NCBI RefSeq assembly: GCF_900455735.1
Contig: NZ_UAUI01000029.1
Location: 1 to 64,000 of the forward strand
Length of the DNA: 64,000 nt
Direction of reading: 5' to 3'
Origin: Rhodococcus wratislaviensis
GTDB taxonomy: Bacteria > Actinomycetota > Actinomycetes > Mycobacteriales > Mycobacteriaceae
The translations under genes and the position numbers were made by a program. The stretch's first letter is position 1. Every line of letters begins with the position of its first letter. Below the pieces are notes generated by a model that searched no databases, was not told the origin of the DNA, and saw nothing but the letters and a program-made list of their open reading frames with translations. Positions 1-64,000 of the stretch are shown one piece after another.

Positions 1-147
1 ACCCTGTCGCCGGAGCAACTTGCACAGTCGGTCCCCCAATCGGACGGCCTGATCAATGCACCCAACACCTATGGACTCGTCGTCTTCCACAACGTACTTC
101 GGTCGGTCTGCCTGGCGAAAGACAAGGTCGACCAGCCCGCCGGTTGA
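1..147 (+). CDS. C-terminal end of an unidentified protein (partial)
   Basis: An open frame enters from the left edge and ends at a TGA at 145-147, giving 48 residues that finish LAKDKVDQPAG. It contains the segment NAPNTYGLVVFHNVLRSV, which looks like ordinary folded protein rather than an antisense shadow. It converges on the amino-acid ABC operon, whose last stop is 38 bp away. Too little is present to assign a family. Confidence 0.5.
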   Translation, partial: TLSPEQLAQSVPQSDGLINAPNTYGLVVFHNVLRSVCLAKDKVDQPAG

Positions 148-184
148 CGCGGCACGCGGTGCAGGTCGAGAGATTCTTCGAGGG

Positions 185-925
185 TCAGAGGACCTTGCTG
201 AGGAATTCCCGGGCACGGTCGGTATCGCAGTCGCTGAAGAACGCGTCGGGGGTGTTTTCCTCGACGATCCGGCCTTCGGACATGAAGATGATCCGGTCGG
301 CGGCAGTCTGCGCGAAGCGCATTTCGTGCGTGACCACGACCATGGTCATGCCGCCCTTGGTCAGCTCCACGATGACGTCGAGGACCTCCTTGATCATCTC
401 CGGATCCAGCGCGGAGGTTGGCTCGTCGAACAGCATGACCTTGGGATTCATGGCCAGCGCTCGGGCGATGGCCACGCGTTGCTGCTGCCCGCCCGACAAC
501 TGGGACGGCCGTTTGTCTGCCTGGGACCCCACCCCGACCCTGACCAGAAGTTCCATGGCCTGATCGCGTGCCTCTGCGGGCTTGCGTCCCTGCACCTGAA
601 CCGGGCCGAGCATGACGTTCTCGAGCACGCTCATGTGGGCGAAGAGGTTGAACTGCTGGAAGACCATGCCCACTTCCGAACGCAGCCGGGCGAGCGGCGC
701 GCTCTCGTCCGGCAGCGGCACGCCGTCGATCTCGATGGTGCCGTCGTCGATGGTCTCGAGGCGGTTGATGGTGCGGCACAAGGTGGATTTTCCGGACCCG
801 GACGGACCGAGGATCACCACCACCTCGCCTGCGTGGACGTCGAGGTTGATGTCGACGAGCGCGTGGTGGTTCCCGAACCACTTCTGGACGCCCTTGATCG
901 AAATCATGTTGGTGTCGTTCTGCAT
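185..925 (-). CDS. Polar amino-acid ABC transporter ATP-binding protein (GlnQ/GluA type)
   Basis: This is the ATPase of a PAAT-type importer and would energise uptake of a glutamate/glutamine-like amino acid from the cytoplasmic face. The 246-residue protein has Walker [10 protein letters not shown] (about 40-48), a Q-loop in VFQQFN, the signature LSGGQQQR, Walker [13 protein letters not shown] and the switch VVVTHEM. The start at 925 is chosen because AAGG lies 5-10 bases upstream and the family normally begins just before the MISIKG segment. An ATG at 1006 would add 27 residues unlike the family. It is the last gene of the operon led by the LacI-type regulator; substrate specificity is inferred only from the class. 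Confidence 0.9.
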
Positions 926-1008
926 TGGAATACCTTGTTTGTCGGTGCGTGCGGTCGGCTCCCTGTGGTCCCGACCGTGGAGGGATGTTGAATGGCGACT
1001 GTTCATTG

Positions 1009-1806
1009 CTAGCGCAGCCTTTCGCTCAGGAGCTTCGACAACCGGGTCAGCAGCAGGCAGATGCAGACGTAGAGGGCCGCGACGGCCGCGAAGATCGGGG
1101 CGGCATACTCCCCACCGAGGTATTCGATCGCTAACTCGCCGGTGAGCAGCAGGTCGGTGTAACCGATCACGAACCCCAGCGATGACGCCTTCGTGACCCG
1201 GACCATCTCACTGACCAGGCTGGGCAGAACCTGCCGGACCACCTGCGGCAGCAGAACGAACCGCAGCGTCTTGACGGTGCGTAGACCCAGCGCGTGCGCG
1301 GCTTCGGATTGGCCGCGAGGCAGGGCCAGGAACCCGCCGCGGAACACCTCGGCCATGGATGTGCTCTCGTACAGCACGAGGCCGATCACCAGCGCCCAGA
1401 ACGTGCTGATGTTGAACCCGGTAGCCGCGGGAACCCCCAGGTAGATGAAGAACACCAGCAGCAGCTCGGGAAGCCCACGCAATGCCTGAACCCAGATCCG
1501 CGCCGGACGGTTGATCCAGTCCCGGTGCGACATCCGCCCCAGCGCGAGCAGCAGTCCGAAGACCAGGGACAGCACGACGGAGAAGACCGCGACCTTCAGT
1601 GTCGCGCCGACACCACCCATCAGGGCTATCAGCAGGTCGGGACGGGCCAGCACGGCCCAGCTGTCGGGGGCGAACAGGCCGGCATCGGTGAGGACGGTGA
1701 CGGCCAGAATCACCAGGGCAACGATCGGCACGGCACCCCCGACCGTCCATGCCCTGATCCGGCGACGCTCGATCGGGCCGGGGATCTCGAAGAGTGTGGT
1801 AGTCAT
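1009..1806 (-). CDS. Amino-acid ABC transporter permease (GluD/GlnP-like)
   Basis: A 265-residue inner-membrane permease of the HisM/GlnP family. A first hydrophobic helix follows a basic N-terminus, and about four more follow the periplasmic segment. The cytoplasmic EAA loop is visible as [21 protein letters not shown] at roughly residues 168-188 and is the docking point for the ATPase. Its first base is the last base of the upstream permease frame (both at 1806), so the two are translationally coupled. With that neighbour it forms the heterodimeric channel. The family call is firm, the substrate open. Confidence 0.9.
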
Positions 1807-2453
1807 CAGGACGCGAACGCCACCTTTCGTTCCAGGGCGGCGGCGGCGAGTCCCGCCGGGATGGTGATCGCCGAGTAGAGCAGGCCGGTGAACAGCATCA
1901 GGGGGATCACCGCCGAGTCGTTGGTGTTGATGAGTTGGAGCATCGCGCCGAAGAGTTCCGTGACACCGAAGACGCCCGCGATGGCGGTCACTTTCACCAG
2001 CGCGATCGTGGTGTTGATCAATGGCGGTACCGAGTTGCTCATGCCCTGGGGCAGGACGATCAGCCGCAGTGTCTGGCCCTTGCGCAGGCCGATCGCGCGG
2101 GCCGCCTCGAGCTGGCCCTGCCCGATTGCGTTGATACCGGAGCGGACGGCGTCACAGTAATACGCGGCGAAATACAACGTGATGCCGATCGTCGCCAGCG
2201 CGAAGAAGGACAGCCGGACCCCCAGCAACGGCAAGATGAAGATCGTGAAGAACAGGTGCGCCGCGGCCGGGATGTTTCGCATGACTGCGACGTAGACCGC
2301 GCTGAAGCGTTGCAGCAGGGGCACCGGCGAGATCGCGAACGAGGCAAGGATCACGCCGGCGGCCAACGACATGACCCCGGACAGCGCAACCAGGACAATC
2401 GTTTTCACGAAGCCGCCCCAGAAGACGTCGAGGTTATCGATGATTACATTCAT
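1806..2453 (-). CDS. Amino-acid ABC transporter permease (GluC-like)
   Basis: A 215-residue permease, the usual length for GluC/HisQ-type subunits, with about five hydrophobic segments and an EAA loop EAARAIGLRKGQTLRLIVLPQ near residues 135-155. It lies between the binding-protein gene (33 bp upstream) and the second permease, with which it shares one base. It would pair with that permease in the membrane. Nothing is missing or odd in the frame. Confidence 0.9.
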   Translation of the reverse strand: MNVIIDNLDVFWGGFVKTIVLVALSGVMSLAAGVILASFAISPVPLLQRFSAVYVAVMRNIPAAAHLFFTIFILPLLGVRLSFFALATIGITLYFAAYYCDAVRSGINAIGQGQLEAARAIGLRKGQTLRLIVLPQGMSNSVPPLINTTIALVKVTAIAGVFGVTELFGAMLQLINTNDSAVIPLMLFTGLLYSAITIPAGLAAAALERKVAFAS

Positions 2454-2486
2454 TCGAGCTCTTCCTTTCCGGCCGGCGGGCGGGCG

Positions 2487-3365
2487 TCAGCAACTGGCCA
2501 TTTCGTCTGGGACGGTGGGTGCTTCGAGCCCGGAATCACCCATGTGCCGATCCCAGAGCTCACGGATGGTCCCGTCGTCGAACGCCTGCGCGAGGCGCTG
2601 GTTGAAGAATTCGCACAGGTCGGAGCGATCGTCGGCGATCCCGATTCCCCAGCGCTCGCCGGTGCCGTAGGTCACCGGCGCCAGGGCGAAGGAATCCGGC
2701 TTGTCGGCGACGAACCCGGCCAGCAGCGGGGCAGTCGAGTCGATGGCATCGACCGTCCCCTGCTCGAGCGCGCGCACACAGTTGGTGAGGGTGTTGAACT
2801 CGGAAATCTCGGCCTGCGGGATGAACTCACTGACACGGGGTTGCCCCTGACTTCCCTGCAGCACACACACTTTGGCCCCCTCGGGGATGTCGTGCAGCGT
2901 TTCGAATCGCATGGCGTCGTCCTTGCGCACCATCAGACTGGGCGCCGTCTCGAGATACGGCCCCGCGATAGCGAGGGTCTTCTCACGCTCGGGTGTGATG
3001 GCCAGCGCGGTGGCAAAGAAATCGATCTTGCCCTGCTTGAGGAAGGGGATGCGGTTGGCGGCCGTGGTGTGTACCCATTCGATGTCGTCCCGGTCGATGC
3101 CCAACGATTCGACGAGGAGGACGGCCAGGTCGGTGTTGAACCCCTCCCAGTCGTGCTGGAGATTCAGTTCGGCCAATCCCGGCTGGTTCGGGGAGGCGCC
3201 CACCTTGATCTTCGGTGCGCTGGCCAGGGCGGACATGGTCGAACCTGCGGGGAAGTTGTTCGGCCGGTCGGGGGCGTGTTCGCCGCAGGCGGCGGTGAGG
3301 AGCACCATGGCCGCGACGGCCGCCGGCATGAGGGTTTTCGAAGTGCGGAACATCGAGGAGATCAC
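2487..3365 (-). CDS. Glutamate-type ABC transporter substrate-binding lipoprotein
   Basis: An extracellular solute-binding protein of family 3 (GluB/GlnH-like). The N-terminus is a lipoprotein signal: basic MFRTSK, a hydrophobic stretch and the lipobox LTAAC, so the mature protein would be anchored by Cys at about residue 27. The body keeps family features such as LKQGKIDFFATALAITPEREK and the later GIGIADD region. The start is GTG at 3365, only 6 bp after the regulator's stop; an ATG at 3353 is possible. It should capture the ligand and deliver it to the two permeases downstream. Ligand identity cannot be read from sequence alone. Confidence 0.88.
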   Translation of the reverse strand: MISSMFRTSKTLMPAAVAAMVLLTAACGEHAPDRPNNFPAGSTMSALASAPKIKVGASPNQPGLAELNLQHDWEGFNTDLAVLLVESLGIDRDDIEWVHTTAANRIPFLKQGKIDFFATALAITPEREKTLAIAGPYLETAPSLMVRKDDAMRFETLHDIPEGAKVCVLQGSQGQPRVSEFIPQAEISEFNTLTNCVRALEQGTVDAIDSTAPLLAGFVADKPDSFALAPVTYGTGERWGIGIADDRSDLCEFFNQRLAQAFDDGTIRELWDRHMGDSGLEAPTVPDEMASC

Positions 3366-3371
3366 TCTCTT

Positions 3372-4418
3372 TCAACGACGGGTAGAACCAGTGCGTGGTC
3401 GCCGGCCCCGGACGGCGCCGGCAACTGCATCTGCCGTCACTGACTCCGTCCCTGAATCAGGCGGTGGCGCAGTCGAACCGCGAACAATCAGCTGGGACCC
3501 CAGCCGGACCGGGCCGGTGTGCACCGGTTTGCCGTCGATCTGATCCATCACCATGGCGAGACTGAGTGAACCGCTCTTGTCGATGTCGACCTGCACGGTG
3601 GTCAATCCCGGATCCGATGCCGCTGCGACGTCGACATTGTCGATTCCGACGATGCTGATGTCGTCGGGACACCGGTAGCCGAGCGTGCGGATTCCAGCCT
3701 GGATCCCCATCGCCACCAGGTCGTTGTAGGCGATGACGGCGGTGGCGCCGCTGGCGGCGACCGCCGCTGCGGACGCCAGCCCGCCGTGGACGTCCGCGGA
3801 TTGGTTGCCCACCACGGTCAGGTCGAGCTGCCGTTGTGCGGCCAAGTCGGTGAGAATTTGGCAGCGGGTGCGGTTGGCCCATGAGGCGGCGGGCCCGGGG
3901 ACGTAGACGAGGGAGTCGTGGCCCAGTGACTGGAGGTGCTCCGTCGCCTGCCGAAGCCCCTGTTCGACGTCCATCAAAACGACCGGGGCCTGCTCCGCCT
4001 CACCGTTGACGACAACCAGGGGTGTACTTCCGACTGCCCTGCCGGCGGCGGCGGGATCGGAGCGTGGTGAGCAGAGAATCACTCCATCTGCCTCGCGCCC
4101 AAGGGTTTCCAGAAGCTCGGTCTCCCGCGCCGGATCCTCACTGGTATCGGCGAGCAACATCCGGTGCCGCCCGGGCCACAACTTCTCCTGAATAGTTCTG
4201 AGCATCGCGGCGTAGACGGCGTTGGACACGTCGGGCACCAGTACGGCGATGGTCCGGGAACGGTGCGGCGCCGGCATGTCGTAGCCCACGCGTTGGGCGG
4301 CTTCCAGAACACGCCGCCTGGTATCCGGCGCCAGCATGTCGACGGAACTGAAGGCTCGAGATGCCGTCGCAAGGGAGACACCCGCCTCCTGAGCGACATC
4401 CTTCAACTTCGCGGCCAC
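3372..4418 (-). CDS. LacI-family transcriptional regulator
   Basis: The N-terminal helix-turn-helix is LKDVAQEAGVSLATASRAF (about residues 4-22), followed by a periplasmic-binding-protein-like effector domain with blocks such as TIAVLVPDVSN and ISIVGIDNVDVA. GTG at 4418 is chosen because AGGAGGG lies 4 bases upstream; a longer frame reaches 4460 without such a site. An 18-bp imperfect palindrome lies just upstream. The gene leads the operon of an amino-acid-type ABC importer, with 6 bp to the binding-protein gene. LacI members usually sense sugars or nucleosides, so this pairing is unusual. Confidence 0.9.
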   Translation of the reverse strand: MAAKLKDVAQEAGVSLATASRAFSSVDMLAPDTRRRVLEAAQRVGYDMPAPHRSRTIAVLVPDVSNAVYAAMLRTIQEKLWPGRHRMLLADTSEDPARETELLETLGREADGVILCSPRSDPAAAGRAVGSTPLVVVNGEAEQAPVVLMDVEQGLRQATEHLQSLGHDSLVYVPGPAASWANRTRCQILTDLAAQRQLDLTVVGNQSADVHGGLASAAAVAASGATAVIAYNDLVAMGIQAGIRTLGYRCPDDISIVGIDNVDVAAASDPGLTTVQVDIDKSGSLSLAMVMDQIDGKPVHTGPVRLGSQLIVRGSTAPPPDSGTESVTADAVAGAVRGRRPRTGSTRR

Positions 4419-4463
4419 AGCACCCTCCTGCACATCTGTTACCTGGATCTCATGTCGCAACTC

Positions 4464-4481
4464 TGTGTAATGAGTTTCACA
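4464..4481. promoter_or_regulatory. Probable LacI-type operator
   Basis: TGTGTAATGAGTTTCACA is an 18-bp inverted repeat with arms TGTGTAA and TTTCACA (one mismatch). It lies about 45 bp upstream of the regulator's chosen start, where an autoregulatory operator is expected. Function is inferred from symmetry and position. Confidence 0.5.
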
Positions 4482-4682
4482 CTTGTTTCAGCAGGATGCA
4501 ATAGTTGCAGAAATTTTCATCGACAGTTGCCCGACACGGACAATCCGTCGAGCGCAGGGTGGGAGCAGGGGAAGGCATGCCGTCATGTGGTCTTGCGCTC
4601 GCGAAGAAGGCGGTCAACCACGACCGGGCCGAAGCCCGTCGGCGTGGGGCGAAGACACGCGCCCAGGGGGTAAGCGACGTGT

Positions 4683-4722
4683 ATCGCTGCGGCGCCGGCC
4701 GACGCCGGGACACCGCAGCGAT
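4683..4722 (-). terminator. Hairpin terminator downstream of the GntR gene
   Basis: Perfect 10-bp arms ATCGCTGCGG and CCGCAGCGAT are separated by 20 bases and lie 14 bp past the stop of the GntR gene. There is no long T tract, as is common in high-GC actinobacteria. Confidence 0.55.
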
Positions 4723-4736
4723 ATCGTCGTGATTTG

Positions 4737-5393
4737 CTACGGCAACGTTGTGGCGCTGGTGGACTCGTCGATGTCGAAGAGTTCGCCGATCAGACCGCCG
4801 AGGAACCGCCGGTGTTGCGACGATATTTCGGCCGCCGCTGCTTCGTCCCGGGCCGCGCACAGTGTGATCAGGTTGTCGTGGTGTTCGATGGCGTCCTGCC
4901 AGCCGCGAAGGCTGGAGAACTTGCGGTAGTAGATCCGGTGGATCTGCGGGTGCACCTGGTGCATGAGCCGCTTGAGTAGTGGGTTACCGGCGGCGTCGAC
5001 GATGACGCCGTGGAACGTGTCGTCCGCGGCGAGGGCGGCTCCGATGTTGTCGGTCTTGATCGCCTGCGCGAGGTCGTCGTTGGCGGTGCGCATCACGTCG
5101 ATCATGTCGTCGGTGAGGTTGGGCACCCCCGTTTTCACGGCCAGTTGGTCCAAGACCTCCATCACGGCCAGCGTTGCCTCGACATCGGCCCGGTTCAGCG
5201 GGGTGATCCGGGTGAAGGCGGCGGGTTTGGCCTCGACGAGTCCGGTGTCGATCAGCCGGGTCAGAGCCTCGCGCACCGGGGTGCGGCTCAGACCGAGATG
5301 TTCGGCCAGCTCGCTGTCCTTGACCTTGGATCCGGGCGCGAGCTCACCGGTGACGATCGCGTCGCAGATCCGCTCGAACGCGACGTCGCTCAT
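4737..5393 (-). CDS. GntR-family regulator with FCD effector domain
   Basis: The N-terminal winged helix shows FERICDAIVTGELAPGSKV followed by LAEHLGLSRTPVREAL. The C-terminal all-helical FCD domain has DDTFHGVIVDAAGNPLL and HHDNLITLCAARD, whose His/Asp residues bind a metal in this family and often hold a carboxylate ligand. ATG at 5393 is chosen for the upstream GGTGGAG; an ATG at 5426 is possible. It lies 152 bp downstream of the dicarboxylate symporter on the same strand and opposite the aspartase and lyase genes, so it probably controls them in response to a C4-dicarboxylate or related acid (inference). Confidence 0.88.
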   Translation of the reverse strand: MSDVAFERICDAIVTGELAPGSKVKDSELAEHLGLSRTPVREALTRLIDTGLVEAKPAAFTRITPLNRADVEATLAVMEVLDQLAVKTGVPNLTDDMIDVMRTANDDLAQAIKTDNIGAALAADDTFHGVIVDAAGNPLLKRLMHQVHPQIHRIYYRKFSSLRGWQDAIEHHDNLITLCAARDEAAAAEISSQHRRFLGGLIGELFDIDESTSATTLP

Positions 5394-5424
5394 GCGGGGG
5401 CGCTCCACCGGATTATCACGCAAC

Positions 5425-5433
5425 ATACTGGAT
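5425..5433. promoter_or_regulatory. Candidate GntR operator, copy 1
   Basis: ATACTGGATACTGTAC lies just upstream of the GntR start. Its core ATACTGGAT matches ATATTGGAT upstream of the symporter, and both cores are followed by GTACT a few bases on. A shared site for the local regulator is plausible but unproven. Confidence 0.35.
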
Positions 5434-5544
5434 ACTGTACTCTGCACGCCGCACGCTCCCGGGGTCCGCGTGTGCGAGTGCCAGGCGCCTTGTCGCGAGG
5501 ATACCCAGAGCGCCTTCGTCGACCGTCCATCGTCCGGGCCTCGA

Positions 5545-6939
5545 CTACCCATCCGCGCTGCGTCGCCCGGCGAGGACCTTGCCGCCGAGTTCGTCGCCAG
5601 GCTCGCCCCCGGCCGCAGCAGGTACGGAGCTGGGCGTTGCGGCGGATCGACCGGCCTTCGCCTCGGCTTTCTCTTCGGACTTGTCGATCACCGACGCGGC
5701 CAGGGAGTTTCCGACGACGTTGACCGCGGTGCGGGCCATGTCGGCGATGAAGTCCACCCCCAGCAGGAGTGCGACGGCTTCGGCAGGGAGGCCGATGGTG
5801 TTACCTGCGGCGATGAGCACCACGATCGAGGCGGAGGCAACGCCTGCCATGCCCTTGGACAGGATGACCAGCACGCCGACCATCAGCAGCAGGGTCGGGA
5901 TCGAAGTGTCGACGCCGTAGGCGTTGGCGAGGAAGACCAGGGCCACAGCCTGGTAGAGGACGGAGCCGTCGGTGTTGAACGAGTAGCCGAGCGGCACGAC
6001 GAACGAGGTCGTCGAGCGGCTGACGCCGAGCCCCTCGAGCTTGAGTAGAAGCGGTGCGAGCACTGCCTCGGAGCTGCGCGTGACGAAGGCCAGTCCGACG
6101 AGATTTCCGATTGCTTTGAGCATGGTGACGTACTCGACGCGGAAGATCGCGGCAATGATCGGAAAGATGATGCCGAGGATGATCGCCATACCGACGTAGA
6201 CGACGGCGAGGAAGCCGAGCAGGCTCGACAGGTTCCCGAATCCGTAGTGCGCGACGTCGTAGCTGATGAAGCCCAGGACGCCGAGGGGGGCGAGGCGGAT
6301 GACGTATCCGACCACCTTGAACATCGCGCTGGCGAGTGAGTCGAGCACGGACGTCATCGGCTTGGACTGCTCACCGATCGCAGCGAGTGCGACGCCGACG
6401 AACCCGGCGAACACGATCACTGCCAGCAGGTTCCCCTCCGCGAAGGCGGCGAAGACGTTCTTCGGAACAGCATGCAGGAGCAGTTCGTGGAAGTCGATGC
6501 CCTGCTCGAGGGTCTCGACTGAGGCTCCGTCGGCGCCCGCGACGGGGGCGCCGGAACCGATGTCGAGCAACTTCGCCAGCGCGACCGCCATCAGCAGGAT
6601 GATCGTGGTGACGACCTCGAAGTACAGGATCGCCTTGGCGGCCATGCGGCCGACCTTCTTCGCCGAATCCATGCGCGCGATTCCGAGCACGATGAGCGGG
6701 AAGACCAATGGGACGACGATCATCTGAACCAGGTTGAGGAACACGTCGCCGGCCAGTTTCAGTTGCTCGCCGACGGCGGGGGCGAACGTGCCGATGAGTG
6801 CGCCGACGCCGACGGCGATCAGTGATTGCACTCCGATCGGAAGCTTCCAGAATTTCCACCACTTGCGTGGTGTGCGAGACGCATCGGCGTCTTCGGGTGC
6901 TGTCGCGTCGTCGGCAGGGATGGCGGGGGATGTCGTCAT
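5545..6939 (-). CDS. Dicarboxylate/amino acid:cation symporter (DAACS family)
   Basis: A 464-residue membrane protein of the GltP/DctA family, which imports C4-dicarboxylates, glutamate or aspartate with protons or sodium. After a hydrophilic N-terminus (about 30 residues) come multiple hydrophobic helices. The serine-containing re-entrant loop is seen as FVTRSSEAVLAPLL, and the conserved substrate-site helix as GYSFNTDGSVLYQ (usually an NMDG-type motif). Its start lies 87 bp from the divergently read aspartase gene. The context suggests import of aspartate or a related diacid for the lyases next door. Confidence 0.92.
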   Translation of the reverse strand: MTTSPAIPADDATAPEDADASRTPRKWWKFWKLPIGVQSLIAVGVGALIGTFAPAVGEQLKLAGDVFLNLVQMIVVPLVFPLIVLGIARMDSAKKVGRMAAKAILYFEVVTTIILLMAVALAKLLDIGSGAPVAGADGASVETLEQGIDFHELLLHAVPKNVFAAFAEGNLLAVIVFAGFVGVALAAIGEQSKPMTSVLDSLASAMFKVVGYVIRLAPLGVLGFISYDVAHYGFGNLSSLLGFLAVVYVGMAIILGIIFPIIAAIFRVEYVTMLKAIGNLVGLAFVTRSSEAVLAPLLLKLEGLGVSRSTTSFVVPLGYSFNTDGSVLYQAVALVFLANAYGVDTSIPTLLLMVGVLVILSKGMAGVASASIVVLIAAGNTIGLPAEAVALLLGVDFIADMARTAVNVVGNSLAASVIDKSEEKAEAKAGRSAATPSSVPAAAGGEPGDELGGKVLAGRRSADG

Positions 6940-6953
6940 TCAACAGCTCCGAT

Positions 6954-6962
6954 ATATTGGAT
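6954..6962. promoter_or_regulatory. Candidate GntR operator, copy 2
   Basis: ATATTGGAT, followed by GTGTACTGT, sits in the 87-bp divergent intergenic region between the symporter and the aspartase gene. It resembles the sequence in front of the GntR gene, so one site could control both directions. Confidence 0.35.
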
Positions 6963-7026
6963 GTGGTGTACTGTTCGACAACAGTGATCGACGTCATAGA
7001 CCCTGTCAAGTAGAACGGCGAAATAG

Positions 7027-8505
7027 GTGTTGGTGGAAAAGTTGAGCGGCAGCGATGTGCGGATCGAGCACGACTCGATCGGAGATCTGGCGGTACCGGC
7101 GCGGGCCTACTACGGCGTTCACACCGCCCGGGCGATCGAGAATTTCGCGATCACCGGGTCCACCATCGGTCAGTACCCGGCATTGGTCGCGGCGTTGGCG
7201 ACGGTCAAACAGGCTGCCTGCCTGGCCAACCGGGACCTAGGCCTCCTCGATACGCGGCGGGCCGATGCGATTGTGGCCGCGTGCACGGAGATTCGCGCCG
7301 GGGCGCTGCTCGACCAGTTTCCGATCGATCCGATCCAGGGCGGGGCGGGCACCTCGTCGAACATGAACGCCAACGAGGTCATCGCGAACCGCGCACTCGA
7401 AATCCTGGGGTACGGGCGCGGCACCTACACCGAGCTCGACCCCCTCACCCACGTGAACCTGGGGCAATCCACCAACGATGTGTACCCGACCGCAATCAAG
7501 CTCGCGCTGGTCGAGCATCTCCGACTGTTGATCGCGTCGCTCGGTCGGCTCGCGGAGTCGTTCGAGCGCAAGTCGATCGAATTCGACGACATCATCAAGA
7601 TGGGTCGCACCCAGCTGCAGGACGCGGTACCGATGACACTCGGTCAGGAGTTCGCCGCCTACTCGATCATGCTCAACGAGGACTGCGCCCGGCTCTCCGA
7701 GGGAGCGCTTCTGCTGCTGGAATCCAACCTCGGCGGCACCGCCATCGGCACCGGGATCAACGGCCATCCCGAGTATTCCGCGCTCGCCTGCAACTACCTG
7801 CGCGAGCTGACCGGTGAACCGGTCGTCCCGGCCGGCAATCTGATCGAGGCAACCCAGGACTGCGGGGCATTCGTGCAGGTCTCCGGCATCCTCAAACGTG
7901 TCGCCGTGAAATTGTCCAAGACATGCAACGATCTGCGGCTCACCTCCTCCGGCCCTACCGCCGGGCTCGGTGAGATCAATCTTCCTCCGGCCCAAGCTGG
8001 TTCGTCGATCATGCCCGGCAAGGTCAACCCGGTCATCCCCGAAATGGTCAACCAGGTCGCGTTCGAGGTGATCGGCAACGATCTGACCGTCACGATGGCC
8101 GCCGAGGGCGGACAGCTCCAGCTCAACGCCTTCGAACCCGTTATCGTCTACAGTCTGCTGCGCTCGACGACACACCTCGCCGCGGCCTCGGACACCCTGG
8201 CTGTGAAGTGCATCGACGGGATCACCGCCAACCGTGACCACCTCGAGCAGGGTGTTCGGCGCTCGATCGGCATCGTCACCGCGCTCTCGCCGTTCATCGG
8301 ATATACCGCCAGCGCGGATATCGCCAAGAGGGCCCTCGCAACCGGCACCTACGTCGGCGACCTCGCCGTCGAGGACGGTCTGCTCACCCGCGCGCAGGTC
8401 GACGACATCCTGTCCCCCCGTAGACTTGCCGGCCTGCTCACCGCTCCGACCGTGGACCGCGAATTCTCCGCACTCGACCATTCCACCGGTGTCGCCGCGC
8501 ACTGA
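7027..8505 (+). CDS. aspA: Aspartate ammonia-lyase (aspartase)
   Basis: Deaminates L-aspartate to fumarate and ammonia. The 492-residue protein belongs to the fumarase/aspartase superfamily: QGGAGTSSNMNANEVIANRA near residues 105-124, HVNLGQSTNDVYPTA near 140-154, and the signature GSSIMPGKVNPVIPEM near 325-340 containing the catalytic serine loop. The length matches aspartase better than class II fumarase, but the superfamily is hard to subdivide by eye, and 3-methylaspartase-like or other amino-diacid lyases are not excluded. The start is GTG at 7027 (a GTG at 7033 is also possible). It is followed 88 bp on by a CitE-like lyase gene. Confidence 0.85.
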   Translation: MLVEKLSGSDVRIEHDSIGDLAVPARAYYGVHTARAIENFAITGSTIGQYPALVAALATVKQAACLANRDLGLLDTRRADAIVAACTEIRAGALLDQFPIDPIQGGAGTSSNMNANEVIANRALEILGYGRGTYTELDPLTHVNLGQSTNDVYPTAIKLALVEHLRLLIASLGRLAESFERKSIEFDDIIKMGRTQLQDAVPMTLGQEFAAYSIMLNEDCARLSEGALLLLESNLGGTAIGTGINGHPEYSALACNYLRELTGEPVVPAGNLIEATQDCGAFVQVSGILKRVAVKLSKTCNDLRLTSSGPTAGLGEINLPPAQAGSSIMPGKVNPVIPEMVNQVAFEVIGNDLTVTMAAEGGQLQLNAFEPVIVYSLLRSTTHLAAASDTLAVKCIDGITANRDHLEQGVRRSIGIVTALSPFIGYTASADIAKRALATGTYVGDLAVEDGLLTRAQVDDILSPRRLAGLLTAPTVDREFSALDHSTGVAAH

Positions 8506-8593
8506 TCGACCGCATCACATCCCGCACCTCGGATACAGGACGCCGCAGTCTTCGCCCGAAGAGAAGTACCCATCGAGAGGAAACGAGAATCGG

Positions 8594-9433
8594 ATGACGC
8601 TCACATCGACGGCACACTCCGTCGCAGTCCCTGCGACACATGCGCGCTCCTGGCTTCTGGTCGCGGGCTCACGTCCGGACGAGTTCGCCGCCGCCACGAA
8701 CTCGGCGGCAGACGCGGTGATCTTCGATCTCGAGGACGGTGTTGTTCCGTCCTCGAAAACGCAAGCCCGCGAGGACGTCGCACGTTTCCTCGCCGGTGGT
8801 GGCACCGGGTGGGTGCGCATCAACAGCGTCACCACCGCGGACTGGTCCGCTGACCTCGACGCGATTCGGGGGCTGCCGGGATTGAGTGGCGTCATGCTCG
8901 CCAAGACCGAATCCGCGGACCAGGTCGATCGCACCGCTGCCGAGCTGCCGCACACCCCGATTCTCGCCTTGGTCGAATCGGCGCGTGGCGTCGAATTCGC
9001 ATTCGACATCGCCTCGGCCGACGCCACGACCCGGATCGCATTCGGTACCGGCGACTTCCGACGGGACACCGATGCGGGCGCCGAGCCCGACGCCCTGGCC
9101 TACGCACGTGGACGACTCGTGGTCGCGAGCCGAGCCGCCGGCATCCCCGGTCCTGTCGACGGCCCCTGCTTGACAGGCGAACCCGAACTGTCCGAGGCCT
9201 TGGCCGTCACCAGGTCGATGGGCATGACCGGCAAGCTGTGCATGCACAGTGGTCACACAGGGATCGTCAATCGTGAACTGTCCCCGCTACACAGCGACGT
9301 GACATGGGCTGCCGAAGTCATCGCACAACTCGGCGCCAACGGCGAGAACATCGCCGACGGCAGTGATCGCCCCAAACTCGCCCGCGCCCTGCGGATCACC
9401 CACCTAGCCGACATCTTCTCGGGTTCCGCCTGA
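8594..9433 (+). CDS. HpcH/HpaI aldolase / CitE-like lyase
   Basis: A 279-residue TIM-barrel protein of the CitE/HpcH group, which cleaves or forms C-C bonds in citryl-, malyl- or citramalyl-type (thio)esters. Recognisable blocks are ADAVIFDLEDGVVPSSK near residue 40, ILALVESARGVEFAF near 115-130 with the metal-binding Glu, and IAFGTGDFRRDTDAG near 145, matching the family's FGxxDxxxD pattern. ATG at 8594 is preceded by GAGAGGAAACGAG. It follows aspA in the same direction and probably shares its transcript. Linkage with aspartase and a diacid importer suggests processing of a C4/C5 acid derivative; the exact substrate is unknown. Confidence 0.8.
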   Translation: MTLTSTAHSVAVPATHARSWLLVAGSRPDEFAAATNSAADAVIFDLEDGVVPSSKTQAREDVARFLAGGGTGWVRINSVTTADWSADLDAIRGLPGLSGVMLAKTESADQVDRTAAELPHTPILALVESARGVEFAFDIASADATTRIAFGTGDFRRDTDAGAEPDALAYARGRLVVASRAAGIPGPVDGPCLTGEPELSEALAVTRSMGMTGKLCMHSGHTGIVNRELSPLHSDVTWAAEVIAQLGANGENIADGSDRPKLARALRITHLADIFSGSA

Positions 9434-9701
9434 TCACACAACCAACCGAATCCGTCGTCGGACAACGGTCGGTGAGTGCACGGACACCGACGACGCACAA
9501 AGACTCGATTCCCACCGCTATCGCCGCACCCCGGGGTCACAATTCAGATGCCGCTGGCGGTTACACACGACGCGGCGAAGTCGCACCAGCCCCACCGACC
9601 AGATTTCACTGATGACTGGCGGACTCCGGGCACGACGGCATGCCGGCTCGGCAACAGGGATCGTCCTGTCGCAGAGTCGGCATGGTGTGCGTTGCCCCGG
9701 G

Positions 9702-11018
9702 TCAGGATGCTCGGGGCCGGGCCCGGTTGTGCGCCGGTATCGGTTTCCGTTCCCAGTCGACTTGCCGTGGTGGGATGAACGTGGGGTGCCGGTCGGCTCC
9801 CATTTCCATTTCCCAGTCACTGTGGTGGAGCAATCGGTGGTGGAATCCGCAGAGCAGTACCAGGTTGCCCATGTCGGATGGCCCACCTGCGGACCAGTGA
9901 ACGATGTGATGGCCTTCGCACCAGGACGGCGGCGCACCACACCCAGGGAACGCACACCCTCGATCTCTCGCCACCAACGCTTTTCGCTGCCGCTTGGTGA
10001 CCGTTCGGGTAGATACGCCCAGGTCGAGTGGTGCACCCTTGTCGTCGAGCACGATCGGCGTGTAGATCGAGTCGCAGCTGAGGAGCCGGGCTGCTGTGAG
10101 GCTCAGCGGCCCCATCCACTCGGTCCACGCCACTCCGTCGACGGCGAAAAGCGACTCGCCAGCGGCGGAGGCATCGCGCTGTTGTCGCGCGCTGCAGTCA
10201 GTGTGGTCGGCGAGATCCTTGACGTTCACGTGGAGTGAGACGTGCGGCCGTTCGCCGCCTTCTTCGCCGGCTATCCCGGAGTCGAGGTAGCGGCGAAGGA
10301 GTTCGGTCAACCCGTCGGCCCGTCGCCGTCCGGGCGTGCGGCCGTCCTTGGTCCCGTCCTGCGCGGGTCGCGGCTTGGACAGTCCGGAGAGCGCCGAGAG
10401 CAGCATTTCGCCGGTGACGGCGTCCAGGTCACCTTTGACGGCGACGCGTCCGTTGAGTGTCTTGGAGGCGTGGAACTCGTTGAGGTCCGTGTCTTCGCTG
10501 GGCGGCGGATCGTCGGATTCGAAGGCGCGTTCCAGCCTGGCGATGACGGCGCGCACCGCGTCCGTGTTGGCGGTGGGACCGGTTGCGGCGAACAGCAACG
10601 CATTTCGGCAGTCCTCCATCGCTTCGAGCGGCATGCCCTTGGGCGGCCTCTCGCAGAACTTCATGATGAGTGCCGCATGCTCCGCCGAAATGTTGGTGTC
10701 GAAGTACTCTTCCGCGATCTCCGGCTGCTGACGCAAACCTCGGCCCAACATCACGATTCGCCCCGCCGCACCCACCTCGAGCAGTGTCTTGGAGGCCAAC
10801 CACATCTTGGCGTTCGGAAATCCCAGCACATCGACCTTGCAGCGATGATCGACGGCACCGACGAGCCTGACCCGCAAGGCCTCGAGTCGCTGAATCTCCT
10901 CCGAGATACGAACGACCGAGTCGAGCAACTCGGCCTCGGCCAGACGCCACGCATCACCGACCGCGGTCGCCAGAATCTCGTCCGACAACGCCCCCTGGAT
11001 ATCCTCCCCGATCCCCAT
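9702..11018 (-). CDS. DUF222 protein with C-terminal HNH nuclease domain (13E12 repeat family)
   Basis: A 438-residue protein: an N-terminal helical DUF222 domain (about 20-290) and a C-terminal HNH motif visible as RDRGCAFPGCGAPPSWCEGHHIVHWSAGGPSD and NLVLLCGFHHRLLH, with two Cys pairs for zinc and the catalytic HH and H. This is the architecture of the 13E12 repeat family of mycobacteria and rhodococci, some members of which are known to belong to the DNA-damage regulon. Cellular role is unclear; a nuclease is inferred from the motif. The ISL3 element ends only 26 bp upstream of the ATG and cuts the likely promoter/SOS box. No strong ribosome-binding site is visible. Confidence 0.9.
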   Translation of the reverse strand: MGIGEDIQGALSDEILATAVGDAWRLAEAELLDSVVRISEEIQRLEALRVRLVGAVDHRCKVDVLGFPNAKMWLASKTLLEVGAAGRIVMLGRGLRQQPEIAEEYFDTNISAEHAALIMKFCERPPKGMPLEAMEDCRNALLFAATGPTANTDAVRAVIARLERAFESDDPPPSEDTDLNEFHASKTLNGRVAVKGDLDAVTGEMLLSALSGLSKPRPAQDGTKDGRTPGRRRADGLTELLRRYLDSGIAGEEGGERPHVSLHVNVKDLADHTDCSARQQRDASAAGESLFAVDGVAWTEWMGPLSLTAARLLSCDSIYTPIVLDDKGAPLDLGVSTRTVTKRQRKALVARDRGCAFPGCGAPPSWCEGHHIVHWSAGGPSDMGNLVLLCGFHHRLLHHSDWEMEMGADRHPTFIPPRQVDWERKPIPAHNRARPRAS

Positions 11019-11031
11019 ACACAGATCTTAG

Positions 11032-11044
11032 TTCGCACATATGT
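11032..11044. promoter_or_regulatory. Left half of an IS-interrupted LexA/SOS-box-like site
   Basis: Removing the element at 11045-12411 and one copy of its duplication restores TCGCACATATGTTCTA. This matches the mycobacterial SOS box TCGAAC-N4-GTTCGA at 14 of 16 positions against the form with ATAT in the centre. The restored site lies about 15-30 bp upstream of the DUF222 start. As it stands, the left junction keeps only TCGCAC of the box and the right half is element DNA. Confidence 0.55.
11037..11044. repeat. Target-site duplication, left copy
   Basis: ACATATGT abuts the left end of the insertion element and is repeated exactly at 12412-12419. Eight base pairs is the duplication length typical of the ISL3 family. 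The octamer is itself self-complementary. Confidence 0.8.
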
Positions 11045-12411
11045 GGCCGTCCTGACCCTTTGGTGGGCGATTAATGTTGTGGCAGAGCTGGGCACGCCCC
11101 TCCTCGTGTCAGTGTCGCCATCGCAATCAAGGCCTCTGGGCTGTGAAATCCGTAGGATCGCTTCGTCAGTGAACGCAGGTGGGTGTTGTTAGCCTCGACG
11201 CGAGCATTGGACAGGTCGTATTCGATTGCGTTGAGGATCTCGCGCCGGTAGCGAGCGATGCTCTTAGCCAGGCCTACAAGTTCCGGGATCCGACTGTCCT
11301 GGGCCATCTGCATCCATGCTCGCAGTCGTACGGAGGCTCTCTTCTTCGAGCCGGAATAGACATGTTGCAGTTGTTCTTTCATGACATAGCCTCGACACAG
11401 TTCGCTGTTTCTGTCCTCGAGGATCTTTGCTCGGACTGATATCTGCGCGGGGTTGAGATTCTCGACGTTCTTCAACAATGCCCACCGCAGGTGCCGTCGA
11501 TCCCGGTCGGTGAATCCCCATAGCCGCGACAACACACGCGAGCGCAGTCGGTCCAGAGCCCGCGTCATCCACTGAATCACATGAAACGGATCCATACACC
11601 GCTTCACCTGCGGCGCCCTGCTGCACACGGTCGAGGCGATCCACTTCGCAGCATCAGCACTGATATGCGTCAGACGAGCCGTGCGTTCTTCACCCAACTC
11701 GTCGAAGAATCGATTCAAGGTGCTCTCGTTGTGCCCTTCGGCTGCCCATACGAGTCGGCCTGTGTCGTGATCGACCACCACGGTGAGATACCGGTGACCT
11801 TTCCGGTAGGCGATTTCGTCGATCCCCAAGCGCCGCAATCCCTGGAGCCGATCAGTGCGTCCGACAGCGTCGCCGACGACGCGGGTGACGATCCTGGTCA
11901 CAGATCGCCACGCCACTCGGGCGTACTCGCACACCGAGGTAGCTGGACTGTGCGCGGCCAACCACGCCACGTTGTCGTCGAACGCCCTGGTCATGTTCGC
12001 GGCCGGCCGTGCCCACGGCACCATCTCGGTCACCACGCCGTGCTCGGGGCATCGAATCCTCGATACCGAAGCTTGTACGAAGCACCGTGTGCCGCCCATA
12101 TCCAGGTGACGCCACTGTCGAGATCGATTCGGGCGATCGTATCTAGGGCAGCGCTGTTTACAATGTGGACAGCGGGACCGCACCGACGCGTGCGACTCGA
12201 GGGTCACCACGATCACGGGCCCTCGTTCGTCGTCCGTGAATGCGACATCGATTACCCGGGCCCTGTCGATTCCCAGCAGTTTCTGCAGTATTCTGGCAGC
12301 GCGCAACGCCTTCTCCCTTAGGTCTTGTCTTCGCAAACCAAAACCTATGCGAGGGAGGGCGTTGCGTCTATCAGGCTCGCGGAGATCACCCATCAAAGGG
12401 TCAGAAGAGCC
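11045..12411 (-). mobile_element. ISL3-family insertion sequence, 1367 bp
   Basis: A complete element with 27-bp terminal inverted repeats at 11045-11071 and 12385-12411 (22 of 27 identical). The right end reads GGCTCTTCTGACCCTTTG inward and the left GGCCGTCCTGACCCTTTG. Ends beginning GGC and an 8-bp duplication fit the ISL3 family. It carries one intact transposase gene, so it may still be active. It lies between the DUF222 gene and its presumed operator. Confidence 0.9.
11071..12393 (-). CDS. ISL3-family transposase
   Basis: A DDE-type transposase of about 440 residues. The N-terminal zinc finger is CPHCKQRCPRY with a further CPEHG. The catalytic acids appear in GIDEIAYRKGHRY, HISADAAKWI and NARVEANNTHLR, matching the ISL3 DDE pattern, and MDPFHVIQW is a typical family block. 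The frame is open throughout with no frameshift, so the protein is probably functional. The stop lies at the inner edge of the left terminal repeat. ATG at 12393 is used; a TTG sits immediately before it. Confidence 0.93.
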   Translation of the reverse strand: MGDLREPDRRNALPRIGFGLRRQDLREKALRAARILQKLLGIDRARVIDVAFTDDERGPVIVVTLESHASVRSRCPHCKQRCPRYDRPNRSRQWRHLDMGGTRCFVQASVSRIRCPEHGVVTEMVPWARPAANMTRAFDDNVAWLAAHSPATSVCEYARVAWRSVTRIVTRVVGDAVGRTDRLQGLRRLGIDEIAYRKGHRYLTVVVDHDTGRLVWAAEGHNESTLNRFFDELGEERTARLTHISADAAKWIASTVCSRAPQVKRCMDPFHVIQWMTRALDRLRSRVLSRLWGFTDRDRRHLRWALLKNVENLNPAQISVRAKILEDRNSELCRGYVMKEQLQHVYSGSKKRASVRLRAWMQMAQDSRIPELVGLAKSIARYRREILNAIEYDLSNARVEANNTHLRSLTKRSYGFHSPEALIAMATLTRGGACPALPQH

Positions 12412-12419
12412 ACATATGT
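12412..12419. repeat. Target-site duplication, right copy
   Basis: ACATATGT directly follows the right terminal repeat and matches the left copy exactly. The bases beyond it (TCTAG) are the other half of the interrupted SOS-like box. Confidence 0.8.
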
Positions 12420-12615
12420 TCTAGTCAATGGTCCATTCGAACCACCGTCATCGGGTCGCCGATCAGGAGGGAGGCGCAGACCGCAACATCGCAGCCAACG
12501 ACCGAGTGTGCCTGCGCCACAGCCTTGCCGGGGCATGGTCCATCGCGCCACGTAGGTCCGCCCCGGTCCCAGATCGCGCGAGACGCACGAATTCGCAAGA
12601 GGGCCGGGAAACGGT

Positions 12616-12639
12616 CGTCGCCTCCGAAAGGAGGCGACG
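12616..12639 (-). terminator. Hairpin terminator
   Basis: Perfect 10-bp stem CGTCGCCTCC / GGAGGCGACG closed by a GAAA tetraloop, 12 bp past the stop of the minus-strand gene that ends at 12652. Confidence 0.65.
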
Positions 12640-12651
12640 CTCCGGTTGTAG

Positions 12652-13107
12652 CTAGCTGCCGAACCCGCTGAAGAGGCTGAGCAGATCCTCCAGACCGAGG
12701 TCGGCGCTTCCGCCGCCGCCCGGAGCCGGAGCCCCGGTCAGGGTCACCTGCGCGAGCGGACCGAGCTCGACATACGGGTTGGTGCTCGCACCCGCCTTGC
12801 ACTGGCTGATCACCGCATAGGTGCCCGCCGGCAACTCGATCGAGGTACCCGTGGCCTCACCGCCGGTGAAACCGGCGTACTTGATCGCGTCGACACGGGT
12901 GGTCTTGTCGAAGACCGGCGCGCCGAAGGGGAAGATCTGCGCCTCACGATGATTGAGCGCCTCGGTGGGCGCGATTCTCAGCGGGCTCGGCACGCGGTAT
13001 CCCCGATTCAGTATGCGGTGTGCGATCCGTTCGGTGGAGTCATCTGTGGCCTCCATGCTCTCGGTCATCACCAGTCGCGTCGCCGCCGCCGTATCCGATT
13101 CATCCAC
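12652..13107 (-). CDS. Hypothetical protein, possibly a 5'-truncated remnant
   Basis: An open frame of 151 residues from a GTG. No family was recognised. It has a polar N-terminal half with many acidic and Thr residues (MTESMEATDDSTERIAHRIL), a central IELPAGTYAVISQCKAG block and a Gly/Pro linker before a hydrophobic tail LEDLLSLFSGFGS. In the same frame, protein-like sequence (RTQELRYFHQLVDESD) continues upstream of the GTG back to a TGA. The neighbouring frame then continues with TLPSAQWARIGEGQ, suggesting a frameshifted longer ancestor. A terminator hairpin follows. Confidence 0.45.
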   Translation of the reverse strand: MDESDTAAATRLVMTESMEATDDSTERIAHRILNRGYRVPSPLRIAPTEALNHREAQIFPFGAPVFDKTTRVDAIKYAGFTGGEATGTSIELPAGTYAVISQCKAGASTNPYVELGPLAQVTLTGAPAPGGGGSADLGLEDLLSLFSGFGS

Positions 13108-13199
13108 GAGTTGGTGGAAGTACCGGAGCTCCTGCGTTCGCGACCAAACGCCGAGGCGTGCTGCCCCTCACCGATGCGTGCCCATTGCGCGCTCGGCAA

Positions 13200-13473
13200 G
13201 GTAGCCCCGTCGGCAGCGACGTACAGGGCGCCGCCCGGATCATGCTGCGGCCCGGAACAGATCGAGGTGAGCACCGACGGTGTCGGCGTCTCCGGGACGG
13301 TCGTCGACGTCGAGTATCTCGGCGCGGAGATGCTCGTGGGTATCCGCCTCGACACCGAGGGCGGCGTAGTTCCCGAGCGAGTCACCGTGCGCCGCTTCGG
13401 TGCCGGAAACCTCGCACCCGGTGACCGGGTCGGCATCCGAGTCCTCGGTAGAGCAGTGGCATACGAACCATGA
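13200..13473 (+). pseudogene. Remnant of an ABC-transporter ATPase (C-terminal TOBE domain), frameshifted
   Basis: Frame one reads GSDVQGAARIMLRP, the typical entry to the C-terminal regulatory domain of Fe(III)/polyamine-type ABC ATPases, and then runs out of register at 13254. The next frame continues with EQIEVSTDGVGVSG, then VDVEYLGAEMLV and VTVRRFGAGNLAPGDRV, a recognisable TOBE domain, to the stop at 13473. One extra G at 13254-13255 explains the shift. The nucleotide-binding domain is absent. It lies in the disturbed stretch between the IS and dnaB, so it is a leftover of a lost transporter locus. Confidence 0.6.
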
Positions 13474-13510
13474 CGACAACGACGTAACGCGACACCGGCC
13501 GCAGCAGCAA

Positions 13511-16153
13511 CTATCCCCGCGCCATGTCGACGAACTTGGACAGGTGAAGCTGGTGCGCCACAGTGATTGTCGCGGTAGGCCCGTTACGGTGCTTGCCGAG
13601 GATGAGGTCGGCCTCGCCGCCGCGGGGGTCGTCGCGTTCCGTGGCGTCGGGGCGGTAGAGCAGGATCACCATGTCGGCGTCCTGCTCCAGCGATCCCGAC
13701 TCACGAAGGTCGGCGACCTGGGGGCGCTTGTCCTGCCGCTGCTCGGGACCACGGTTCAGCTGGCAGATCGCGACCACGGGAACCTCGAGTTCCTTCGCCA
13801 AAAGCTTGAGGCTACGGGAGAACTCGGAGACTTCCTGCTGACGTGACTCGACCTTCTTACCCGAGCTCATCAGCTGCAGGTAGTCGATCACGATCAGCTT
13901 GATGTCGTGTTTCTGCTTGAGCCGCCGGGCTTTTGCGCGGATCTCCATCATCGTGAGGTTGGGGGAGTCGTCGATGAACAGCGGCGCCTCACTGATCTCA
14001 CTCATACGTCGAGCGAGCTTCGTCCAGTCGTCGTCGGTCATCTTGCCGGAGCGCATGTCGCCGAGCTTGATCTTCGCCTCCGCCGACAGCAGACGCATGA
14101 CGATCTCGGTCTTGCTCATCTCGAGCGAGAACATGACGCTGGCCATACCGTGCTTCACGGAGCAGGAGCGCAGGAAGTCCATGCCGAGGGTGGAGTTGTG
14201 GGTCGGCACCATAGAACGGCCCGCGAGGTACAAATGGTCGGCGTTGTCGACTTCGACGCACCGCACGGGGACACTCTCGACCTTGCGTACGTCGGTGATG
14301 AAACGAGAACCCGAACGAACGGTAGCGCTGCTCGCGCGACGTTCCTTGTGGAGCAGAGCCTTCCGCGGAAGTCCGAAAACCTCGTCATCGGTTGCGAACG
14401 TAAGGGTGTAGGCAGTCGACGACGCCTCCGTACGACCGTGCACCTTCTTGGTGCTCATCTGGCAGCGGTAGCCGAGGCTGACGATCAGCTCCTGCGCGTC
14501 GCGCACCAAACGCTCACTCGTAACGGAGAACTGCACGGAGCCACCAGCCGTCACAGTGCCGTCCGTGTCCAGCAAACCGGCGAGCACCCAGCGGCGCTGC
14601 AGCTCAGATCCACGCAGGTACTGGATGGGAATGTGCTTGTTACCCAACACCCCGAGGGTCCGCAGTCGCGCCTGGAGAGTGCCCACCTCGTTTCGGCACC
14701 TCTGGCAGAGCCTCATGCCGATCGAAGGCCCGCCGCAATGTGCACAGGTTGGAGCCGGCACTGGATCCGACATGAAACGCGCCTTGCCACCGCAAGACTG
14801 CCCACAGGTACGCACCTGGCTCGTGAACGGCACGAAGGATTCGCCGCACACCACGCAGCCGCGGGCAGCGATCGGAGCTTCAGGCGCCAACTGCAAGCTG
14901 TATCGCAATTTCGCAGTCGTCGACGGAACCGCAACCAAACCTTCCGCCTCGATCAGCATGATGATCTCGGGGTCGGCGCACGTGATATGAGCAGCCGCCG
15001 AAGTGCCGTCACCGAGCCACGCTCCGAGCGTGTACGGAGGCACGAGCAGGTCCTGTGCAGGCAACTCGAGCGGTTTCGCATTGGTGACCGAATGATTCAC
15101 GCGCGAATCCGCGGTAGCGCAGCGAAGTGTGGCGGCGATTTCGGCTGTCGTACGCACCTCAGCGAACGTGCCCTGGTTCTTGTATCGGTTGTAGCCGGTG
15201 GCGGCCTGCTGCGCCGACCGCCGAGATGCCCGCGTCTCCGTCAACCACTGATGCTGCTCGTCGGCGACGAGGACGGTGCCGTCCGAGAATTCCACCTCGT
15301 AGCAGGGCCTGCCGACCATGACGTCGGTGGTGGCGACGACGCGGGTGGGCTTGCCGTCGGCGTCGATGAGGTGATCGCCGACCTGGACGTCACCCATAGT
15401 GGTCCAGCCGGTGGGCGTGGCGAGGGGAGTGTCGAGGGCGAGCGCCTTGCCCACACCGGGTCGGGCCGCGACGATGATCATCTGGCCCGGGTGGAGGCCA
15501 TTGGTGATCTCGTCGAGTTCGACGAAGCCGGTGGGCACACCGAGGGAGATGCCGCCGCGGCTGGCGATGGAGTCGATCTCGTCCATCGTGGGCTGCAGGA
15601 GCTCTTCGAGGGGGACGAAGTCTTCGGTGGTGCGGCGTTCGGTGACCTCGAAGATCTCGGCCTGCGCGCGGTCGACGACCTCGGCGACGTCCTGACCGTC
15701 GGCGCCGGTGTAGCCGTACTGGACGATGCGGGTGCCGGCGTCGACGAGGCGACGGAGGATGGCCTTCTCCGCCACGATCTCGGCGTAGTAGCCGGCGTTG
15801 GCGGCGGTGGGCACGGTCTGGGTGAGCGTCACCAGATACGGCGCTCCGCCGATGCGTCGGAGCTCGCCACGACGATCCAGCTCCGCGGACACCGTCACCG
15901 GGTCGGCGGGCTCACCGCGGCTGTAGAGGTCCAGGATCACGTCGTACACCGACTGATGCGCGGGACGGTAGAAGTCGCCGGGACGGAGCACCTCGAGCAC
16001 GTCCGCGATGGCGTCCTTGCTGAGGAGCATGCCGCCGAGGACCGACTGCTCCGCCGCCATGTCCTGAGGTGGCTGCCGGCCGAACTCTTCGCCGGGCTCC
16101 GCGTCAGGCGGACCCGGGTATTCGGAACGGCCCCGATCGTCTACTACAGCCAC
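13511..16153 (-). CDS. dnaB: Replicative DNA helicase DnaB, intein-containing precursor
   Basis: Hexameric 5'-3' helicase at the replication fork. The N-extein has the DnaB N-terminal domain (QPPQDMAAEQSVLGGMLLSKDAI) and the start of the RecA-like core ending ARPGVGK, the P-loop. A 417-residue intein interrupts the P-loop between K and S of GKST. The C-extein resumes STLGMDFLRS, with MFSLEMSKTEIVMR, LIVIDYLQLM (Walker B) and DLRESGSLEQDADMV. GTG at 16153 is chosen for GGGGAAGG seven or so bases upstream and because homologues start VAVVDDRG; a longer frame begins at 16246. Excision would leave about 463 residues, normal for DnaB. M. tuberculosis DnaB also carries an intein. It lies in the usual order after rplI. 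Confidence 0.95.
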   Translation of the reverse strand: MAVVDDRGRSEYPGPPDAEPGEEFGRQPPQDMAAEQSVLGGMLLSKDAIADVLEVLRPGDFYRPAHQSVYDVILDLYSRGEPADPVTVSAELDRRGELRRIGGAPYLVTLTQTVPTAANAGYYAEIVAEKAILRRLVDAGTRIVQYGYTGADGQDVAEVVDRAQAEIFEVTERRTTEDFVPLEELLQPTMDEIDSIASRGGISLGVPTGFVELDEITNGLHPGQMIIVAARPGVGKALALDTPLATPTGWTTMGDVQVGDHLIDADGKPTRVVATTDVMVGRPCYEVEFSDGTVLVADEQHQWLTETRASRRSAQQAATGYNRYKNQGTFAEVRTTAEIAATLRCATADSRVNHSVTNAKPLELPAQDLLVPPYTLGAWLGDGTSAAAHITCADPEIIMLIEAEGLVAVPSTTAKLRYSLQLAPEAPIAARGCVVCGESFVPFTSQVRTCGQSCGGKARFMSDPVPAPTCAHCGGPSIGMRLCQRCRNEVGTLQARLRTLGVLGNKHIPIQYLRGSELQRRWVLAGLLDTDGTVTAGGSVQFSVTSERLVRDAQELIVSLGYRCQMSTKKVHGRTEASSTAYTLTFATDDEVFGLPRKALLHKERRASSATVRSGSRFITDVRKVESVPVRCVEVDNADHLYLAGRSMVPTHNSTLGMDFLRSCSVKHGMASVMFSLEMSKTEIVMRLLSAEAKIKLGDMRSGKMTDDDWTKLARRMSEISEAPLFIDDSPNLTMMEIRAKARRLKQKHDIKLIVIDYLQLMSSGKKVESRQQEVSEFSRSLKLLAKELEVPVVAICQLNRGPEQRQDKRPQVADLRESGSLEQDADMVILLYRPDATERDDPRGGEADLILGKHRNGPTATITVAHQLHLSKFVDMARG
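14195..15445 (-). other. Class 3 intein with LAGLIDADG homing-endonuclease domain inside dnaB
   Basis: The intein runs from Ala (ALALDTPLATPTGW) to the terminal His-Asn of PTHN, followed by Ser of the C-extein. It lacks an N-terminal Cys/Ser nucleophile. It has the three class 3 marks: Trp in block B (EQHQWLT), Cys at block F position 4 (VRCVEVDNADHLYLAG) and Thr just before His-Asn in block G (PTHN). The endonuclease has LGAWLGDG (block C) and WVLAGLLDTDG (block E). Between these blocks sit two cysteine clusters, CVVCGESF with CGQSC, and CAHC with CQRC, likely zinc-binding. All splicing and endonuclease motifs look intact. Confidence 0.9.
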
Positions 16154-16673
16154 TCGACCGACCTTCCCCATCACTGTTGCGCCACCCCGGAAAATGCTTC
16201 CCGGTGTTGGTGCCCCGAAACTCTTTGTACTCGCCCCTACCGACAACCTTCGCAGGCTCTTCGCGGCAGCCGGCGTCGTGATCGCGAGACACGCCGGGAC
16301 GACGTTAGGGATTAGCTACCCGGTGTTCAAACCGGCCTGTGTACACAGTTGGGGACGAATTGTGGAAACTGCTGGGTACGTTTGTTAACCCCATGGGGAT
16401 AACCTGAGGATAAGTGCATATCACAATCCCAAAGACCCAGATCAGAGCCGTTTTTTGGTTTCTCACCACTGTGGATGAAAACCCGTTCGGCGTGTCTTTC
16501 GCGTTGACGACTCGGGCGTGTTGAGTTGGTCGCCCCTGCGTGGCAATATGATCCACCTCACAGATCGTCGGCGGGGCGGCTAACTTCCAGACACAGCTGG
16601 AAGCCGCTCCTCTGCGTGCTTCAGACCGCTGAAAACGGGCTCGAGAGGGCGGCTGTGGGCCGGAATCGACAAG
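16154..16673. other. dnaB upstream region, no gene
   Basis: About 520 bp between the dnaB start and the rplI terminator. It holds a 12-bp perfect palindrome CTGTGTACACAG at 16337-16348, a near-perfect 20-bp palindrome at 16384-16403 (arms GTTAACCCCA / TGGGGATAAC, one mismatch) and a run of DnaA-box-like nonamers. No convincing coding frame was found; M. tuberculosis has an extra gene (Rv0057) in this position that is missing here. Confidence 0.5.
16361..16478 (+). promoter_or_regulatory. Cluster of DnaA-box-like nonamers upstream of dnaB
   Basis: Against TGTGGATAA, TGGGGATAA (16394), TGAGGATAA (16405) and TGTGGATGA (16470) each have one mismatch, and TGTGGAAAC (16361) has two. All have the same orientation within 118 bp. 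One-mismatch matches occur by chance, but four in this space next to a replication gene is suggestive only. Confidence 0.3.
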
Positions 16674-16713
16674 CACAGACCCCCCACACGCCGAGGCGTC
16701 CGGGGGGCCTGTG
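16674..16713 (-). terminator. Terminator of the rpsF-ssb-rpsR-rplI operon
   Basis: A long hairpin with arms CACAGACCCCCC and GGGGGGCCTGTG (one mismatch) and an inner ACGCC-GA-GGCGT stem, 14 bp past the rplI stop on the minus strand. Confidence 0.75.
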
Positions 16714-16727
16714 AGTAAACGAGTCGA

Positions 16728-17183
16728 CTAGGCGCCGACGACGTTCAGGTGGAACTTCGCAACCACGTCGGGGTGCAGGTTCACGACGATGGCGTGCTTG
16801 CCGGTCGCCTTGATGTGAGCCTTCGGCAGCTCCAGGCTGCGCTTGTCGACGACGGGTCCACCGGCGGCCTTGATGGCAGCGGCGACGTCGGCGGCGGTAA
16901 CCGAACCGAAGAGCTTGCCCGAGTCACCGGCGGTCTTGACCGACAGCGAGATGCTCTCGAGACCCTCGATGGCGTCCTTGAGCTCCTTGGCGTGGTCGAG
17001 TCCGCGCACGGCGCGGGCTTCCTGCGCACGACGGATACCCTCGACCTGCTTCTCGGCGCCACGGGTGGCGACGATGGCCAGGCCGCGGGGCAGCAGGTAG
17101 TTGCGGCCGTAGCCGTCCTTGACCTCGACGGTGTCGCCAGGCGCACCGAGGTTGTCCACGTCAGCGGTGAGGATGAGCTTCAT
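16728..17183 (-). CDS. rplI: 50S ribosomal protein L9
   Basis: A 151-residue protein with the L9 N-terminal RNA-binding signature [36 protein letters not shown], the long connecting helix and the C-terminal domain ending [19 protein letters not shown]. It binds 23S rRNA near the L1 stalk. It is last in the rpsF-ssb-rpsR-rplI operon, 17 bp after rpsR, and is followed by a strong terminator. Length and order are those of other actinobacteria. Confidence 0.97.
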
Positions 17184-17200
17184 GTCTTTCCTCCCTTTCC

Positions 17201-17443
17201 TTAGCGAGCCACGGTGGCGTAAGGCAGCAACGCCACCTCACGTGAGTTCTTGACGGCAATGGCAACGTCGCGCTGGTGCTGGACGCAGTTGCCGGTGACA
17301 CGGCGCGCGCGGATCTTGCCGCGGTCGCTGACGTACTTACGCAGAAGCGTCGTGTCCTTGTAGTTGATCTGCGTGTTCTTCTCTTTGCAGAAGATGCAGA
17401 TCTTCTTCTTCATTACCTTGTCGCGCAAGGGCGGCTTCGGCAT
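17201..17443 (-). CDS. rpsR: 30S ribosomal protein S18 (cysteine-containing form)
   Basis: An 80-residue S18 with [24 protein letters not shown] and the [21 protein letters not shown] block that contacts 16S rRNA and S6. ICIFCKEK gives a CxxC pair, and with the later Cys it marks the zinc-binding (C+) version; actinobacteria often carry a zinc-free paralogue elsewhere. It sits between ssb (38 bp) and rplI (17 bp) in the standard operon. Confidence 0.96.
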
Positions 17444-17481
17444 TAGTTTGCTCTTTTCTGGATGTTCCGATCAGGTACGGA

Positions 17482-18003
17482 TCAGAACGGGGGTTCGTCG
17501 CTCCCGCCACCAGAGCCTCCGAAGGAGCCGGACGCCTGCGGCGCACTGCCCCACGGATCATCTCCGCCGGTGTTGGATTGCGGACGTCCGCCGCCCGATC
17601 CGCCGGAGGAACCGAAGCCACCGCCGCTGCCGCCACCACGGTTGGCCTTGTTGACCTTGGCCGTGGCGTACCTCAGCGAGGGGCCGATCTCGTCGACCTC
17701 GAGCTCGACGACAGTGCGCTTTTCACCTTCACGAGTTTCGTAGGAGCGCTGCTTGAGCCGGCCGCTCACGATCACTCGCGAGCCACGGGTCAAGCTCTCC
17801 GCGACGTTCTCGGCTGCCTCGCGCCAGATGTTGCAACGCAGAAACAGTGCTTCGCCGTCTTTCCATTCATTGGTCTGACGGTCGAAGGTGCGGGGCGTGG
17901 ACGCGACAGTGAAGTTCGCGACCGCGGCACCCGCGGGGGTGAATCGGAGCTCCGGATCAGCCGTCAAGTTTCCGATGACGGTGATGACGGTGTCGCCTGC
18001 CAT
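17482..18003 (-). CDS. ssb: Single-stranded DNA-binding protein
   Basis: A 173-residue SSB that coats single-stranded DNA in replication and repair. The OB fold covers about residues 1-110 ([61 protein letters not shown]-like). A Gly/Ser-rich disordered linker follows, ending in the acidic tip SDEPPF that recruits partner proteins. Its place between rpsF (65 bp) and rpsR is the conserved arrangement. Confidence 0.97.
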
Positions 18004-18068
18004 ATGGTTCCTCCTGCAGAATGTGGAGTTCGGTTGGGCACGAGCCTAGGGCTGGTGACCGACAGAAA

Positions 18069-18356
18069 TCACTTGTTGTGGCGCAGAACCTTCGTACGCA
18101 GCACCGACTCGTTCAGACCGAGCTGACGGTCGAGCTCTGCGACGGTGGCGGGAGTAGCGCTGATGTCGATCACCGCGTAGATGCCTTCGCTGTGCTTCAG
18201 GATCTCGTAGGCGAGACGACGCTTACCCCAGACATCGACCTTGTCGATCTTGCCGCCGTCCTGGCGAACAACATTGAGGAACGTATCCAGCGAAGGAGCA
18301 ACAGTGCGCTCGTCCAGGCTGGGGTCAAGGATGACCATCAATTCGTAATGACGCAT
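18069..18356 (-). CDS. rpsF: 30S ribosomal protein S6
   Basis: A 95-residue S6 starting [19 protein letters not shown] and ending in [10 protein letters not shown], with the family block [14 protein letters not shown]. It pairs with S18 on the 30S platform. It is the first gene of the rpsF-ssb-rpsR-rplI operon; the promoter should lie in the 160-bp region up to the divergent DUF2945 gene. Confidence 0.97.
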
Positions 18357-18517
18357 AAGACCTCATCACCTCCTATGGACTAGTGAAAACGGCCACGGAC
18401 TGTCCGTGGCAGGAGGGTCGTTGCGTCAGCAACCTTTGCAGGTTACACGACGAGCCCCTGACCAGCGAAATCAGGACAGCAGGTGTGATCCCGGGAACCG
18501 CGGGGTACGCCGACACG

Positions 18518-18739
18518 ATGGCAGAAGAGAAGAAATTCCGACAGGGCGACGAGGTGGAGTGGAAGACCCACGGCACCACCACGTCGGGGACGGTCGAGGA
18601 GAAGATCACCGAGGACACCGAGGCGGCGGGCCGTACGGTGCGGGCCTCCGAGGACGACCCGCAGTACCGCGTCGTCAGCGACAAGAGCGGGCGGGATGCC
18701 GTGCACAAACCCGACGCCCTGCGCCGGGCGAGCGACTGA
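18518..18739 (+). CDS. DUF2945 (hypervirulence-associated TUDOR-like) small protein
   Basis: A 73-residue hydrophilic protein MAEEKKFRQGDEVEWKTHGT that matches the DUF2945 pattern: an SH3/Tudor-like FxxGDxVxWxxxxGxxxGxV start and a YxVxSDKSGxxAxHKPxALR ending. Function is unknown. ATG at 18518 is chosen because upstream residues in the same frame are not conserved-looking. It is divergent to rpsF and 61 bp before the GT87 paralogue. Confidence 0.8.
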   Translation: MAEEKKFRQGDEVEWKTHGTTTSGTVEEKITEDTEAAGRTVRASEDDPQYRVVSDKSGRDAVHKPDALRRASD

Positions 18740-18800
18740 CCTCCGCACCCGCGGCGTTTCCGCTTCGCACGCGGAGGCCCGCGCACCCTAATGTGGATTC

Positions 18801-20162
18801 ATGCATATCGGAGCTCGGCAGCGGTCGCCGATCACGGCGCTCGTCGTCGGGTTGGCGGGTCTCTCCATGCTCGCCGGCTACCTGCAGAAGGCGCGGTGCG
18901 CCGGGGCTCCGTTCGACGGCTCCGGGCGAAGCCTGATCTTCGACCGCATCAAGGACACGCAGGTCTGCTACTCCGACATCCAGTTCCTGTGGCTCGGACG
19001 CGACGTCAACCTGCACGTCTTCCCGTACGTCACCGGGGGGATCAACGCCGACGGCATCCTCACCGGCGGCACCGTGGAGTACCCGGTGCTGAGCGGTGTG
19101 CTGATGTGGCTCGGCGGCATCGGTTCACACACCGACGCCGACTTCCTGCTGCACTCGGCGCTGATCCTCGCCCCGTTCGGACTGCTCACCGCGTGGATGC
19201 TGGGACGCCTGGCCGGCTGGTGGGCGCTGCTGTGGTCGGCCACTCCGCCGCTGGTGTTGTACGCCTTCCACAACTGGGAACTGCCGGTGGTCGCGACGTC
19301 GGTGGCCGCGATCTTCGTCATGACGCTCGAACGCATCCCCCTCCGCGCCCGGGCCGTCCTCGCTGCGGTGCTCCTCGCCGTCGGCTTCTGCCTGAAGGTG
19401 TATCCGGGAGCGTTCGTGTTGCCGCTGATCGCCTACGTCCTCACGCAGAACGGCACCGCGGGGCGGCGCTACGACGTGCGCGGCGCGGTGATGGTCGCGG
19501 TGGCCGCGATCACCACCGTCGTGGCGGTGAACCTGCCGTTCGCCCTCATCTCCTACAGCGGATGGCGGGCGTCGTTCACGTTCCAGGAGAACCGTCAGGC
19601 CGATCTCACCACCAACTCCATCTGGTACTGGGGCCTGCGACCGCTGTTCGGGCCGGTCGCCGACGACGTCCCGCTGCCCGCGTACGACCAGACGGTGAGC
19701 CTGCTGTCGCCGCTCCTCGTGTGCGCCGCGTTCGCGATCGCCCTGCGGCTCGGCTGGTCGCGGTTCCAACGCGACGGCGTCTACCCGTGGATCGCCGTCA
19801 GTGCCGCGATGCTCTGCGGATTCCTGCTGCTGCACAAGGTGCATTCGCCGCAGTACACGTTGTGGCTCATCCCGTTCTTCGTCCTGCTGCGCGTCCCGTG
19901 GGGGCTCGTCGCCGCGTACCTCGTGGCCGACCTGTCGATGGGGATCGGCGTCTTCAAATACTTCGGTGCGCTCGCCGCCCAGACGGACGCGTCGACGTTC
20001 GAGGTTCTGGTGAAGTTCGGGGTGTGGGGCCGCGCGGGTCTGCTGGTGGTGCTGTTCTTCGTGTTCCTGCGCGCCGCCCAACGGCATCCGCCCGTCCGCG
20101 GGCGCACCGGTCCCGAGTCCGGCAGGCGGCCGGTGTTGAAGTCTCCCGAGCCGGTGCGATGA
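18801..20162 (+). CDS. GT87/DUF2029 polytopic membrane glycosyltransferase-like protein
   Basis: A 453-residue integral membrane protein with about ten hydrophobic helices. It shares GT87-type blocks with the Rv0051-like gene at 26296: the CYSDIQFLW start with an Asp near the first loop, GGTVEYPVLSG, LKVYPGAFVLPLI, TNSIWYWG and HKVHSPQYTLWLIPF. Polyprenyl-phosphate mannose-dependent mannosyltransferases of mycolata belong here, so a lipoglycan role is possible but unproven. Its last 4 bases overlap the GNAT start (ATGA). It appears to be an extra copy beside the conserved one. Confidence 0.82.
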   Translation: MHIGARQRSPITALVVGLAGLSMLAGYLQKARCAGAPFDGSGRSLIFDRIKDTQVCYSDIQFLWLGRDVNLHVFPYVTGGINADGILTGGTVEYPVLSGVLMWLGGIGSHTDADFLLHSALILAPFGLLTAWMLGRLAGWWALLWSATPPLVLYAFHNWELPVVATSVAAIFVMTLERIPLRARAVLAAVLLAVGFCLKVYPGAFVLPLIAYVLTQNGTAGRRYDVRGAVMVAVAAITTVVAVNLPFALISYSGWRASFTFQENRQADLTTNSIWYWGLRPLFGPVADDVPLPAYDQTVSLLSPLLVCAAFAIALRLGWSRFQRDGVYPWIAVSAAMLCGFLLLHKVHSPQYTLWLIPFFVLLRVPWGLVAAYLVADLSMGIGVFKYFGALAAQTDASTFEVLVKFGVWGRAGLLVVLFFVFLRAAQRHPPVRGRTGPESGRRPVLKSPEPVR

Positions 20163-20743
20163 GCGAATCCTGGTTCGCGCACCCCACGCTGACCGGGCGG
20201 CACGTACGACTCGAACCGCTGGGCGAGGACCACGTCGACGGCCTGGTGGACGCCGTCGACGACCCCCACATCTTCCATTGGACGTCCGCCGCGATCGCCG
20301 ACCGCGACGACGCGGTGGCGTTCGTCCGCAGCGCCGACGAGGATCCGGCCCGCCTCGCGTACGCGCAGATCGACGTCACCACCGAGAGGATCGTCGGCTC
20401 GACGTCGCTGTATCTGATCGATCCGAAGAACCGCAGCCTCGCGATCGGGCACACCTGGTTGTCCCGTTCCGCGCAGGGCACGCTCATCAATCCGGAGGCG
20501 AAACTGCTGTTGCTGCGGCGGGCGTTCGAAGACCTCGGCGCGGTCCGCGTCGAATGGCACACCGACGAACGGAACGCCCACTCCCGCGGCGCCATCGCGA
20601 AGCTGGGGGCCGAGTTCGAGGGAATCCTGCGCAAGCACCGACGTCGCCGCGACGGGACCTGGCGCAACACCGCTCTGTTCTCGATGATCGACGAGGAGTG
20701 GCCGCGCATCTGCCCTCGACTCGAGGCTCGAGTCGAGGGCTGA
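20159..20743 (+). CDS. GNAT-family N-acetyltransferase (RimJ/RimL type)
   Basis: A 194-residue acetyltransferase. HPTLTGRHVRLEPLGEDHV is the typical RimJ-like start. AIGHTWLSRSAQGTLINPEAKLLLLRRAFEDLGAVRVEWHTDERN is the acetyl-CoA binding and motif B region, and NAHSRGAIAKLGAEFEGILRKHRRRRDG is the conserved C-terminal block. Substrate could be a ribosomal protein N-terminus or a small amine. Its ATG overlaps the stop of the GT87 gene, so they are co-translated. Confidence 0.85.
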   Translation: MSESWFAHPTLTGRHVRLEPLGEDHVDGLVDAVDDPHIFHWTSAAIADRDDAVAFVRSADEDPARLAYAQIDVTTERIVGSTSLYLIDPKNRSLAIGHTWLSRSAQGTLINPEAKLLLLRRAFEDLGAVRVEWHTDERNAHSRGAIAKLGAEFEGILRKHRRRRDGTWRNTALFSMIDEEWPRICPRLEARVEG

Positions 20744-20763
20744 CACGGTCGGGTCACGTCACG

Positions 20764-21708
20764 TCACGCGACGGGTGCGGTGGCCGTCACTCTCTTCACG
20801 AACTCGATGACCGCCGAGCGCATTTCGGCGCTGCGCGGAACCGCCCCGGACATCCAGAACGCGCCGTGGATCAGACCGTCGAAGCGGATCGCCTCGGTGT
20901 CGACCCCGGCCTGCCGCAGCGACTCGGCGTACGCCTCCGCCTCGTCGCGGGCCACCTCGTTCTCGGTGGTGAGTACGAGGGCCGGCGGCAGCCCCTCGAG
21001 TGAGGCCGCGCGGCTCGGTACCGCGTGCGGGTGTTCCGCGTCCTCGGGGGAGGACAGGTAGTTGCCCCAGAACCAGTCGAGGTCCCCGGCGCCGATCACG
21101 TACCCGTCGGCGAACTCCTGCCGGGACGGGAAGTCGGCGTTCGGGTCGATCACCGGGTAGATCAGTACCTGCCCCCGCAGGCGCGGTCCGCCCTCGTCCC
21201 GGGCGCGCAGCGCGGTGACGGCGGCCAGGGTGCCGCCGGCGCTGTCGCCCATGACGACGACGTTGCCAGGGTCACCGCCGTAGCTTCCGACGTTGTCGGC
21301 CACCCACTGCAGGGCGGCGGACGCGTCGTCGGCGGCGGCCGGGAACCGGTGTTCCGGTGCGCGGCGGTAGGTCGCGGCGACGACGATCGCGCCGGCGCCG
21401 TTCGCGACCGCCCGCGCGGGTTCGTCGATGACGTCGAGGTCACCGGCGACGAACCCGCCGCCGTGGAAGTACAGGACCACGGGGTGCGGCGCCCGGCCCT
21501 CCGGCACGTAGACCCGCAGCGCGATCTGTGCTCCGCCGCTCTCGTAGTGCGCTTCTTCCACCCGGGCGACGGGTTCGGGCGGCGCCTGCAGTCCGGTGAA
21601 CGTCGCCACGACCGCCCGCACCTCCTCCACGGTGCTGTGTTCGAAAGCCTTCAGCCCCTGCGCCTGTAGTCCGGCGATCAGTTCTGCTGCGTGTGCGTCG
21701 AGTGCCAT
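20764..21708 (-). CDS. Alpha/beta-hydrolase, HSL-type esterase
   Basis: A 314-residue carboxylesterase of the hormone-sensitive-lipase (family IV) type. The oxyanion-hole motif is FHGGGFVAGD (about 80-89), the nucleophile elbow GDSAGG (about 154-159), and the C-terminal His is in FDGLIHGAFWM. It hydrolyses short acyl esters in the cytoplasm. It lies 30 bp downstream of the Baeyer-Villiger monooxygenase on the same strand. Such pairs convert a ketone to an ester and then to alcohol plus acid, so a joint ketone-catabolic role is likely (inference). Confidence 0.9.
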   Translation of the reverse strand: MALDAHAAELIAGLQAQGLKAFEHSTVEEVRAVVATFTGLQAPPEPVARVEEAHYESGGAQIALRVYVPEGRAPHPVVLYFHGGGFVAGDLDVIDEPARAVANGAGAIVVAATYRRAPEHRFPAAADDASAALQWVADNVGSYGGDPGNVVVMGDSAGGTLAAVTALRARDEGGPRLRGQVLIYPVIDPNADFPSRQEFADGYVIGAGDLDWFWGNYLSSPEDAEHPHAVPSRAASLEGLPPALVLTTENEVARDEAEAYAESLRQAGVDTEAIRFDGLIHGAFWMSGAVPRSAEMRSAVIEFVKRVTATAPVA

Positions 21709-21738
21709 GTCGGTCTCCTTTGTCGCGGGGTTCGGGGG

Positions 21739-23385
21739 TCAGGACACGGTGGAGGCCACGCGGGCATCTGCCCGGGTGAGCGCGAAACCGGAGTAGCCGC
21801 CGGCCACCACCTCGTCGCACGTCGCCCGGTAGGTGGGCGCTCCGCCGAGGTAGACCATGCAGGCGCGGGGCTTGCCGGGAATGTTCGCGCCCATGTACCA
21901 CGAGTTCGTCTCCGGCAGCAGGGTCTGATTGGCGATGTCGTTGGTCAAAGCACCCCAATCGCTTTCGGCCTGCGCGGTGGGCTCGATGACGTCGAGGTCG
22001 CGGCCGTCCAGGTAGTCGATCGCGTCGGTCGCGAAGTCGACGTGGTCCTCGATGGCGAGGGGCATGTTGTAGAGCACCGACGGCGACTGCGGTCCGGTGA
22101 TGAGGAACAGGTTCGGGAACTCGTTGACCATGATGCCGAGGTAGGTCTTGGGTCCGTGCTCCCACTTCTCGGCCAACGGCAGCCCACCCCGACCGCGGAT
22201 GTCCATGGCCATGAGCGGACCGGTCATCGCGTCGAATCCGGTTGCGAGCACGATGGTGTCGACCTCGTAGACGCGGTCGCCGACCCGGACTCCGCTCGGC
22301 GTGATCTCGTCGATCGGCGTGGTCTTCACGTCGACGACGCTCACCGAGTCGCGGTTGAACGCCTCGTAGTAGTTGGTCTCGAGCGGGGGACGCTTGGTGC
22401 CGTACGCGTAGCCCGTCGGCGCCAGCGTCGCGGCCTTCTCGGGGTCCTGCACGCGCTCGTGGATCCGGTCGCGGATGTAGTCGGCGATCGTGTCGTTGGC
22501 CGCCTTGTCGAACAGGATGTCCTGGTAGGAGTCGATGAACAACCGGAACCCGCCGGCGTTCCAGCGCTCGTCGAACGTGCGGCGGCGCTCCTCGGCGTCG
22601 ACGGCGAGCGCGGACGGCTGCACCTGAGTGAACGGCACGCCGAGGAAGTGGTTGCGGGCCGCGGTCCGCACGTCCGCGTAGTTACTCTTGATGTCCGCCA
22701 CTTCGTTCGGGTCGATCGGGCCGTTGCCGAGGGGGGTCGCGAAGTTGGGGGTGCGCTGGAAGACCACCAGTTCGGCGGCGTCCTCGGCGATGAACGGGAT
22801 GGCCTGGATGCCGCTGGCCCCGGTCCCGATCACGGCCACCCTCTTGCCGGTGAAGTCGGCGCCCTCACGCGGCCAGTTGCCGGTGAGCAGCACCTCCCCG
22901 CGGAAGTTGTCGATTCCGCCGAACTCCGGCGTCTTCGGCACGGACAGGTTGCCTGCCCCCGAGATGAAGTACCGGCTGCGCACGACGGCGCCGTCGTCGG
23001 TGCGGACCACCCACACCGAGTCCTCGTCGTCCCAGTGCACGCCGACCACCCGGGTGTCGAACGTGATGTCCTTACGCAGGTCGAAGCGGTCGGCGACATG
23101 TTCGAGGTAGCGCAGGATCTCCGGCTGTCCGGCGAACCTCTCACTCCACCGCCATTCCTGCTGCAGGTCCTCGTCGAAGGAGTACGAATAGTGGACGCTC
23201 TCGATGTCGCAGCGGGCTCCCGGATAGCGATTCCAGAACCAGGTGCCGCCCACATCCGAGCCGGCCTCGAACACCCGCGTCGACAGCTTCATCGTGTCGC
23301 GCAACTTGCGCAGCGCGTAGAGGCCGGCGAATCCGGCACCCACGACGACGACATCGACGTCGGCGGAAGAAATGGTCTTTGACAT
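21739..23385 (-). CDS. Flavin-dependent Baeyer-Villiger monooxygenase
   Basis: A 548-residue class B flavoprotein oxidising ketones to esters or lactones with NADPH and O2. Rossmann motifs are VVGAGFAGLYA (about 14-24, FAD) and VIGTGASGIQ (about 185-194, NADPH). The long fingerprint GGTWFWNRYPGARCD is intact at 46-60. The short fingerprint FxGxxxHxxxWP reads FRGEVLLTGNWP at 161-172, with Leu167 in place of the usual His. KRPPLETNYYEAFNRD is the cyclohexanone/phenylacetone-type block. ATG at 23385 has GAGGAG upstream. It is divergent to a LuxR-type ATPase regulator. Substrate unknown. Confidence 0.9.
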   Translation of the reverse strand: MSKTISSADVDVVVVGAGFAGLYALRKLRDTMKLSTRVFEAGSDVGGTWFWNRYPGARCDIESVHYSYSFDEDLQQEWRWSERFAGQPEILRYLEHVADRFDLRKDITFDTRVVGVHWDDEDSVWVVRTDDGAVVRSRYFISGAGNLSVPKTPEFGGIDNFRGEVLLTGNWPREGADFTGKRVAVIGTGASGIQAIPFIAEDAAELVVFQRTPNFATPLGNGPIDPNEVADIKSNYADVRTAARNHFLGVPFTQVQPSALAVDAEERRRTFDERWNAGGFRLFIDSYQDILFDKAANDTIADYIRDRIHERVQDPEKAATLAPTGYAYGTKRPPLETNYYEAFNRDSVSVVDVKTTPIDEITPSGVRVGDRVYEVDTIVLATGFDAMTGPLMAMDIRGRGGLPLAEKWEHGPKTYLGIMVNEFPNLFLITGPQSPSVLYNMPLAIEDHVDFATDAIDYLDGRDLDVIEPTAQAESDWGALTNDIANQTLLPETNSWYMGANIPGKPRACMVYLGGAPTYRATCDEVVAGGYSGFALTRADARVASTVS

Positions 23386-23476
23386 GGCGTTGAGCTCCTC
23401 GGGACGATGGGTTCCGGCTGGAGTCGAGCGGGCAACCGGGGTATGCCAATGACAATGACCCACGTCACATCACCCC

Positions 23477-23510
23477 CACACCGGGTAAATCACCCCCTTG
23501 GTTACCTGTG
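23477..23510. promoter_or_regulatory. Inverted repeat between the monooxygenase and its divergent regulator
   Basis: Arms CACACCGGGTAA and TTACCTGTG surround a 13-base spacer (GGTAA at 23484, TTACC at 23502, with outer CACA and TGTG). TCACCCCC is also repeated here. It sits in the 219-bp divergent region and is a reasonable operator for the LuxR-type regulator; this is inference. Confidence 0.35.
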
Positions 23511-23604
23511 TTGTCCGTCACAACCAGTGGGGGTAGGTTCGTGCCACCTGGCCAACCGGAACGGGAGAGATCCACTGACTCGCTCGAGAGAACTCACGAG
23601 GTCG

Positions 23605-25899
23605 ATGACCAGCTTCGTCGGCCGCCGCCGCGAGATCGAGGAAGCCCGCGCACGACTGCAACAGTCCCGGCTCGTGTCGCTGCTCGGTGCCGGCGGCGTC
23701 GGCAAGACGCGGCTGGCCGAGGAACTCGCGGTCCGCTCCGCGCGCGCCTTCCGCGACTCCGTCCGGTGGATCGACCTCGCGCCCGTCCGCGATCCCGACG
23801 CTCTGCCCTCCGCGGCCGCGGCCGCCCTCGGCGTCACCGACCAGTCGAGCCGCGCCGTGATGGACAAGGTGATCGACCACCTGCAGTCCCGGCACCTGCT
23901 GATCGTCCTCGACAACTGCGAGCACCTACTGTCCGCCGCAAGCGAATTCGTGAGCACCGTCCTCGCCTCCGCGCCGGAGGTCCGGATCCTCACCACGAGT
24001 CGCGAACCGCTCGGGATCGCAGGCGAATTCACGTACCTCCTCCCGCCGCTGAGCACTCCGGGTGACATCGAGGACTGCCGCGCCGCGGACATCGCCCCGT
24101 TCGAATCGGTGTCGTTGCTCGTGGAGCGTGCGCAGGGCGTCGTCGCCGACTTCCGGCTCACCGACGCGAACGCCCCCGCCGTCGCCCAGTTGTGCAATCA
24201 GCTCGACGGGATCCCGCTCGCCATCGAACTGGCCGCGGCCCGGCTGCGGTCGCTGTCCGCGTCTCAGCTCGTCGAACGCCTCGACCAGCGTTTCGCACTC
24301 CTCACCGGCGGCGACCGGGCGGCGATGCCCCGCCAGCAGACGCTGCGCGCCCTCATCGACTGGAGTTACGAACTGTGCTCGGACACCGAGCGGCTGCTGT
24401 GGTCCCGGCTCGCCGTGTTCCCCGGAAGCTTCGATCTCGAAGCCGCGGAGGCGATCAGTGGATTCGGTGCGCTGTCGGACTCGCCGGTCGTCGACGTCCT
24501 CGATCGGCTGGTCGGAAAATGTCTTGTCACCGTGGACCGTTCGACCGAGCGACTCCGCTACTCGCAGCTGATGACGGTGCGTGAGTACGGGCACGAGCTC
24601 CTCGAGCGCAGCGGGGAGCACGACGAGCTGTACCGTCGACATCTCGAACACTATTCGGAGCGCGCCCGCCGGTCGTCGCTCGACTGGTGCGGGCCAGGAC
24701 AATCCGAGATCCTCGCGGGACTGCGGATCGACCACCCCAACCTCGTTGCCGCCCTGGACTGGGCGTTGCACGACGACTCACAGCGGGCCGCGGCCGCGGA
24801 ACTGGCCGTCGCCTTGCGATACCACTGGATCGCAGGCGGCAACCTGTCCGACGGACGGATCCGGCTCGAGCGGATACTGCTGCGGCTTACCGAACCCACC
24901 CGGGAGCGGGGCGACGTGCTGTGGGTGACCGCCTGGACCGCGCTGATCCAGGGCGACCGCGACGCCGCACGCGAACACCTCGACGAGTGCACGACGATCG
25001 CGACCGCGCTCGGTGACGAACGTCTGCGGGCGCACGCCGATCACTGGGCGGCGATCCACGCCGTGTTCTCCGGCCACCCCGACGACGCCATCCGGCTGTT
25101 CCGTGATGCCATCGCCGTCCACCGCGCTGTCGGCGACACGGCCTCGGTGCTGACCGCGTCGTTCGAGATGGGCATGGCGCAGACCTACGACGGCCGACTC
25201 GACGACGCCCTCGAGACGTGCCGCGACGTGATCGCGGTGGCGGACGTGCACGGCGAGAAATGGAACAAGGCCTACGCCCTGTGGGTTTCGAGCGTCGCGT
25301 ACTTCCATCTGGGCCGGGGCGACGACGCCGTCGACGCCGCCCAGCAGGCGCTGCGGATCCAGCGTGACTTCAAGGACAAGATCTGCACGGCCCTGTCGAT
25401 CGAGGTGCTGTCGTGGGTGGCCACGTCGAGCGGAGACGCCAACGCGGCGGCGAGACTGTGCGGCGCCGCGAAGGGCGTGTGGCATCGGCTCGGCACGTCC
25501 GTCGCGGCGTTCGGCCCGCACATCACCGACGACTCCCTGTCGTCCGAGCGCGACGCCGCCCGCATGGTCGGAGCCGACGAGTTCGCCCAGCTCGCAGCGC
25601 CCGCGGTCCGGCTCACCATCGAGGAGGCCGTCGACCTCGCACTGGGAACCCCCACCGAGCACCGGGCACCACCCCGCGCCGAGGCGTCGCCGCTCACCAA
25701 ACGGGAACAGGAGATCGCCGACCTGCTCGCCCAGGGACTCAGCAATCGGCAGATAGCCGAGGCGTTGGTGATCTCGCGGCGCACCGTCGACGGACACGTC
25801 GAGCACATCTTCGACAAGCTGGCCGTCAGCTCCCGCACCCAGGTGGCGGCGTGGGTCGCAGCCCGGGCGCATCCACCCGTCGTGGAGACCGGCCGATAG
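23605..25899 (+). CDS. AAA/NB-ARC ATPase regulator with C-terminal LuxR HTH
   Basis: A large regulator (about 764 residues). It opens with TSFVGRRREIEEA and Walker A GAGGVGKTRLAEEL, then HLLIVLDNCEHLL (Walker B) and ILTTSREPLGI, the NB-ARC pattern. A helical TPR-like middle follows. The LuxR helix-turn-helix is LTKREQEIADLLAQGLSNRQIAEALVISRRTVDGHVEHIFDKL. ATG at 23605 is used, but the frame is open back to 23407 and an upstream GTG near 23527 cannot be excluded. It diverges from the monooxygenase-esterase pair and probably activates it. The signal is unknown. Confidence 0.88.
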   Translation: MTSFVGRRREIEEARARLQQSRLVSLLGAGGVGKTRLAEELAVRSARAFRDSVRWIDLAPVRDPDALPSAAAAALGVTDQSSRAVMDKVIDHLQSRHLLIVLDNCEHLLSAASEFVSTVLASAPEVRILTTSREPLGIAGEFTYLLPPLSTPGDIEDCRAADIAPFESVSLLVERAQGVVADFRLTDANAPAVAQLCNQLDGIPLAIELAAARLRSLSASQLVERLDQRFALLTGGDRAAMPRQQTLRALIDWSYELCSDTERLLWSRLAVFPGSFDLEAAEAISGFGALSDSPVVDVLDRLVGKCLVTVDRSTERLRYSQLMTVREYGHELLERSGEHDELYRRHLEHYSERARRSSLDWCGPGQSEILAGLRIDHPNLVAALDWALHDDSQRAAAAELAVALRYHWIAGGNLSDGRIRLERILLRLTEPTRERGDVLWVTAWTALIQGDRDAAREHLDECTTIATALGDERLRAHADHWAAIHAVFSGHPDDAIRLFRDAIAVHRAVGDTASVLTASFEMGMAQTYDGRLDDALETCRDVIAVADVHGEKWNKAYALWVSSVAYFHLGRGDDAVDAAQQALRIQRDFKDKICTALSIEVLSWVATSSGDANAAARLCGAAKGVWHRLGTSVAAFGPHITDDSLSSERDAARMVGADEFAQLAAPAVRLTIEEAVDLALGTPTEHRAPPRAEASPLTKREQEIADLLAQGLSNRQIAEALVISRRTVDGHVEHIFDKLAVSSRTQVAAWVAARAHPPVVETGR

Positions 25900-26011
25900 C
25901 CGGACCGTAACCGCCGGCCGCGCGAAACGCACTGCACAGTCGGGAATCTCGACGGTCTATACTCCACCTCGTCGCCCACGGTCGTGGGCTCCACCAGCGG
26001 GGAGGCAACGC

Positions 26012-26299
26012 ATGACGTCGCAGCAGCAGGACACCTCGGCGGACTACCGCGGGCCGCTGGCACCGCCGCCCGCGAGCAGTCTGCCGCTCGCCATTCTTGC
26101 GATTATCGCGTTCCTGCCGTTCGGCATCGTCGCGCTGCTGCGCTCGCTCACCGTCCACCGACTGTGGGAGCGGGGCGAGTACGACCTCTCGGTGCGCGCC
26201 GCCGCCGACGCCCGCCAGTGGTCGATCCGCGCCATCGCCCTCGGCCTGTCGATCGCGGTGTTCGCGGTCGGGGCGACGCTGGTGCTGTCGAAGAACTAA
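26012..26299 (+). CDS. CD225/dispanin-family small membrane protein
   Basis: A 95-residue protein with a polar, Pro-rich N-terminus, then LAILAIIAFLPFGIVALLRSLTVHRLWERGEYDLSVRAAADARQWS and a second hydrophobic helix. This helix-amphipathic loop-helix layout, with PFGIVAL and the A...A...W block, is that of the CD225 (interferon-induced transmembrane-like) superfamily. Bacterial members have no established role. It ends 4 bp inside the 3' end of the convergent GT87 gene. Confidence 0.75.
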   Translation: MTSQQQDTSADYRGPLAPPPASSLPLAILAIIAFLPFGIVALLRSLTVHRLWERGEYDLSVRAAADARQWSIRAIALGLSIAVFAVGATLVLSKN

Positions 26300-27915
26300 C
26301 CGGTCGACGGCGAAACGCTGTGAGCGGGAGCCGCTTCTACCGGCGGCCGCGGCCGTAGCCAGGCGGGCAGCCACCGCGGCTGCGCATCGGGCGCCTGATC
26401 GAGCACGCCGCCCGCCGGATCGTCGATGAAGCCGTACCGCACCAGGTCCTCGCCGGGCCGGTAGATCTGGCGGATGATCAGCGCGCAGATGACCACGACC
26501 GCGACGTCGCGGACCACCACCGCGCCGGTGAACCACTGCTCGGGGAGCCCCTTGTTGGACACGCCGAGGTAGTAGAACATCCGCGGCACCCACACCAGCG
26601 CGTCGATCGTCATCCAGGCCAGCAGGATCCGCCGGTGCGGGAACGCGAGCACGGCCAGAGGCACCAGCCACAGCGAATACTGCGGGCTCCACACCTTGTT
26701 GGTGAGGAGGAAACCCGCGACCAGCAGGAAACACAGTTGGGTCAGCCGCGGGCGTCTCGGCGCCGTCAGCGCGATGTACCCGATCCCGACGCACACGAGG
26801 GCGAACAGCAGGAACGACACCGCGTTGAGCACGGTGGGTGCCTCACCGGCCGACAGGATGCCGTCGAATCCGGTCCAGCCGGTGAACGACGAGATGACGT
26901 TGTAGACGGAGTCCGGGTCGGCGCCGCGTTCGGAGTTGAGCCGGAAGAATTCGGCCCAGCCCCGTGGGAACAGCAGGGCGATCGGCAGATTGACCGTCAG
27001 CCACGCGCCGATACCGGTCAGCGCCGTCACCGACCACTCACGAACCCTGCCCGTGCGCAGGCACAGCACCAGCAGAGGTCCGAGGAGCAGCAGCGGATAC
27101 AGCTTGGCGGCACCACCGAGGCCGAGCAGGATTCCAGCGAGCACCGGCCGTTTCCGCGACCACGCCAGCAGCCCACCCGCAGCGAAAGCCGTTGCGAGGG
27201 GATCGAAATTCGTGAACGCGTGGACGATCACCAGCGGGGACCCGGCGATCAGTGCTGCGTCCCAGACGCGGCGTCCGGCCAGAAGCGCACTCGCCCAGAC
27301 GGTGACCAGCCACGCCAGCGCCAGACCGAGCGCGACGACGTTGAAATAGATCGCGACCTGCAGCGCACCGGGCAGCCAGTGCACCGCGTCCCAGGACTTC
27401 GCGATCGTCATCGCGCCGTACTGGTAGAGCCCGGAGATCACCGGGTACTCCATGTATCGGCGCTGGAGCTGGCCGTTGCCGGCGTCCTCCTCCCACCACT
27501 TCTTGTAGGGGAACGCGCCCTCGTTCAGCCGTTCCGCCCCGTACAGGGGCACTGTGTCCGAGTAGCACATGGCGACGTACTGCCGGCTGCCACTCCAGTC
27601 GAGCCCGAGCGCGCCGTTCTCGCCGACCGGCGCCTGCTGGATGCACGGCGCCTTCGCGAACCAGCCGAGCGCGAGAAACACGATCGCCAGCAACAGAATG
27701 GCGCGCATCGGCGTGAAGAACCGGCTGCGCCCGACGACGGCGTGCCGACCGACCGGACCGCCGATCACCCCGGAGAGGTCGGCGGTCAGCGGGTCGGTGC
27801 GCCCCGGAAGGTCCCGCCAGTCCGCGGAACGCCGATCCTTCGCCAGAGGCGCGGGCGAGACGAATCCCGTCTCGCCCGCGTCTCGGACGGCGTGCGCGTC
27901 AGGGTTGTCGGCCAC
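26296..27915 (-). CDS. GT87/DUF2029 membrane protein, Rv0051 orthologue
   Basis: A 539-residue polytopic protein with about eleven hydrophobic segments after a soluble N-terminus of some 70 residues. Blocks include YVAMCYSDTVPLYGAERL, RRYMEYPVISGLYQYGAM, LGGAAKLYPLLLLGPLL and NKVWSPQYSLWLVPL. Its position directly after ponA1 (22 bp) matches Rv0051 after Rv0050 in M. tuberculosis. It probably uses a polyprenyl-phosphate sugar donor for an envelope glycan, by family. A perfect 13-bp hairpin lies in its first 22 codons, so the true start may be further in. Confidence 0.85.
   Translation of the reverse strand: MADNPDAHAVRDAGETGFVSPAPLAKDRRSADWRDLPGRTDPLTADLSGVIGGPVGRHAVVGRSRFFTPMRAILLLAIVFLALGWFAKAPCIQQAPVGENGALGLDWSGSRQYVAMCYSDTVPLYGAERLNEGAFPYKKWWEEDAGNGQLQRRYMEYPVISGLYQYGAMTIAKSWDAVHWLPGALQVAIYFNVVALGLALAWLVTVWASALLAGRRVWDAALIAGSPLVIVHAFTNFDPLATAFAAGGLLAWSRKRPVLAGILLGLGGAAKLYPLLLLGPLLVLCLRTGRVREWSVTALTGIGAWLTVNLPIALLFPRGWAEFFRLNSERGADPDSVYNVISSFTGWTGFDGILSAGEAPTVLNAVSFLLFALVCVGIGYIALTAPRRPRLTQLCFLLVAGFLLTNKVWSPQYSLWLVPLAVLAFPHRRILLAWMTIDALVWVPRMFYYLGVSNKGLPEQWFTGAVVVRDVAVVVICALIIRQIYRPGEDLVRYGFIDDPAGGVLDQAPDAQPRWLPAWLRPRPPVEAAPAHSVSPSTG
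27850..27880. terminator. Perfect hairpin at the start of the GT87 frame
   Basis: CGCGGGCGAGACG and CGTCTCGCCCGCG pair perfectly (13 bp) around AATCC. It lies 58-88 bp past the ponA1 stop and within the first codons assigned to the GT87 gene. It could terminate or attenuate ponA1 transcription or process the transcript. Confidence 0.4.
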
Positions 27916-27937
27916 TCCGCGAGGCTACCGTTCGCCG

Positions 27938-30532
27938 TTACCGGGCCGGAACCTGCTGCTGGCCGTTGCCGTTACCGGCGTTCGGCGGCGTCGTCGTCTC
28001 CGGTTCCGCCGGAACCGCCGGGGCCGCCGTCGTGGGCCTCGGTGCCAGACCCGGAATCGGAATGGTGATGCCGGGCAGGATCTCCACCGGCGACGGCGTC
28101 ACGACCACCGGCGGCACGAGCTCCGTCGGCAGCTGGAACGTGCTCGTCGGAGGCGCCGACGTCTTGGTCGGGGCCGGCGCCGAATAGGCCGGGATACCCG
28201 ACTGGCCACCGATCGCACCCGGCTTCGGGAACTTCTCGACGTCGGTGCCCTCGAGGGCACCGTCCATCGTGTCCTTCCAGATGTCGGACGGCAGACCGGA
28301 ACCGTAGATCATGGCGCCGCTGCTGTTCTCCAGCGCCTGACCGTCCGTGGTGCCCACCCAGACCGCCGTGGACAGCGACGGGGTGTACCCGACCATCCAC
28401 GCGTCCTTGTTCTTGCCGGTGTCACCGAGCTGCGCGGTACCGGTCTTGGCCGCCGACGGGCGTCCGCCCGCCAGGTTGTGGCCCCGCGAGTACCCGGCGA
28501 TGGGTTCCATCGCCGACGTCACGTTGTCGGCGACGTCCTTGTCGATGCGGTCCTCACCGGTGTCACCGCCGCGGTCGAGGAGCACCGTTCCGTCCGCGCT
28601 GACGACCTTCTGCACGAAGTGCGGGGCGTGGTACGTACCCGAGGCGGCCAGCGTCGCGTACGACGACGCCATGTCGAGGACCCGCGACTGGTACTGGCCG
28701 AGCACGATGCCGTTGTTCGGACCACTACCGTCCGGCTCGGTCAGCGACGGTCCGACGCCGGGGATCTCCTTCGGGATGCCCGCCTTGTGGGCCATTTCGG
28801 CGATCGCCTGCGGTCCACCGTCGAGTTCGAGTTCCTGACGGTAGAAGCTGGTGTTCAGCGAACGCTTCAGCGCCTCGGCGATGGTGCAGGTGCCGCAGCC
28901 CTCGCCCTCGACGTTGCTGATGGTGATGCCGTTGACCGTGAGCTCCGAGCTGTCGTACATCTGCGACAGCGGGATGCCCTGGTCGAGGGCCGCGGCGAGC
29001 CCGAACACCTTGAACGACGAACCGGTCTGCAGTCCGGCGTTCGCGAAGTCGTAACCGCCACCGTCCTCGCCGCCGTAGTACGCCCGCACCGCGCCGGTCT
29101 TCGGATCGACCGACACGACACCGGTGCGCAGGTTCTCCGGCTCACCCTCCATGTTCGAGCGGGCCGAATCCACCGCCGCCGCCTGGGCGACCGGGTCGAT
29201 CGTCGTGGTGATCTCGAGGCCCTCGGTGTTGAGCAGCTGCTCGCTGATTCCCGCCTCCCCCAGCTCCCGCAGAACCTGGTTCTTGATCAGGCCCTCCGGT
29301 CCGGAGTCCTGGTTGCCGTTGTCGACCTGCGCGATCGGCACGTACGGCGGGTACTGCATCACCGACCGGGCCGACTGCTCGAGCGTTCCCGCCGACACCA
29401 TGCCGTCGAGCACGTAGTTCCAGCGCGCCTGCGCACCCTCCGGGTTGGTCTCCGGATCGAGCAGCGACGGCAGCTGGATCGACGACGCCAGCACCGCACT
29501 CTCCTCGACCGTCAACTGGTCGACGGGCTTGTTGAAATACGCCTTCGACGCGGCCGCGATGCCGTACGCACCACGCCCGAAGTAGATGGTGTTCAGGTAC
29601 GCGGCGAGGATGTCGTCCTTGGACCACTCGCGGGCCATCTTCGACGAGATGACGAGTTCCTTCATCTTTCGCGTCAGCGAACGTTCGGAACCGACCATCG
29701 TCTTCTTCACGTACTGCTGCGTGATGGTCGAGCCACCGCCGGCGCTGTCCTTGCCCAGGACGTTGTCGCGCGCGGCGCGCGCGAATCCACCGATCGAGAA
29801 GCCGGGGTTCGAGTAGAAGTCCCGGTCCTCGGCAGCGAGCACCGCGTCACGGGTGTGCTTCGGGATCTGGTCGAGCGTCACCTCGGTGCGGTTGCCCTCC
29901 GGCGGCACGACCTTGCTGAGCACCGACGTTCCGTCGGACGCGTAGATCGTGGCCACCTGGTTGGTCTTGAGGTCGCCGGGGCGCGGGACGTCCTGGACGA
30001 CGTATGCCGCCATGAACAGCAGGATCGGGATGATCATGCCCAGCGCGACGCACGCGTACGCCGTCCGGCGCACGATCTTCCACCGCGACTTCTTCACAGC
30101 CGTCTTCTTTCCACCCTTCGGCGGTTCGCCACCGCGGCCGCCGCCGGTCTTGCGACCGTTCGACGGCGGAGGTCCCGGCGGGCGCCCACCGGGACCCGAC
30201 TGGTTACGCGCAACCGGGGGCGCGCCCGCGGGACGGCCGGGCGGCGGGCCCGGACGACGCGGCGGGGGACCCGGCGGACGGCCACCACCCTGCGGCGGCG
30301 GACCGGGACGACGCGGCGGCGGGCCCGGGGGACGGCCACCACCCTGCGGGGGCGGAGGCGGCATCCGACGCGGCGGCGAGCCGCCCGATCGGCCCGGCGG
30401 GGGCCCACCCGCAGGCTGTCCGCCGCGGGGTGGTGGACCTCCGGGGCGTCCCTGTGGCGGGGGGCCACTCGGTCGTCTCGGTCCGTTCGGTCGATCACCC
30501 GGGGCGTTGCTGCGGGGGGAACTCACGTACAA
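27938..30532 (-). CDS. ponA1: Bifunctional class A penicillin-binding protein PonA1
   Basis: Peptidoglycan glycosyltransferase/transpeptidase, 864 residues. A 150-residue cytoplasmic Pro/Gly/Arg-rich tail comes first, then a membrane helix (about 157-178). The GT51 domain has catalytic Glu in AAEDRDFYSNPGF (E235) and GGGSTITQQYVK. The transpeptidase has S505xxK in TGSSFKVFG, SLN at 558-560 and KTGTAQLGDTG at 696. The C-terminus is Pro/Thr-rich. Position between DUF5318 and GT87 genes matches Rv0050. The N-terminal tail has an exact-looking 18-residue tandem duplication. Confidence 0.95.
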   Translation of the reverse strand: MYVSSPRSNAPGDRPNGPRRPSGPPPQGRPGGPPPRGGQPAGGPPPGRSGGSPPRRMPPPPPQGGGRPPGPPPRRPGPPPQGGGRPPGPPPRRPGPPPGRPAGAPPVARNQSGPGGRPPGPPPSNGRKTGGGRGGEPPKGGKKTAVKKSRWKIVRRTAYACVALGMIIPILLFMAAYVVQDVPRPGDLKTNQVATIYASDGTSVLSKVVPPEGNRTEVTLDQIPKHTRDAVLAAEDRDFYSNPGFSIGGFARAARDNVLGKDSAGGGSTITQQYVKKTMVGSERSLTRKMKELVISSKMAREWSKDDILAAYLNTIYFGRGAYGIAAASKAYFNKPVDQLTVEESAVLASSIQLPSLLDPETNPEGAQARWNYVLDGMVSAGTLEQSARSVMQYPPYVPIAQVDNGNQDSGPEGLIKNQVLRELGEAGISEQLLNTEGLEITTTIDPVAQAAAVDSARSNMEGEPENLRTGVVSVDPKTGAVRAYYGGEDGGGYDFANAGLQTGSSFKVFGLAAALDQGIPLSQMYDSSELTVNGITISNVEGEGCGTCTIAEALKRSLNTSFYRQELELDGGPQAIAEMAHKAGIPKEIPGVGPSLTEPDGSGPNNGIVLGQYQSRVLDMASSYATLAASGTYHAPHFVQKVVSADGTVLLDRGGDTGEDRIDKDVADNVTSAMEPIAGYSRGHNLAGGRPSAAKTGTAQLGDTGKNKDAWMVGYTPSLSTAVWVGTTDGQALENSSGAMIYGSGLPSDIWKDTMDGALEGTDVEKFPKPGAIGGQSGIPAYSAPAPTKTSAPPTSTFQLPTELVPPVVVTPSPVEILPGITIPIPGLAPRPTTAAPAVPAEPETTTPPNAGNGNGQQQVPAR
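30236..30343 (-). repeat. Two 54-bp tandem repeats coding for the PonA1 proline tail
   Basis: Residues 64-81 and 82-99 read GGGRPPGPPPRRPGPPPQ and the same with a final G. The DNA copies differ at some third positions, so they are not a very recent slippage product. Confidence 0.7.
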
Positions 30533-30613
30533 ATCTCCAGTGGTTGTGGACCGGCTTCAGTCCTGCGTTACGTCTGTGGGCACTCTTCTGCCCGCGTCCG
30601 TATTCGGGCGTGT

Positions 30614-31045
30614 CTACTCGCTCGCGGTACGACGGCTCGGAGGCCGCGGCCGTGGCGACGAACGCCTGGGCCGTTTCGGTTCGGGCACGGTACCGAGAAC
30701 ATAGGACTGGACCAAATGGTTCCAGCTGCATGTCCGGCACACCTCGACCACGTGAACCGAGAATTCCTCCTGAGTGGACGCGAGACGCACCAACTCCTCG
30801 GCCGTACGAGCCGAACCCGACACCGGGCCCAACTTGTCACCGAAGACCCAGGAGACCAGAGTCAACTGCTCCTTACGGCAGATCGGGCACACCACATCAC
30901 TGCCCTTGCCGTGGAACTTCGCGGCACGAAGCAGGTAGGGGCTGGCGTCACACACCTCCGTGACACCCGTCCTGCCCGAGTAGACCTCGGCCAGGAGTGA
31001 CCGGCGCTGAAGCGCATAGTCCACCACCTGCCGCTGTATCCGCAC
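30614..31045 (-). CDS. DUF5318 protein (Rv0049-like)
   Basis: A 143-residue soluble protein with two CxxC pairs, VVCPICRKEQLTLVSWVFGDKLG and EVCRTCSWNHLVQSYVLG, which probably bind one zinc ion. It starts MRIQRQVVDYALQRRSLL and ends in a basic tail. The orthologue Rv0049 sits immediately before ponA1 in M. tuberculosis, as here (81 bp gap). Function is unknown; conserved linkage suggests an envelope-growth connection. Confidence 0.85.
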   Translation of the reverse strand: MRIQRQVVDYALQRRSLLAEVYSGRTGVTEVCDASPYLLRAAKFHGKGSDVVCPICRKEQLTLVSWVFGDKLGPVSGSARTAEELVRLASTQEEFSVHVVEVCRTCSWNHLVQSYVLGTVPEPKRPRRSSPRPRPPSRRTASE

Positions 31046-31133
31046 GGAGACCAGAGTACGTGCGTCGCGTCCGGAGAGAAGGGGTCGGTCGAGTGACGCT
31101 GGTCAAACACGGTCGCCGCACTACGATGCCGGT

Positions 31134-31988
31134 GTGGCCTCAGGACCGTCCTCGCAGACTCGCGCACGCGACCTCGATCGGGTCAACGCATGCAGCCAGC
31201 TCGACGCCGCCTACGCCGACGGGCAGCTCGGCGCCCACGAGTACCACGACAGGACGGCCCAGGCCATGTCGGCGAAGACCCTCGCCGAACTGAACCTGCT
31301 GATCAGCGATCTGCAACTGCCGTCGTCGATCACCACACAGGCACCTGTCCGGACAGCGGGATCACCCCGCCGGGCGCTGCGGATCGCGGTCGCGTGCGGG
31401 ACGGTGATCGCGGTCGGCGCGATCGGTCTGGCACTCACCGAGCAGGACGGCCCGGACCCCGTCACCCCACCGGTCCCGGTGCAGGTCGAGAAGCCACTGG
31501 CCCGGCCGGAGGTCGAGGTGCCCGCGGTCGAGCCGATCATCGTGGGGCAGGCGCAGCCCCTCACCCAGGATGGGATCCACGCCCTCTTCGAGCAGTACCG
31601 GCAGAAGTTCGGCGACCTCACCGTCCACGAACTGGGGTTGTACGACGAGTACGCGATCCTGTCGCGGACGTCCCCGGACGCGCCCGACAAGGTCGACCGG
31701 TACGACTTCCGCGGCGGGTTCAAGACGTCGGGCACCCGCACGCAGCGTCTCCCCGGAACCGGGGAGGTCGACCTTGCGCAGGTAAACGTGCCCGCACTGG
31801 TCGCGCTCATCGCCGACGCACCCCAGCTGGTCGGAGTCCCGGACGGCACGATCGGGCACGTTCTCCTCGCCGACGGCGGCAAGGGACCGACGATCAACGT
31901 GTACGTCTACGACAAGGAACAGACCGGCGGGGGATACCTGCGGGCGACGCTCGGCGGGGACGTGTGGCAGGTGAACCCCGCGAGGTAG
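31134..31988 (+). CDS. DUF1707 membrane protein, tandem copy 1
   Basis: A 284-residue protein with an N-terminal DUF1707 domain (TRARDLDRVNACSQLDAAYADGQLGAHEYHDR through LNLLISDLQ, about 8-60), one membrane helix (ALRIAVACGTVIAVGAIGLAL) and a C-terminal extracytoplasmic domain. That domain has IHALFEQYRQKFGDLTVHELGLY and a DFRGGF motif also found in the next two genes. The start is GTG at 31134. It is the first of three paralogues in a row. Role unknown; it occupies the Rv0048c position. Confidence 0.8.
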   Translation: MASGPSSQTRARDLDRVNACSQLDAAYADGQLGAHEYHDRTAQAMSAKTLAELNLLISDLQLPSSITTQAPVRTAGSPRRALRIAVACGTVIAVGAIGLALTEQDGPDPVTPPVPVQVEKPLARPEVEVPAVEPIIVGQAQPLTQDGIHALFEQYRQKFGDLTVHELGLYDEYAILSRTSPDAPDKVDRYDFRGGFKTSGTRTQRLPGTGEVDLAQVNVPALVALIADAPQLVGVPDGTIGHVLLADGGKGPTINVYVYDKEQTGGGYLRATLGGDVWQVNPAR

Positions 31989-32012
31989 CCGTCCGGGCTC
32001 TAAGATCCTCCC

Positions 32013-32837
32013 GTGGCCAGCCGATACCCACCGAACACGCGGGCACGCGACGTCGATCGAGCCAACACGTCCGCACTGCTCGACGCCGCGTTCGGCGACG
32101 GCCAGATCAACGAGGCGGAACATCGCGCGATGTCCGACCTCGCCGCGGAGGCTCGCACCCTCGCCGACCTCGAGGTCCTGGTCAGTGACCTGCAACGACC
32201 CGCCGACGCACCACCGGACGCACGTCCGCCGCGCGACACCGCCAAGCACTGGTTCCCGGCCGCCGTCGCCGTCGCCGCAGTGATGGCAGCCGTCGGCGCC
32301 TTCATGCTCGTCGACAGCGACGACGTTCAGGCCACCGTGCCCCCCGCCGCGCAGCAGGTCGATTTCGATTCCGTCCAACCGCTGGTCGTCCCCACACCGA
32401 ATCCCGTCACACCCGAGGGCATGAAGGTGTTCCTCGATCGGTACCGCGCCAAGTTCGGCGATCTGATCGTCGACGACCTCACCCTCTACGAGGGCGGCCA
32501 CGCCAGCCTCGAACGCGCGCTGCCCCTCGAACCGAACCGGATGGTGAGCTACGACTACCGCGGCGGGTTCACGCCGTCGGGAACCCCGACCACTCGGAAA
32601 GTCGACACCCCCGTGTTCGACCTGTCGACGCTGAACCTCGACAAGATCGGCGGAACAGTCGTGGGTGCCCCGGTGAGCCTCAATGTCCCCGACGGAGAAG
32701 TCAGCCACATCTCGTTCGAGGCCGACGACGACGGCCCCACGGTGTCGATCTACGTCACCAACGAGTTCAGCGAGAGCGGACACATGGAACTCGACCCGTC
32801 CGGTGCACCACTGAGCGTCTACCCCTTCGGCCGATAG
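32013..32837 (+). CDS. DUF1707 membrane protein, tandem copy 2
   Basis: A 274-residue paralogue, 24 bp after copy 1, starting GTG. DUF1707 segment NTRARDVDRANTSALLDAAFGDGQINEAEHRAM, a membrane helix VAVAAVMAAVGAFMLVDS, then KVFLDRYRAKFGDLIVDDLTLYEG and YDYRGGFTPSGTPTTRK. The C-terminal domain aligns over its length with copies 1 and 3. Likely one operon with both. Confidence 0.8.
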   Translation: MASRYPPNTRARDVDRANTSALLDAAFGDGQINEAEHRAMSDLAAEARTLADLEVLVSDLQRPADAPPDARPPRDTAKHWFPAAVAVAAVMAAVGAFMLVDSDDVQATVPPAAQQVDFDSVQPLVVPTPNPVTPEGMKVFLDRYRAKFGDLIVDDLTLYEGGHASLERALPLEPNRMVSYDYRGGFTPSGTPTTRKVDTPVFDLSTLNLDKIGGTVVGAPVSLNVPDGEVSHISFEADDDGPTVSIYVTNEFSESGHMELDPSGAPLSVYPFGR

Positions 32838-32844
32838 GACGCAG

Positions 32845-33636
32845 ATGCCCAGGACCACACTCGCGGGTATCCGCGCCCGCGACTCCGACCGCGCCGACGC
32901 CTGCGGGATGCTCGACGCCGCGCTCGCCGACGGGCAACTGTCCGCGGAGGAACACACCTCCCGCACCTCCACGGCGATGCGGGCGAAGACGTTCGACGAA
33001 CTCGACCGCCTCATCGGGGACCTCCAGATCCCCAGCCGGCTCGCCGCCAGCCCCGTCGTGTCCCCGCGACGCCGCCGATCGTCGCGGCGGTGGGTGTACG
33101 CCGCGGTCCTCGTCGTCGCCGCGGCCGCGGTGGGCGGTATCGCCGGAGCCGTCGCGAACAGCGACCTCGGCCCGTCGAAGTCGGTGCCGAACCTGACCAC
33201 CGGCGCCGGCCTGCACTTCTTCCTCGACGAGTACCGCGCCGAGTACGGCGACACCGTCGCCGACGAACTCGGCCTCTACCCGGCCCACGCCGTCTTCGAC
33301 CGGCCGTCCGCCGGCAACGCGCTGCAGTCCGACTCCTACCTCTACGACGGCGAATTCGACGACTGGGGCAGCTCGTCCACCCGCTCCGACGACGAGAAGT
33401 CCTTCGACCTCGGCACCGTCGACCAGGTCGCGATCGCAGGACTGCTCGCCGGGGCACCCGAAACCCTGCGCGTCCCCGACGGCGCGGTGGAGATCGTGTC
33501 CTTCCGGTACGAACCCGGGTCCGACGACGGACCGCCGACCATCTCCATCCACGTGAAGAACGCCGCCGGCCACACCGGACACATGGTCGTCGGATTCGAC
33601 GGCGAACCGTTCGACATCTACCCCTACGAGGGCTGA
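32845..33636 (+). CDS. DUF1707 membrane protein, tandem copy 3
   Basis: A 263-residue paralogue, 7 bp after copy 2. IRARDSDRADACGMLDAALADGQLSAEEHTSRT is the DUF1707 segment. A membrane helix (VYAAVLVVAAAAVGGIAGAVA) is followed by LHFFLDEYRAEYGDTVADELGLYPAH. The RGGF motif of the other copies is replaced by YDGEFDDWG. It is the most diverged of the three in the extracytoplasmic domain. Confidence 0.8.
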   Translation: MPRTTLAGIRARDSDRADACGMLDAALADGQLSAEEHTSRTSTAMRAKTFDELDRLIGDLQIPSRLAASPVVSPRRRRSSRRWVYAAVLVVAAAAVGGIAGAVANSDLGPSKSVPNLTTGAGLHFFLDEYRAEYGDTVADELGLYPAHAVFDRPSAGNALQSDSYLYDGEFDDWGSSSTRSDDEKSFDLGTVDQVAIAGLLAGAPETLRVPDGAVEIVSFRYEPGSDDGPPTISIHVKNAAGHTGHMVVGFDGEPFDIYPYEG

Positions 33637-33709
33637 GCGTCCGGGGTCGTTGCCCTGCTGGGGCCGGCAGCCGCCGTCGGGTGCCGTCGGCCGCCGGTTG
33701 GTCGCCCAA

Positions 33710-33750
33710 TGTGACATTCGTTCAGTCAGACGGCACCGGTGTGACATTCG
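33710..33750 (+). repeat. Direct repeats TGTGACATTCG, 30 bp apart
   Basis: The 11-mer TGTGACATTCG occurs at 33710-33720 and 33740-33750, about three helical turns apart, in the region before the PadR gene. It could be a paired activator or repressor site. No other explanation is visible. Confidence 0.4.
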
Positions 33751-33828
33751 GCGACGAGGCCAGACGCCCGGCCTCGGTTAACAACCTGTGACGGCTTGTC
33801 CCATGTATCGAGCGGGCGTATCGTCCTA

Positions 33829-33845
33829 TATATCGGTGCGATATA
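33829..33845. promoter_or_regulatory. PadR operator candidate
   Basis: TATATCG-GTG-CGATATA is a perfect inverted repeat with 7-bp arms and a 3-bp centre, 48 bp upstream of the PadR start. A TATAGT resembling a -10 element overlaps its right arm. The AT-rich sequence contrasts with the surroundings. Autoregulation is inferred. Confidence 0.55.
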
Positions 33846-33893
33846 GTTTTGAATCGCATCACACGGTTAGGTCGGGCGACTCAGGGGGTGGAC

Positions 33894-34451
33894 GTGCTCG
33901 AATTGGCAATTCTCGGGCTGCTCCACGAGTCACCCATGCACGGATACGAGCTCCGCAAACGGTTGACGGGACTGCTGGGTGCATTTCGCGCCTTTTCGTA
34001 CGGTTCCCTCTACCCGACGCTTCGACGCATGCAGGCGGACGGTTTGATCGCCGAGGACGCAGGTCCTCCGGGGACCGTCAAGCGTCGTGCCCGCCGCGTC
34101 TATCAGCTCACGCCGATCGGCAAGGAGCGGTTCAAGGAACTGGTCGCCGACACGGGTCCGCAGAACTACACCGATGACGGATTCGGCGTTCATCTCGCCT
34201 TCTTCAGCCGCACTCCCGCCGAGGCGCGGATGCGGATCCTCGAAGGCAGACGACGCCAGGTCGAGGAGCGCCGCGAGGCGCTTCGCGACGCGATCGGAAG
34301 AGCGAGCGGCACGCTGGATCGCTACACCAAGCAACTCCACCAGCTCGGACTCGAATCCAGTGAGCGTGAAGTGCGCTGGCTCAACGAGCTGATCGCCGCC
34401 GAGCAATCGACAGCAACACCAAAGAAAAAAGGAGAACCCGACCATGGGTGA
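33894..34451 (+). CDS. PadR-family transcriptional regulator (Rv0047c-like)
   Basis: A 185-residue winged-helix regulator: [41 protein letters not shown] and [17 protein letters not shown] form the PadR domain. A C-terminal coiled helical part ([21 protein letters not shown]) follows, for dimerisation. GTG at 33894 is chosen because homologues begin MLELAILG; the frame is open to 33849. It overlaps ino1 by 8 bp, matching the Rv0047c-Rv0046c order, so it may control ino1. Confidence 0.9.
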
Positions 34452-35526
34452 GAACAGCACCGCGGTGCGCGTGGCCATTGTGGGCGTGGGGAACTGTGCC
34501 TCGTCCTTGGTTCAGGGCGTGCAGTACTACAAGGACGCCGACGAGACGGCGACCGTTCCCGGCCTCATGCACGTCAAGTTCGGCAAGTACCACGTGCGCG
34601 ACGTCCAGTTCGTCGCCGCGTTCGACGTCGACGCCAAGAAGGTCGGATTCGACCTGTCCGAGGCCATCTTCGCCAGCGAGAACAACACCATCAAGATCGC
34701 CGACGTCCCGCCGGCCGACGTTCCGGTGTTGCGCGGCCCCACCCTCGACGGCATCGGCAAGTACTACGCCGAGACCATCGAGATCTCCGAGGCCGAGCCC
34801 GTCGACGTCGTCAAGGCTCTGAAGGACGCCAAGGTCGACGTGCTGGTCTCGTACCTGCCCGTGGGTTCCGAGGACGCCGACAAGTTCTACGCCCAGTGCG
34901 CCATCGACGCGGGTGTCGCATTCGTCAACGCCCTGCCCGTGTTCATCGCTTCCGACCCGGAGTGGGCAGCGAAGTTCAAGGACGCCGGCGTCCCGATCGT
35001 CGGTGACGACATCAAGTCGCAGGTCGGCGCCACCATCACCCACCGCGTGATGGCGAAGCTCTTCGAGGACCGCGGCGTGCAGCTCGACCGCACCATGCAG
35101 CTCAACGTCGGCGGCAACATGGACTTCAAGAACATGCTCGAGCGTGATCGCCTGGAATCGAAGAAGATCTCCAAGACGCAGGCCGTGACGTCGAACCTGA
35201 CCCGCGACCTCGGTCCGGGCAACGTGCACATCGGCCCGTCGGATCACGTCGGCTGGCTCGACGACCGCAAGTGGGCGTACGTCCGCCTCGAGGGTCGCGC
35301 CTTCGGTGACGTTCCGCTGAACCTCGAGTACAAGCTCGAGGTCTGGGACTCCCCGAACTCGGCCGGCATCATCATCGACGCCGTCCGCGCAGCCAAGATC
35401 GCCAAGGACCGCGGCATCGGCGGACCCGTCTACCCGGCGTCCGCGTACCTGATGAAGTCCCCGCCGGTCCAGATGGCGGACGACAAGGCTCGCACCGAGC
35501 TCGAGGCGTTCATCATCGACGCGTAG
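34444..35526 (+). CDS. ino1: Inositol-1-phosphate (myo-inositol-3-phosphate) synthase
   Basis: Converts glucose 6-phosphate to myo-inositol 3-phosphate with NAD+, the first step to phosphatidylinositol, PIMs and mycothiol. The 360-residue actinobacterial form starts [22 protein letters not shown] (NAD-binding GxGxxxS), with [40 protein letters not shown] and [10 protein letters not shown] containing catalytic lysines. Length and order match M. tuberculosis Rv0046c. It overlaps the PadR gene and ends in a strong terminator. Confidence 0.97.
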
Positions 35527-35550
35527 TTCACCGCGCAGAAGTAGTACGGG

Positions 35551-35597
35551 GCGAATGCACCTTTCGTCGTCTTCACGGCGACGAAAGGTGCATTCGC
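35551..35597 (+). terminator. ino1 terminator
   Basis: A perfect 19-bp stem (GCGAATGCACCTTTCGTCG and its exact complement) with a 9-base loop, followed by CTTTGTGTT, 25 bp after the ino1 stop. Confidence 0.85.
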
Positions 35598-35665
35598 CTT
35601 TGTGTTCGATTTCTTGTCAGACCCTCCCTCTACGGTGACACCCAGGATTCATCGAGGGAGGCGTG

Positions 35666-36916
35666 ATGTCCGACAACACTTTCGATCGAGAGATCGACGA
35701 CGCCTGGACCGAACTCCAGGACCGTCTGACCGGGTACGTGCACGCTATGGAGGACGACGACGAACTGGTGCTGCAGTCGCAGTACGACAGCGTCGACGAC
35801 GGCCTCGTCGAGACCGCCGCGTGCGTGCGGTTCTTCGCCTGGGCCGGCGACAAGGTGCGGTGCGAGGTGCCGTCCAACCGCTTCCTGCACCCGGCGCGGG
35901 CGCTCACCGCCGAGGAGCACGAAAGGCTGATCGAGCTCGGCTGGAACCGGCCCGACCTGTGCGAGCACGTCGACGAGGGAAACGGTTCCGCGTCGTACTA
36001 CCTCGACGCCGACCGAGAGGACGCCCACCTGCTGGCGTCGATGACGGTCACCGTGTTCCGGGAGATCTGGGACCTTCTACATCCCTCGTTCCTGAAGGCG
36101 ATCACCGGTGGCCGGGCGGAGACCCCGGAGTTCGGTACTGCTGATGTCCCAGCCCAGCTGCGTGACGGCGCCGGGTTGCGCGACCGTGTCGATGCCGCGG
36201 TCGAATCCATGCTCGAGCAGGCACCGGGCAAGGACGCGGACGGCGACATCCTCGTGTGGGTCGGCGACCTCCCCACGTACGTGCGGGTGATCGAGGAGGA
36301 TGCCCGCGTCGAGGTGTTCGCCCGCGTGGTCCACACGATCAGCGATCGCACGCGCACCGCGGAGGCGCTCGCCGACCTCAATCGGCAGTGGCCCGACATC
36401 AAGTTCCTGCTCATCGTCGACAACGTGGTCGCCGTCATGCGCGTCGACGGGTCACCGTTCGTCGCCGATCATCTGGTGTCGGTGTTCCGGATGTTCGAGC
36501 ATTTCGTGGATACCGTCGACGACGCGTTCGCCGAAAAGCTCGGCGGCAAACTCAATTCCACACCCGGTGCCACGTCCTCGTACGCCGAGCACGAATGCGA
36601 GGACGAGTTCCCCGCCGCCCTCGTGACCCTGATCCACCTCGACTCCGAGAGCGGGCTCGACCCGGACGACGTCGCGGAGATCTGCGGACGCGACCGCGAC
36701 ACCATCCTCGAGTTCCTCCGACTCTGCTCCGAGCAGGAGATCGAGTGGCGCCACAACGCGGAACTCGCCCGCGAGGAGGAGCCCGAAGAGGCCGACATGT
36801 GCGAGGACGAGGCGAGAGCCTGGGCCAAGACGACGGAAAGCCTCCGCGCCGCGCTGCGGGTTGTGGTGCTGCCGAACCGGACTCCGCCGCGCGGCGGGTT
36901 TCAGAACCTCGGCTAA
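35666..36916 (+). CDS. YbjN-domain-like protein
   Basis: A 416-residue acidic, cytoplasmic protein with no membrane segments. Three segments are visible: an N-terminal domain with a TAACVRFFAWAGDKVRCEVPSNRFLHP block; a central YbjN/T3SS-chaperone-like part (LPTYVRVIEEDARVEVFARVV, LNRQWPDIKFLLIVDNVVAVM, VADHLVSVFRMFEHFVD); and a C-terminal helical tail. Actinobacterial YbjN-like proteins lack a known function. ATG at 35666 is preceded by GGGAGG. It converges on, and overlaps by 4 bp, the second PBP gene. Confidence 0.65.
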   Translation: MSDNTFDREIDDAWTELQDRLTGYVHAMEDDDELVLQSQYDSVDDGLVETAACVRFFAWAGDKVRCEVPSNRFLHPARALTAEEHERLIELGWNRPDLCEHVDEGNGSASYYLDADREDAHLLASMTVTVFREIWDLLHPSFLKAITGGRAETPEFGTADVPAQLRDGAGLRDRVDAAVESMLEQAPGKDADGDILVWVGDLPTYVRVIEEDARVEVFARVVHTISDRTRTAEALADLNRQWPDIKFLLIVDNVVAVMRVDGSPFVADHLVSVFRMFEHFVDTVDDAFAEKLGGKLNSTPGATSSYAEHECEDEFPAALVTLIHLDSESGLDPDDVAEICGRDRDTILEFLRLCSEQEIEWRHNAELAREEEPEEADMCEDEARAWAKTTESLRAALRVVVLPNRTPPRGGFQNLG

Positions 36917-39138
36917 CCCGGCAGCGGGATGATGACGCCCGGGAGGATTTCGATCTGGGTCGGCGCCGGGACGGGTGCGGGCACCGGCGGGACGGGCGGG
37001 ACCGGGACGGCCGGTGGCGGAACCTCGACGGGTGCGGGAGTGGGGGCACCGGGCGGCGGGACAACCCCGCTGGTGCCGGTTCCCGCTCCGTCGCCGCTGG
37101 TTTGACCGGTCCACGTGGGCACACCGGCTTGGCCGCCGATCGGGTCGGGCCACGGGAAGTCTTCCCAATCGGTGTCTTCGAGCGCGCCGTCCATCGTGTC
37201 TTTCCAGATGTCGGACGGCAGACCCGAACCGTAGATCAGGCCGCCCCAGCTGTTGTTGATGGCGGTGGCGTCGGCCTTGCCGATCCACACCGCCGTCGCC
37301 AGCGACGGCGTGTACCCGACCATCCAGGCGTCCTTGTTCTCACCGGTGTCGCCGAGCTGCGCCGTGCCGGTCTTCGCCGCGGACGGGCGTCCACCCGCCA
37401 GCGCATGGCCCCGCGAGTAGGAGGCGATCGGCATCAGTGCCTGACTGATGTTGTCGGCCACCGCGGCATCGAGCCGGCGCTCACCCGGGCTGGGCGCACG
37501 GTCCAGGAGCACGACGCCGTCGGCGGTCACGACCCGCTGCACGAAATACGGCTGGTGGTAGATGCCCGACGCCGCGAGCGTCGCGTACGCGGATGCCATG
37601 TCGATCGGCCGCGACAGGTACTGGCCGAGGACGATGCCACCCTCGGGTTCGCCGCCGTTCTCGCTGAGCGTCTTACCCTGCACCCCGGGAATGAACTCCG
37701 GGATCCCCGCCTTGTGGGCGGCGTCGGCGATGGCCTGCGGACCGTTGTCCAGCGACATCATCAGCCGGTAGAAGCTCGTGTTCAGCGACCGCTTCGTCGC
37801 CTCGGCGATGGTGCACGTGCCGCAGGACTCGCCCTCGACGTTGCCGATCTGCACGCTGCCGACGGTCAGCGGTGCACTGCTGAAGCGGGCGGAGAGCGGG
37901 ATGCCCTGCTCCAGCGCCGCCGCCAGACCGAACACCTTGAACGACGACCCCGTCTGCAACGGCGCCTGCGCGTAGTCGAAGCCGGCGCCGTCCTCGCCGC
38001 CGTAATACGCGCGTACACCTCCGGTGCGGGGGTCGATGGACACGACCGCGGTCCGCAACCCGGGATCCTCACCTTCGAGGTTGTCGTGGACTGCCTCGAT
38101 CGCGGACTCCTGCGCCCGCGGGTCGATCGTGGTGGTGATCTGCAGCCCCTCGGTGTTGAGGGTCTGCTCGGAGATCCCCGCATCCGACAACTCGCGCAGC
38201 ACCTGGTTGCGGATGAGGCCGTCCGGGCCGGGCGCGGAGTTGGCGTCGGTGGGCCGGTTGGACGGCGCCGTGACCGGGAACTCCGCCGCACTGCGGTCCT
38301 GCTGACTGAGCACACCCATCGCGACCATGCCGTCGAGAACGTAGTTCCAGCGCGCCTGCAACTGGTCGAGGTTGGCCTCGGGGTCGAGATAGGACGGGCT
38401 CTGGATCACGGACGCGAGCACGGCGCCCTCGGCCACCGACAGGTCGCCGACCGGCTTGTCGAAGTAGGCGCGCGACGCCGCCTCGATGCCGTACGCGCCG
38501 CGGCCGAAGTAGATGGTGTTCAGGTAGGCGGCGAGGATCTCGTCCTTGGACCACTCGCGGGCCATCTTGGTGGAGATCACGAGTTCCCGCATCTTGCGGT
38601 ACACGTTGCGGTCCGCGCCGACCAGCACGTTCTTGACGTACTGCTGCGTGATCGTCGACCCGCCGCCCGCGCTTTCCTTGCCGAGGACGTTGTCGCGGGC
38701 GGCACGCATGAACCCGGTGACGGAGAAGCCGGGGTTGGAGTAGAAGTTGCGGTCCTCCGCCGACAGGACGGCGTCGCGGACGTGCTGGGGGATGGCGTCG
38801 AGCGCGATCTCGGTGCGGTTGCCCTCCGGCGGGATGACCTTGGTCAGTTCGGTGGTGCCGTCGGCGGCGAAGACGGTGGCCACCTGGTTGGTCTTCATGT
38901 CCGACGGGCGCGGGACCTCGGCGCGGACGTAACTGACCAGGAACACGACGAGCGGGATGACCAGCAGCAATGCGATCACGACCAGGCTCACCCGGCGGAC
39001 CGTGCGCCACCGTGTGCGCTTGTTCTTCTCGTCCGGTGATGGAGTGGGTGTGTCAGCCGAACCGTCGTCTACGGGCGGTGTGCCCCCCGATTCGGAGGCA
39101 TGATTGCCCGTCGCGTCGTTGCCAGAACTCACTTCCAC
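36913..39138 (-). CDS. Second PonA-type class A penicillin-binding protein
   Basis: A 741-residue paralogue of the PonA1 encoded 6 kb away. It has a short Ser/Pro cytoplasmic tail, a membrane helix (about 51-70), GT51 Glu128 in SAEDRNFYSNPGF, GGGSTITQQYVK, transpeptidase S398xxK in TGSSFKVFG, SLN, and KTGTAQLGDTG. The C-terminal tail is Pro/Val-rich and ends IEILPGVIIPLPG, much like the PonA1 tail. Large blocks are nearly identical to PonA1, so the pair comes from local duplication. GTG at 39138 is used; a GTG two codons later has better spacing from GGGAG. Confidence 0.92.
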   Translation of the reverse strand: MEVSSGNDATGNHASESGGTPPVDDGSADTPTPSPDEKNKRTRWRTVRRVSLVVIALLLVIPLVVFLVSYVRAEVPRPSDMKTNQVATVFAADGTTELTKVIPPEGNRTEIALDAIPQHVRDAVLSAEDRNFYSNPGFSVTGFMRAARDNVLGKESAGGGSTITQQYVKNVLVGADRNVYRKMRELVISTKMAREWSKDEILAAYLNTIYFGRGAYGIEAASRAYFDKPVGDLSVAEGAVLASVIQSPSYLDPEANLDQLQARWNYVLDGMVAMGVLSQQDRSAAEFPVTAPSNRPTDANSAPGPDGLIRNQVLRELSDAGISEQTLNTEGLQITTTIDPRAQESAIEAVHDNLEGEDPGLRTAVVSIDPRTGGVRAYYGGEDGAGFDYAQAPLQTGSSFKVFGLAAALEQGIPLSARFSSAPLTVGSVQIGNVEGESCGTCTIAEATKRSLNTSFYRLMMSLDNGPQAIADAAHKAGIPEFIPGVQGKTLSENGGEPEGGIVLGQYLSRPIDMASAYATLAASGIYHQPYFVQRVVTADGVVLLDRAPSPGERRLDAAVADNISQALMPIASYSRGHALAGGRPSAAKTGTAQLGDTGENKDAWMVGYTPSLATAVWIGKADATAINNSWGGLIYGSGLPSDIWKDTMDGALEDTDWEDFPWPDPIGGQAGVPTWTGQTSGDGAGTGTSGVVPPPGAPTPAPVEVPPPAVPVPPVPPVPAPVPAPTQIEILPGVIIPLPG

Positions 39139-39264
39139 ACTCCCGGTCAGTTATCCGGTCACGGAGGATCATCGCACCCACCCGTACGTATGTTATGTGA
39201 ATGGCCTCGAGTGTGACGCGCGCCGCGCTAACGCTCAGCAAATTTCCATACCGACCGTACTGTT

Positions 39265-39456
39265 TCAGCGCACCCGATTCCGGGCGGCAATCGCCAGCCC
39301 CGACAGCACCAGGCAGCCGAGCAACACCAGCGCGGGAGTGACGCCGGGGTCGCCGCGGACGACCTCGACGACCGCGGCGACGAACGCCATCACCGTGAAG
39401 AACCCGAGCACGCCGATCAGTACCTCGAGCCGCTGCCGCTTCGCCACCGGATGCAT
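39265..39456 (-). CDS. Small two-helix membrane protein
   Basis: A 63-residue protein: basic MHPVAKRQR, helix LIGVLGFFTVMAFVAAVVEVV, a short loop, helix ALVLLGCLVLSGLAIAA and a basic end. No family recognised. Its ATG is 4 bp after the stop of the sugar permease SugB-like gene, so it ends that operon and may be an accessory membrane subunit (inference). Confidence 0.55.
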   Translation of the reverse strand: MHPVAKRQRLEVLIGVLGFFTVMAFVAAVVEVVRGDPGVTPALVLLGCLVLSGLAIAARNRVR

Positions 39457-39460
39457 GGTG

Positions 39461-40354
39461 CTAACTCTTCACGCCGCCGGCCGTCAGGCCCGACACGATG
39501 CGACGCTGGAACAGCAGCACCATGATCACCAGCGGAATGGTGACGATCGTGCCCGCCGCCATGATCGCCGCGTACGGCACGACGTGCGGGTCGTTGCCGG
39601 AGAACCGGGCGATCGCGACCGTGACCGGTTCGGTGGCGTCGCTGGAGAGCTGGCTGGCGAGCAGGTACTCGTTGACGGTCGCGATGAACGCGAGGATGGC
39701 GGTGGTGAACAGGGCGGGCGCCGCCAGCGGCAACATCACCAGACGGAACGCCTGACCGCGGCTGGCGCCGTCGATCCGGGCCGCCTCCTCGAGCTCCCAG
39801 GGGAGTTCCTTGAAGAACGACGTCAGCGTGTAGATGGTGAGCGGCAGCACGAACGAGATGTTCGGGATGATCATCGCCTGGTAGGTGCCGATCCAGCCGA
39901 TGTTCGTGAACAGCTGGAACAGCGGGGTGACGAGGGCGACGACGGGGAACATCGACGCGCCGAGCACGATGCCGACCACCACGTACTTGAACCGGAACTC
40001 GATGCGGGCCAGCGCGTAGGCGGTGAAGATGCCCACGGCGAGGGCGACGACGGTGGTGATTCCGCCGATGATCATGCTGTTGACGACAGCCCGGGTGAAA
40101 TTGTTGCCGCTGCTCGTCGACAGCGCGTTCTGGAAGTTCTCGAGTGTGAGATGCGTGGGCCAGGGTGTGGTGTCGAACGTGTAGTCGGGGTCGCGGAACG
40201 CCGTCACCATCATCCAGTAGAACGGTGCGAGCCCCCAGACGAGGATGATCGCGACACCGATGTAGATGCGGGAGTTCTTGAATGCGAACCGCTTCGGACG
40301 GTTGCGGGGAACGGGCCTGCTCGGGAGTTCGAGCTCCGGGGCGCGATGGGTCAC
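39461..40354 (-). CDS. Carbohydrate ABC transporter permease (MalG/SugB-like)
   Basis: A 297-residue CUT1-family permease with six hydrophobic helices and the EAA loop ELEEAARIDGASRGQAFRLVMLPLAAPA near residues 195-222. FYWMMVTAFRD at the first helix and the ending IVSGLTAGGVKS are typical. The GTG start at 40354 overlaps the stop of the upstream permease (GTGA). The open frame extends further upstream only as a shadow. It partners with the MalF-like subunit. Confidence 0.92.
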   Translation of the reverse strand: MTHRAPELELPSRPVPRNRPKRFAFKNSRIYIGVAIILVWGLAPFYWMMVTAFRDPDYTFDTTPWPTHLTLENFQNALSTSSGNNFTRAVVNSMIIGGITTVVALAVGIFTAYALARIEFRFKYVVVGIVLGASMFPVVALVTPLFQLFTNIGWIGTYQAMIIPNISFVLPLTIYTLTSFFKELPWELEEAARIDGASRGQAFRLVMLPLAAPALFTTAILAFIATVNEYLLASQLSSDATEPVTVAIARFSGNDPHVVPYAAIMAAGTIVTIPLVIMVLLFQRRIVSGLTAGGVKS

Positions 40355-41406
40355 GGCTTCGGCCCCTTTCGCTGGGCTTCCTGAGTCTCGACGGCGTTGG
40401 CGCCGAGGAATTTCACGAGGACGAATGCCACCGCGAAGATCAGCAGGAACGTGATGGTGGAGAGTGCGGACGCACTGTTGAACCCTTGCCGCACCTGGTC
40501 GACGACGAGAATCGACACCGTCGTGGTGGCCGGGTTGCCGCCGGTCAGGATGGCGGGCAGGTCGTACATGCGCAGGGCGTCCATCGTGCGGAACAGGATC
40601 GCGACCATCAGCGCCGGCTTCACCAGCGGGAGCGTGATCTGCCGGAACCGCTGCCAGGCGGAGGCGCCGTCTACCCGCGCCGCCTCGTACACGTCCTGCG
40701 GAATCATCTGCAGTCCGGCGAGGATGAGCAGGGCCATGAAGGGGGTGGTCTTCCAGACGTCCGAGATGATCACCGCGAATCGCGCGGGCCACGCGTCCGA
40801 TGTCCACAGGATCTCGGTGCCGAGGAGGCGGTTGGCGATGCCGTCGTAGGCGAAGATGAAGTACCAGAGCTTGGCGGTGACCGCGGTCGGGATGGCCCAC
40901 GGGATCAGGACCGCCGCACGCAGCAGGGCGCGGCCCTTGAACGTCTTGCCCATGATGATCGCCATCCACAGGCCGATCGCGACCTCGAGGCCCACCGTGA
41001 CGACGGTGAAGAATGCGGTGTTCCCGACGGCCGACCAGAACTGGGAGCCGAGCGTGCCGGGCGGGCACGCCACGGCCACCCCGCTCGGGGAGGTGCACTG
41101 CTGCAGAATCCAGTGCGTGTAGTTGGTGAACCCGGCCCAGCCGCCCTCGACGAACATGCCGGTCGTCGGATCGAGTCCGGCGTCCTTCTGGAACGACATC
41201 ACCACTGCCCGGATCACCGGGTAGCCGATGACGACTGCCAGCACGGCGAGCGTCGGCACGACGAACAGCCACGCGCGGCGACTGCTCAGCCCAAAGCGTC
41301 GCCCGTTCTCGCTCTTCTCACGCGAACCGCGGCCGGGGTCGGAATCCCCGGCCGCGGGACGGGCCGGCGCCCCACTGGTGGTCCCAGTCGGAACGGCCAT
41401 GTTCAC
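40351..41406 (-). CDS. Carbohydrate ABC transporter permease (MalF/SugA-like)
   Basis: A 351-residue permease with a hydrophilic N-terminus of about 45 residues, the first helix AWLFVVPTLAVLAVVIGYPVI, and the EAA loop YEAARVDGASAWQRFRQITLPLVKPAL. FMALLILAGLQMIPQDVYEAA is the family block. It lies 9 bp after the binding-protein gene and overlaps the next permease. The periplasmic loop contains two Cys (CTSPSGVAVACPPG) that might pair. Confidence 0.92.
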   Translation of the reverse strand: MNMAVPTGTTSGAPARPAAGDSDPGRGSREKSENGRRFGLSSRRAWLFVVPTLAVLAVVIGYPVIRAVVMSFQKDAGLDPTTGMFVEGGWAGFTNYTHWILQQCTSPSGVAVACPPGTLGSQFWSAVGNTAFFTVVTVGLEVAIGLWMAIIMGKTFKGRALLRAAVLIPWAIPTAVTAKLWYFIFAYDGIANRLLGTEILWTSDAWPARFAVIISDVWKTTPFMALLILAGLQMIPQDVYEAARVDGASAWQRFRQITLPLVKPALMVAILFRTMDALRMYDLPAILTGGNPATTTVSILVVDQVRQGFNSASALSTITFLLIFAVAFVLVKFLGANAVETQEAQRKGPKP

Positions 41407-41415
41407 TCCTGTGCT

Positions 41416-42690
41416 CTACGAGCCTGCGGACTGGATGCCGGACTGCATGTCCGTGATCGCCTGATCCACCGACTTCTCACCCTTGATGGCAGCGTAGGCG
41501 TTGTCCTGCACGGCCTTCGACACAGCGGGGTAGAACGGCGTGACCGGACGGGGAACGGCGTTCTCGATCGACACCTTCAGCGTCGGCATGAACGGGTAGG
41601 CCGCGATGATCTCCGGGTCGTCGTACAGTGCGGCGCGGACCGGCGGCAGCGAGCCCATCGCGATGATCCGCTGCGCCTGCTCACCCTGCAGGAAGGTGAG
41701 GAAGTCGCGGGCCGTCGCCTTGTTTTCGGAGTACGCGCTGATGGCGGCGTTGTAGCCACCGAGCGTCGAGGCGCCGATGCCGTCCTTGCCGGGCAGCGGG
41801 GCGACCGCGAATTTGCCCTTGACCGCGGACGAATCCTTGTCTGCCGTGCCGTACACGTACGGCCAGTTGCGCAGGAACAGCGCCTTGCCGTCCTCGAACG
41901 CCTTCTGGCTCTCGGGCTCCTTGAACGTGGTGTCCTGGGCCGGGATGTCGCCGTTCTTGAAGTTGTCGACCAGCACCTGCAGGCCGGCGCGGGCCTCGGG
42001 GCTGTCGACGGTCGGCGTCTTGCCGTCCTCGCCGACGAACGAGCCGCCGTACGCGTTGATGACCTCGGCGGTGTTCACCGTCAGGCCCTCGTACGGTGCG
42101 AACTGACCGGCGTAGCAGTCGATGTTGTTGGTCTTCGCGACCTCGCACGCGGCGGCCAGCTCGGCCCACGTCTTCGGTGCGGCGGGCAGCAGGTCGCTGC
42201 GGTAGTACAGCAGGCCGCCGTTGGTGTTCTTCGGCGCCGCGTACTGGGTGCCGTTGTAGGTGGCGCTGTCGACCGTGGCGGGGAGAATTCCGGTGTTGTC
42301 CACCGCGAACTCGCCGGTCAGCGGCTGCAGCCAGCCCTTGGCCGCGAACTCCGCGGTCCAGGGGACGTCGAGTGCGACGACGTCGTAGTCGGACTGCTTG
42401 GCCTGCAGGTGCTGGACCAGGTCGTCGTGCGCCTGATCGGCGTCGTTCGACTGCTCCTTGAACGTCACCTGCTCGTCCGGGTGCTCGGCGTTCCACGCGT
42501 CGATGATCTGGCGGACGACCCCGGTCTCGGTGGTGTCCTTGCCCTCGACGTACGTGATGGGTCCGCGACCGTCGAGGTTCTCCGACGTGGAGTCGCTGCC
42601 GCTGTCGCTCGAGCAAGCGGTGAGCGTGACCAGCGAGGCAGCGGTGGCAAACACCGCGGCGCGCCGGACCGCTCTCGAAATCTGAACCAT
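41416..42690 (-). CDS. Sugar ABC transporter substrate-binding lipoprotein (LpqY-like)
   Basis: A 424-residue extracellular family 1 binding protein. Its signal peptide (ISRAVRRAAVFATAASLVTLTAC) ends in a lipobox with Cys at about 26. Later blocks such as YNGTQYAAPKNTNGGLLYYRSDLLP and the KALFLRNWPYVYG region fit maltose/trehalose-type receptors. ATG at 42690 has GGGGAGACTCC upstream; the open frame to 42780 has no such site. Trehalose is a possible ligand by analogy with mycobacterial LpqY-SugABC, not proven. Confidence 0.88.
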   Translation of the reverse strand: MVQISRAVRRAAVFATAASLVTLTACSSDSGSDSTSENLDGRGPITYVEGKDTTETGVVRQIIDAWNAEHPDEQVTFKEQSNDADQAHDDLVQHLQAKQSDYDVVALDVPWTAEFAAKGWLQPLTGEFAVDNTGILPATVDSATYNGTQYAAPKNTNGGLLYYRSDLLPAAPKTWAELAAACEVAKTNNIDCYAGQFAPYEGLTVNTAEVINAYGGSFVGEDGKTPTVDSPEARAGLQVLVDNFKNGDIPAQDTTFKEPESQKAFEDGKALFLRNWPYVYGTADKDSSAVKGKFAVAPLPGKDGIGASTLGGYNAAISAYSENKATARDFLTFLQGEQAQRIIAMGSLPPVRAALYDDPEIIAAYPFMPTLKVSIENAVPRPVTPFYPAVSKAVQDNAYAAIKGEKSVDQAITDMQSGIQSAGS

Positions 42691-42849
42691 GGAGTCTCCC
42701 CGTAGGTAGATGTGGATGAACCCGTTACCGGCACGACGGAACTCGCGGCACCGGCGCGGTGTCGGAACATACTGTGGCATGGAACACCGCAGAAGTCCGG
42801 CATTACCCCCGACCTGAATCGGTCAGGAACCGCCCCGGCCGCCGCCGGG

Positions 42850-43923
42850 TCAGCTCAGCCGGTAGCCCTCGGACGCCGAGAACAGGTGCACCTGGGACGG
42901 GTCGACGTGCAGTTTCACCAGGTCACCCTTGCGGGGCGGGTTCCGCCAGTCGGCGCGGGCCACCAACTGCTGTGTCTCCCCGTTGACGGTGCTGCGGCCG
43001 TAGATGTAGGCGTCGGATCCGAGTTCCTCCACCACCGCGACCTCCATCGGGATGCCGGTCGTCGACAGTTCCAGGTGTTCGGGGCGGATCCCGACGACGA
43101 CCTGACGCTCGTCGCTGTCCGCGCGCAGCTGCCGGGGCAGCGGAATGGTCGCGTCGCCGAGGACGACACCGTCGGCGGTGATCGGCAGCGTGAAGAGGTT
43201 CATCGACGGCGACCCCATGAAGCCGGCGACGAACACGTTGGCGGGCCTGTTGTAGAGGTCGCGCGGCGACGCGCACTGCTGCAGCACCCCGTCCTTCAGC
43301 ACCGCCACCCGGTCGCCCATGGTCATGGCCTCGACCTGGTCGTGTGTCACGTACACCATCGTCGTCTCGAGGCGGCGCTGCAGCTGCGCGATCTGGGTGC
43401 GCGTCTGCACGCGGAGCTTGGCGTCGAGGTTGGACAGCGGCTCGTCCATCAGGAACACCTGCGGCTGCCGGACGATGGCACGACCCATCGCGACGCGCTG
43501 CCGCTGACCGCCGGACAGCGCCTTCGGCTTGCGGTCCAGATACGGCTCGAGGTCGAGGAGTTTCGCCGTCTCCTCGACGCGCGTGCGGATGTCGTCCTTC
43601 GCGGCGCCGGCGAGCTTGAGCGCGAACCCCATGTTCTCGGCCACCGACATGTGCGGGTACAGCGCATAGTTCTGGAACACCATCGCGATGTCGCGTTCCT
43701 TGGGTTCCTGGGTGGTGACGTCGCGGTCACCGATGAGGATCCGGCCGCTGTGGACGTCCTCCAGCCCGGCCAGCATCCGCAGCGACGTCGACTTGCCGCA
43801 GCCGGACGGGCCGACGAGGACCAGGAACTCACCGTCCTCGATCTTCAGGTCGAGCGTGTCGACGGCCGGTTTGTCCGAGCCGGGGAACAGGCAGGTGGCA
43901 CCGTCATAGGTCACTGTGGCCAT
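42850..43923 (-). CDS. Sugar ABC transporter ATP-binding protein (UgpC/MsmX/SugC-like)
   Basis: A 357-residue ATPase with Walker A GPSGCGKST, signature LSGGQRQRVAMGRAIVRQP, Walker B VFLMDEPLSNLDAKLR, switch YVTHDQVEAM, and a C-terminal MOBE/TOBE regulatory domain (VVGIRPEHLELS through the end). MsmK/UgpC-type ATPases serve CUT1 importers. It is transcribed first, 159 bp ahead of the binding-protein gene, the reverse of the mycobacterial lpqY-sugA-sugB-sugC order. The gap could hold a second promoter. Confidence 0.92.
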   Translation of the reverse strand: MATVTYDGATCLFPGSDKPAVDTLDLKIEDGEFLVLVGPSGCGKSTSLRMLAGLEDVHSGRILIGDRDVTTQEPKERDIAMVFQNYALYPHMSVAENMGFALKLAGAAKDDIRTRVEETAKLLDLEPYLDRKPKALSGGQRQRVAMGRAIVRQPQVFLMDEPLSNLDAKLRVQTRTQIAQLQRRLETTMVYVTHDQVEAMTMGDRVAVLKDGVLQQCASPRDLYNRPANVFVAGFMGSPSMNLFTLPITADGVVLGDATIPLPRQLRADSDERQVVVGIRPEHLELSTTGIPMEVAVVEELGSDAYIYGRSTVNGETQQLVARADWRNPPRKGDLVKLHVDPSQVHLFSASEGYRLS

Positions 43924-43978
43924 GAACGTCGAAGTCCCTTCTACCCGGCGCCGCGCACAGGTGCGAAGAATCTACCCC

Positions 43979-44017
43979 GTGCGCCTTTCGGTAGCCCCCG
44001 CTACCAGAAAGGCGCAC
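43979..44017. repeat. Compound palindrome, copy A (terminator-like)
   Basis: GTGCGCCTTTC and GAAAGGCGCAC flank an inner GGTAGC-CCCC-GCTACC stem, with a single bulged A. It begins 6 bp after the stop of the IMPase-family gene, where it would end the phosphonate operon. It is related in sequence and layout to the copy at 55437. Confidence 0.75.
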
Positions 44018-44023
44018 TGGCGG

Positions 44024-44824
44024 CTACGGCGCCTCGGCGATGAGGGTTCGAAGCTCCTCTCCGAGTTCGGGGGTCGCCGCGACGATGCCGCTCCAGCGGC
44101 GGGTGAGGTCGGTGTCGAACTCGACGGGCCGGCCGAAGGCGTCCAGTACCACGCCACCGGACGCGCCGACGAGGACGACTGCCGCGGCGATGTCCATGAG
44201 CCGGTGGGTGTCGCTGCCGGCGTCGACGAACGCGTCGACGGCTCCCGTGGCGACCAGGACGGCGTCGAGGGTGCTGCAGCTGAGGATCCGGATGCGGGTC
44301 GCCGTCTGCGCGACGCGGGTCCACGCGTCCCAGTTGCGCTGATGCGGGCGCAGCATCGACACGGCGGCGTCGGCGACCGTGCGGCAGCCGCTGGTGGTGT
44401 ACGGCGACAACTCCCGTGACGCCCACCAACGTTCATCCGTATGTAACCACGTGGTCATCGCCTCGGTGAATTCGCCGTCTATCGCGACGGCGGCACTGAA
44501 GCAGGCCAGCGGCACACCGGCGGCGGCGTTCGCCGAGCCGTCGACGGGATCGACCACCAGGGTGACGGCCGAGCCGACGTCGACCCAGCCCCGCTCCTCG
44601 GACAGCACGTTGACCCCGGCTGCGGTGGCAGCGTCGATGATGGCGTCCTCGACGATCACGTCGACGAACATGGTCGGGGTGCCGTCCGCGCCCTGCATCG
44701 CGATCGACTTCAGCTTCTCCCGCGGGTAGGTGGCGACGGCCCTCCGGTAGGCGTCCGTCGCAGCGTCGGCGGCCGCCATGAGTCCTGAATTTGCTTCGGT
44801 CCGAATCGTATTGGTCGGGTTCAT
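44024..44824 (-). CDS. Inositol-monophosphatase-family phosphatase in the phosphonate operon
   Basis: A 266-residue metal-dependent phosphatase of the IMPase/FBPase/CysQ superfamily. The first metal-site Glu is in VLSEERG, the core DPVDGSANAA (DPxDGT/S) near residue 93, and the C-terminal SDTHRLMDIAA and VVLDAFGRP blocks complete the fold. It is 30 bp downstream of the phnE fusion and is the last gene before a hairpin. It could dephosphorylate a ribose phosphate made by C-P lyase; no phnN or phnP lies in the cluster. The role is inferred from context. ATG at 44824 has GAGGA upstream. Confidence 0.8.
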   Translation of the reverse strand: MNPTNTIRTEANSGLMAAADAATDAYRRAVATYPREKLKSIAMQGADGTPTMFVDVIVEDAIIDAATAAGVNVLSEERGWVDVGSAVTLVVDPVDGSANAAAGVPLACFSAAVAIDGEFTEAMTTWLHTDERWWASRELSPYTTSGCRTVADAAVSMLRPHQRNWDAWTRVAQTATRIRILSCSTLDAVLVATGAVDAFVDAGSDTHRLMDIAAAVVLVGASGGVVLDAFGRPVEFDTDLTRRWSGIVAATPELGEELRTLIAEAP

Positions 44825-44854
44825 CAACAGGTTCCTCCACAGGTTGGGGATGAA

Positions 44855-46585
44855 TCAGGACATCGCCCGGCGCATCCACATCGCGATGCCCTCGACGGCC
44901 ATCACGACGGCGAAGATCATGAGCACGATGGTGGTGACGACATCGAACTGCAGGACCCGGGCGGCGTTCATCAAGTAGAACCCGATGCCGCCCGCCCCGA
45001 CGACGCCGAGGAGCGTTGCGGCGCGGATGTTCACGTCGAGTTGGTAGAACAGGTGCGCGACGAGAGCGGGCGCCGACTGCCGGAGTGTCGCGGCGGTGAA
45101 CACCTGGGAACGGCTGGCGCCACCGGCCGACACCGCCTGCTGCACGGACACATCCGTTTCCTCGAGGGAGTCGGCGATCAGCTTGCCGAGCAACCCGACC
45201 GCCCCGACGGACAGGGCGAGCGCGCCCGCGGTGGCACCGAGCCCGGTGACGACGATGAAGATGATCGCGAAGATCAGGTCGGGGATGCCGCGGACCACCA
45301 CGATGACGATGCGGAAGAACTTCGCGACACCCGGGGTGGGAGCTACGTTGCGGGCGGCCAGGATTCCGATCGGCACGGCCAGGAGCAGACCCAGAAGCGT
45401 TGCCGCGAGTGCGATCTGCACCGTGACGAGCAGCTGCACGAGCAGTTCGTCCCAGATTCCGCCGGTGCCGGGTGGGAAGAACAGGTCGAGCGTGCGGGGC
45501 AGGGACGTGATTCCCTCGGCCAACCGTGACAGGTCGATGTCGGAGCCCCACGTGGCGGCGGCCAGCGCCAGGACGGTCGCGCCGAGATAGAGGGTGCGCC
45601 TGATCCGCTCGCCCGTCCACGGTGGGCTGATCCGGTAGTCGCCACCGGGGGTGCGCAGGGCGACGGGGCCGTCGACCTTCGCCGCGGAACCGTTCTCCAC
45701 CCAGCCGCCGCGGGCGGACAGCACCCGCTCACGCAGTCCGCGACGCTTCGGCGCCCGGTCACCGAGCAGGGAGCGCCGGACGGCGCCGGAGATCAGTTCG
45801 ATCACGACGCACAGCGCGACGACGAACAGGGCCAGTGCCATTCCGCGCGGGTAGTTCATCGTCTTCATCGCCAGCGACAGTTCCATGCCGATGCCGCTCA
45901 CCCCGACGTAGCCGAGGATCACGGACGCCCGCAGGTTGATGTCGAAGCGGTGCAGGGCGGTGGCGACGAACGCCGGGAGGGCCTGCGGGAAGACGCCGCC
46001 GACCACCTGCTGCCACCAGGTAGCCCCGGCGGCACGCAGGGCGTCGCGCGGTCCGGCGTCGGTGTCCTCGATGGCGTCGGCATACATCTTGCCGACCATG
46101 CCGACGGAGTGGATGCCGAGCGCGAGGATGCCCGCGACCGCGCCGAGCCCGAACAGTCGCAGGAACAGGATGGCGAGCACGATCTCGGGGATCGCCCGGG
46201 TGACGACGACGGTGGCACGGGCCGCCCAGCGGAGCGGGGTGCCGGGGGTGGTGTTCCGTGCCGCGGCGAGTGACACCAGCGCGCTGAGGATCACGCTCAG
46301 GGCGGTGGCACATGTGACGATGGCGAGGGTCTGCCCCGTCATGGTGAGGATCTCGCCGAGCGGCGGGAAGTCGAGGGGGAAGATGCGGGACACGAAATCG
46401 GCTGCGTTGCCGAGGCTGTCGGCGAACGTGGCGACGTTGATCTTCAGCGAGGCCACGGACCACAGCGAGGCGAGCAGCCATGCGGCGAGGACGACGGTGA
46501 CACCGATCGAGGTGAGCGACGGCCGGGGCACGGTGCGCGCCTCGGGTTCTCGTTCCCTCGGGCGCGGGGGCAGGAGGACGGTCAC
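44855..46585 (-). CDS. phnE: Phosphonate ABC transporter permease, two PhnE domains fused
   Basis: About 576 residues containing two complete PhnE-type permease modules. Each module has its own EAA loop: DAGPRDALRAAGATWWQQVV near residue 190 and DVSVQQAVSAGGASRSQVF near 480. A hydrophilic linker (SLLGDRAPKRRG through RISPPWTGER) joins them. The usual system encodes one PhnE that homodimerises, or two separate genes. GTG at 46585 lies 5 bp after phnC, so translation is coupled. It would form the whole membrane channel for phosphonates. Confidence 0.9.
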   Translation of the reverse strand: MTVLLPPRPREREPEARTVPRPSLTSIGVTVVLAAWLLASLWSVASLKINVATFADSLGNAADFVSRIFPLDFPPLGEILTMTGQTLAIVTCATALSVILSALVSLAAARNTTPGTPLRWAARATVVVTRAIPEIVLAILFLRLFGLGAVAGILALGIHSVGMVGKMYADAIEDTDAGPRDALRAAGATWWQQVVGGVFPQALPAFVATALHRFDINLRASVILGYVGVSGIGMELSLAMKTMNYPRGMALALFVVALCVVIELISGAVRRSLLGDRAPKRRGLRERVLSARGGWVENGSAAKVDGPVALRTPGGDYRISPPWTGERIRRTLYLGATVLALAAATWGSDIDLSRLAEGITSLPRTLDLFFPPGTGGIWDELLVQLLVTVQIALAATLLGLLLAVPIGILAARNVAPTPGVAKFFRIVIVVVRGIPDLIFAIIFIVVTGLGATAGALALSVGAVGLLGKLIADSLEETDVSVQQAVSAGGASRSQVFTAATLRQSAPALVAHLFYQLDVNIRAATLLGVVGAGGIGFYLMNAARVLQFDVVTTIVLMIFAVVMAVEGIAMWMRRAMS

Positions 46586-46590
46586 TGCGG

Positions 46591-47412
46591 TCAGACGAGT
46601 TGCGGCGACGTCGGCGACGCGACGCTCGAGTAGATGGACATCGTTTCGTTCCGGTCGATGGCGGAGACGGGCTTGTCCAGTACCACCCGCCCGCCGCGCA
46701 GCCCGACCAGGCGGTGACCCCACGACAGCGCGAGCTCCACCTGGTGCAGGCTGCACAGCACGGTGAGGTCGTCCTCGGCGGCGATGCGGGAGATCAGCGC
46801 CATCACCTGGGCGGACGACTCGGGGTCGAGGGACGCGACCGGCTCGTCGGCGAGCAGGATGCGGGGACGCTGCACGAGCGCCCGCGCCACCGCGACCCGT
46901 TGCTGCTGCCCGCCGGACAGGGTGTCGGCGCGCTGGAACGGCCTGTCCGCCAATCCCACTCGGTCGAGTTGTTCCATCGCGGCGCGGCGCACCGACCTCG
47001 GGTAGCTGAACAGCCCGAACCGGGGGCCGCGCAGCGCGCCGAGGGCGCCGGTGCAGACGTTCTCGAGCACGGACATGCTGCCGACGAGGTGGAACTGCTG
47101 GAACACGAAGCCGACGTGCCGTCGCAGTGCACGGAGTTCACGTCCCCGCGCGTCCCCGACGTCCGTGCCGAGCACCGTCACCGAACCCGTGCTGGGCAGG
47201 TGCAGCCCGTCCAGCAGACGCAGCAGTGTCGACTTGCCCGACCCCGACAGCCCGAGCAGCGCGACGACCTCACCGGGATACACCTGCAGCGACACGTCGT
47301 CGAGCGCCCGGATCTGGGGGCCGAAGTCCTTCGTGACCCGGTCGAGGGTGATGGTCGGTGTCAGGATGCGGTCGATCGACGCGCCGAGCGCGGAGTGATC
47401 GGGGTCGGACAT
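46591..47412 (-). CDS. phnC: Phosphonate ABC transporter ATP-binding protein
   Basis: A 273-residue ATPase with Walker A GLSGSGKST, VFQQFHLVGSMSVLENV (a PhnC-type Q-loop region), signature [19 protein letters not shown], Walker B ILLADEPVASLDPES and switch LCSLHQVELALSW. The FGLFSYPRSVRRAAMEQL stretch is characteristic of PhnC. It lies between phnD (41 bp) and phnE (5 bp) and supplies ATP hydrolysis to the fused permease. Confidence 0.94.
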   Translation of the reverse strand: MSDPDHSALGASIDRILTPTITLDRVTKDFGPQIRALDDVSLQVYPGEVVALLGLSGSGKSTLLRLLDGLHLPSTGSVTVLGTDVGDARGRELRALRRHVGFVFQQFHLVGSMSVLENVCTGALGALRGPRFGLFSYPRSVRRAAMEQLDRVGLADRPFQRADTLSGGQQQRVAVARALVQRPRILLADEPVASLDPESSAQVMALISRIAAEDDLTVLCSLHQVELALSWGHRLVGLRGGRVVLDKPVSAIDRNETMSIYSSVASPTSPQLV

Positions 47413-47453
47413 GGGGTCTCCCTACTGTGTCGGGTTCGGTTGCGGCCGGACGG

Positions 47454-48398
47454 TCAGCCCTGGCACGCCGCGGCCTTCGTGATGTCGCAGACCTTGCGGA
47501 CGCCGTCGTAGAAGGCGTCGTCGACGGCGACGTAGCCGTACTCGACCCCTTCCGGCAGCGCGCATCCGCTCTCGTCGGTGCAGAATCCCGCCTCGACGAG
47601 GGCGGGCCGGTTCAGCTTGGTGCGGAAGATGTCGGTGAGCTTGCCCTGGAGTTCGGGGGACAACTCGGTGCTGATCGCGATGGGGCTGGCGGCGATGGTC
47701 TCCGACTTCCACAGCACGTCGACGTCACCCGGCTTGATCTGCCCCTTCTCGAGGAGAACCTTGTCGACGATGGTGTCGTACGCGAAACCGGCGTCGCACT
47801 GGCCGCTGACGACGGCGAGAACCGAGGCGTCGTGCCCGCCGGCGAAGACCGGGGTGACGTCCTTCTGCGGGTCGATCCCGGCCTCGAGGAGTCCCGCCGA
47901 CGGGTACAGGTACCCGGACGTGGAGGAGGGATCGACGAAGCACACCGTCTTGCCGCGGAAGTCGGCGAGGCTCTTGATGTTCGACCCTGCCTTCGTGATG
48001 GCGTACGACTTGTAGCCCGGCTCGGCGTCGGCCGCGTCCACGGGCACCGCGATCGGTGTGGTGGCGACACCCGCGTCCTTCGCGGTGACGTAGGAGAACG
48101 GACCGTAACCGGCGATCTGCACCTTGCCGGCCCGCTGTCCCTCGATGACGGCGGCGTAGTCGGTCGCGTTCTGGAATTCGACCGGGATGCCGGTCTCCTT
48201 CTCGATCACGTCACCGACCAGCTTGTACTGCTGCTGCAGGCTCTCGGAATCCTCCGACGGGATGGACGCCAGCACGAGCGTCTCCGGGTCGCCGGACCCC
48301 GAACTGTCGGCGGCGCTGGATCCGCACGCGGACAGGGCGAGGACGGCGGCAGCGCCCACCGCGGCAGCGGCGAACGATCGGCGCATGAAGCTACCCAT
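47454..48398 (-). CDS. phnD: Phosphonate/phosphate-binding lipoprotein PhnD
   Basis: A 314-residue periplasmic-binding protein with signal peptide MRRSFAAAAVGAAAVLALSAC, Cys at about residue 25 being the lipid anchor. Family blocks: PVEFQNATDYAAVIEGQRAGKVQIAGYGPFSYV, KTVCFVDPSSTSGYLYPSAGL and FAGGHDASVLAVVSGQCDAGFAYD. It captures phosphonates, phosphite or related anions. A PHO-box-like array lies 84 bp upstream, and a 167-bp gap separates it from phnM, so it may have its own promoter. Confidence 0.93.
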   Translation of the reverse strand: MGSFMRRSFAAAAVGAAAVLALSACGSSAADSSGSGDPETLVLASIPSEDSESLQQQYKLVGDVIEKETGIPVEFQNATDYAAVIEGQRAGKVQIAGYGPFSYVTAKDAGVATTPIAVPVDAADAEPGYKSYAITKAGSNIKSLADFRGKTVCFVDPSSTSGYLYPSAGLLEAGIDPQKDVTPVFAGGHDASVLAVVSGQCDAGFAYDTIVDKVLLEKGQIKPGDVDVLWKSETIAASPIAISTELSPELQGKLTDIFRTKLNRPALVEAGFCTDESGCALPEGVEYGYVAVDDAFYDGVRKVCDITKAAACQG

Positions 48399-48481
48399 GA
48401 AAGTTGTCTCCTTCGGGTGCCCTGAGTCGGGCGTGGCAGGCGCGCATCGAGATCCTGCGCGTTCGGGTCAAGGTTCGTCGC

Positions 48482-48514
48482 CCACGGTGACCGCAGTGGC
48501 AACCCCGGGTGAAC
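48482..48514 (-). promoter_or_regulatory. PHO-box-like direct repeats upstream of phnD
   Basis: On the minus strand three contiguous 11-nt units read GTTCACCCGGG, GTTGCCACTGC and GGTCACCGTGG. The first fits the Streptomyces PHO-box unit G(G/T)TCAYYYR(G/C)G at all 11 positions; the third fits 9 of 11 and the second is degenerate. This layout suggests activation by a PhoP/RegX3-type phosphate-starvation regulator. Confidence 0.55.
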
Positions 48515-48565
48515 CCCCGAGAAACTGCGATGGGCGAGACCAGCGGGTTGTCGTTGCGGGCACGC

Positions 48566-49801
48566 CTACTGCGCCCGCAGCACGGACCGGACCACCGGGC
48601 ACCGGTGTTCGAGACCGACGAGCACCAGGTCGGCGCGCTGCCCGGGTTCCAGCGCCCCGCGGTCGGAGAGCCCGACCGCCGTGGCGGGACCGCTGGTGAT
48701 CAGCGACACCGCGGAGTGCAGCGGCATCGTGTCGTCGGCGGCGAGCGTGAACGCGGCGCCGAGCAGCGACGACGGCAGATAATCCGACGCGAGCGCGGTC
48801 ACCAGCCCCAGCCGGGCCAGCTCCACCGCCGACACGTTGCCGGAGTGCGAGCCGCCGCGCAGGACGTTCGGTCCGCCCATCACCACGGACATGCCGCGGT
48901 CGCGGGCCTCCCGGGCCGCCTCCTCCGTCGTCGGGAATTCGGCGACGTTGCCGCCGCGGCGCGCCAGATCGGCGATCTCGACGGCGGATTCGGGGTCGTG
49001 CCCGAAGATCCGGGCCGATCCCGTCGCGCCGCGTCCGGCGAGCCACTCCATCGCCTCCTCACGCACCGCGACGTTGTTCTCCCGTTCCCGCACCACCTCG
49101 TCCACCCGCAGTCGCGCCTCCTCCATGGAGATGCCACGGATCCCGGCCATGTACTGCTCGTAGAACGTGCGGTCGGCGTACTGCCCGATGCCCGGGGTGT
49201 GGTCCTCGTGCGAGATCACGGCGGGCAGATCGGGACCCACCTGTCCGGTCGCGACCAGGTGGTCGAAGTGGCGGCGCAGCGCGTCCAGACCGGCGGCCGA
49301 CCGGACGTCGAGCCGGTGCAGCACCCGGTGGTCGACCAGCCTGCCGTCGGTATCGCGTTCGTTCCACGCGGCGATCGCCTCGCACATTTCCATCGCCGCG
49401 TGCACGCTGCGCTGGTTCTTGGCCGCCTCCCGGTCGGAGAACGACGCCCCGTGGAACACGGTGGTCACCCCGGCCGCCCGCAGCTTCCCCTCGAACGACA
49501 TCATCGAGAACATCCACGGCAGTTCCGCTCCCGGCCGCGGGAGGCGTTCCCGTTCGAGACCGTCCGAGTGGACGTCGACGAGGCCGGGAAGGCAGAACAG
49601 GCCGCCGCCGTCGACGTCGATCCGGGTGCCGGGTGCGGGTTCGCCGACCTCCACGATGCGGCCGTCGCGCACGACGATCCGGGCGTCGTCGAGGATGCCG
49701 CCGGGCAGCACGGCGCGCACGTGCCCGAGCACGTAGTCGCGTGGGGACTGCTGCAGCGACCAGGCGGTGGGCTGCTCGAGGGTCTGTGCCGTCTCGCTCA
49801 T
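48566..49801 (-). CDS. phnM: Ribose 1-methylphosphonate 5-triphosphate diphosphatase
   Basis: A 411-residue amidohydrolase-fold enzyme that removes pyrophosphate from the 5-triphosphate intermediate of the C-P lyase route. CLPGLVDVHSDGLERE is the metal-binding segment, where PhnM proteins also have HxD; ISHEDHTPGIGQY and GGPNVLRGGSHSGNVSA are PhnM hallmarks, as is LASDYLPSSLLGAAF. Its ATG overlaps the phnL stop by 4 bp. It is the last C-P lyase gene before the transport genes. Confidence 0.94.
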   Translation of the reverse strand: MSETAQTLEQPTAWSLQQSPRDYVLGHVRAVLPGGILDDARIVVRDGRIVEVGEPAPGTRIDVDGGGLFCLPGLVDVHSDGLERERLPRPGAELPWMFSMMSFEGKLRAAGVTTVFHGASFSDREAAKNQRSVHAAMEMCEAIAAWNERDTDGRLVDHRVLHRLDVRSAAGLDALRRHFDHLVATGQVGPDLPAVISHEDHTPGIGQYADRTFYEQYMAGIRGISMEEARLRVDEVVRERENNVAVREEAMEWLAGRGATGSARIFGHDPESAVEIADLARRGGNVAEFPTTEEAAREARDRGMSVVMGGPNVLRGGSHSGNVSAVELARLGLVTALASDYLPSSLLGAAFTLAADDTMPLHSAVSLITSGPATAVGLSDRGALEPGQRADLVLVGLEHRCPVVRSVLRAQ

Positions 49802-50535
49802 GCCACCGCTCCCAGCACGTCGAGCGCACTGCCCTGTTGCGCGATCCGGCCCTCGCTGAACCGGATCACCCGCGACGCCAGTCTGCGCATCGCGTCGAGG
49901 TCGTGGAAGACGGCGAGCACGGCCACCCCCTGCGCGGACAGCGACGCGATCAGCTCGAGCGCCCGTTCGCGGTTGGCCGGGTCGAGCGCGGACACCGGCT
50001 CGTCGAGCAGCAGCAGTCGCGGCGGATTGACCGTTCCCGCCGCGATGTTCACGCGCTGGCGTTCACCACCGGACAGGACGCTGCAGTCCACGTCCCACAG
50101 CGCTTCGTCGAGGGCCAGCCGCCGCAGCGAGTCGGCGGCGGCGGCGCGGGCGTCGGACCTGCTCATCCCACGGCGGCGGCCCGCGGCAGCGACCACGTCC
50201 ATCGGGCCGGTGCGCGGCGGCGCCGACAGGAACTGGGAGACGTACCCCAGTTCGCGCCCGCGCAGCCGGGCCATGTCGCGGTCCGGCAGGGACGTCAGCT
50301 CGACCGGGCCGTCGTCGGTGCGCAGGGTGACGGTGCCGCCGTCGGGCAGGTAGCTGCGGTGCACGCAGCGCAGCAGACTGGACTTGCCGGCGCCGCTGGG
50401 TCCGGCGAGGGCGACGTGCTCACCTTCCGCGACGTCGAGGTCGACGCCGTGCAGCGACGTCACCATGCGTCCGTCGATGGTGTGCAGTGTGAACGTCTTC
50501 CGCAGTGCGCGGACCGACAGTATCGGCGAATTCAT
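49798..50535 (-). CDS. phnL: C-P lyase subunit PhnL (ABC-type ATPase)
   Basis: A 245-residue ABC ATPase: Walker A GPSGAGKSSLLRC, signature SGGERQRVNIAAG, Walker B LLLLDEPVSALDPANRE, switch FHDLDAM. LGYVSQFLSAPPRTGPMDVVA is the PhnL-specific region. PhnL binds with PhnK on the PhnGHIJ core and is required for C-P bond metabolism. It lies 29 bp after the phnJ-phnK fusion. Confidence 0.93.
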   Translation of the reverse strand: MNSPILSVRALRKTFTLHTIDGRMVTSLHGVDLDVAEGEHVALAGPSGAGKSSLLRCVHRSYLPDGGTVTLRTDDGPVELTSLPDRDMARLRGRELGYVSQFLSAPPRTGPMDVVAAAGRRRGMSRSDARAAAADSLRRLALDEALWDVDCSVLSGGERQRVNIAAGTVNPPRLLLLDEPVSALDPANRERALELIASLSAQGVAVLAVFHDLDAMRRLASRVIRFSEGRIAQQGSALDVLGAVA

Positions 50536-50564
50536 GGTCGGTTACCTCGTTCCTCTGGTCGGTT

Positions 50565-52415
50565 TCACCGACGGGCGGCCGCGACGAGCCGCTGCGTGTA
50601 GGGGTGGTGCGGGTCTTGGAACAACTGGTCGGTGAGGCCGGACTCGACGACGCGGCCGACGTTCATCACGAGGCAGCGGTCGGTGAGGGCCTCGATGACG
50701 GCGAAGTCGTGGCTGACGACCACGGCGGCGGTGTCCCGCTCGGCGAGGAGCTTGCGGAGCAGGTCCAGCACACCCGCGGCGACGGACGCGTCGAGTCCGG
50801 TGGTGGGCTCGTCCAGCAGCAGCACCCGCGGGTCGGTGGCGAGAGCCTTCGCGATCTGCACCCGCTGCCGCATGCCGCCGGAGAACGTGTGGACGGGGTC
50901 GTCCATCCGCTCGAGCGGTACCTCCACCTTCTCCAGCAGGTATGCGGCGCGGTCGCGGATCTCGTGATAGTTCCGCCAGCCCGCCGCGGTGAGCCGCTCG
51001 GCGATGTTGCCGCCGGCGGACACCTTCATGGTCAGACCGTCCGCCGGGTTCTGGTGCACGAGACCGACGGTGTCGACCCGCAGCGCCCGGCGCTCGGCCG
51101 CGTCGAGTCCGAACACGTCGGTGTCGCCGCCGCCGACGGTGGTGAGGAACATCGAACCGGCCGTGGCCTTTTCCTCGCCGACGAGGCAGCGCAACACGGT
51201 CGACTTGCCCGATCCCGACTCACCGATCAGACCGAGAGCCTCCCCGGGTGCGACGTCGAAGCTGACGTCCCAGGCGGCGACGACCGCGCCGGTGCGGGGG
51301 CTGATCGCGGTTCCGGTGTCGGGGCCGGTTCCGGGCACCGCGTCGGCGCCGCCCGGTCCGTGGACCTTGCCGACACCGCGAACCGCGAGCGTCCAGCCGT
51401 CGGTGTGGGCCGGGACCGGCCGGGCCTCCAGTTCCGCCGGATCACGACGGGTCGCGGCCGCCGCCGCCCCCACCCGGCGTGACGGGTCGGGCAGGAACCG
51501 CAGCGGCGACCGGTCCGCGTGGCTTCCGGTGTCGACGTCACCGTCGAGTGTCCTTGTGCACCATTCGATGTCGCTGCAGGCCGTGCGACCGCCGGGCGCC
51601 TCCACCAGGAACGTGTCGGACGAACCGCAGCGCGCACACCGCTGCGTGCTGTCGCCCTCGACCTCGAACGGGACGTCGTCGAACGTGAGCGGCTCGACCC
51701 GCGTGTACGGGGGGACCGCGAAGATGCGCTTCTCGCGGCCGGCGCCGAACAGCGTCAGGCTCGCGGCGTTGTTCAGGCGTGGCACGTCCCAGCGGGGGAT
51801 CGGGGTGGTGACCATGACGTAGCGGCCGTTCACCAGCACCGGGTAGCCGGTGGTCTTGGTGATCACACCGTTGCGGACGAGGTCCTCGTACAGGCTGACC
51901 CAGATCATCGAATAGTCGGCCTCGGCGTGCATCCGGGCGCACTCGCTCACCGACTTCTGCACGCCCCGCAGCGGCTCCGCGACCGGAACCTGCAGCACCA
52001 GAATCTGTTCGTCGATCAGCGGCTCCTCCGGGATGCGGTGCCGGCTCTGGACGACGCTGCAGTCGCGGGTGTCCTGCGTCTGCGCGCAGTGCTCGCTGTC
52101 GACGATGAGGCGACGCAGGTTGGTGGCGTTGACGCCGTCGTCGTCGCCCTGGTCGATGACCTTGACGGTGTCGTCGCCGCCGAGCAGACCGAGCGTGATC
52201 TGCAGTCCGCCGGAACCCCAGCCGCGGGCCACCGGCATCTCGCGGGACCCGAACGGCACCTGGTATCCGGGCACGCAGACGGCGGCGAGGGTGGCGCGGC
52301 GGATCTCCCGCTTGGAACCTTCGTCGAGGATTCCGCGGGGGAAGGACTCGGCGTCGAGCGCCGCGAGAACGCCGGCGGTGGTGGGTGTTTCGGTGACGGT
52401 ATCGGTGACGGTCAT
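50565..52415 (-). CDS. phnJ: PhnJ-PhnK fusion: radical-SAM C-P lyase joined to its ABC ATPase subunit
   Basis: One 616-residue chain. Residues 1 to about 290 are PhnJ, with YQVPFGSREMPVARGWGSGGLQITL near 51-75 and four Cys in CARC (260, 263), C280 and C286. The spacing is CX2CX16CX5C; E. coli PhnJ has CX2CX21CX5C. An Ala/Pro linker (about 291-340) leads to PhnK: Walker A GESGSGKST (398-406), LVHQNPADGLTMKVSAGGNIAERL, signature FSGGMRQRVQIAKAL and LLLDEPTTGLDASV. The two are normally separate genes. ATG at 52415 overlaps the phnI stop by one base. It cleaves the C-P bond of ribose 1-phosphonate 5-phosphate. Confidence 0.93.
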   Translation of the reverse strand: MTVTDTVTETPTTAGVLAALDAESFPRGILDEGSKREIRRATLAAVCVPGYQVPFGSREMPVARGWGSGGLQITLGLLGGDDTVKVIDQGDDDGVNATNLRRLIVDSEHCAQTQDTRDCSVVQSRHRIPEEPLIDEQILVLQVPVAEPLRGVQKSVSECARMHAEADYSMIWVSLYEDLVRNGVITKTTGYPVLVNGRYVMVTTPIPRWDVPRLNNAASLTLFGAGREKRIFAVPPYTRVEPLTFDDVPFEVEGDSTQRCARCGSSDTFLVEAPGGRTACSDIEWCTRTLDGDVDTGSHADRSPLRFLPDPSRRVGAAAAATRRDPAELEARPVPAHTDGWTLAVRGVGKVHGPGGADAVPGTGPDTGTAISPRTGAVVAAWDVSFDVAPGEALGLIGESGSGKSTVLRCLVGEEKATAGSMFLTTVGGGDTDVFGLDAAERRALRVDTVGLVHQNPADGLTMKVSAGGNIAERLTAAGWRNYHEIRDRAAYLLEKVEVPLERMDDPVHTFSGGMRQRVQIAKALATDPRVLLLDEPTTGLDASVAAGVLDLLRKLLAERDTAAVVVSHDFAVIEALTDRCLVMNVGRVVESGLTDQLFQDPHHPYTQRLVAAARR

Positions 52416-53527
52416 CAGCAGGTCCTTCCGATCGGTTCGGCGGTGCGCTCGGCCACCGACTCCACACCGCGCACGGCGCGCTTGCGGTCGATCATCGAGC
52501 GGAACGTGACGTAGTGCGGCAGCTTGAGGTGCTCGAGGAACCCGCACGAGTCGAGGCCGTCGGTGGTGAGCAGCAGCACCTGTTCGAGACCGTCCGCGTC
52601 ACCGAACCGCCGGCAGGCGATGTCGAGGTTCGCCATCGCGATGGCCTTGCGTTCGTTGTGCCCGAAGCACAGTCCGTAGCCGACGTCGAATCGGCTGCGG
52701 TCCTCGTCCGGGCCGTCGAGGTCCTCGATGGCCTCGCACTCCGAGGCACGGATGTGCCCGAGCAGTACCGGTTTTCCGGTGTGCGGGTGCACGACCCTCA
52801 GCGGGAGCCGGCCGTGTCGCACCTCGCCGAGCGTCACCTCGTGGATGTTGCCCTCGGTGCCGCGGATCGAGCGGTACCAGGTGCCGATCAGCGAACCGGT
52901 CTCGGCGCGGGCCATGCTCGCGAGGATCGCCGAGCGCGGGGCGGGCGGTCGTGCGGGGTGCCGCGAGATGTCGAACGGTGCCGCCGTCGGCGCGGCGTCG
53001 GCGGGCCGGTTGTCGACCAGCAGGTCCATCTCGCGGAGCATGTCGGAGAACCGCCGCGGATGGCGCTGGTCCTCCCCGCGTTCGGTTTCCGCGGGCAGGC
53101 TCTCCGGGACGATCACGGGTCCCGGCTGCGCGTCACGGTCCAGCATCCGGCCGGTGTAGTCGCTGGTGCGGCCGAGCAACTGGGGGCCGTCGGGTGTGCG
53201 GTGTGCGGGGACGATGCGCCGCAGCACCACCATCTCGTCGGGATCGATCGGCTCACTCACGGCCAGCCGCGGCAACGTCGACTGGTGGGCCCGCACCAGG
53301 TGGGTGGCCTCGATGACATCGCCCTCCGCCTGCCGCAACGCGTCGGCGGCGGTGTCCTCGTCGTACAGGCCGCCCTCGCCCATCACCCGGTCGACGGCCA
53401 ATCGCATGCGGCCGGTGATCTGTTCCGTCGTCAGCCACGGCGCGGGGTCGGTGTTCCGGGCGCCGCGCACCAGCGACTCGGCGGCGAGGATGGCGTCCAG
53501 GCCGCCGCGTGCTCCCGAATATCCCAT
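52415..53527 (-). CDS. phnI: C-P lyase subunit PhnI
   Basis: A 370-residue protein of the carbon-phosphorus lyase core, the nucleosidase that, with PhnG, H and L, makes ribose 1-methylphosphonate 5-triphosphate. MGYSGARGGLDAILAAESLV and RMRLAVDRVMGEGGLYDEDTAADALRQAEGD are the N-terminal family blocks. FDVGYGLCFGHNERKAIAMANLD and LLTTDGLDSCGFLEHLKLPHYVTF are C-terminal blocks. It starts 1 bp after the phnH stop. Confidence 0.95.
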   Translation of the reverse strand: MGYSGARGGLDAILAAESLVRGARNTDPAPWLTTEQITGRMRLAVDRVMGEGGLYDEDTAADALRQAEGDVIEATHLVRAHQSTLPRLAVSEPIDPDEMVVLRRIVPAHRTPDGPQLLGRTSDYTGRMLDRDAQPGPVIVPESLPAETERGEDQRHPRRFSDMLREMDLLVDNRPADAAPTAAPFDISRHPARPPAPRSAILASMARAETGSLIGTWYRSIRGTEGNIHEVTLGEVRHGRLPLRVVHPHTGKPVLLGHIRASECEAIEDLDGPDEDRSRFDVGYGLCFGHNERKAIAMANLDIACRRFGDADGLEQVLLLTTDGLDSCGFLEHLKLPHYVTFRSMIDRKRAVRGVESVAERTAEPIGRTC

Positions 53528-53528
53528 G

Positions 53529-54122
53529 TCAGTTGTCCTTTCCGGTGGTCACCACGGTGGTGCGCGGGATCCCGACAAGGGATCCGTCCGGCCCGGCCAG
53601 CAGCAGGTCGACACCGGACGGGAACTCCGCGACCAGGTGCCGTCGGACCTCCCACAGCGCGGGGTCGAATCCGGCCGGCGCGAAGGCGATCTCGGACTCG
53701 ATTCCCGGCCCTGCGAGGCGGACGGGGATGCCGTCGTCGACGGCGTCGACCGCGCAGACGACAGTCGCCGCCGACTCCGGGCTCAATGCCGTACCGGTTG
53801 TGACCGAACCGAATTCGGTCGCCGTCGGCGGGCGAAGCGCGGTGACATACTTTGCCGTCTCCAGAGGGGTGGCGGGTGCGCCGGTGGCGACGGCGAGCAC
53901 GGACGTCCAGTCCTGCTGCCCCGGCTCGAGGACGTGCGTGCCGGTCTCCAGGTCCGCCAGCGCGAGCGCGGGCAACAGGGCAGCGGGAAAGTCGCTGCGG
54001 GGCAACGTCTGGACGGTTCCCGGTCGCGCGAACGCCTCCAGGACCGCCCGGTAGACGCGCTGCGCCTGGTCGGGGTTCAGTCCGGCGCCGAGCGCCGAAC
54101 CGATCACGATGGTGTCGCTCAT
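53529..54122 (-). CDS. phnH: C-P lyase subunit PhnH
   Basis: A 197-residue subunit of the C-P lyase core. QAQRVYRAVLEAFARPGTVQTLP at the start and LAGPGIESEIAFAPAGFDPALWEVRRHLVAEFPSGVDLLL near the end match PhnH. ATG at 54122, two bases after the phnG stop, is preceded by GGAGCTGACG; the longer open frame upstream is only a shadow of phnG and phnF. Confidence 0.92.
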   Translation of the reverse strand: MSDTIVIGSALGAGLNPDQAQRVYRAVLEAFARPGTVQTLPRSDFPAALLPALALADLETGTHVLEPGQQDWTSVLAVATGAPATPLETAKYVTALRPPTATEFGSVTTGTALSPESAATVVCAVDAVDDGIPVRLAGPGIESEIAFAPAGFDPALWEVRRHLVAEFPSGVDLLLAGPDGSLVGIPRTTVVTTGKDN

Positions 54123-54124
54123 CT

Positions 54125-54562
54125 CTACGTCAGCTCCTCGAATTGGACGATCGTGGGGGCCAGCTGCGCCCATTCGTCGCGGTCGGCGAGCCGGCGGTCG
54201 TCCTCGACGCGGGCGCACAGCTCGTGGACACGGTCGGCGTGCGGGCGGCCCGCCTGGACCTCGGCGTCGCAGATCGCGGCGGCGAGGGTGGCGGCCCGGT
54301 CGTCGCCCATACGCATGGCCCAGCCCCGCACTCCGGCGAGACTCACCTCGGCACGGCAGGCGAGGATGTCGCCGAGGAAGAAGTGGTCGTACGCTATGGG
54401 TTCGCGCACCTGCGCCGCGACGGAACCGATCTCCGGCGCGGTGAGGACCGCGAGTTCGGCGCCGTCGGACAGGCAGGCGTCGGCGAGCTCGACGAGATCG
54501 CCCGCCGATGCCGCGGCCAGCAGCTCGGCGACGCGTTCGCGACTGTAGACGTGGGAAATCAT
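54125..54562 (-). CDS. phnG: C-P lyase subunit PhnG
   Basis: A 145-residue subunit. YSRERVAELLAAASAGDLVEL begins the helical domain; DHFFLGDILACRAEVSLAGVRGWAMRMGDDRAATLAAAICDAE is the family's conserved block. ATG at 54562 overlaps the phnF stop (ATGA). It forms the central tetramer with PhnH, I and J. Confidence 0.92.
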   Translation of the reverse strand: MISHVYSRERVAELLAAASAGDLVELADACLSDGAELAVLTAPEIGSVAAQVREPIAYDHFFLGDILACRAEVSLAGVRGWAMRMGDDRAATLAAAICDAEVQAGRPHADRVHELCARVEDDRRLADRDEWAQLAPTIVQFEELT

Positions 54563-55332
54563 GGGGTCGAGACCTCTTTCGTGTCGTTCTCGATGTCGGT
54601 GGTGAGTGGCCGGGGTTCGTCCGGAGAGCCGATCTCCATGACGACGCGGACGGCGTCGCCGCGCATCCACGCCTTGCTGTAGGTGAGGGGTGTGCCGGTG
54701 TCGGCGTCGCGATTGACGCTCTCCACCACCCACACCGGGACCGCGGACACGAGCTGCAGCTTCTCCTGCACGTCGGCCGGCGGAATGTCCGAGGCCGTGC
54801 GGCACCAGGACCGGACCGAACGGACATGGCCCATCTGACGGAGCACCTCGTCGAGGGATTCCTCCACCCGCATGCCCTCGGCGAGGTCGGGGACGGCGTC
54901 GTGGGAGATCCACTCGAATCCGAGACCCGCGACGACGTCGTTGATGTAGCTGAGCCGGACCATGTGGTGCGCCGGGGTGCCGTGCGGCACCTCCAGCCGG
55001 TCGGCGCAGTCGGCAGGCAGCGGTGCGAGCGACCGTTCGAGGATCACCGACCGCGGTACGGCCCCGGCCTCCCGGACGGTGATGTGCCACGACGGCCGGC
55101 GGTCGCGGGAGATGACGTAGTCGATCCGTTCGGCGACGAACGTGCCCGCACCCTGAACGCGCCGCACCCGCAGTCGCCGCTCCAGCTCCTGCACCGCACC
55201 CCGCGCCGCCGCCCGGCCCACCCCGAACCGCTTCATCAGCTCGTGTTCGCTGTCGAGTTTGGTGCCGGGCGCCAGCCGCTCGATCTCGCACTCCAGTTGG
55301 TCCGCGATGGCGCGGTACCGATGCTCCGTCAT
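54559..55332 (-). CDS. phnF: GntR/HutC-family regulator PhnF
   Basis: A 257-residue regulator: winged helix RYRAIADQLECEIERLAPGTKLDSEHELMKRFGVGRAAARGAVQELE and a C-terminal UTRA ligand domain (SYINDVVAGLGFEWISHDAVPDL). It heads the C-P lyase operon and probably represses it. ATG at 55332 is used; a GTG five codons upstream is possible. A palindrome AGTTGT-N4-ACAACT lies 22 bp before the start. Confidence 0.9.
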   Translation of the reverse strand: MTEHRYRAIADQLECEIERLAPGTKLDSEHELMKRFGVGRAAARGAVQELERRLRVRRVQGAGTFVAERIDYVISRDRRPSWHITVREAGAVPRSVILERSLAPLPADCADRLEVPHGTPAHHMVRLSYINDVVAGLGFEWISHDAVPDLAEGMRVEESLDEVLRQMGHVRSVRSWCRTASDIPPADVQEKLQLVSAVPVWVVESVNRDADTGTPLTYSKAWMRGDAVRVVMEIGSPDEPRPLTTDIENDTKEVSTP

Positions 55333-55353
55333 GGCGACCACTGTCACGGGCCG

Positions 55354-55369
55354 AGTTGTACGGACAACT
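55354..55369. promoter_or_regulatory. PhnF operator candidate
   Basis: AGTTGTACGGACAACT, a perfect inverted repeat with 6-bp arms, contains the GT-N4-AC core common in HutC-type GntR operators. It lies immediately upstream of phnF, the first gene of the operon. Confidence 0.55.
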
Positions 55370-55436
55370 GCCCTGCAGGTAACCGGGAAGGAAACGCCGC
55401 TGAACGTGTGGGCAAGTTGTCAGGCGCTTCGCACCC

Positions 55437-55476
55437 GTGCGCTTTTTTGGTTGCCCTAGCTACCAGAACGGCGCAC
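55437..55476. repeat. Compound palindrome, copy B
   Basis: GTGCGCTTTTTTGGTTGC and GCTACCAGAACGGCGCAC form a hairpin related to the one at 43979. It is flanked by GGCGCTTCGCACC on the left and GGCGGAGCCGCC on the right. The sucrase/ferredoxin-like gene ends inside it at 55456, so the repeat supplies that protein's tail and stop. Confidence 0.7.
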
Positions 55477-56385
55477 GGGTGGCGGAGCCGCCTCGAACCG
55501 GTCCGGGCTGTCCACGACACCCGCGCTGCAGGCGGTCAGGCGGGGTTCGGCGCGGGTCGTGCGCACCCGGACCACGTCGGTGCCGTCCGGGTGCCGGACC
55601 AGGACGTCGGTGTCACCGTCCGGTCGCGGGACCGCCGACAGCGGGATCACGTCGTCGAGTCCGAGCAGTGACCGCTCGGCCCGGACGGTGTGCTCGGCGA
55701 ACTGCAGCACCGGGTCGTCGGTGCACCGACCGCGGTAGTGCTCGAGCACCACCCGTCCGCGATCGTGTTCGGCGACAATGTGTTCCGCAGCCTCCGCGGT
55801 GACCCGGCCGTAGTAGATGCCCGACGGTAGACACACCACGGTCGCGGCGAACCGGTCGCCGCCGACGTGCGTCGACTCCCAGACCCGTCCGCCGCGGTGG
55901 CCGAGGCCGGTGACTACGGGGCGTCCGAATGACGCGCAGCAGGCGTCCTTCTTGCCGTGGGTGCAGACGAGGAACAGAGATTCGGCGGGGTCGAGACGTT
56001 CTCCAGCTCCGGGGGGCAGGTCCAGGTCGAGTTCGAGCAACTCCCGGTCCTCACGCACCAGCAGTCGCTCCGCCCAGCCGTCGGCGCGGCCCGGTCGCAC
56101 GAGGTAGACGTCACGTCCGGCGGCGAGGTCGCGGCGCTGCCGGGTGCGGATCAGCACCGGACGCACCCCGGCGTCGGCGCACCGGGCGGCGAGCGCGTCG
56201 CCGAGGACCGGGTCGAGGCGGCTCTGCCGGAGCCGGTCGCGGCCCCACGGTCCGGGTTGCTCGATCAGCAGCCAGCCGCGCACCCGCGGCGCGGTGCCCC
56301 ACAACGGCTCCTGGAGCGATTGGGAGAGCGCCGCGCACGCCGGTGGCGTCCACCCCTCGGGCGACGTCGTCGTCTGCACGCTCAC
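55456..56385 (-). CDS. Sucrase/ferredoxin-like family protein
   Basis: A 309-residue protein with a thioredoxin-like ferredoxin fold. The key block is LFLVCTHGKKDACCASFGRPV, then WESTHVGGDRFAATVVCLPSGIYYGRV. The CxxxxxxxCC cysteines and the HVGG segment mark the sucrase/ferredoxin-like family, which may bind a 2Fe-2S cluster. It diverges from a siderophore-binding protein gene over an iron-box-like site. A role in iron release or redox is an inference. The last residues AAPPPVRRSGS are encoded by the palindromic repeat. Confidence 0.8.
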   Translation of the reverse strand: MSVQTTTSPEGWTPPACAALSQSLQEPLWGTAPRVRGWLLIEQPGPWGRDRLRQSRLDPVLGDALAARCADAGVRPVLIRTRQRRDLAAGRDVYLVRPGRADGWAERLLVREDRELLELDLDLPPGAGERLDPAESLFLVCTHGKKDACCASFGRPVVTGLGHRGGRVWESTHVGGDRFAATVVCLPSGIYYGRVTAEAAEHIVAEHDRGRVVLEHYRGRCTDDPVLQFAEHTVRAERSLLGLDDVIPLSAVPRPDGDTDVLVRHPDGTDVVRVRTTRAEPRLTACSAGVVDSPDRFEAAPPPVRRSGS

Positions 56386-56403
56386 GCACCAGACTGTATA
56401 AGG

Positions 56404-56422
56404 TTAGGTTCGCCTATCTTCT
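56404..56422. promoter_or_regulatory. IdeR/DtxR-like iron box
   Basis: TTAGGTTCGCCTATCTTCT matches the IdeR consensus TTAGGTTAGSCTAACCTAA at about 14 of 19 positions, with the left half TTAGGTT exact. It lies in the 62-bp divergent region between the two iron-related genes, 26 bp from the binding-protein start. Confidence 0.5.
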
Positions 56423-56447
56423 ACCCCCTTCGAGATCGAGGTCCAGG

Positions 56448-57416
56448 ATGCGTTCAGCCACGTGCTCCCCGAATGTCACCGACGTCCAATGGCAAGAGAT
56501 CGTCGATGCCCTGACACGACGAGAATTCGGCGCCGGGCTGGGAGCAGCCGCGCTGGCCGCGCTCACCGCCGCATGCGCGCGACCCGACGCCGCAACTGGC
56601 AGCGACAGCGGCGCCCAGCGCACCGTCACCCACGCCATGGGGACGACGACGGTGAGCAATCGGCCCAGTCGCATCGTCGCCCTCGACAGCCTCCCCATCG
56701 ACACCGTCGTCACACTCGGAAAGACACCGGTCGGCGCAGCTCAGGCGGGTTCCGCCGACGCGCTGCCCGCATACCTCGGCGGCGGACTGGACAGCACCAC
56801 CGTCGTCGGGTCGATCGCCGAACCGAACCTCGAGGCGATCGCCGCGCTACAGCCCGACCTCATCCTCAGCAGCAAGCAGCGGCACGGCGACCTGTACGAC
56901 GCGCTGTCGGCAATCGCGCCCACCGTGTTCTCCATGTCGCCTGCGGTCGACTGGCAGGGGACGCTGCGGCTGTTCGCCGAGGCTATGGGGGAGACGGAAG
57001 CAGCCGAACAGAAGCTGTCGGCGTTCCACACCCGCGCCGCCGCGTTGAGCGAAACCAACCGGGGCCGCACCGCGCACGTCATCCGCGTGATGGACGACGG
57101 CCTGCGCCTCCACGGACCCGGCACGTTCTCCGGTTCCGTGCTGACTGCGGCCGGCTACACCATCACCGGACAGCCGTGGGACGCGAAGAACGACATGTCC
57201 GAGATCTCGCTCGAGAATGTCGCCCTGATCGACTCCGACATCGCGTTCGTCGCCAACACGTCCGCACCGGGGGAACTGGGGATCGACCCCGTACTCGTCG
57301 GGCAGATGGGGCCGTCACGACGCGACGGCGTCCGCCAGACCGACTACCGGGTGTGGATCACCGGCATCGGCCTCACCGGCGCTAACCTGATCCTCGACGA
57401 CCTCGAGCGGCTGTAG
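56448..57416 (+). CDS. Iron-siderophore ABC transporter binding protein (Tat lipoprotein)
   Basis: A 322-residue FecB/FepB-type receptor. LTRREFGAGLGAAALAALTAAC gives a twin-arginine signal directly followed by a lipobox Cys near residue 45. The fold has THAMGTTTVSNRPSRIVALD, NLEAIAALQPDLILSS and GSVLTAAGYTITGQPWDAKNDMSEISLENVALI. ATG at 56448 follows an AGGTCCAGG. No permease or ATPase gene lies beside it. It ends DDLERL at a TAG that abuts the palindromic repeat. Confidence 0.85.
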   Translation: MRSATCSPNVTDVQWQEIVDALTRREFGAGLGAAALAALTAACARPDAATGSDSGAQRTVTHAMGTTTVSNRPSRIVALDSLPIDTVVTLGKTPVGAAQAGSADALPAYLGGGLDSTTVVGSIAEPNLEAIAALQPDLILSSKQRHGDLYDALSAIAPTVFSMSPAVDWQGTLRLFAEAMGETEAAEQKLSAFHTRAAALSETNRGRTAHVIRVMDDGLRLHGPGTFSGSVLTAAGYTITGQPWDAKNDMSEISLENVALIDSDIAFVANTSAPGELGIDPVLVGQMGPSRRDGVRQTDYRVWITGIGLTGANLILDDLERL

Positions 57417-57428
57417 GCGGCTCCGCCG

Positions 57429-57474
57429 CCCGTGCGCGGTTAAGGAGTGTCAGGACTCGTCAACCACGCACGGG
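57429..57474. repeat. Compound palindrome, copy C
   Basis: CCCGTGCGCGGTTAAGGAGT and ACTCGTCAACCACGCACGGG pair over 20 bp with three mismatches. The preceding GGCGGCTCCGCC directly follows the binding-protein stop. Read in reverse it matches copy D, including flanks. Confidence 0.7.
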
Positions 57475-57489
57475 GGCTAGCCTGCCTGG

Positions 57490-58308
57490 GTGAGTTCCGA
57501 CAAGATGCTGACCCGCATCGGTGGGCTCCTCCGGCAGGCGGAATCCACCGACAACCCGCACGAGGGCGAGGCCTTCATGGCCGCCGCGCAGCGGCTCGCC
57601 ACCGCCTCCTCGATCGACCTCGCGGTGGCGCGCGCACACGCCGCGGGCAGGGAGAAGCGGGCCACCCCCACGCAGCGCCTGATCACGATCGGTGAACCGG
57701 GCAAGAAGGGTCTGCGGACGTACGCGCAACTGTTTCTTGTGATCGCCGCCGCCAACGACGTCCAGTGCGACATCGCCCAGACGTCGGCCGTCATCTACGC
57801 GTACGGATTCGCCGGCGACATCGACGTCTGCGAGGCCCTGTACGCGAGCCTGCTGATCCAGATGGTCCGGGCGTCCGACGGCTACATCAAGTCGGGTGAG
57901 TACCGCAGCGAGACGACGCTGCGGACGCAGGTCGAGAAGCGCGGGCGCCGCCGGGTCGCGACACGGGTGCGACGGCCCGTCGCCGGTGTCACCGCCCGCT
58001 TGAACTTCCAGCTCGCCTACGCCGCGCGGATCGGGCAGCGCCTCGCCGACGCCAAGAAGGAGGCCGAGGATCAGGCGGTGTCCGTGCCGGAGTCGTCGGC
58101 GGAGACGGCGCTGGTCCTGCGCGACAAGCAACTCGAGTTGAAGGACTACTACTCGGAGAACTCGCAGGCCCGCGGCACGTGGCGGGGAGGGCGCGCGTCC
58201 GCCGGACATTCGTCGAGTGCCCGCCGGGCCGGCGACCGCGCCGCCCGGACCGCACGACTGAGCAACTCACCCGAACTGTCGACCGCCCGCAAGCAGATCC
58301 CGTCGTGA
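57490..58308 (+). CDS. DUF2786 domain protein
   Basis: A 272-residue protein starting GTG. KMLTRIGGLLRQAESTDNPHEGEAFMAAAQRLATASSIDLAVA is the DUF2786 block, followed by a second conserved domain (LFLVIAAANDVQCDIAQTSAVIYAYGFAGDIDVCEALYASLLIQ). The C-terminal 60 residues are basic and low-complexity. Function unknown. Its TGA overlaps the GTG start of the next gene. Confidence 0.8.
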   Translation: MSSDKMLTRIGGLLRQAESTDNPHEGEAFMAAAQRLATASSIDLAVARAHAAGREKRATPTQRLITIGEPGKKGLRTYAQLFLVIAAANDVQCDIAQTSAVIYAYGFAGDIDVCEALYASLLIQMVRASDGYIKSGEYRSETTLRTQVEKRGRRRVATRVRRPVAGVTARLNFQLAYAARIGQRLADAKKEAEDQAVSVPESSAETALVLRDKQLELKDYYSENSQARGTWRGGRASAGHSSSARRAGDRAARTARLSNSPELSTARKQIPS

Positions 58309-58829
58309 AGCGGCCCCGCGACACTCAGCGGACCGCCGTGTACGACGCGGAAGCCCTGGTGCGCACCATGTTCGACCGCGCCGACGAGCGTGGACTGCGC
58401 GTCGTCGACGTTCTGGGATCGCAGGTGACGCTGCCGGTGGAACGCAAGTTCGCGTCGATCGATTCGGTGCAGGACTACGTGGACCGGGTGCTCGCCCTGA
58501 ATTGGGTGCGGTCGACGTGGACGCGGGCAGCCACCCCGATTCACGTCCGCGCGCGGTCGGGCAACAAGGCCGCGCACTACGAAAGCGATTGCGCGACAAT
58601 CGCGGTACCCGAGCACAGGAACGGCAACGCTTGGGCCTTCCGCGAACTGGTGGTGCTCCACGAAGTCGCCCACCACCTCGATCCGTCCGACCCCGAGTAC
58701 CCGACGGTCGCGCCGCACGGACCGGAGTACGTGGACCGCTACCTCACCCTGGTCGGGGAGATCATCGGCCCCGAGGCGGCATTCGTCCTGCGGACCATGC
58801 TCCTCGCGGGCGGGGTCCGGCTGAACTGA
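58305..58829 (+). CDS. TIGR04338-type putative metallohydrolase
   Basis: A 174-residue protein with a zincin motif LVVLHEVAHHLDPSD near residue 110 and a downstream HGPEYVDRYL that supplies a third ligand. Mycolata-specific proteins of this kind are annotated as TIGR04338 family metallohydrolases. GTG at 58305 overlaps the DUF2786 stop (GTGA), so the two are co-translated and probably act together. The substrate is unknown. Confidence 0.8.
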   Translation: MKRPRDTQRTAVYDAEALVRTMFDRADERGLRVVDVLGSQVTLPVERKFASIDSVQDYVDRVLALNWVRSTWTRAATPIHVRARSGNKAAHYESDCATIAVPEHRNGNAWAFRELVVLHEVAHHLDPSDPEYPTVAPHGPEYVDRYLTLVGEIIGPEAAFVLRTMLLAGGVRLN

Positions 58830-58834
58830 CGACC

Positions 58835-59314
58835 TCAGGCCCGGGTTCGCAGCCTGACGAAACGGATCTCACGGCCCGCCGCCCGGAAGTCGGACGCGCT
58901 GCCGTCGACGTCGAAGCCCATGCCCCGGGCGATCCGCATTCCGAGTTTCGGATGCTCCGCCGCGTAGTGCGCCATGAAGTCCGCACCGGTCTCCGGATCG
59001 AGGAATTCGGCTGTCACAGGCAGTCGCCGACGGCCCACCTGGATGTTCGCGTGCGGCTGCGCCCGCAGGTTCCGGTACCAATCGGACTTGGGTCCGAACC
59101 CGGCGGCCAGCACGTACCCGTCGCCGACGGCGTCGTGGTTGACCACCTCGAGCACGACCTGCCGCCGGGCGCCGGTCTTGCGTCCGACGTGTTCGAGAAG
59201 CAGGAATCGACCGCCGAGCAGCGACCCGAGATGGAAGCGGTAGAGGTAGATGGGGGCGCGAAAGAACGCCCGCCGGATGCCGGTGGGCGGGTCAGGCCTC
59301 TGCGTGACCTTCAC
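58835..59314 (-). CDS. Deazaflavin (F420)-dependent nitroreductase-family protein
   Basis: A 159-residue DUF385/Ddn-family protein. LLEHVGRKTGARRQVVLEVVNHD and VLAAGFGPKSDWYRNLRAQPHANIQVG are the F420-binding split-barrel signatures. It would reduce a quinone or related compound with F420H2. GTG at 59314 overlaps the 3' end of the upstream MFS gene by 23 bp, so it is coupled to the exporter. The longer open frame upstream is a shadow. Confidence 0.85.
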   Translation of the reverse strand: MKVTQRPDPPTGIRRAFFRAPIYLYRFHLGSLLGGRFLLLEHVGRKTGARRQVVLEVVNHDAVGDGYVLAAGFGPKSDWYRNLRAQPHANIQVGRRRLPVTAEFLDPETGADFMAHYAAEHPKLGMRIARGMGFDVDGSASDFRAAGREIRFVRLRTRA

Positions 59315-60899
59315 ACACCCAGTCTTCCACGTCCGCCGCGTGGTCGGGTGGTGATGCGGCCGCGTCCGTTTCGGAAACGATGGGCGGAAGATGCCGGAAG
59401 TACACGGCGTCGACGACGGCGACCAGCAGCGCGATCGCGGCGGCGACCCATCCGACGACGTGCACGCTGATGGTGAAGGCCTCGCGGGCGGAGTCGAGCA
59501 GCGCGGCGCCATCGGGCCCGAGTTGTGCCGCCGAAGTCGCGGCGCCGGCGAGGCTTTCGCGTGCCCCGTCGGCAAGGTCGTCGGGAACATCCGGGGCGAT
59601 CGACAGCTGGGTGCGGTACACGAGCGCGCCGAGGCTACCCACCACGGCGAGCCCGATGGCGTACCCGAACTCGGCGCTCGTCTCGGACATGGCGGCAGCC
59701 GAACCGGCTTTGGCACAGGGCACCGAACCCACGACGATCCCGGTGCCGAGCGTGACCAGCGGTCCGCAACCGAGGTTCATGACGGCCAGGCCCGCGATGA
59801 TCGCGACCAGTCCACCGTCTGCGTCCGCGAGCGTGTAGAGGAAGCAACCAGCCGCGGCGACCAGCATGCCGCCGGAGATCGCGAACACCGGCCGGATGTG
59901 TTGCGCGAGTATCGGGGCTCCGCCGAAACTGACGATCGCCGCGAGCGCCGCCGGTAGCATCGCGAATCCCGCCTGCAGCGGCGTGAGACCGGCGACGAGT
60001 TGCAGGAACTGCGCGGTGAAGAACATCAGCGAGCCGATGACGGTCACGAGCATCATGCTGATCACGACGGTCGTGAACGCCCGGTTGCGGAAGAGACTCA
60101 GATCGACGAGCGGGTCGTCCAGGCGTTGCTGCCTGCGCACGAAGACCCACCCGAACGCGACGCCCACGACCACGGCGAGACCGGATGTCGCGGCCCAGCC
60201 GTGGGTTGCGAACTCCTTCAGCCCGAACACCGCGGGCAGGATGGCGGCGAGCGACAGGGCGACACTGGTCAGGTCGACGCGACCCGCGGCCGGATCGCGT
60301 TCCTCGGGAAGCAGAATCGGCCCGAGGACGAGCAGCAGGACCATCGCCGGCACGCCGAGGAGGAACACCGAACCCCACCAGAAGTGCTCGAGCATGAAAC
60401 CGCCGACGACGGGTCCGGCGGCGGCACCGCCCATGAACCCGATCATCCACAGCCCGATCGCCACCGACCGTTGCCGGGCGTCGCGGAACATCGTGCTGAT
60501 CAGGCCGAGAGTCGACGGCGCCAGCGTGGCACCGGCGATGCCGAGCAGCGCGCGTGCGGCGATGAGCATCTCCGGGCTCGTGGAAAAGGCGGCAACCACC
60601 GACGCGGCCGCGAATCCCGCGCCGCCGAGAAGCAGCAGGGTGCGGCGCCCGATCCGGTCACCGAGCGTGCCTGCGGTCAGCATGAAGCCGACGAGCAGGA
60701 ATCCGTAGATGTCCATGATCCACAACTGCTCGGTGGCACTGGCGTCGAGATCCCGACTCAGGCTGGGCAGGGCGAGCAGCAGCACGAACACGTCGATGGA
60801 CACGAGCAGGGAGGCGAGGCCGAGGACCGCGAGACCGGCCCATTGGCGAGTGCCTGCGGTGGCGGTCCGGGTTGGTGAGGGATCGGTCGATTCGCTCAT
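59292..60899 (-). CDS. MFS drug/H+ antiporter, DHA2 (14-TM) type
   Basis: About 535 residues with 14 hydrophobic helices. SIDVFVLLLALPSLSRDL and FLLVGFMLTAGTLGDRIGRRTLLLLGG (motif A) mark the EmrB/QacA-like group, and GPVVGGFMLEHFWWGSVFLLGVP is motif C. It likely exports a toxic or hydrophobic compound. It diverges from an HxlR regulator gene (67 bp) and is followed by an F420-type reductase, which may modify the same compound. Confidence 0.9.
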   Translation of the reverse strand: MSESTDPSPTRTATAGTRQWAGLAVLGLASLLVSIDVFVLLLALPSLSRDLDASATEQLWIMDIYGFLLVGFMLTAGTLGDRIGRRTLLLLGGAGFAAASVVAAFSTSPEMLIAARALLGIAGATLAPSTLGLISTMFRDARQRSVAIGLWMIGFMGGAAAGPVVGGFMLEHFWWGSVFLLGVPAMVLLLVLGPILLPEERDPAAGRVDLTSVALSLAAILPAVFGLKEFATHGWAATSGLAVVVGVAFGWVFVRRQQRLDDPLVDLSLFRNRAFTTVVISMMLVTVIGSLMFFTAQFLQLVAGLTPLQAGFAMLPAALAAIVSFGGAPILAQHIRPVFAISGGMLVAAAGCFLYTLADADGGLVAIIAGLAVMNLGCGPLVTLGTGIVVGSVPCAKAGSAAAMSETSAEFGYAIGLAVVGSLGALVYRTQLSIAPDVPDDLADGARESLAGAATSAAQLGPDGAALLDSAREAFTISVHVVGWVAAAIALLVAVVDAVYFRHLPPIVSETDAAASPPDHAADVEDWVCEGHAEA

Positions 60900-60966
60900 G
60901 AGAGCCACCGTAACCAGGCGTGGTCCTAAAACACAACCACTTAGTCGTGATTTGGTACCATCAGGT

Positions 60967-61626
60967 ATGGCGTCCCGACGTACCTACGGCTCCTACGACG
61001 ACGGCTGCGCCGCCGCCCACGCACTCGACCTGGTCGGGGAGCGGTGGTCGCTGATCGTGGTCCGCGAACTGATGCTCGGGCCCAAGCGCTTCACCGACCT
61101 CCGCACTGGCGTACTGGGCGCGAGCGCGAATGTGCTGTCGCAACGACTGCGCGACCTCGAGGACGCGGGCGTCGTCCGCCGGGTCACCCTCGGACCGCCG
61201 ACGCGGGCCCAGGTCTACGAACTGACCGAATGGGGGCTCGAACTCGAGCCGGTGCTCCGGGCGCTGGGACGCTGGGGAGTGCGCTCGCCCACCATGCCGC
61301 ACGGCGCGCAGGTCAGCAACGAGACCACCGTGCTGTCGATGCGGACCATGCTGGAGGACACCCCGCTCGGCGACGTGCAGGTGCGCCTCGAACTTCGACT
61401 CGGGAGGGGAGACGTCATCCGAATCGACACCACCGACGGTCTCGTCATCGAGCGCGGCGCCGCCACCGATCCCGATGCGGTGGTGACCACCGAATCCACC
61501 GTCTTCACGTCCATGGCGTTCTACGGCCGCGACCTGGACGAGGCCGTCGACGCAGGCGACGCCACCGTCGACGGCGACCGGGCAGCGGTACGGCGCTTCC
61601 TCGACCTGCTGCCCGAGTTGACCTGA
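60967..61626 (+). CDS. HxlR-family regulator with C-terminal sterol-carrier-like domain
   Basis: A 219-residue regulator: CAAAHALDLVGERWSLIVVRELMLGPKRFTDLRTGVLGASANVLSQRLRDLEDAGVV is the HxlR winged helix. The C-terminal 90 residues (VRLELRLGRGDVIRIDTTDGLVIERG, TTESTVFTSMAFYG) resemble an SCP2-like ligand-binding domain. It is divergent to the MFS exporter and probably represses it. Start ATG at 60967. Confidence 0.88.
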   Translation: MASRRTYGSYDDGCAAAHALDLVGERWSLIVVRELMLGPKRFTDLRTGVLGASANVLSQRLRDLEDAGVVRRVTLGPPTRAQVYELTEWGLELEPVLRALGRWGVRSPTMPHGAQVSNETTVLSMRTMLEDTPLGDVQVRLELRLGRGDVIRIDTTDGLVIERGAATDPDAVVTTESTVFTSMAFYGRDLDEAVDAGDATVDGDRAAVRRFLDLLPELT

Positions 61627-62030
61627 GCCACAACACTCGTCCGATCCGCGGGCCCAGCGCATCGTGCCTGGATCCACGTCGACGCCGCTCGCTTCACCGA
61701 TGTTCGCCCGCACTGCACCGAACTTCGCAAAGAAGAGCAGGTCGCAGGCCTTTCGACTCGTCCAGCGGAATGTCGGGCGCCATCAGGTCGGCGGCGAGGC
61801 GCGTGTGCACCTCGACGGGAATCACCTCGTCCGCGTGCGGACACCCAGCCGGCGGACACAGCCCTCATGGTCGAACGAACCTCTCCTCGGGTTCGGGGGT
61901 GAATTCATGCTGTGCCCGGGTCACGGCCGTAGTAGCCGCACTCGGCGCGGGCGAGCAATATGGTTCAGGGAGGGACTTGCACGCACGGGCCCTGCACGCA
62001 GGGTCTCCGTACTCATCCGAGGAGCCACGA
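61627..62030. other. Intergenic region, possible gene remnant
   Basis: A 404-bp gap with no intact gene. On the minus strand one frame reads VHTRLAADLMAPDIPLDESK and an adjoining frame FFAKFGAVRANIGEASGVD, which look like pieces of a decayed protein. Nothing else is recognisable except the GAGGAG site before the next gene. Confidence 0.4.
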
Positions 62031-62825
62031 ATGACTCGTCCAGTTCGCATCGGTGTCCAACTTCAGCCGCAGCACGCGCCCGATTACGGGATGATCCGCG
62101 ACGCGGTGCTGCGGGCCGAGGACGCCGGCGTCGACATCGTCTTCAACTGGGATCACTTCTATCCGCTGTACGGCGACCCGGCCGGCGCGCACTTCGAGTG
62201 CTGGACGATGCTCGGGGCGTTCGCCGAGCAGACGGAACGGGTGGAGATCGGCGCCCTCGTCACGTGCGCCGGCTACCGGAATCCGGACCTCCTCGCCGAC
62301 ATGGCCCGGACGGTCGACCACATCAGCGGCGGACGGCTGATCCTGGGCATCGGCTCGGGCTGGTTCGAGCGCGACTACGACGAGTACGGCTACGAATTCG
62401 GCACCGCGGGGTCGCGGCTGAACCTGCTCGCCGAATACCTTCCGCGGATCACCGCGCGGTTCGGCAAGCTGGAACCCGCACCCACCCGGCACATTCCGAT
62501 CCTCATCGGCGGTGGCGGCGAGAAGAAGACGCTGCCGCTGGTCGGTCAATACGGCGATATCTGGCACAGCTTCAGCGACATGGACACGTACAAACGCAAG
62601 TCGGGGATCCTCGCCGGGTACGCACGGGATGCCGGGCGCAGCCCCGACAGCATCCAGCACTCCACGTCGTGGCCGGGTGTCGACGACGCGGCAGCCCACG
62701 TCGACGCCGGCGTCACCCTCTTCACCGTGGGTGTGGGCGGTCCGGACTACGACCTCGGCACCCTGAAGGAGGCCATCGCCTGGCGGGACGAGAACACCCC
62801 GCCGCCGCTGTCGGGCCTGGCCTAG
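62031..62825 (+). CDS. LLM-class F420-dependent oxidoreductase
   Basis: A 264-residue luciferase-like TIM barrel. IGVQLQPQHAPDYGMIRDAVLRAEDAGVD, WTMLGAFAEQTERVEIGALVTCAGYRNP and DHISGGRLILGIGSGWFERDYDEYG are typical of F420-dependent members such as the Rv-type TIGR03560 group. ATG at 62031 has GAGGAGCCACGA upstream. The gene ends at a TAG inside the flank of palindrome copy D. The substrate is unknown. Confidence 0.85.
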   Translation: MTRPVRIGVQLQPQHAPDYGMIRDAVLRAEDAGVDIVFNWDHFYPLYGDPAGAHFECWTMLGAFAEQTERVEIGALVTCAGYRNPDLLADMARTVDHISGGRLILGIGSGWFERDYDEYGYEFGTAGSRLNLLAEYLPRITARFGKLEPAPTRHIPILIGGGGEKKTLPLVGQYGDIWHSFSDMDTYKRKSGILAGYARDAGRSPDSIQHSTSWPGVDDAAAHVDAGVTLFTVGVGGPDYDLGTLKEAIAWRDENTPPPLSGLA

Positions 62826-62835
62826 GTGCTTCGCA

Positions 62836-62881
62836 CCCGTGCGTGGTTGACGAGTCCAGAGACTCGTTAACCACGCACGGG
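62836..62881. repeat. Compound palindrome, copy D (bidirectional terminator-like)
   Basis: CCCGTGCGTGGTTGACGAGT pairs with its complement over 21 bp with one G-T wobble. It is flanked by two small hairpins, GGTGCTTCGCACC at 62825-62837 and GGCGGC-GGA-GCCGCC at 62880-62894. It lies between convergent genes, as a two-way terminator would. Confidence 0.8.
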
Positions 62882-62893
62882 CGGCGGAGCCGC

Positions 62894-64000
62894 CTACAGC
62901 CGCTCGAGCACCATCGCCATGCCCTGTCCGCCTCCGACGCACATGGTTTCGAGGCCGAACTGCTTGTCGTGGGTGGTCAGGTTGTTCAGCAGGGTGGCGG
63001 TGATCCGGGCACCGGTCATGCCGAACGGGTGGCCGAGGGCGATCGCGCCGCCGGAGACGTTGAGCTTGTCCTCGTCGATGTTCAGCTCCCGCGCCGACCC
63101 GATCACCTGCACCGCGAACGCCTCGTTGATCTCGACGAGGTCGATGTCGGAGATGCCCAGTCCCGCGATCGCCAGGGCCCGCTTGGACGCCTCGATCGGG
63201 CCCAGCCCCATGATCTCCGGCGACAAACCGGACACCCCGGTGGACACGATCCGGGCCAGCGGGGTCAGTCCCAGCTCCTTGGCCTTGGTGTCGGACATGA
63301 TCACCAGGGCGGCGGCGCCGTCGTTGAGCGGGCACGCGTTGCCGGCGGTGACGGTGCCGTCCGGACGGAACACCGGCCTCAGCTGGCTGACGGCCTCGTA
63401 GGTGGTGCCGGCGCGGGGGCCGTCGTCCTTCGTCACGACGGTGCCGTCGGGCAGGGTCACCGGGGTGATCTCCCGTTCGAAGAAACCGTTGCCGATGGCC
63501 TCCTCGGCGCGGTTCTGCGAGCGCACCGCCCAGCGGTCCTGCTCCTCGCGGGTGATGCCGGTGATCTGCGCGACGTTCTCCGCGGTCTGGCCCATCGCGA
63601 TGTAGGTGTCGGGGACCAGCCCCTCCTGCCGCGGGTCGACCCACTGCCGGCCGCCCTGGGCGAGCTTCTCGGTGCGGGTCTGCGCGTCGGCGTACAGCGG
63701 GTTCTCGGTGTCGGGCAGCGAGTCGGAGTTGCCCGCGGTGAACCGGGACACGGTCTCGACGCCGGCGGAGATGAAGACGTCGCCCTCACCGGCCTTGATC
63801 GCGTGCAGAGCCATGCGGGTGGTCTGCAGCGACGACGAACAGTACCGGGTGATGGTGGTGCCGGGGATGAAGTCGTAGCCGAGCTGGACCGCGACGTTGC
63901 GGCCCATGTTGAAGCCCTGCTCGCCGCCGGGCAGGCCGCAGCCCAGGATGAGGTCGTTGATGTCGGTGGGGTCGAGTGCGGGCACCTTGTCGAGTGCCGC
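62894..64000 (-). CDS. Acetyl-CoA C-acetyltransferase (thiolase), 5' end outside the window
   Basis: 369 codons of a thiolase running off the right edge; some 30-45 N-terminal residues are missing. The nucleophilic Cys is in ITRYCSSSLQTTRMA; AIALGHPFGMTGARI has the catalytic His, and the final Cys is in ETMCVGGGQGMAMVLERL. It performs thiolytic cleavage or condensation of acyl-CoAs, most likely in fatty-acid or sterol breakdown. Its stop abuts palindrome copy D. Confidence 0.92.
   Translation of the reverse strand, partial: AALDKVPALDPTDINDLILGCGLPGGEQGFNMGRNVAVQLGYDFIPGTTITRYCSSSLQTTRMALHAIKAGEGDVFISAGVETVSRFTAGNSDSLPDTENPLYADAQTRTEKLAQGGRQWVDPRQEGLVPDTYIAMGQTAENVAQITGITREEQDRWAVRSQNRAEEAIGNGFFEREITPVTLPDGTVVTKDDGPRAGTTYEAVSQLRPVFRPDGTVTAGNACPLNDGAAALVIMSDTKAKELGLTPLARIVSTGVSGLSPEIMGLGPIEASKRALAIAGLGISDIDLVEINEAFAVQVIGSARELNIDEDKLNVSGGAIALGHPFGMTGARITATLLNNLTTHDKQFGLETMCVGGGQGMAMVLERL

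Follow-up and report, generated by a model that had tools for sequence, protein, structure and literature searches.

An ISL3 insertion sequence lineage of the Mycobacteriaceae that appears to choose SOS boxes as landing sites

We describe a lineage of insertion sequences that appears to choose SOS boxes as its landing sites. As judged from sequence comparison, the element is a member of a Mycobacteriaceae lineage within ISL3 whose preferred target is probably the dyad of the LexA operator (TCGAAC-N4-GTTCGA), mostly that of 13E12-type genes. The copy at the centre of this analysis lies in a 64,000-nucleotide stretch of Rhodococcus wratislaviensis DNA, hereafter the window, where it interrupts such a box in front of a gene with DUF222 and HNH domains. 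The original prediction described this one insertion; what it missed is that the event looks like repeated target choice by a lineage, not a single accident. The usual view is that insertion sequences for the most part choose their sites loosely, and an operator-addressed lineage would clearly exemplify mobile DNA that reads the regulatory code of its host.

An ISL3 element in front of a 13E12-type gene

The gene in the window carries both a DUF222 and a C-terminal HNH domain by Pfam, and is thus of the 13E12 / DUF222-HNH type; the transposase of the element upstream reads in the same direction as the gene, on the minus strand (Table 1). Like other ISL3 elements, such as ISCg1 of Corynebacterium glutamicum, the element encodes a DDE_Tnp_ISL3 transposase with a zinc ribbon and an HTH, is about 1.3-1.4 kb long, and has short, imperfect terminal inverted repeats (here 13 of 16 end bases match) and an 8-bp duplication. 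The direct repeats around the window element, ACATATGT, are identical at 8/8 bases, and this perfect duplication together with the intact open frame suggests that the insertion is a recent event. Close copies of the element occur in Rhodococcus records.

Table 1. Features at the insertion site, in window coordinates.
Feature	Position	Strand	Basis
DUF222/HNH (13E12-type) gene, 438 aa, open frame intact	9702..11018	-	Pfam DUF222 1.3e-28, HNH 7.2e-6
-10-like TAAGAT, 7 bp upstream of ATG	11025..11030	-	arrangement recurs in homologues
Split SOS box, gene-proximal part: TCGC + duplication (plus-strand reading)	11033..11044	.	orthologue boxes at -30
Target-site duplication copy 1, ACATATGT (SOS box positions 5-12)	11037..11044	.
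ISL3-family insertion sequence, 1367 bp	11045..12411	-	8-bp duplications and terminal inverted repeats
ISL3 transposase, 441 aa	11071..12396	-	Pfam DDE_Tnp_ISL3 (PF01610) 1.6e-60, HTH_Tnp_ISL3, Zn_ribbon_ISL3 (PF13542, PF14690)
Conserved hairpin, start of transposase frame	12300..12366	-	fold and sister-element similarity
Target-site duplication copy 2, ACATATGT	12412..12419	.
Split SOS box, distal part: duplication + TCTA	12412..12423	.
-35-like TTGACT, native promoter, cut off by element	12423..12428	-	arrangement common to most homologues

When the flanks are joined with a single repeat they read TCGCACATATGTTCTA, that is, TCGC-ACATATGT-TCTA, and this palindrome lies 15-30 bp before the ATG of the DUF222/HNH gene. 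The duplications, the Pfam matches and the rejoined flanks confirm that an ISL3 element splits an SOS-box-like palindrome before this gene; the reconstructed sequence lies where it was originally placed, and the target octamer is indeed the operator core, box positions 5-12. The match to the SOS box also stands, but the figure first given for it, 14/16 identical, counts the four Ns, and the rejoined box is an imperfect one that agrees with TCGAAC-N4-GTTCGA at 10/12 specified positions. The window holds 14 other sites with two mismatches, so a score of 10/12 is not rare on its own. The LexA of Mycobacterium tuberculosis binds imperfect boxes with close affinity, according to the part of PMC8607333 consulted.

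The palindrome as the SOS box of a gene family

Of 28 genomes of the genus, 24 contain a homologue of the DUF222 gene at E <= 1e-100 among the matches listed. We examined 29 of the 30 listed loci, with one partial match (L151) dropped; more matches exist. Among the matches listed, 27 of the 28 homologue loci other than the window's, which are all of the uninterrupted ones, carry an SOS box of 11-12/12, and in the 10 closest homologues the box stands exactly at -30 from the ATG. One of these 10 (L153) is a paralogue within the window's own genome, where an 11/12 box precedes 9/9 DUF222 genes that lack the element, a count that includes one gene (L013) with a poorly placed start codon. The layout TTGAC-box-NNTANNNT (TTGAC-box-TANNNT) recurs in most of the examined homologues. 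The claim that the palindrome is the SOS box of the gene is borne out by these homologues, and a search for an empty-site homologue without the palindrome turned up none: 27 of 28 have the box, and in the 28th it is interrupted at the same spot.

In this 28th locus (L132, in genome G017) the interruption, at the upstream end of the locus, leaves ATGTTTGTTCGA, and the interrupting DNA resembles the 3' end of a transposase of another kind. It may be an ISXO2/IS1595-like transposase end; a Pfam search of the interrupting DNA gave no hit.

SOS control of DUF222/HNH genes, as predicted from their promoters, is nearly universal in the loci examined. The window gene has the same domains and the same kind of SOS-box promoter as other 13E12 / DUF222-HNH genes, and is unlike them in having its promoter split by an element. 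M. tuberculosis encodes ten 13E12-family HNH genes, some of them discussed as LexA targets in the text seen of PMC4181829. The proposed targeting also draws attention to DUF222/HNH genes in their own right.

A second copy in the same genome

The element is present in two copies in this 7.78-Mb genome. The second, 150 kb from the first and different from it by 1 base in 1367, is inserted 28 bp before another DUF222-type gene in identical register: its duplication, AACTGTGT, forms positions 5-12 of TCGAAACTGTGTTCGA, a box of 11/12. The gene concerned is a diverged member of the family. It scored 36.7 bits to DUF222 in one search, while hmmscan of this gene gave no DUF222 hit and HNH only below threshold (E 0.015); an HMM built from DUF222 genes matches it, and is not independent because the training set includes that gene. 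The closest promoter relatives of the second-copy gene (L009-L011) share its layout.

SOS-type insertions form one transposase clade

Sister elements were sought by DNA search in 28 genomes of the genus and by transposase searches in 401 genomes of the family, 397 of the order and genera with 59, 9 and 297 genomes, with further searches of plasmids, one genome collection, phages and viral contigs. The genome collection yielded 7 loci, two of which (L027 and L028) repeat known copies; phage sequences gave only distant transposase relatives, at <60% identity, and a search of the viral contigs with both transposases gave no relatives. After removal of 8 duplicates, 81 distinct loci were examined; in 65 of them both ends are clear and the duplication matches at 7-8 bases. 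The 16 without a clean two-ended element include the clade or near-clade loci L039, L043, L048 and L053. Three of these were left out of the counts: L048 (degenerate ends, with DUF222 in the flank), L053 (3' end cut short, with no clean box on the left side) and L043 (54%, with neither box nor duplication seen).

In a transposase tree of 54 distinct rows, the SOS-type copies fall in one clade with support of 100/100, made up of 13 SOS copies, 1 that is not and 2 unscored. At 13 of the 14 two-ended clade insertions, the duplication (positions 5-12) is centred on an SOS-like box of 9-11/12, and 12 of the 14 score at least 10/12. Among 102,572 background 16-mers, 1.1e-3 (0.11%) score at least 9 and 1.95e-4 at least 10, and we reject a chance match to the SOS box on the contrast between this last rate and the clade sites. 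The binomial values for the clade, 5.5e-38 and 2.8e-43, assume independent copies and are hence overstated, copies within one genome not being fully independent. The 51 insertions outside the clade score 0-6/12, with the ends of some non-clade elements possibly mis-set (e.g., L080, L094, L109). The exception within the clade, L042, scores 6/12, and L052 in the same genome scores 9/12. For the window itself, chance is excluded because 27 of the 28 other homologue loci have a box of 11-12/12, at -30 in the 10 closest, the second copy sits in register and sister elements show the same elsewhere.

Two loci outside the 14 fit the pattern as well. L039, whose imperfect duplication was placed by hand, reads TCGA-ACATCCAT / AAATCCCAT-TCGA, and L017, of which only one end is present, reads TTGAC-TCGAACAGGTGT at that end, which lies behind a 16-base stretch common to the DUF222 promoter of L153. 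The symmetrised insertion profile of 14 sites (the 13 plus L039) is TCGAAC-AYRT-GTTCGA, in which G3, A5, T12 and C14 hardly vary; it is similar to the profile of 35 natural DUF222 boxes and agrees both with the mycobacterial SOS box and with the extended M. tuberculosis LexA motif, MKWMTCGAAMRYWTGTTCGA, given in the portion read of PMC4181829. Unlike an ordinary LexA operator, the box here, a predicted LexA site, is an insertion target.

That an ordinary AT-rich 8-bp preference of ISL3 elements met the SOS box by chance is barely credible. It is true that ACATATGT is AT-rich and that ISCg1, by the part of PMC8715038 consulted, inserts nearly anywhere, with the central 4 bp alone biased towards AT across 3,207 sites. 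Unlike ISCg1, however, the window clade is centred on SOS boxes, which is why we reject a general ISL3 preference; the clade also conserves the TCGA that flanks the duplication on the outside, several of its duplications are rich in GC (ACGCGAGT, ACTGACCT, ATCCGTCT), and the high box scores of 12/14 sites likewise speak against it.

Gene context and the excess of DUF222 promoters

Of the 14 two-ended clade sites, 9 adjoin a DUF222 gene, as against 1/51 non-clade insertions with such a gene in the flank; Pfam confirms DUF222 at eight loci (L037, L050, L056, L038, L051, L040, L041 and L039) and misses it at L049. One could suppose that insertion is random and that insertions in dispensable DUF222 promoters remain while most others are lost. 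DUF222 genes are multi-copy and probably dispensable, and L132 has the same box interrupted by a different element, which would suit this account. Yet survival does not set the register, and the duplication is dyad-centred in 13/14 clade sites, non-DUF222 ones included; the near absence of DUF222 beside non-clade relatives from the same searches also argues against it. We therefore consider random insertion followed by survival improbable.

The SOS-like clade sites outside DUF222 promoters are L035, L036, L026 and L052. L035 is inserted inside a dienelactone-hydrolase-type gene and L026 in the reading frame of a group II intron, on a plasmid of Rhodococcus sp. WAY2; gene context is less clear for L036 and L052, as for L042. 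Since at least L035 and L026 lie inside reading frames, operator context is not required. These four sites, like the low scores of L042 and L052, count against the operator dyad as the preferred target.

Element orientation relative to the gene is evenly divided over the 10 DUF222 sites including L039 (5 with, 5 against), and in one genome (G395) two paralogous DUF222 loci with the same box, L037 and L050, hold the element in opposite orientations. Copying of one DUF222-promoter insertion to other DUF222 loci by gene conversion would draw on just such paralogy and shared boxes, but the duplications differ between most sites, the orientations differ even at this pair, and in the window's genome the two target genes show weak similarity, 29% over 75 aa. 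On the differing orientations and weakly alike genes we reject gene conversion, which is very improbable. As a separate observation, the DUF222 gene adjoining L050 (1-1682, minus strand) has its matches spread over two frames, and it may be broken.

Among the sites of the window's genome that score 11+/12, 9/98 are DUF222 boxes; a backwards-read control gave 6 and 9 sites against 98 and 57, although its composition differs and the control is weak. DUF222 promoters account for 5/6 of the two-ended hits at exactly 10/12 and for 4/6 of those at 11/12. Sequence recognition alone does not explain this excess, to which survival or LexA occupancy must contribute; it could also arise if insertions elsewhere are removed by purifying selection. 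The interruption of a DUF222 box by a different element in L132 favours a hot-spot component.

How the target may be recognised

The excess keeps alive the idea that the transposase follows operator-bound LexA, so that its targets are the places that LexA occupies: DUF222 boxes are over-represented among the hits relative to equally good sequence matches. M. tuberculosis 13E12 HNH genes are among the LexA targets named in PMC4181829, and the text seen of PMC8151990, which quotes 25 functional SOS boxes in M. tuberculosis, describes five putative HNH endonucleases there as RecA-dependently induced. On the other side, the cuts fall inside the LexA-contacted half-sites, so bound LexA should hinder access; some of the hits are 10/12 boxes inside reading frames; and the palindromes hit by sister lineages are not SOS boxes. 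Guidance by LexA is in our judgement rather unlikely, albeit a serious alternative.

These sister lineages are of two kinds. In family f15, 17 sister ISL3 insertions in five genomes (L087-L091, L095-L099, L102-L106, L110 and L111) occupy the ATAWWWAT-type centres of long, nearly perfect palindromes such as GATATGCCTCAGAGGCATAAATATGCCTCTGAGGCATATC, with a 12-bp arm agreement of at least 7 in 16/17; a search of 4 genomes turned up only 2 near-matches of the palindrome without an insertion. Another sister lineage has three copies in genome G108 (L046, L055 and L058), which lie in terminator-like inverted repeats, as judged by eye.

We prefer direct recognition, given that the half-sites of LexA are themselves cut and that the sister lineages strike the centres of palindromes of other kinds. 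The transposase itself would recognise the palindrome, as its sister lineages seem to do with theirs. The sequences show an 8-bp staggered cut at positions 5-12 that splits the box centrally, with the element in either orientation. The element is found most often in the boxes of DUF222/HNH genes, which are numerous and nearly always box-bearing, as well as presumably dispensable.

Consequences for the interrupted gene

Once the flanks are joined, the SOS box lies in the spacer of TTGACT-17 nt-TAAGAT; after insertion, these -35 and -10 elements are 1.4 kb apart. The hybrid 16-mers at the two junctions retain 7/12 SOS positions each, and a sigma-70-type promoter scan of 10980-12520 gave 0 sites (shuffle mean 0.4). 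The insertion would thus destroy the operator and part the -35 from the -10, leaving the window gene without its operator and most likely without its promoter. Of the two outcomes first proposed, the uncoupling of the gene from LexA is plausible because each junction hybrid retains so few positions, with LexA control at this site itself a prediction, whereas a promoter supplied by the element is rejected on the empty scan. Since the -35 and -10 are separated, silencing is no less likely than de-repression: the gene would escape LexA control but probably be silent until new sequence brings a promoter. The window's genome does encode lexA, with three 11+/12 boxes just upstream of lexA itself.

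SOS boxes as an address

IS30 is known for a preference for palindromic targets that it cuts at the centre; the clade resembles it in target and central cut and differs from it in transposase family. To our knowledge, no palindrome-targeting insertion sequence has had as its palindrome the operator of a named repressor. A literature search on SOS-box or operator targeting by insertion sequences and on ISL3 targets, with subscription papers thinly covered, found no report; the targeting of SOS boxes by an ISL3 lineage, as proposed here, thus has no earlier report that we found, while ISL3 elements, the SOS box and 13E12 genes are each already known.

More tentatively, and with a likelihood somewhat short of even, transposition may be wired to DNA damage, with the transposase competing with LexA or being steered by it and with the 13E12 family as a safe harbour. 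In the competition version, transposase and LexA would contend for the same operator, and sites would open on LexA cleavage. If this is true, an insertion sequence has evolved to use a repressor's operator as its address and a gene family as its harbour. An IS lineage with an SOS-box address would let SOS regulons evolve through insertion and would offer a sequence-defined system for dissecting target choice by DDE transposases; with sister lineages that strike palindromes of other kinds, domain swaps should be able to map what determines the specificity.

Other features of the element and window

The hairpin at the start of the transposase frame folds at -37 kcal/mol with a z of -5.0 (fold over 12297-12375, minus strand), and a sequence resembling it is found in sister elements; it possibly serves translational control of the transposase. 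Elsewhere in the window, a DnaB helicase of 911 aa (13511-16246, minus strand) has an internal LAGLIDADG_3 match and probably bears an intein.
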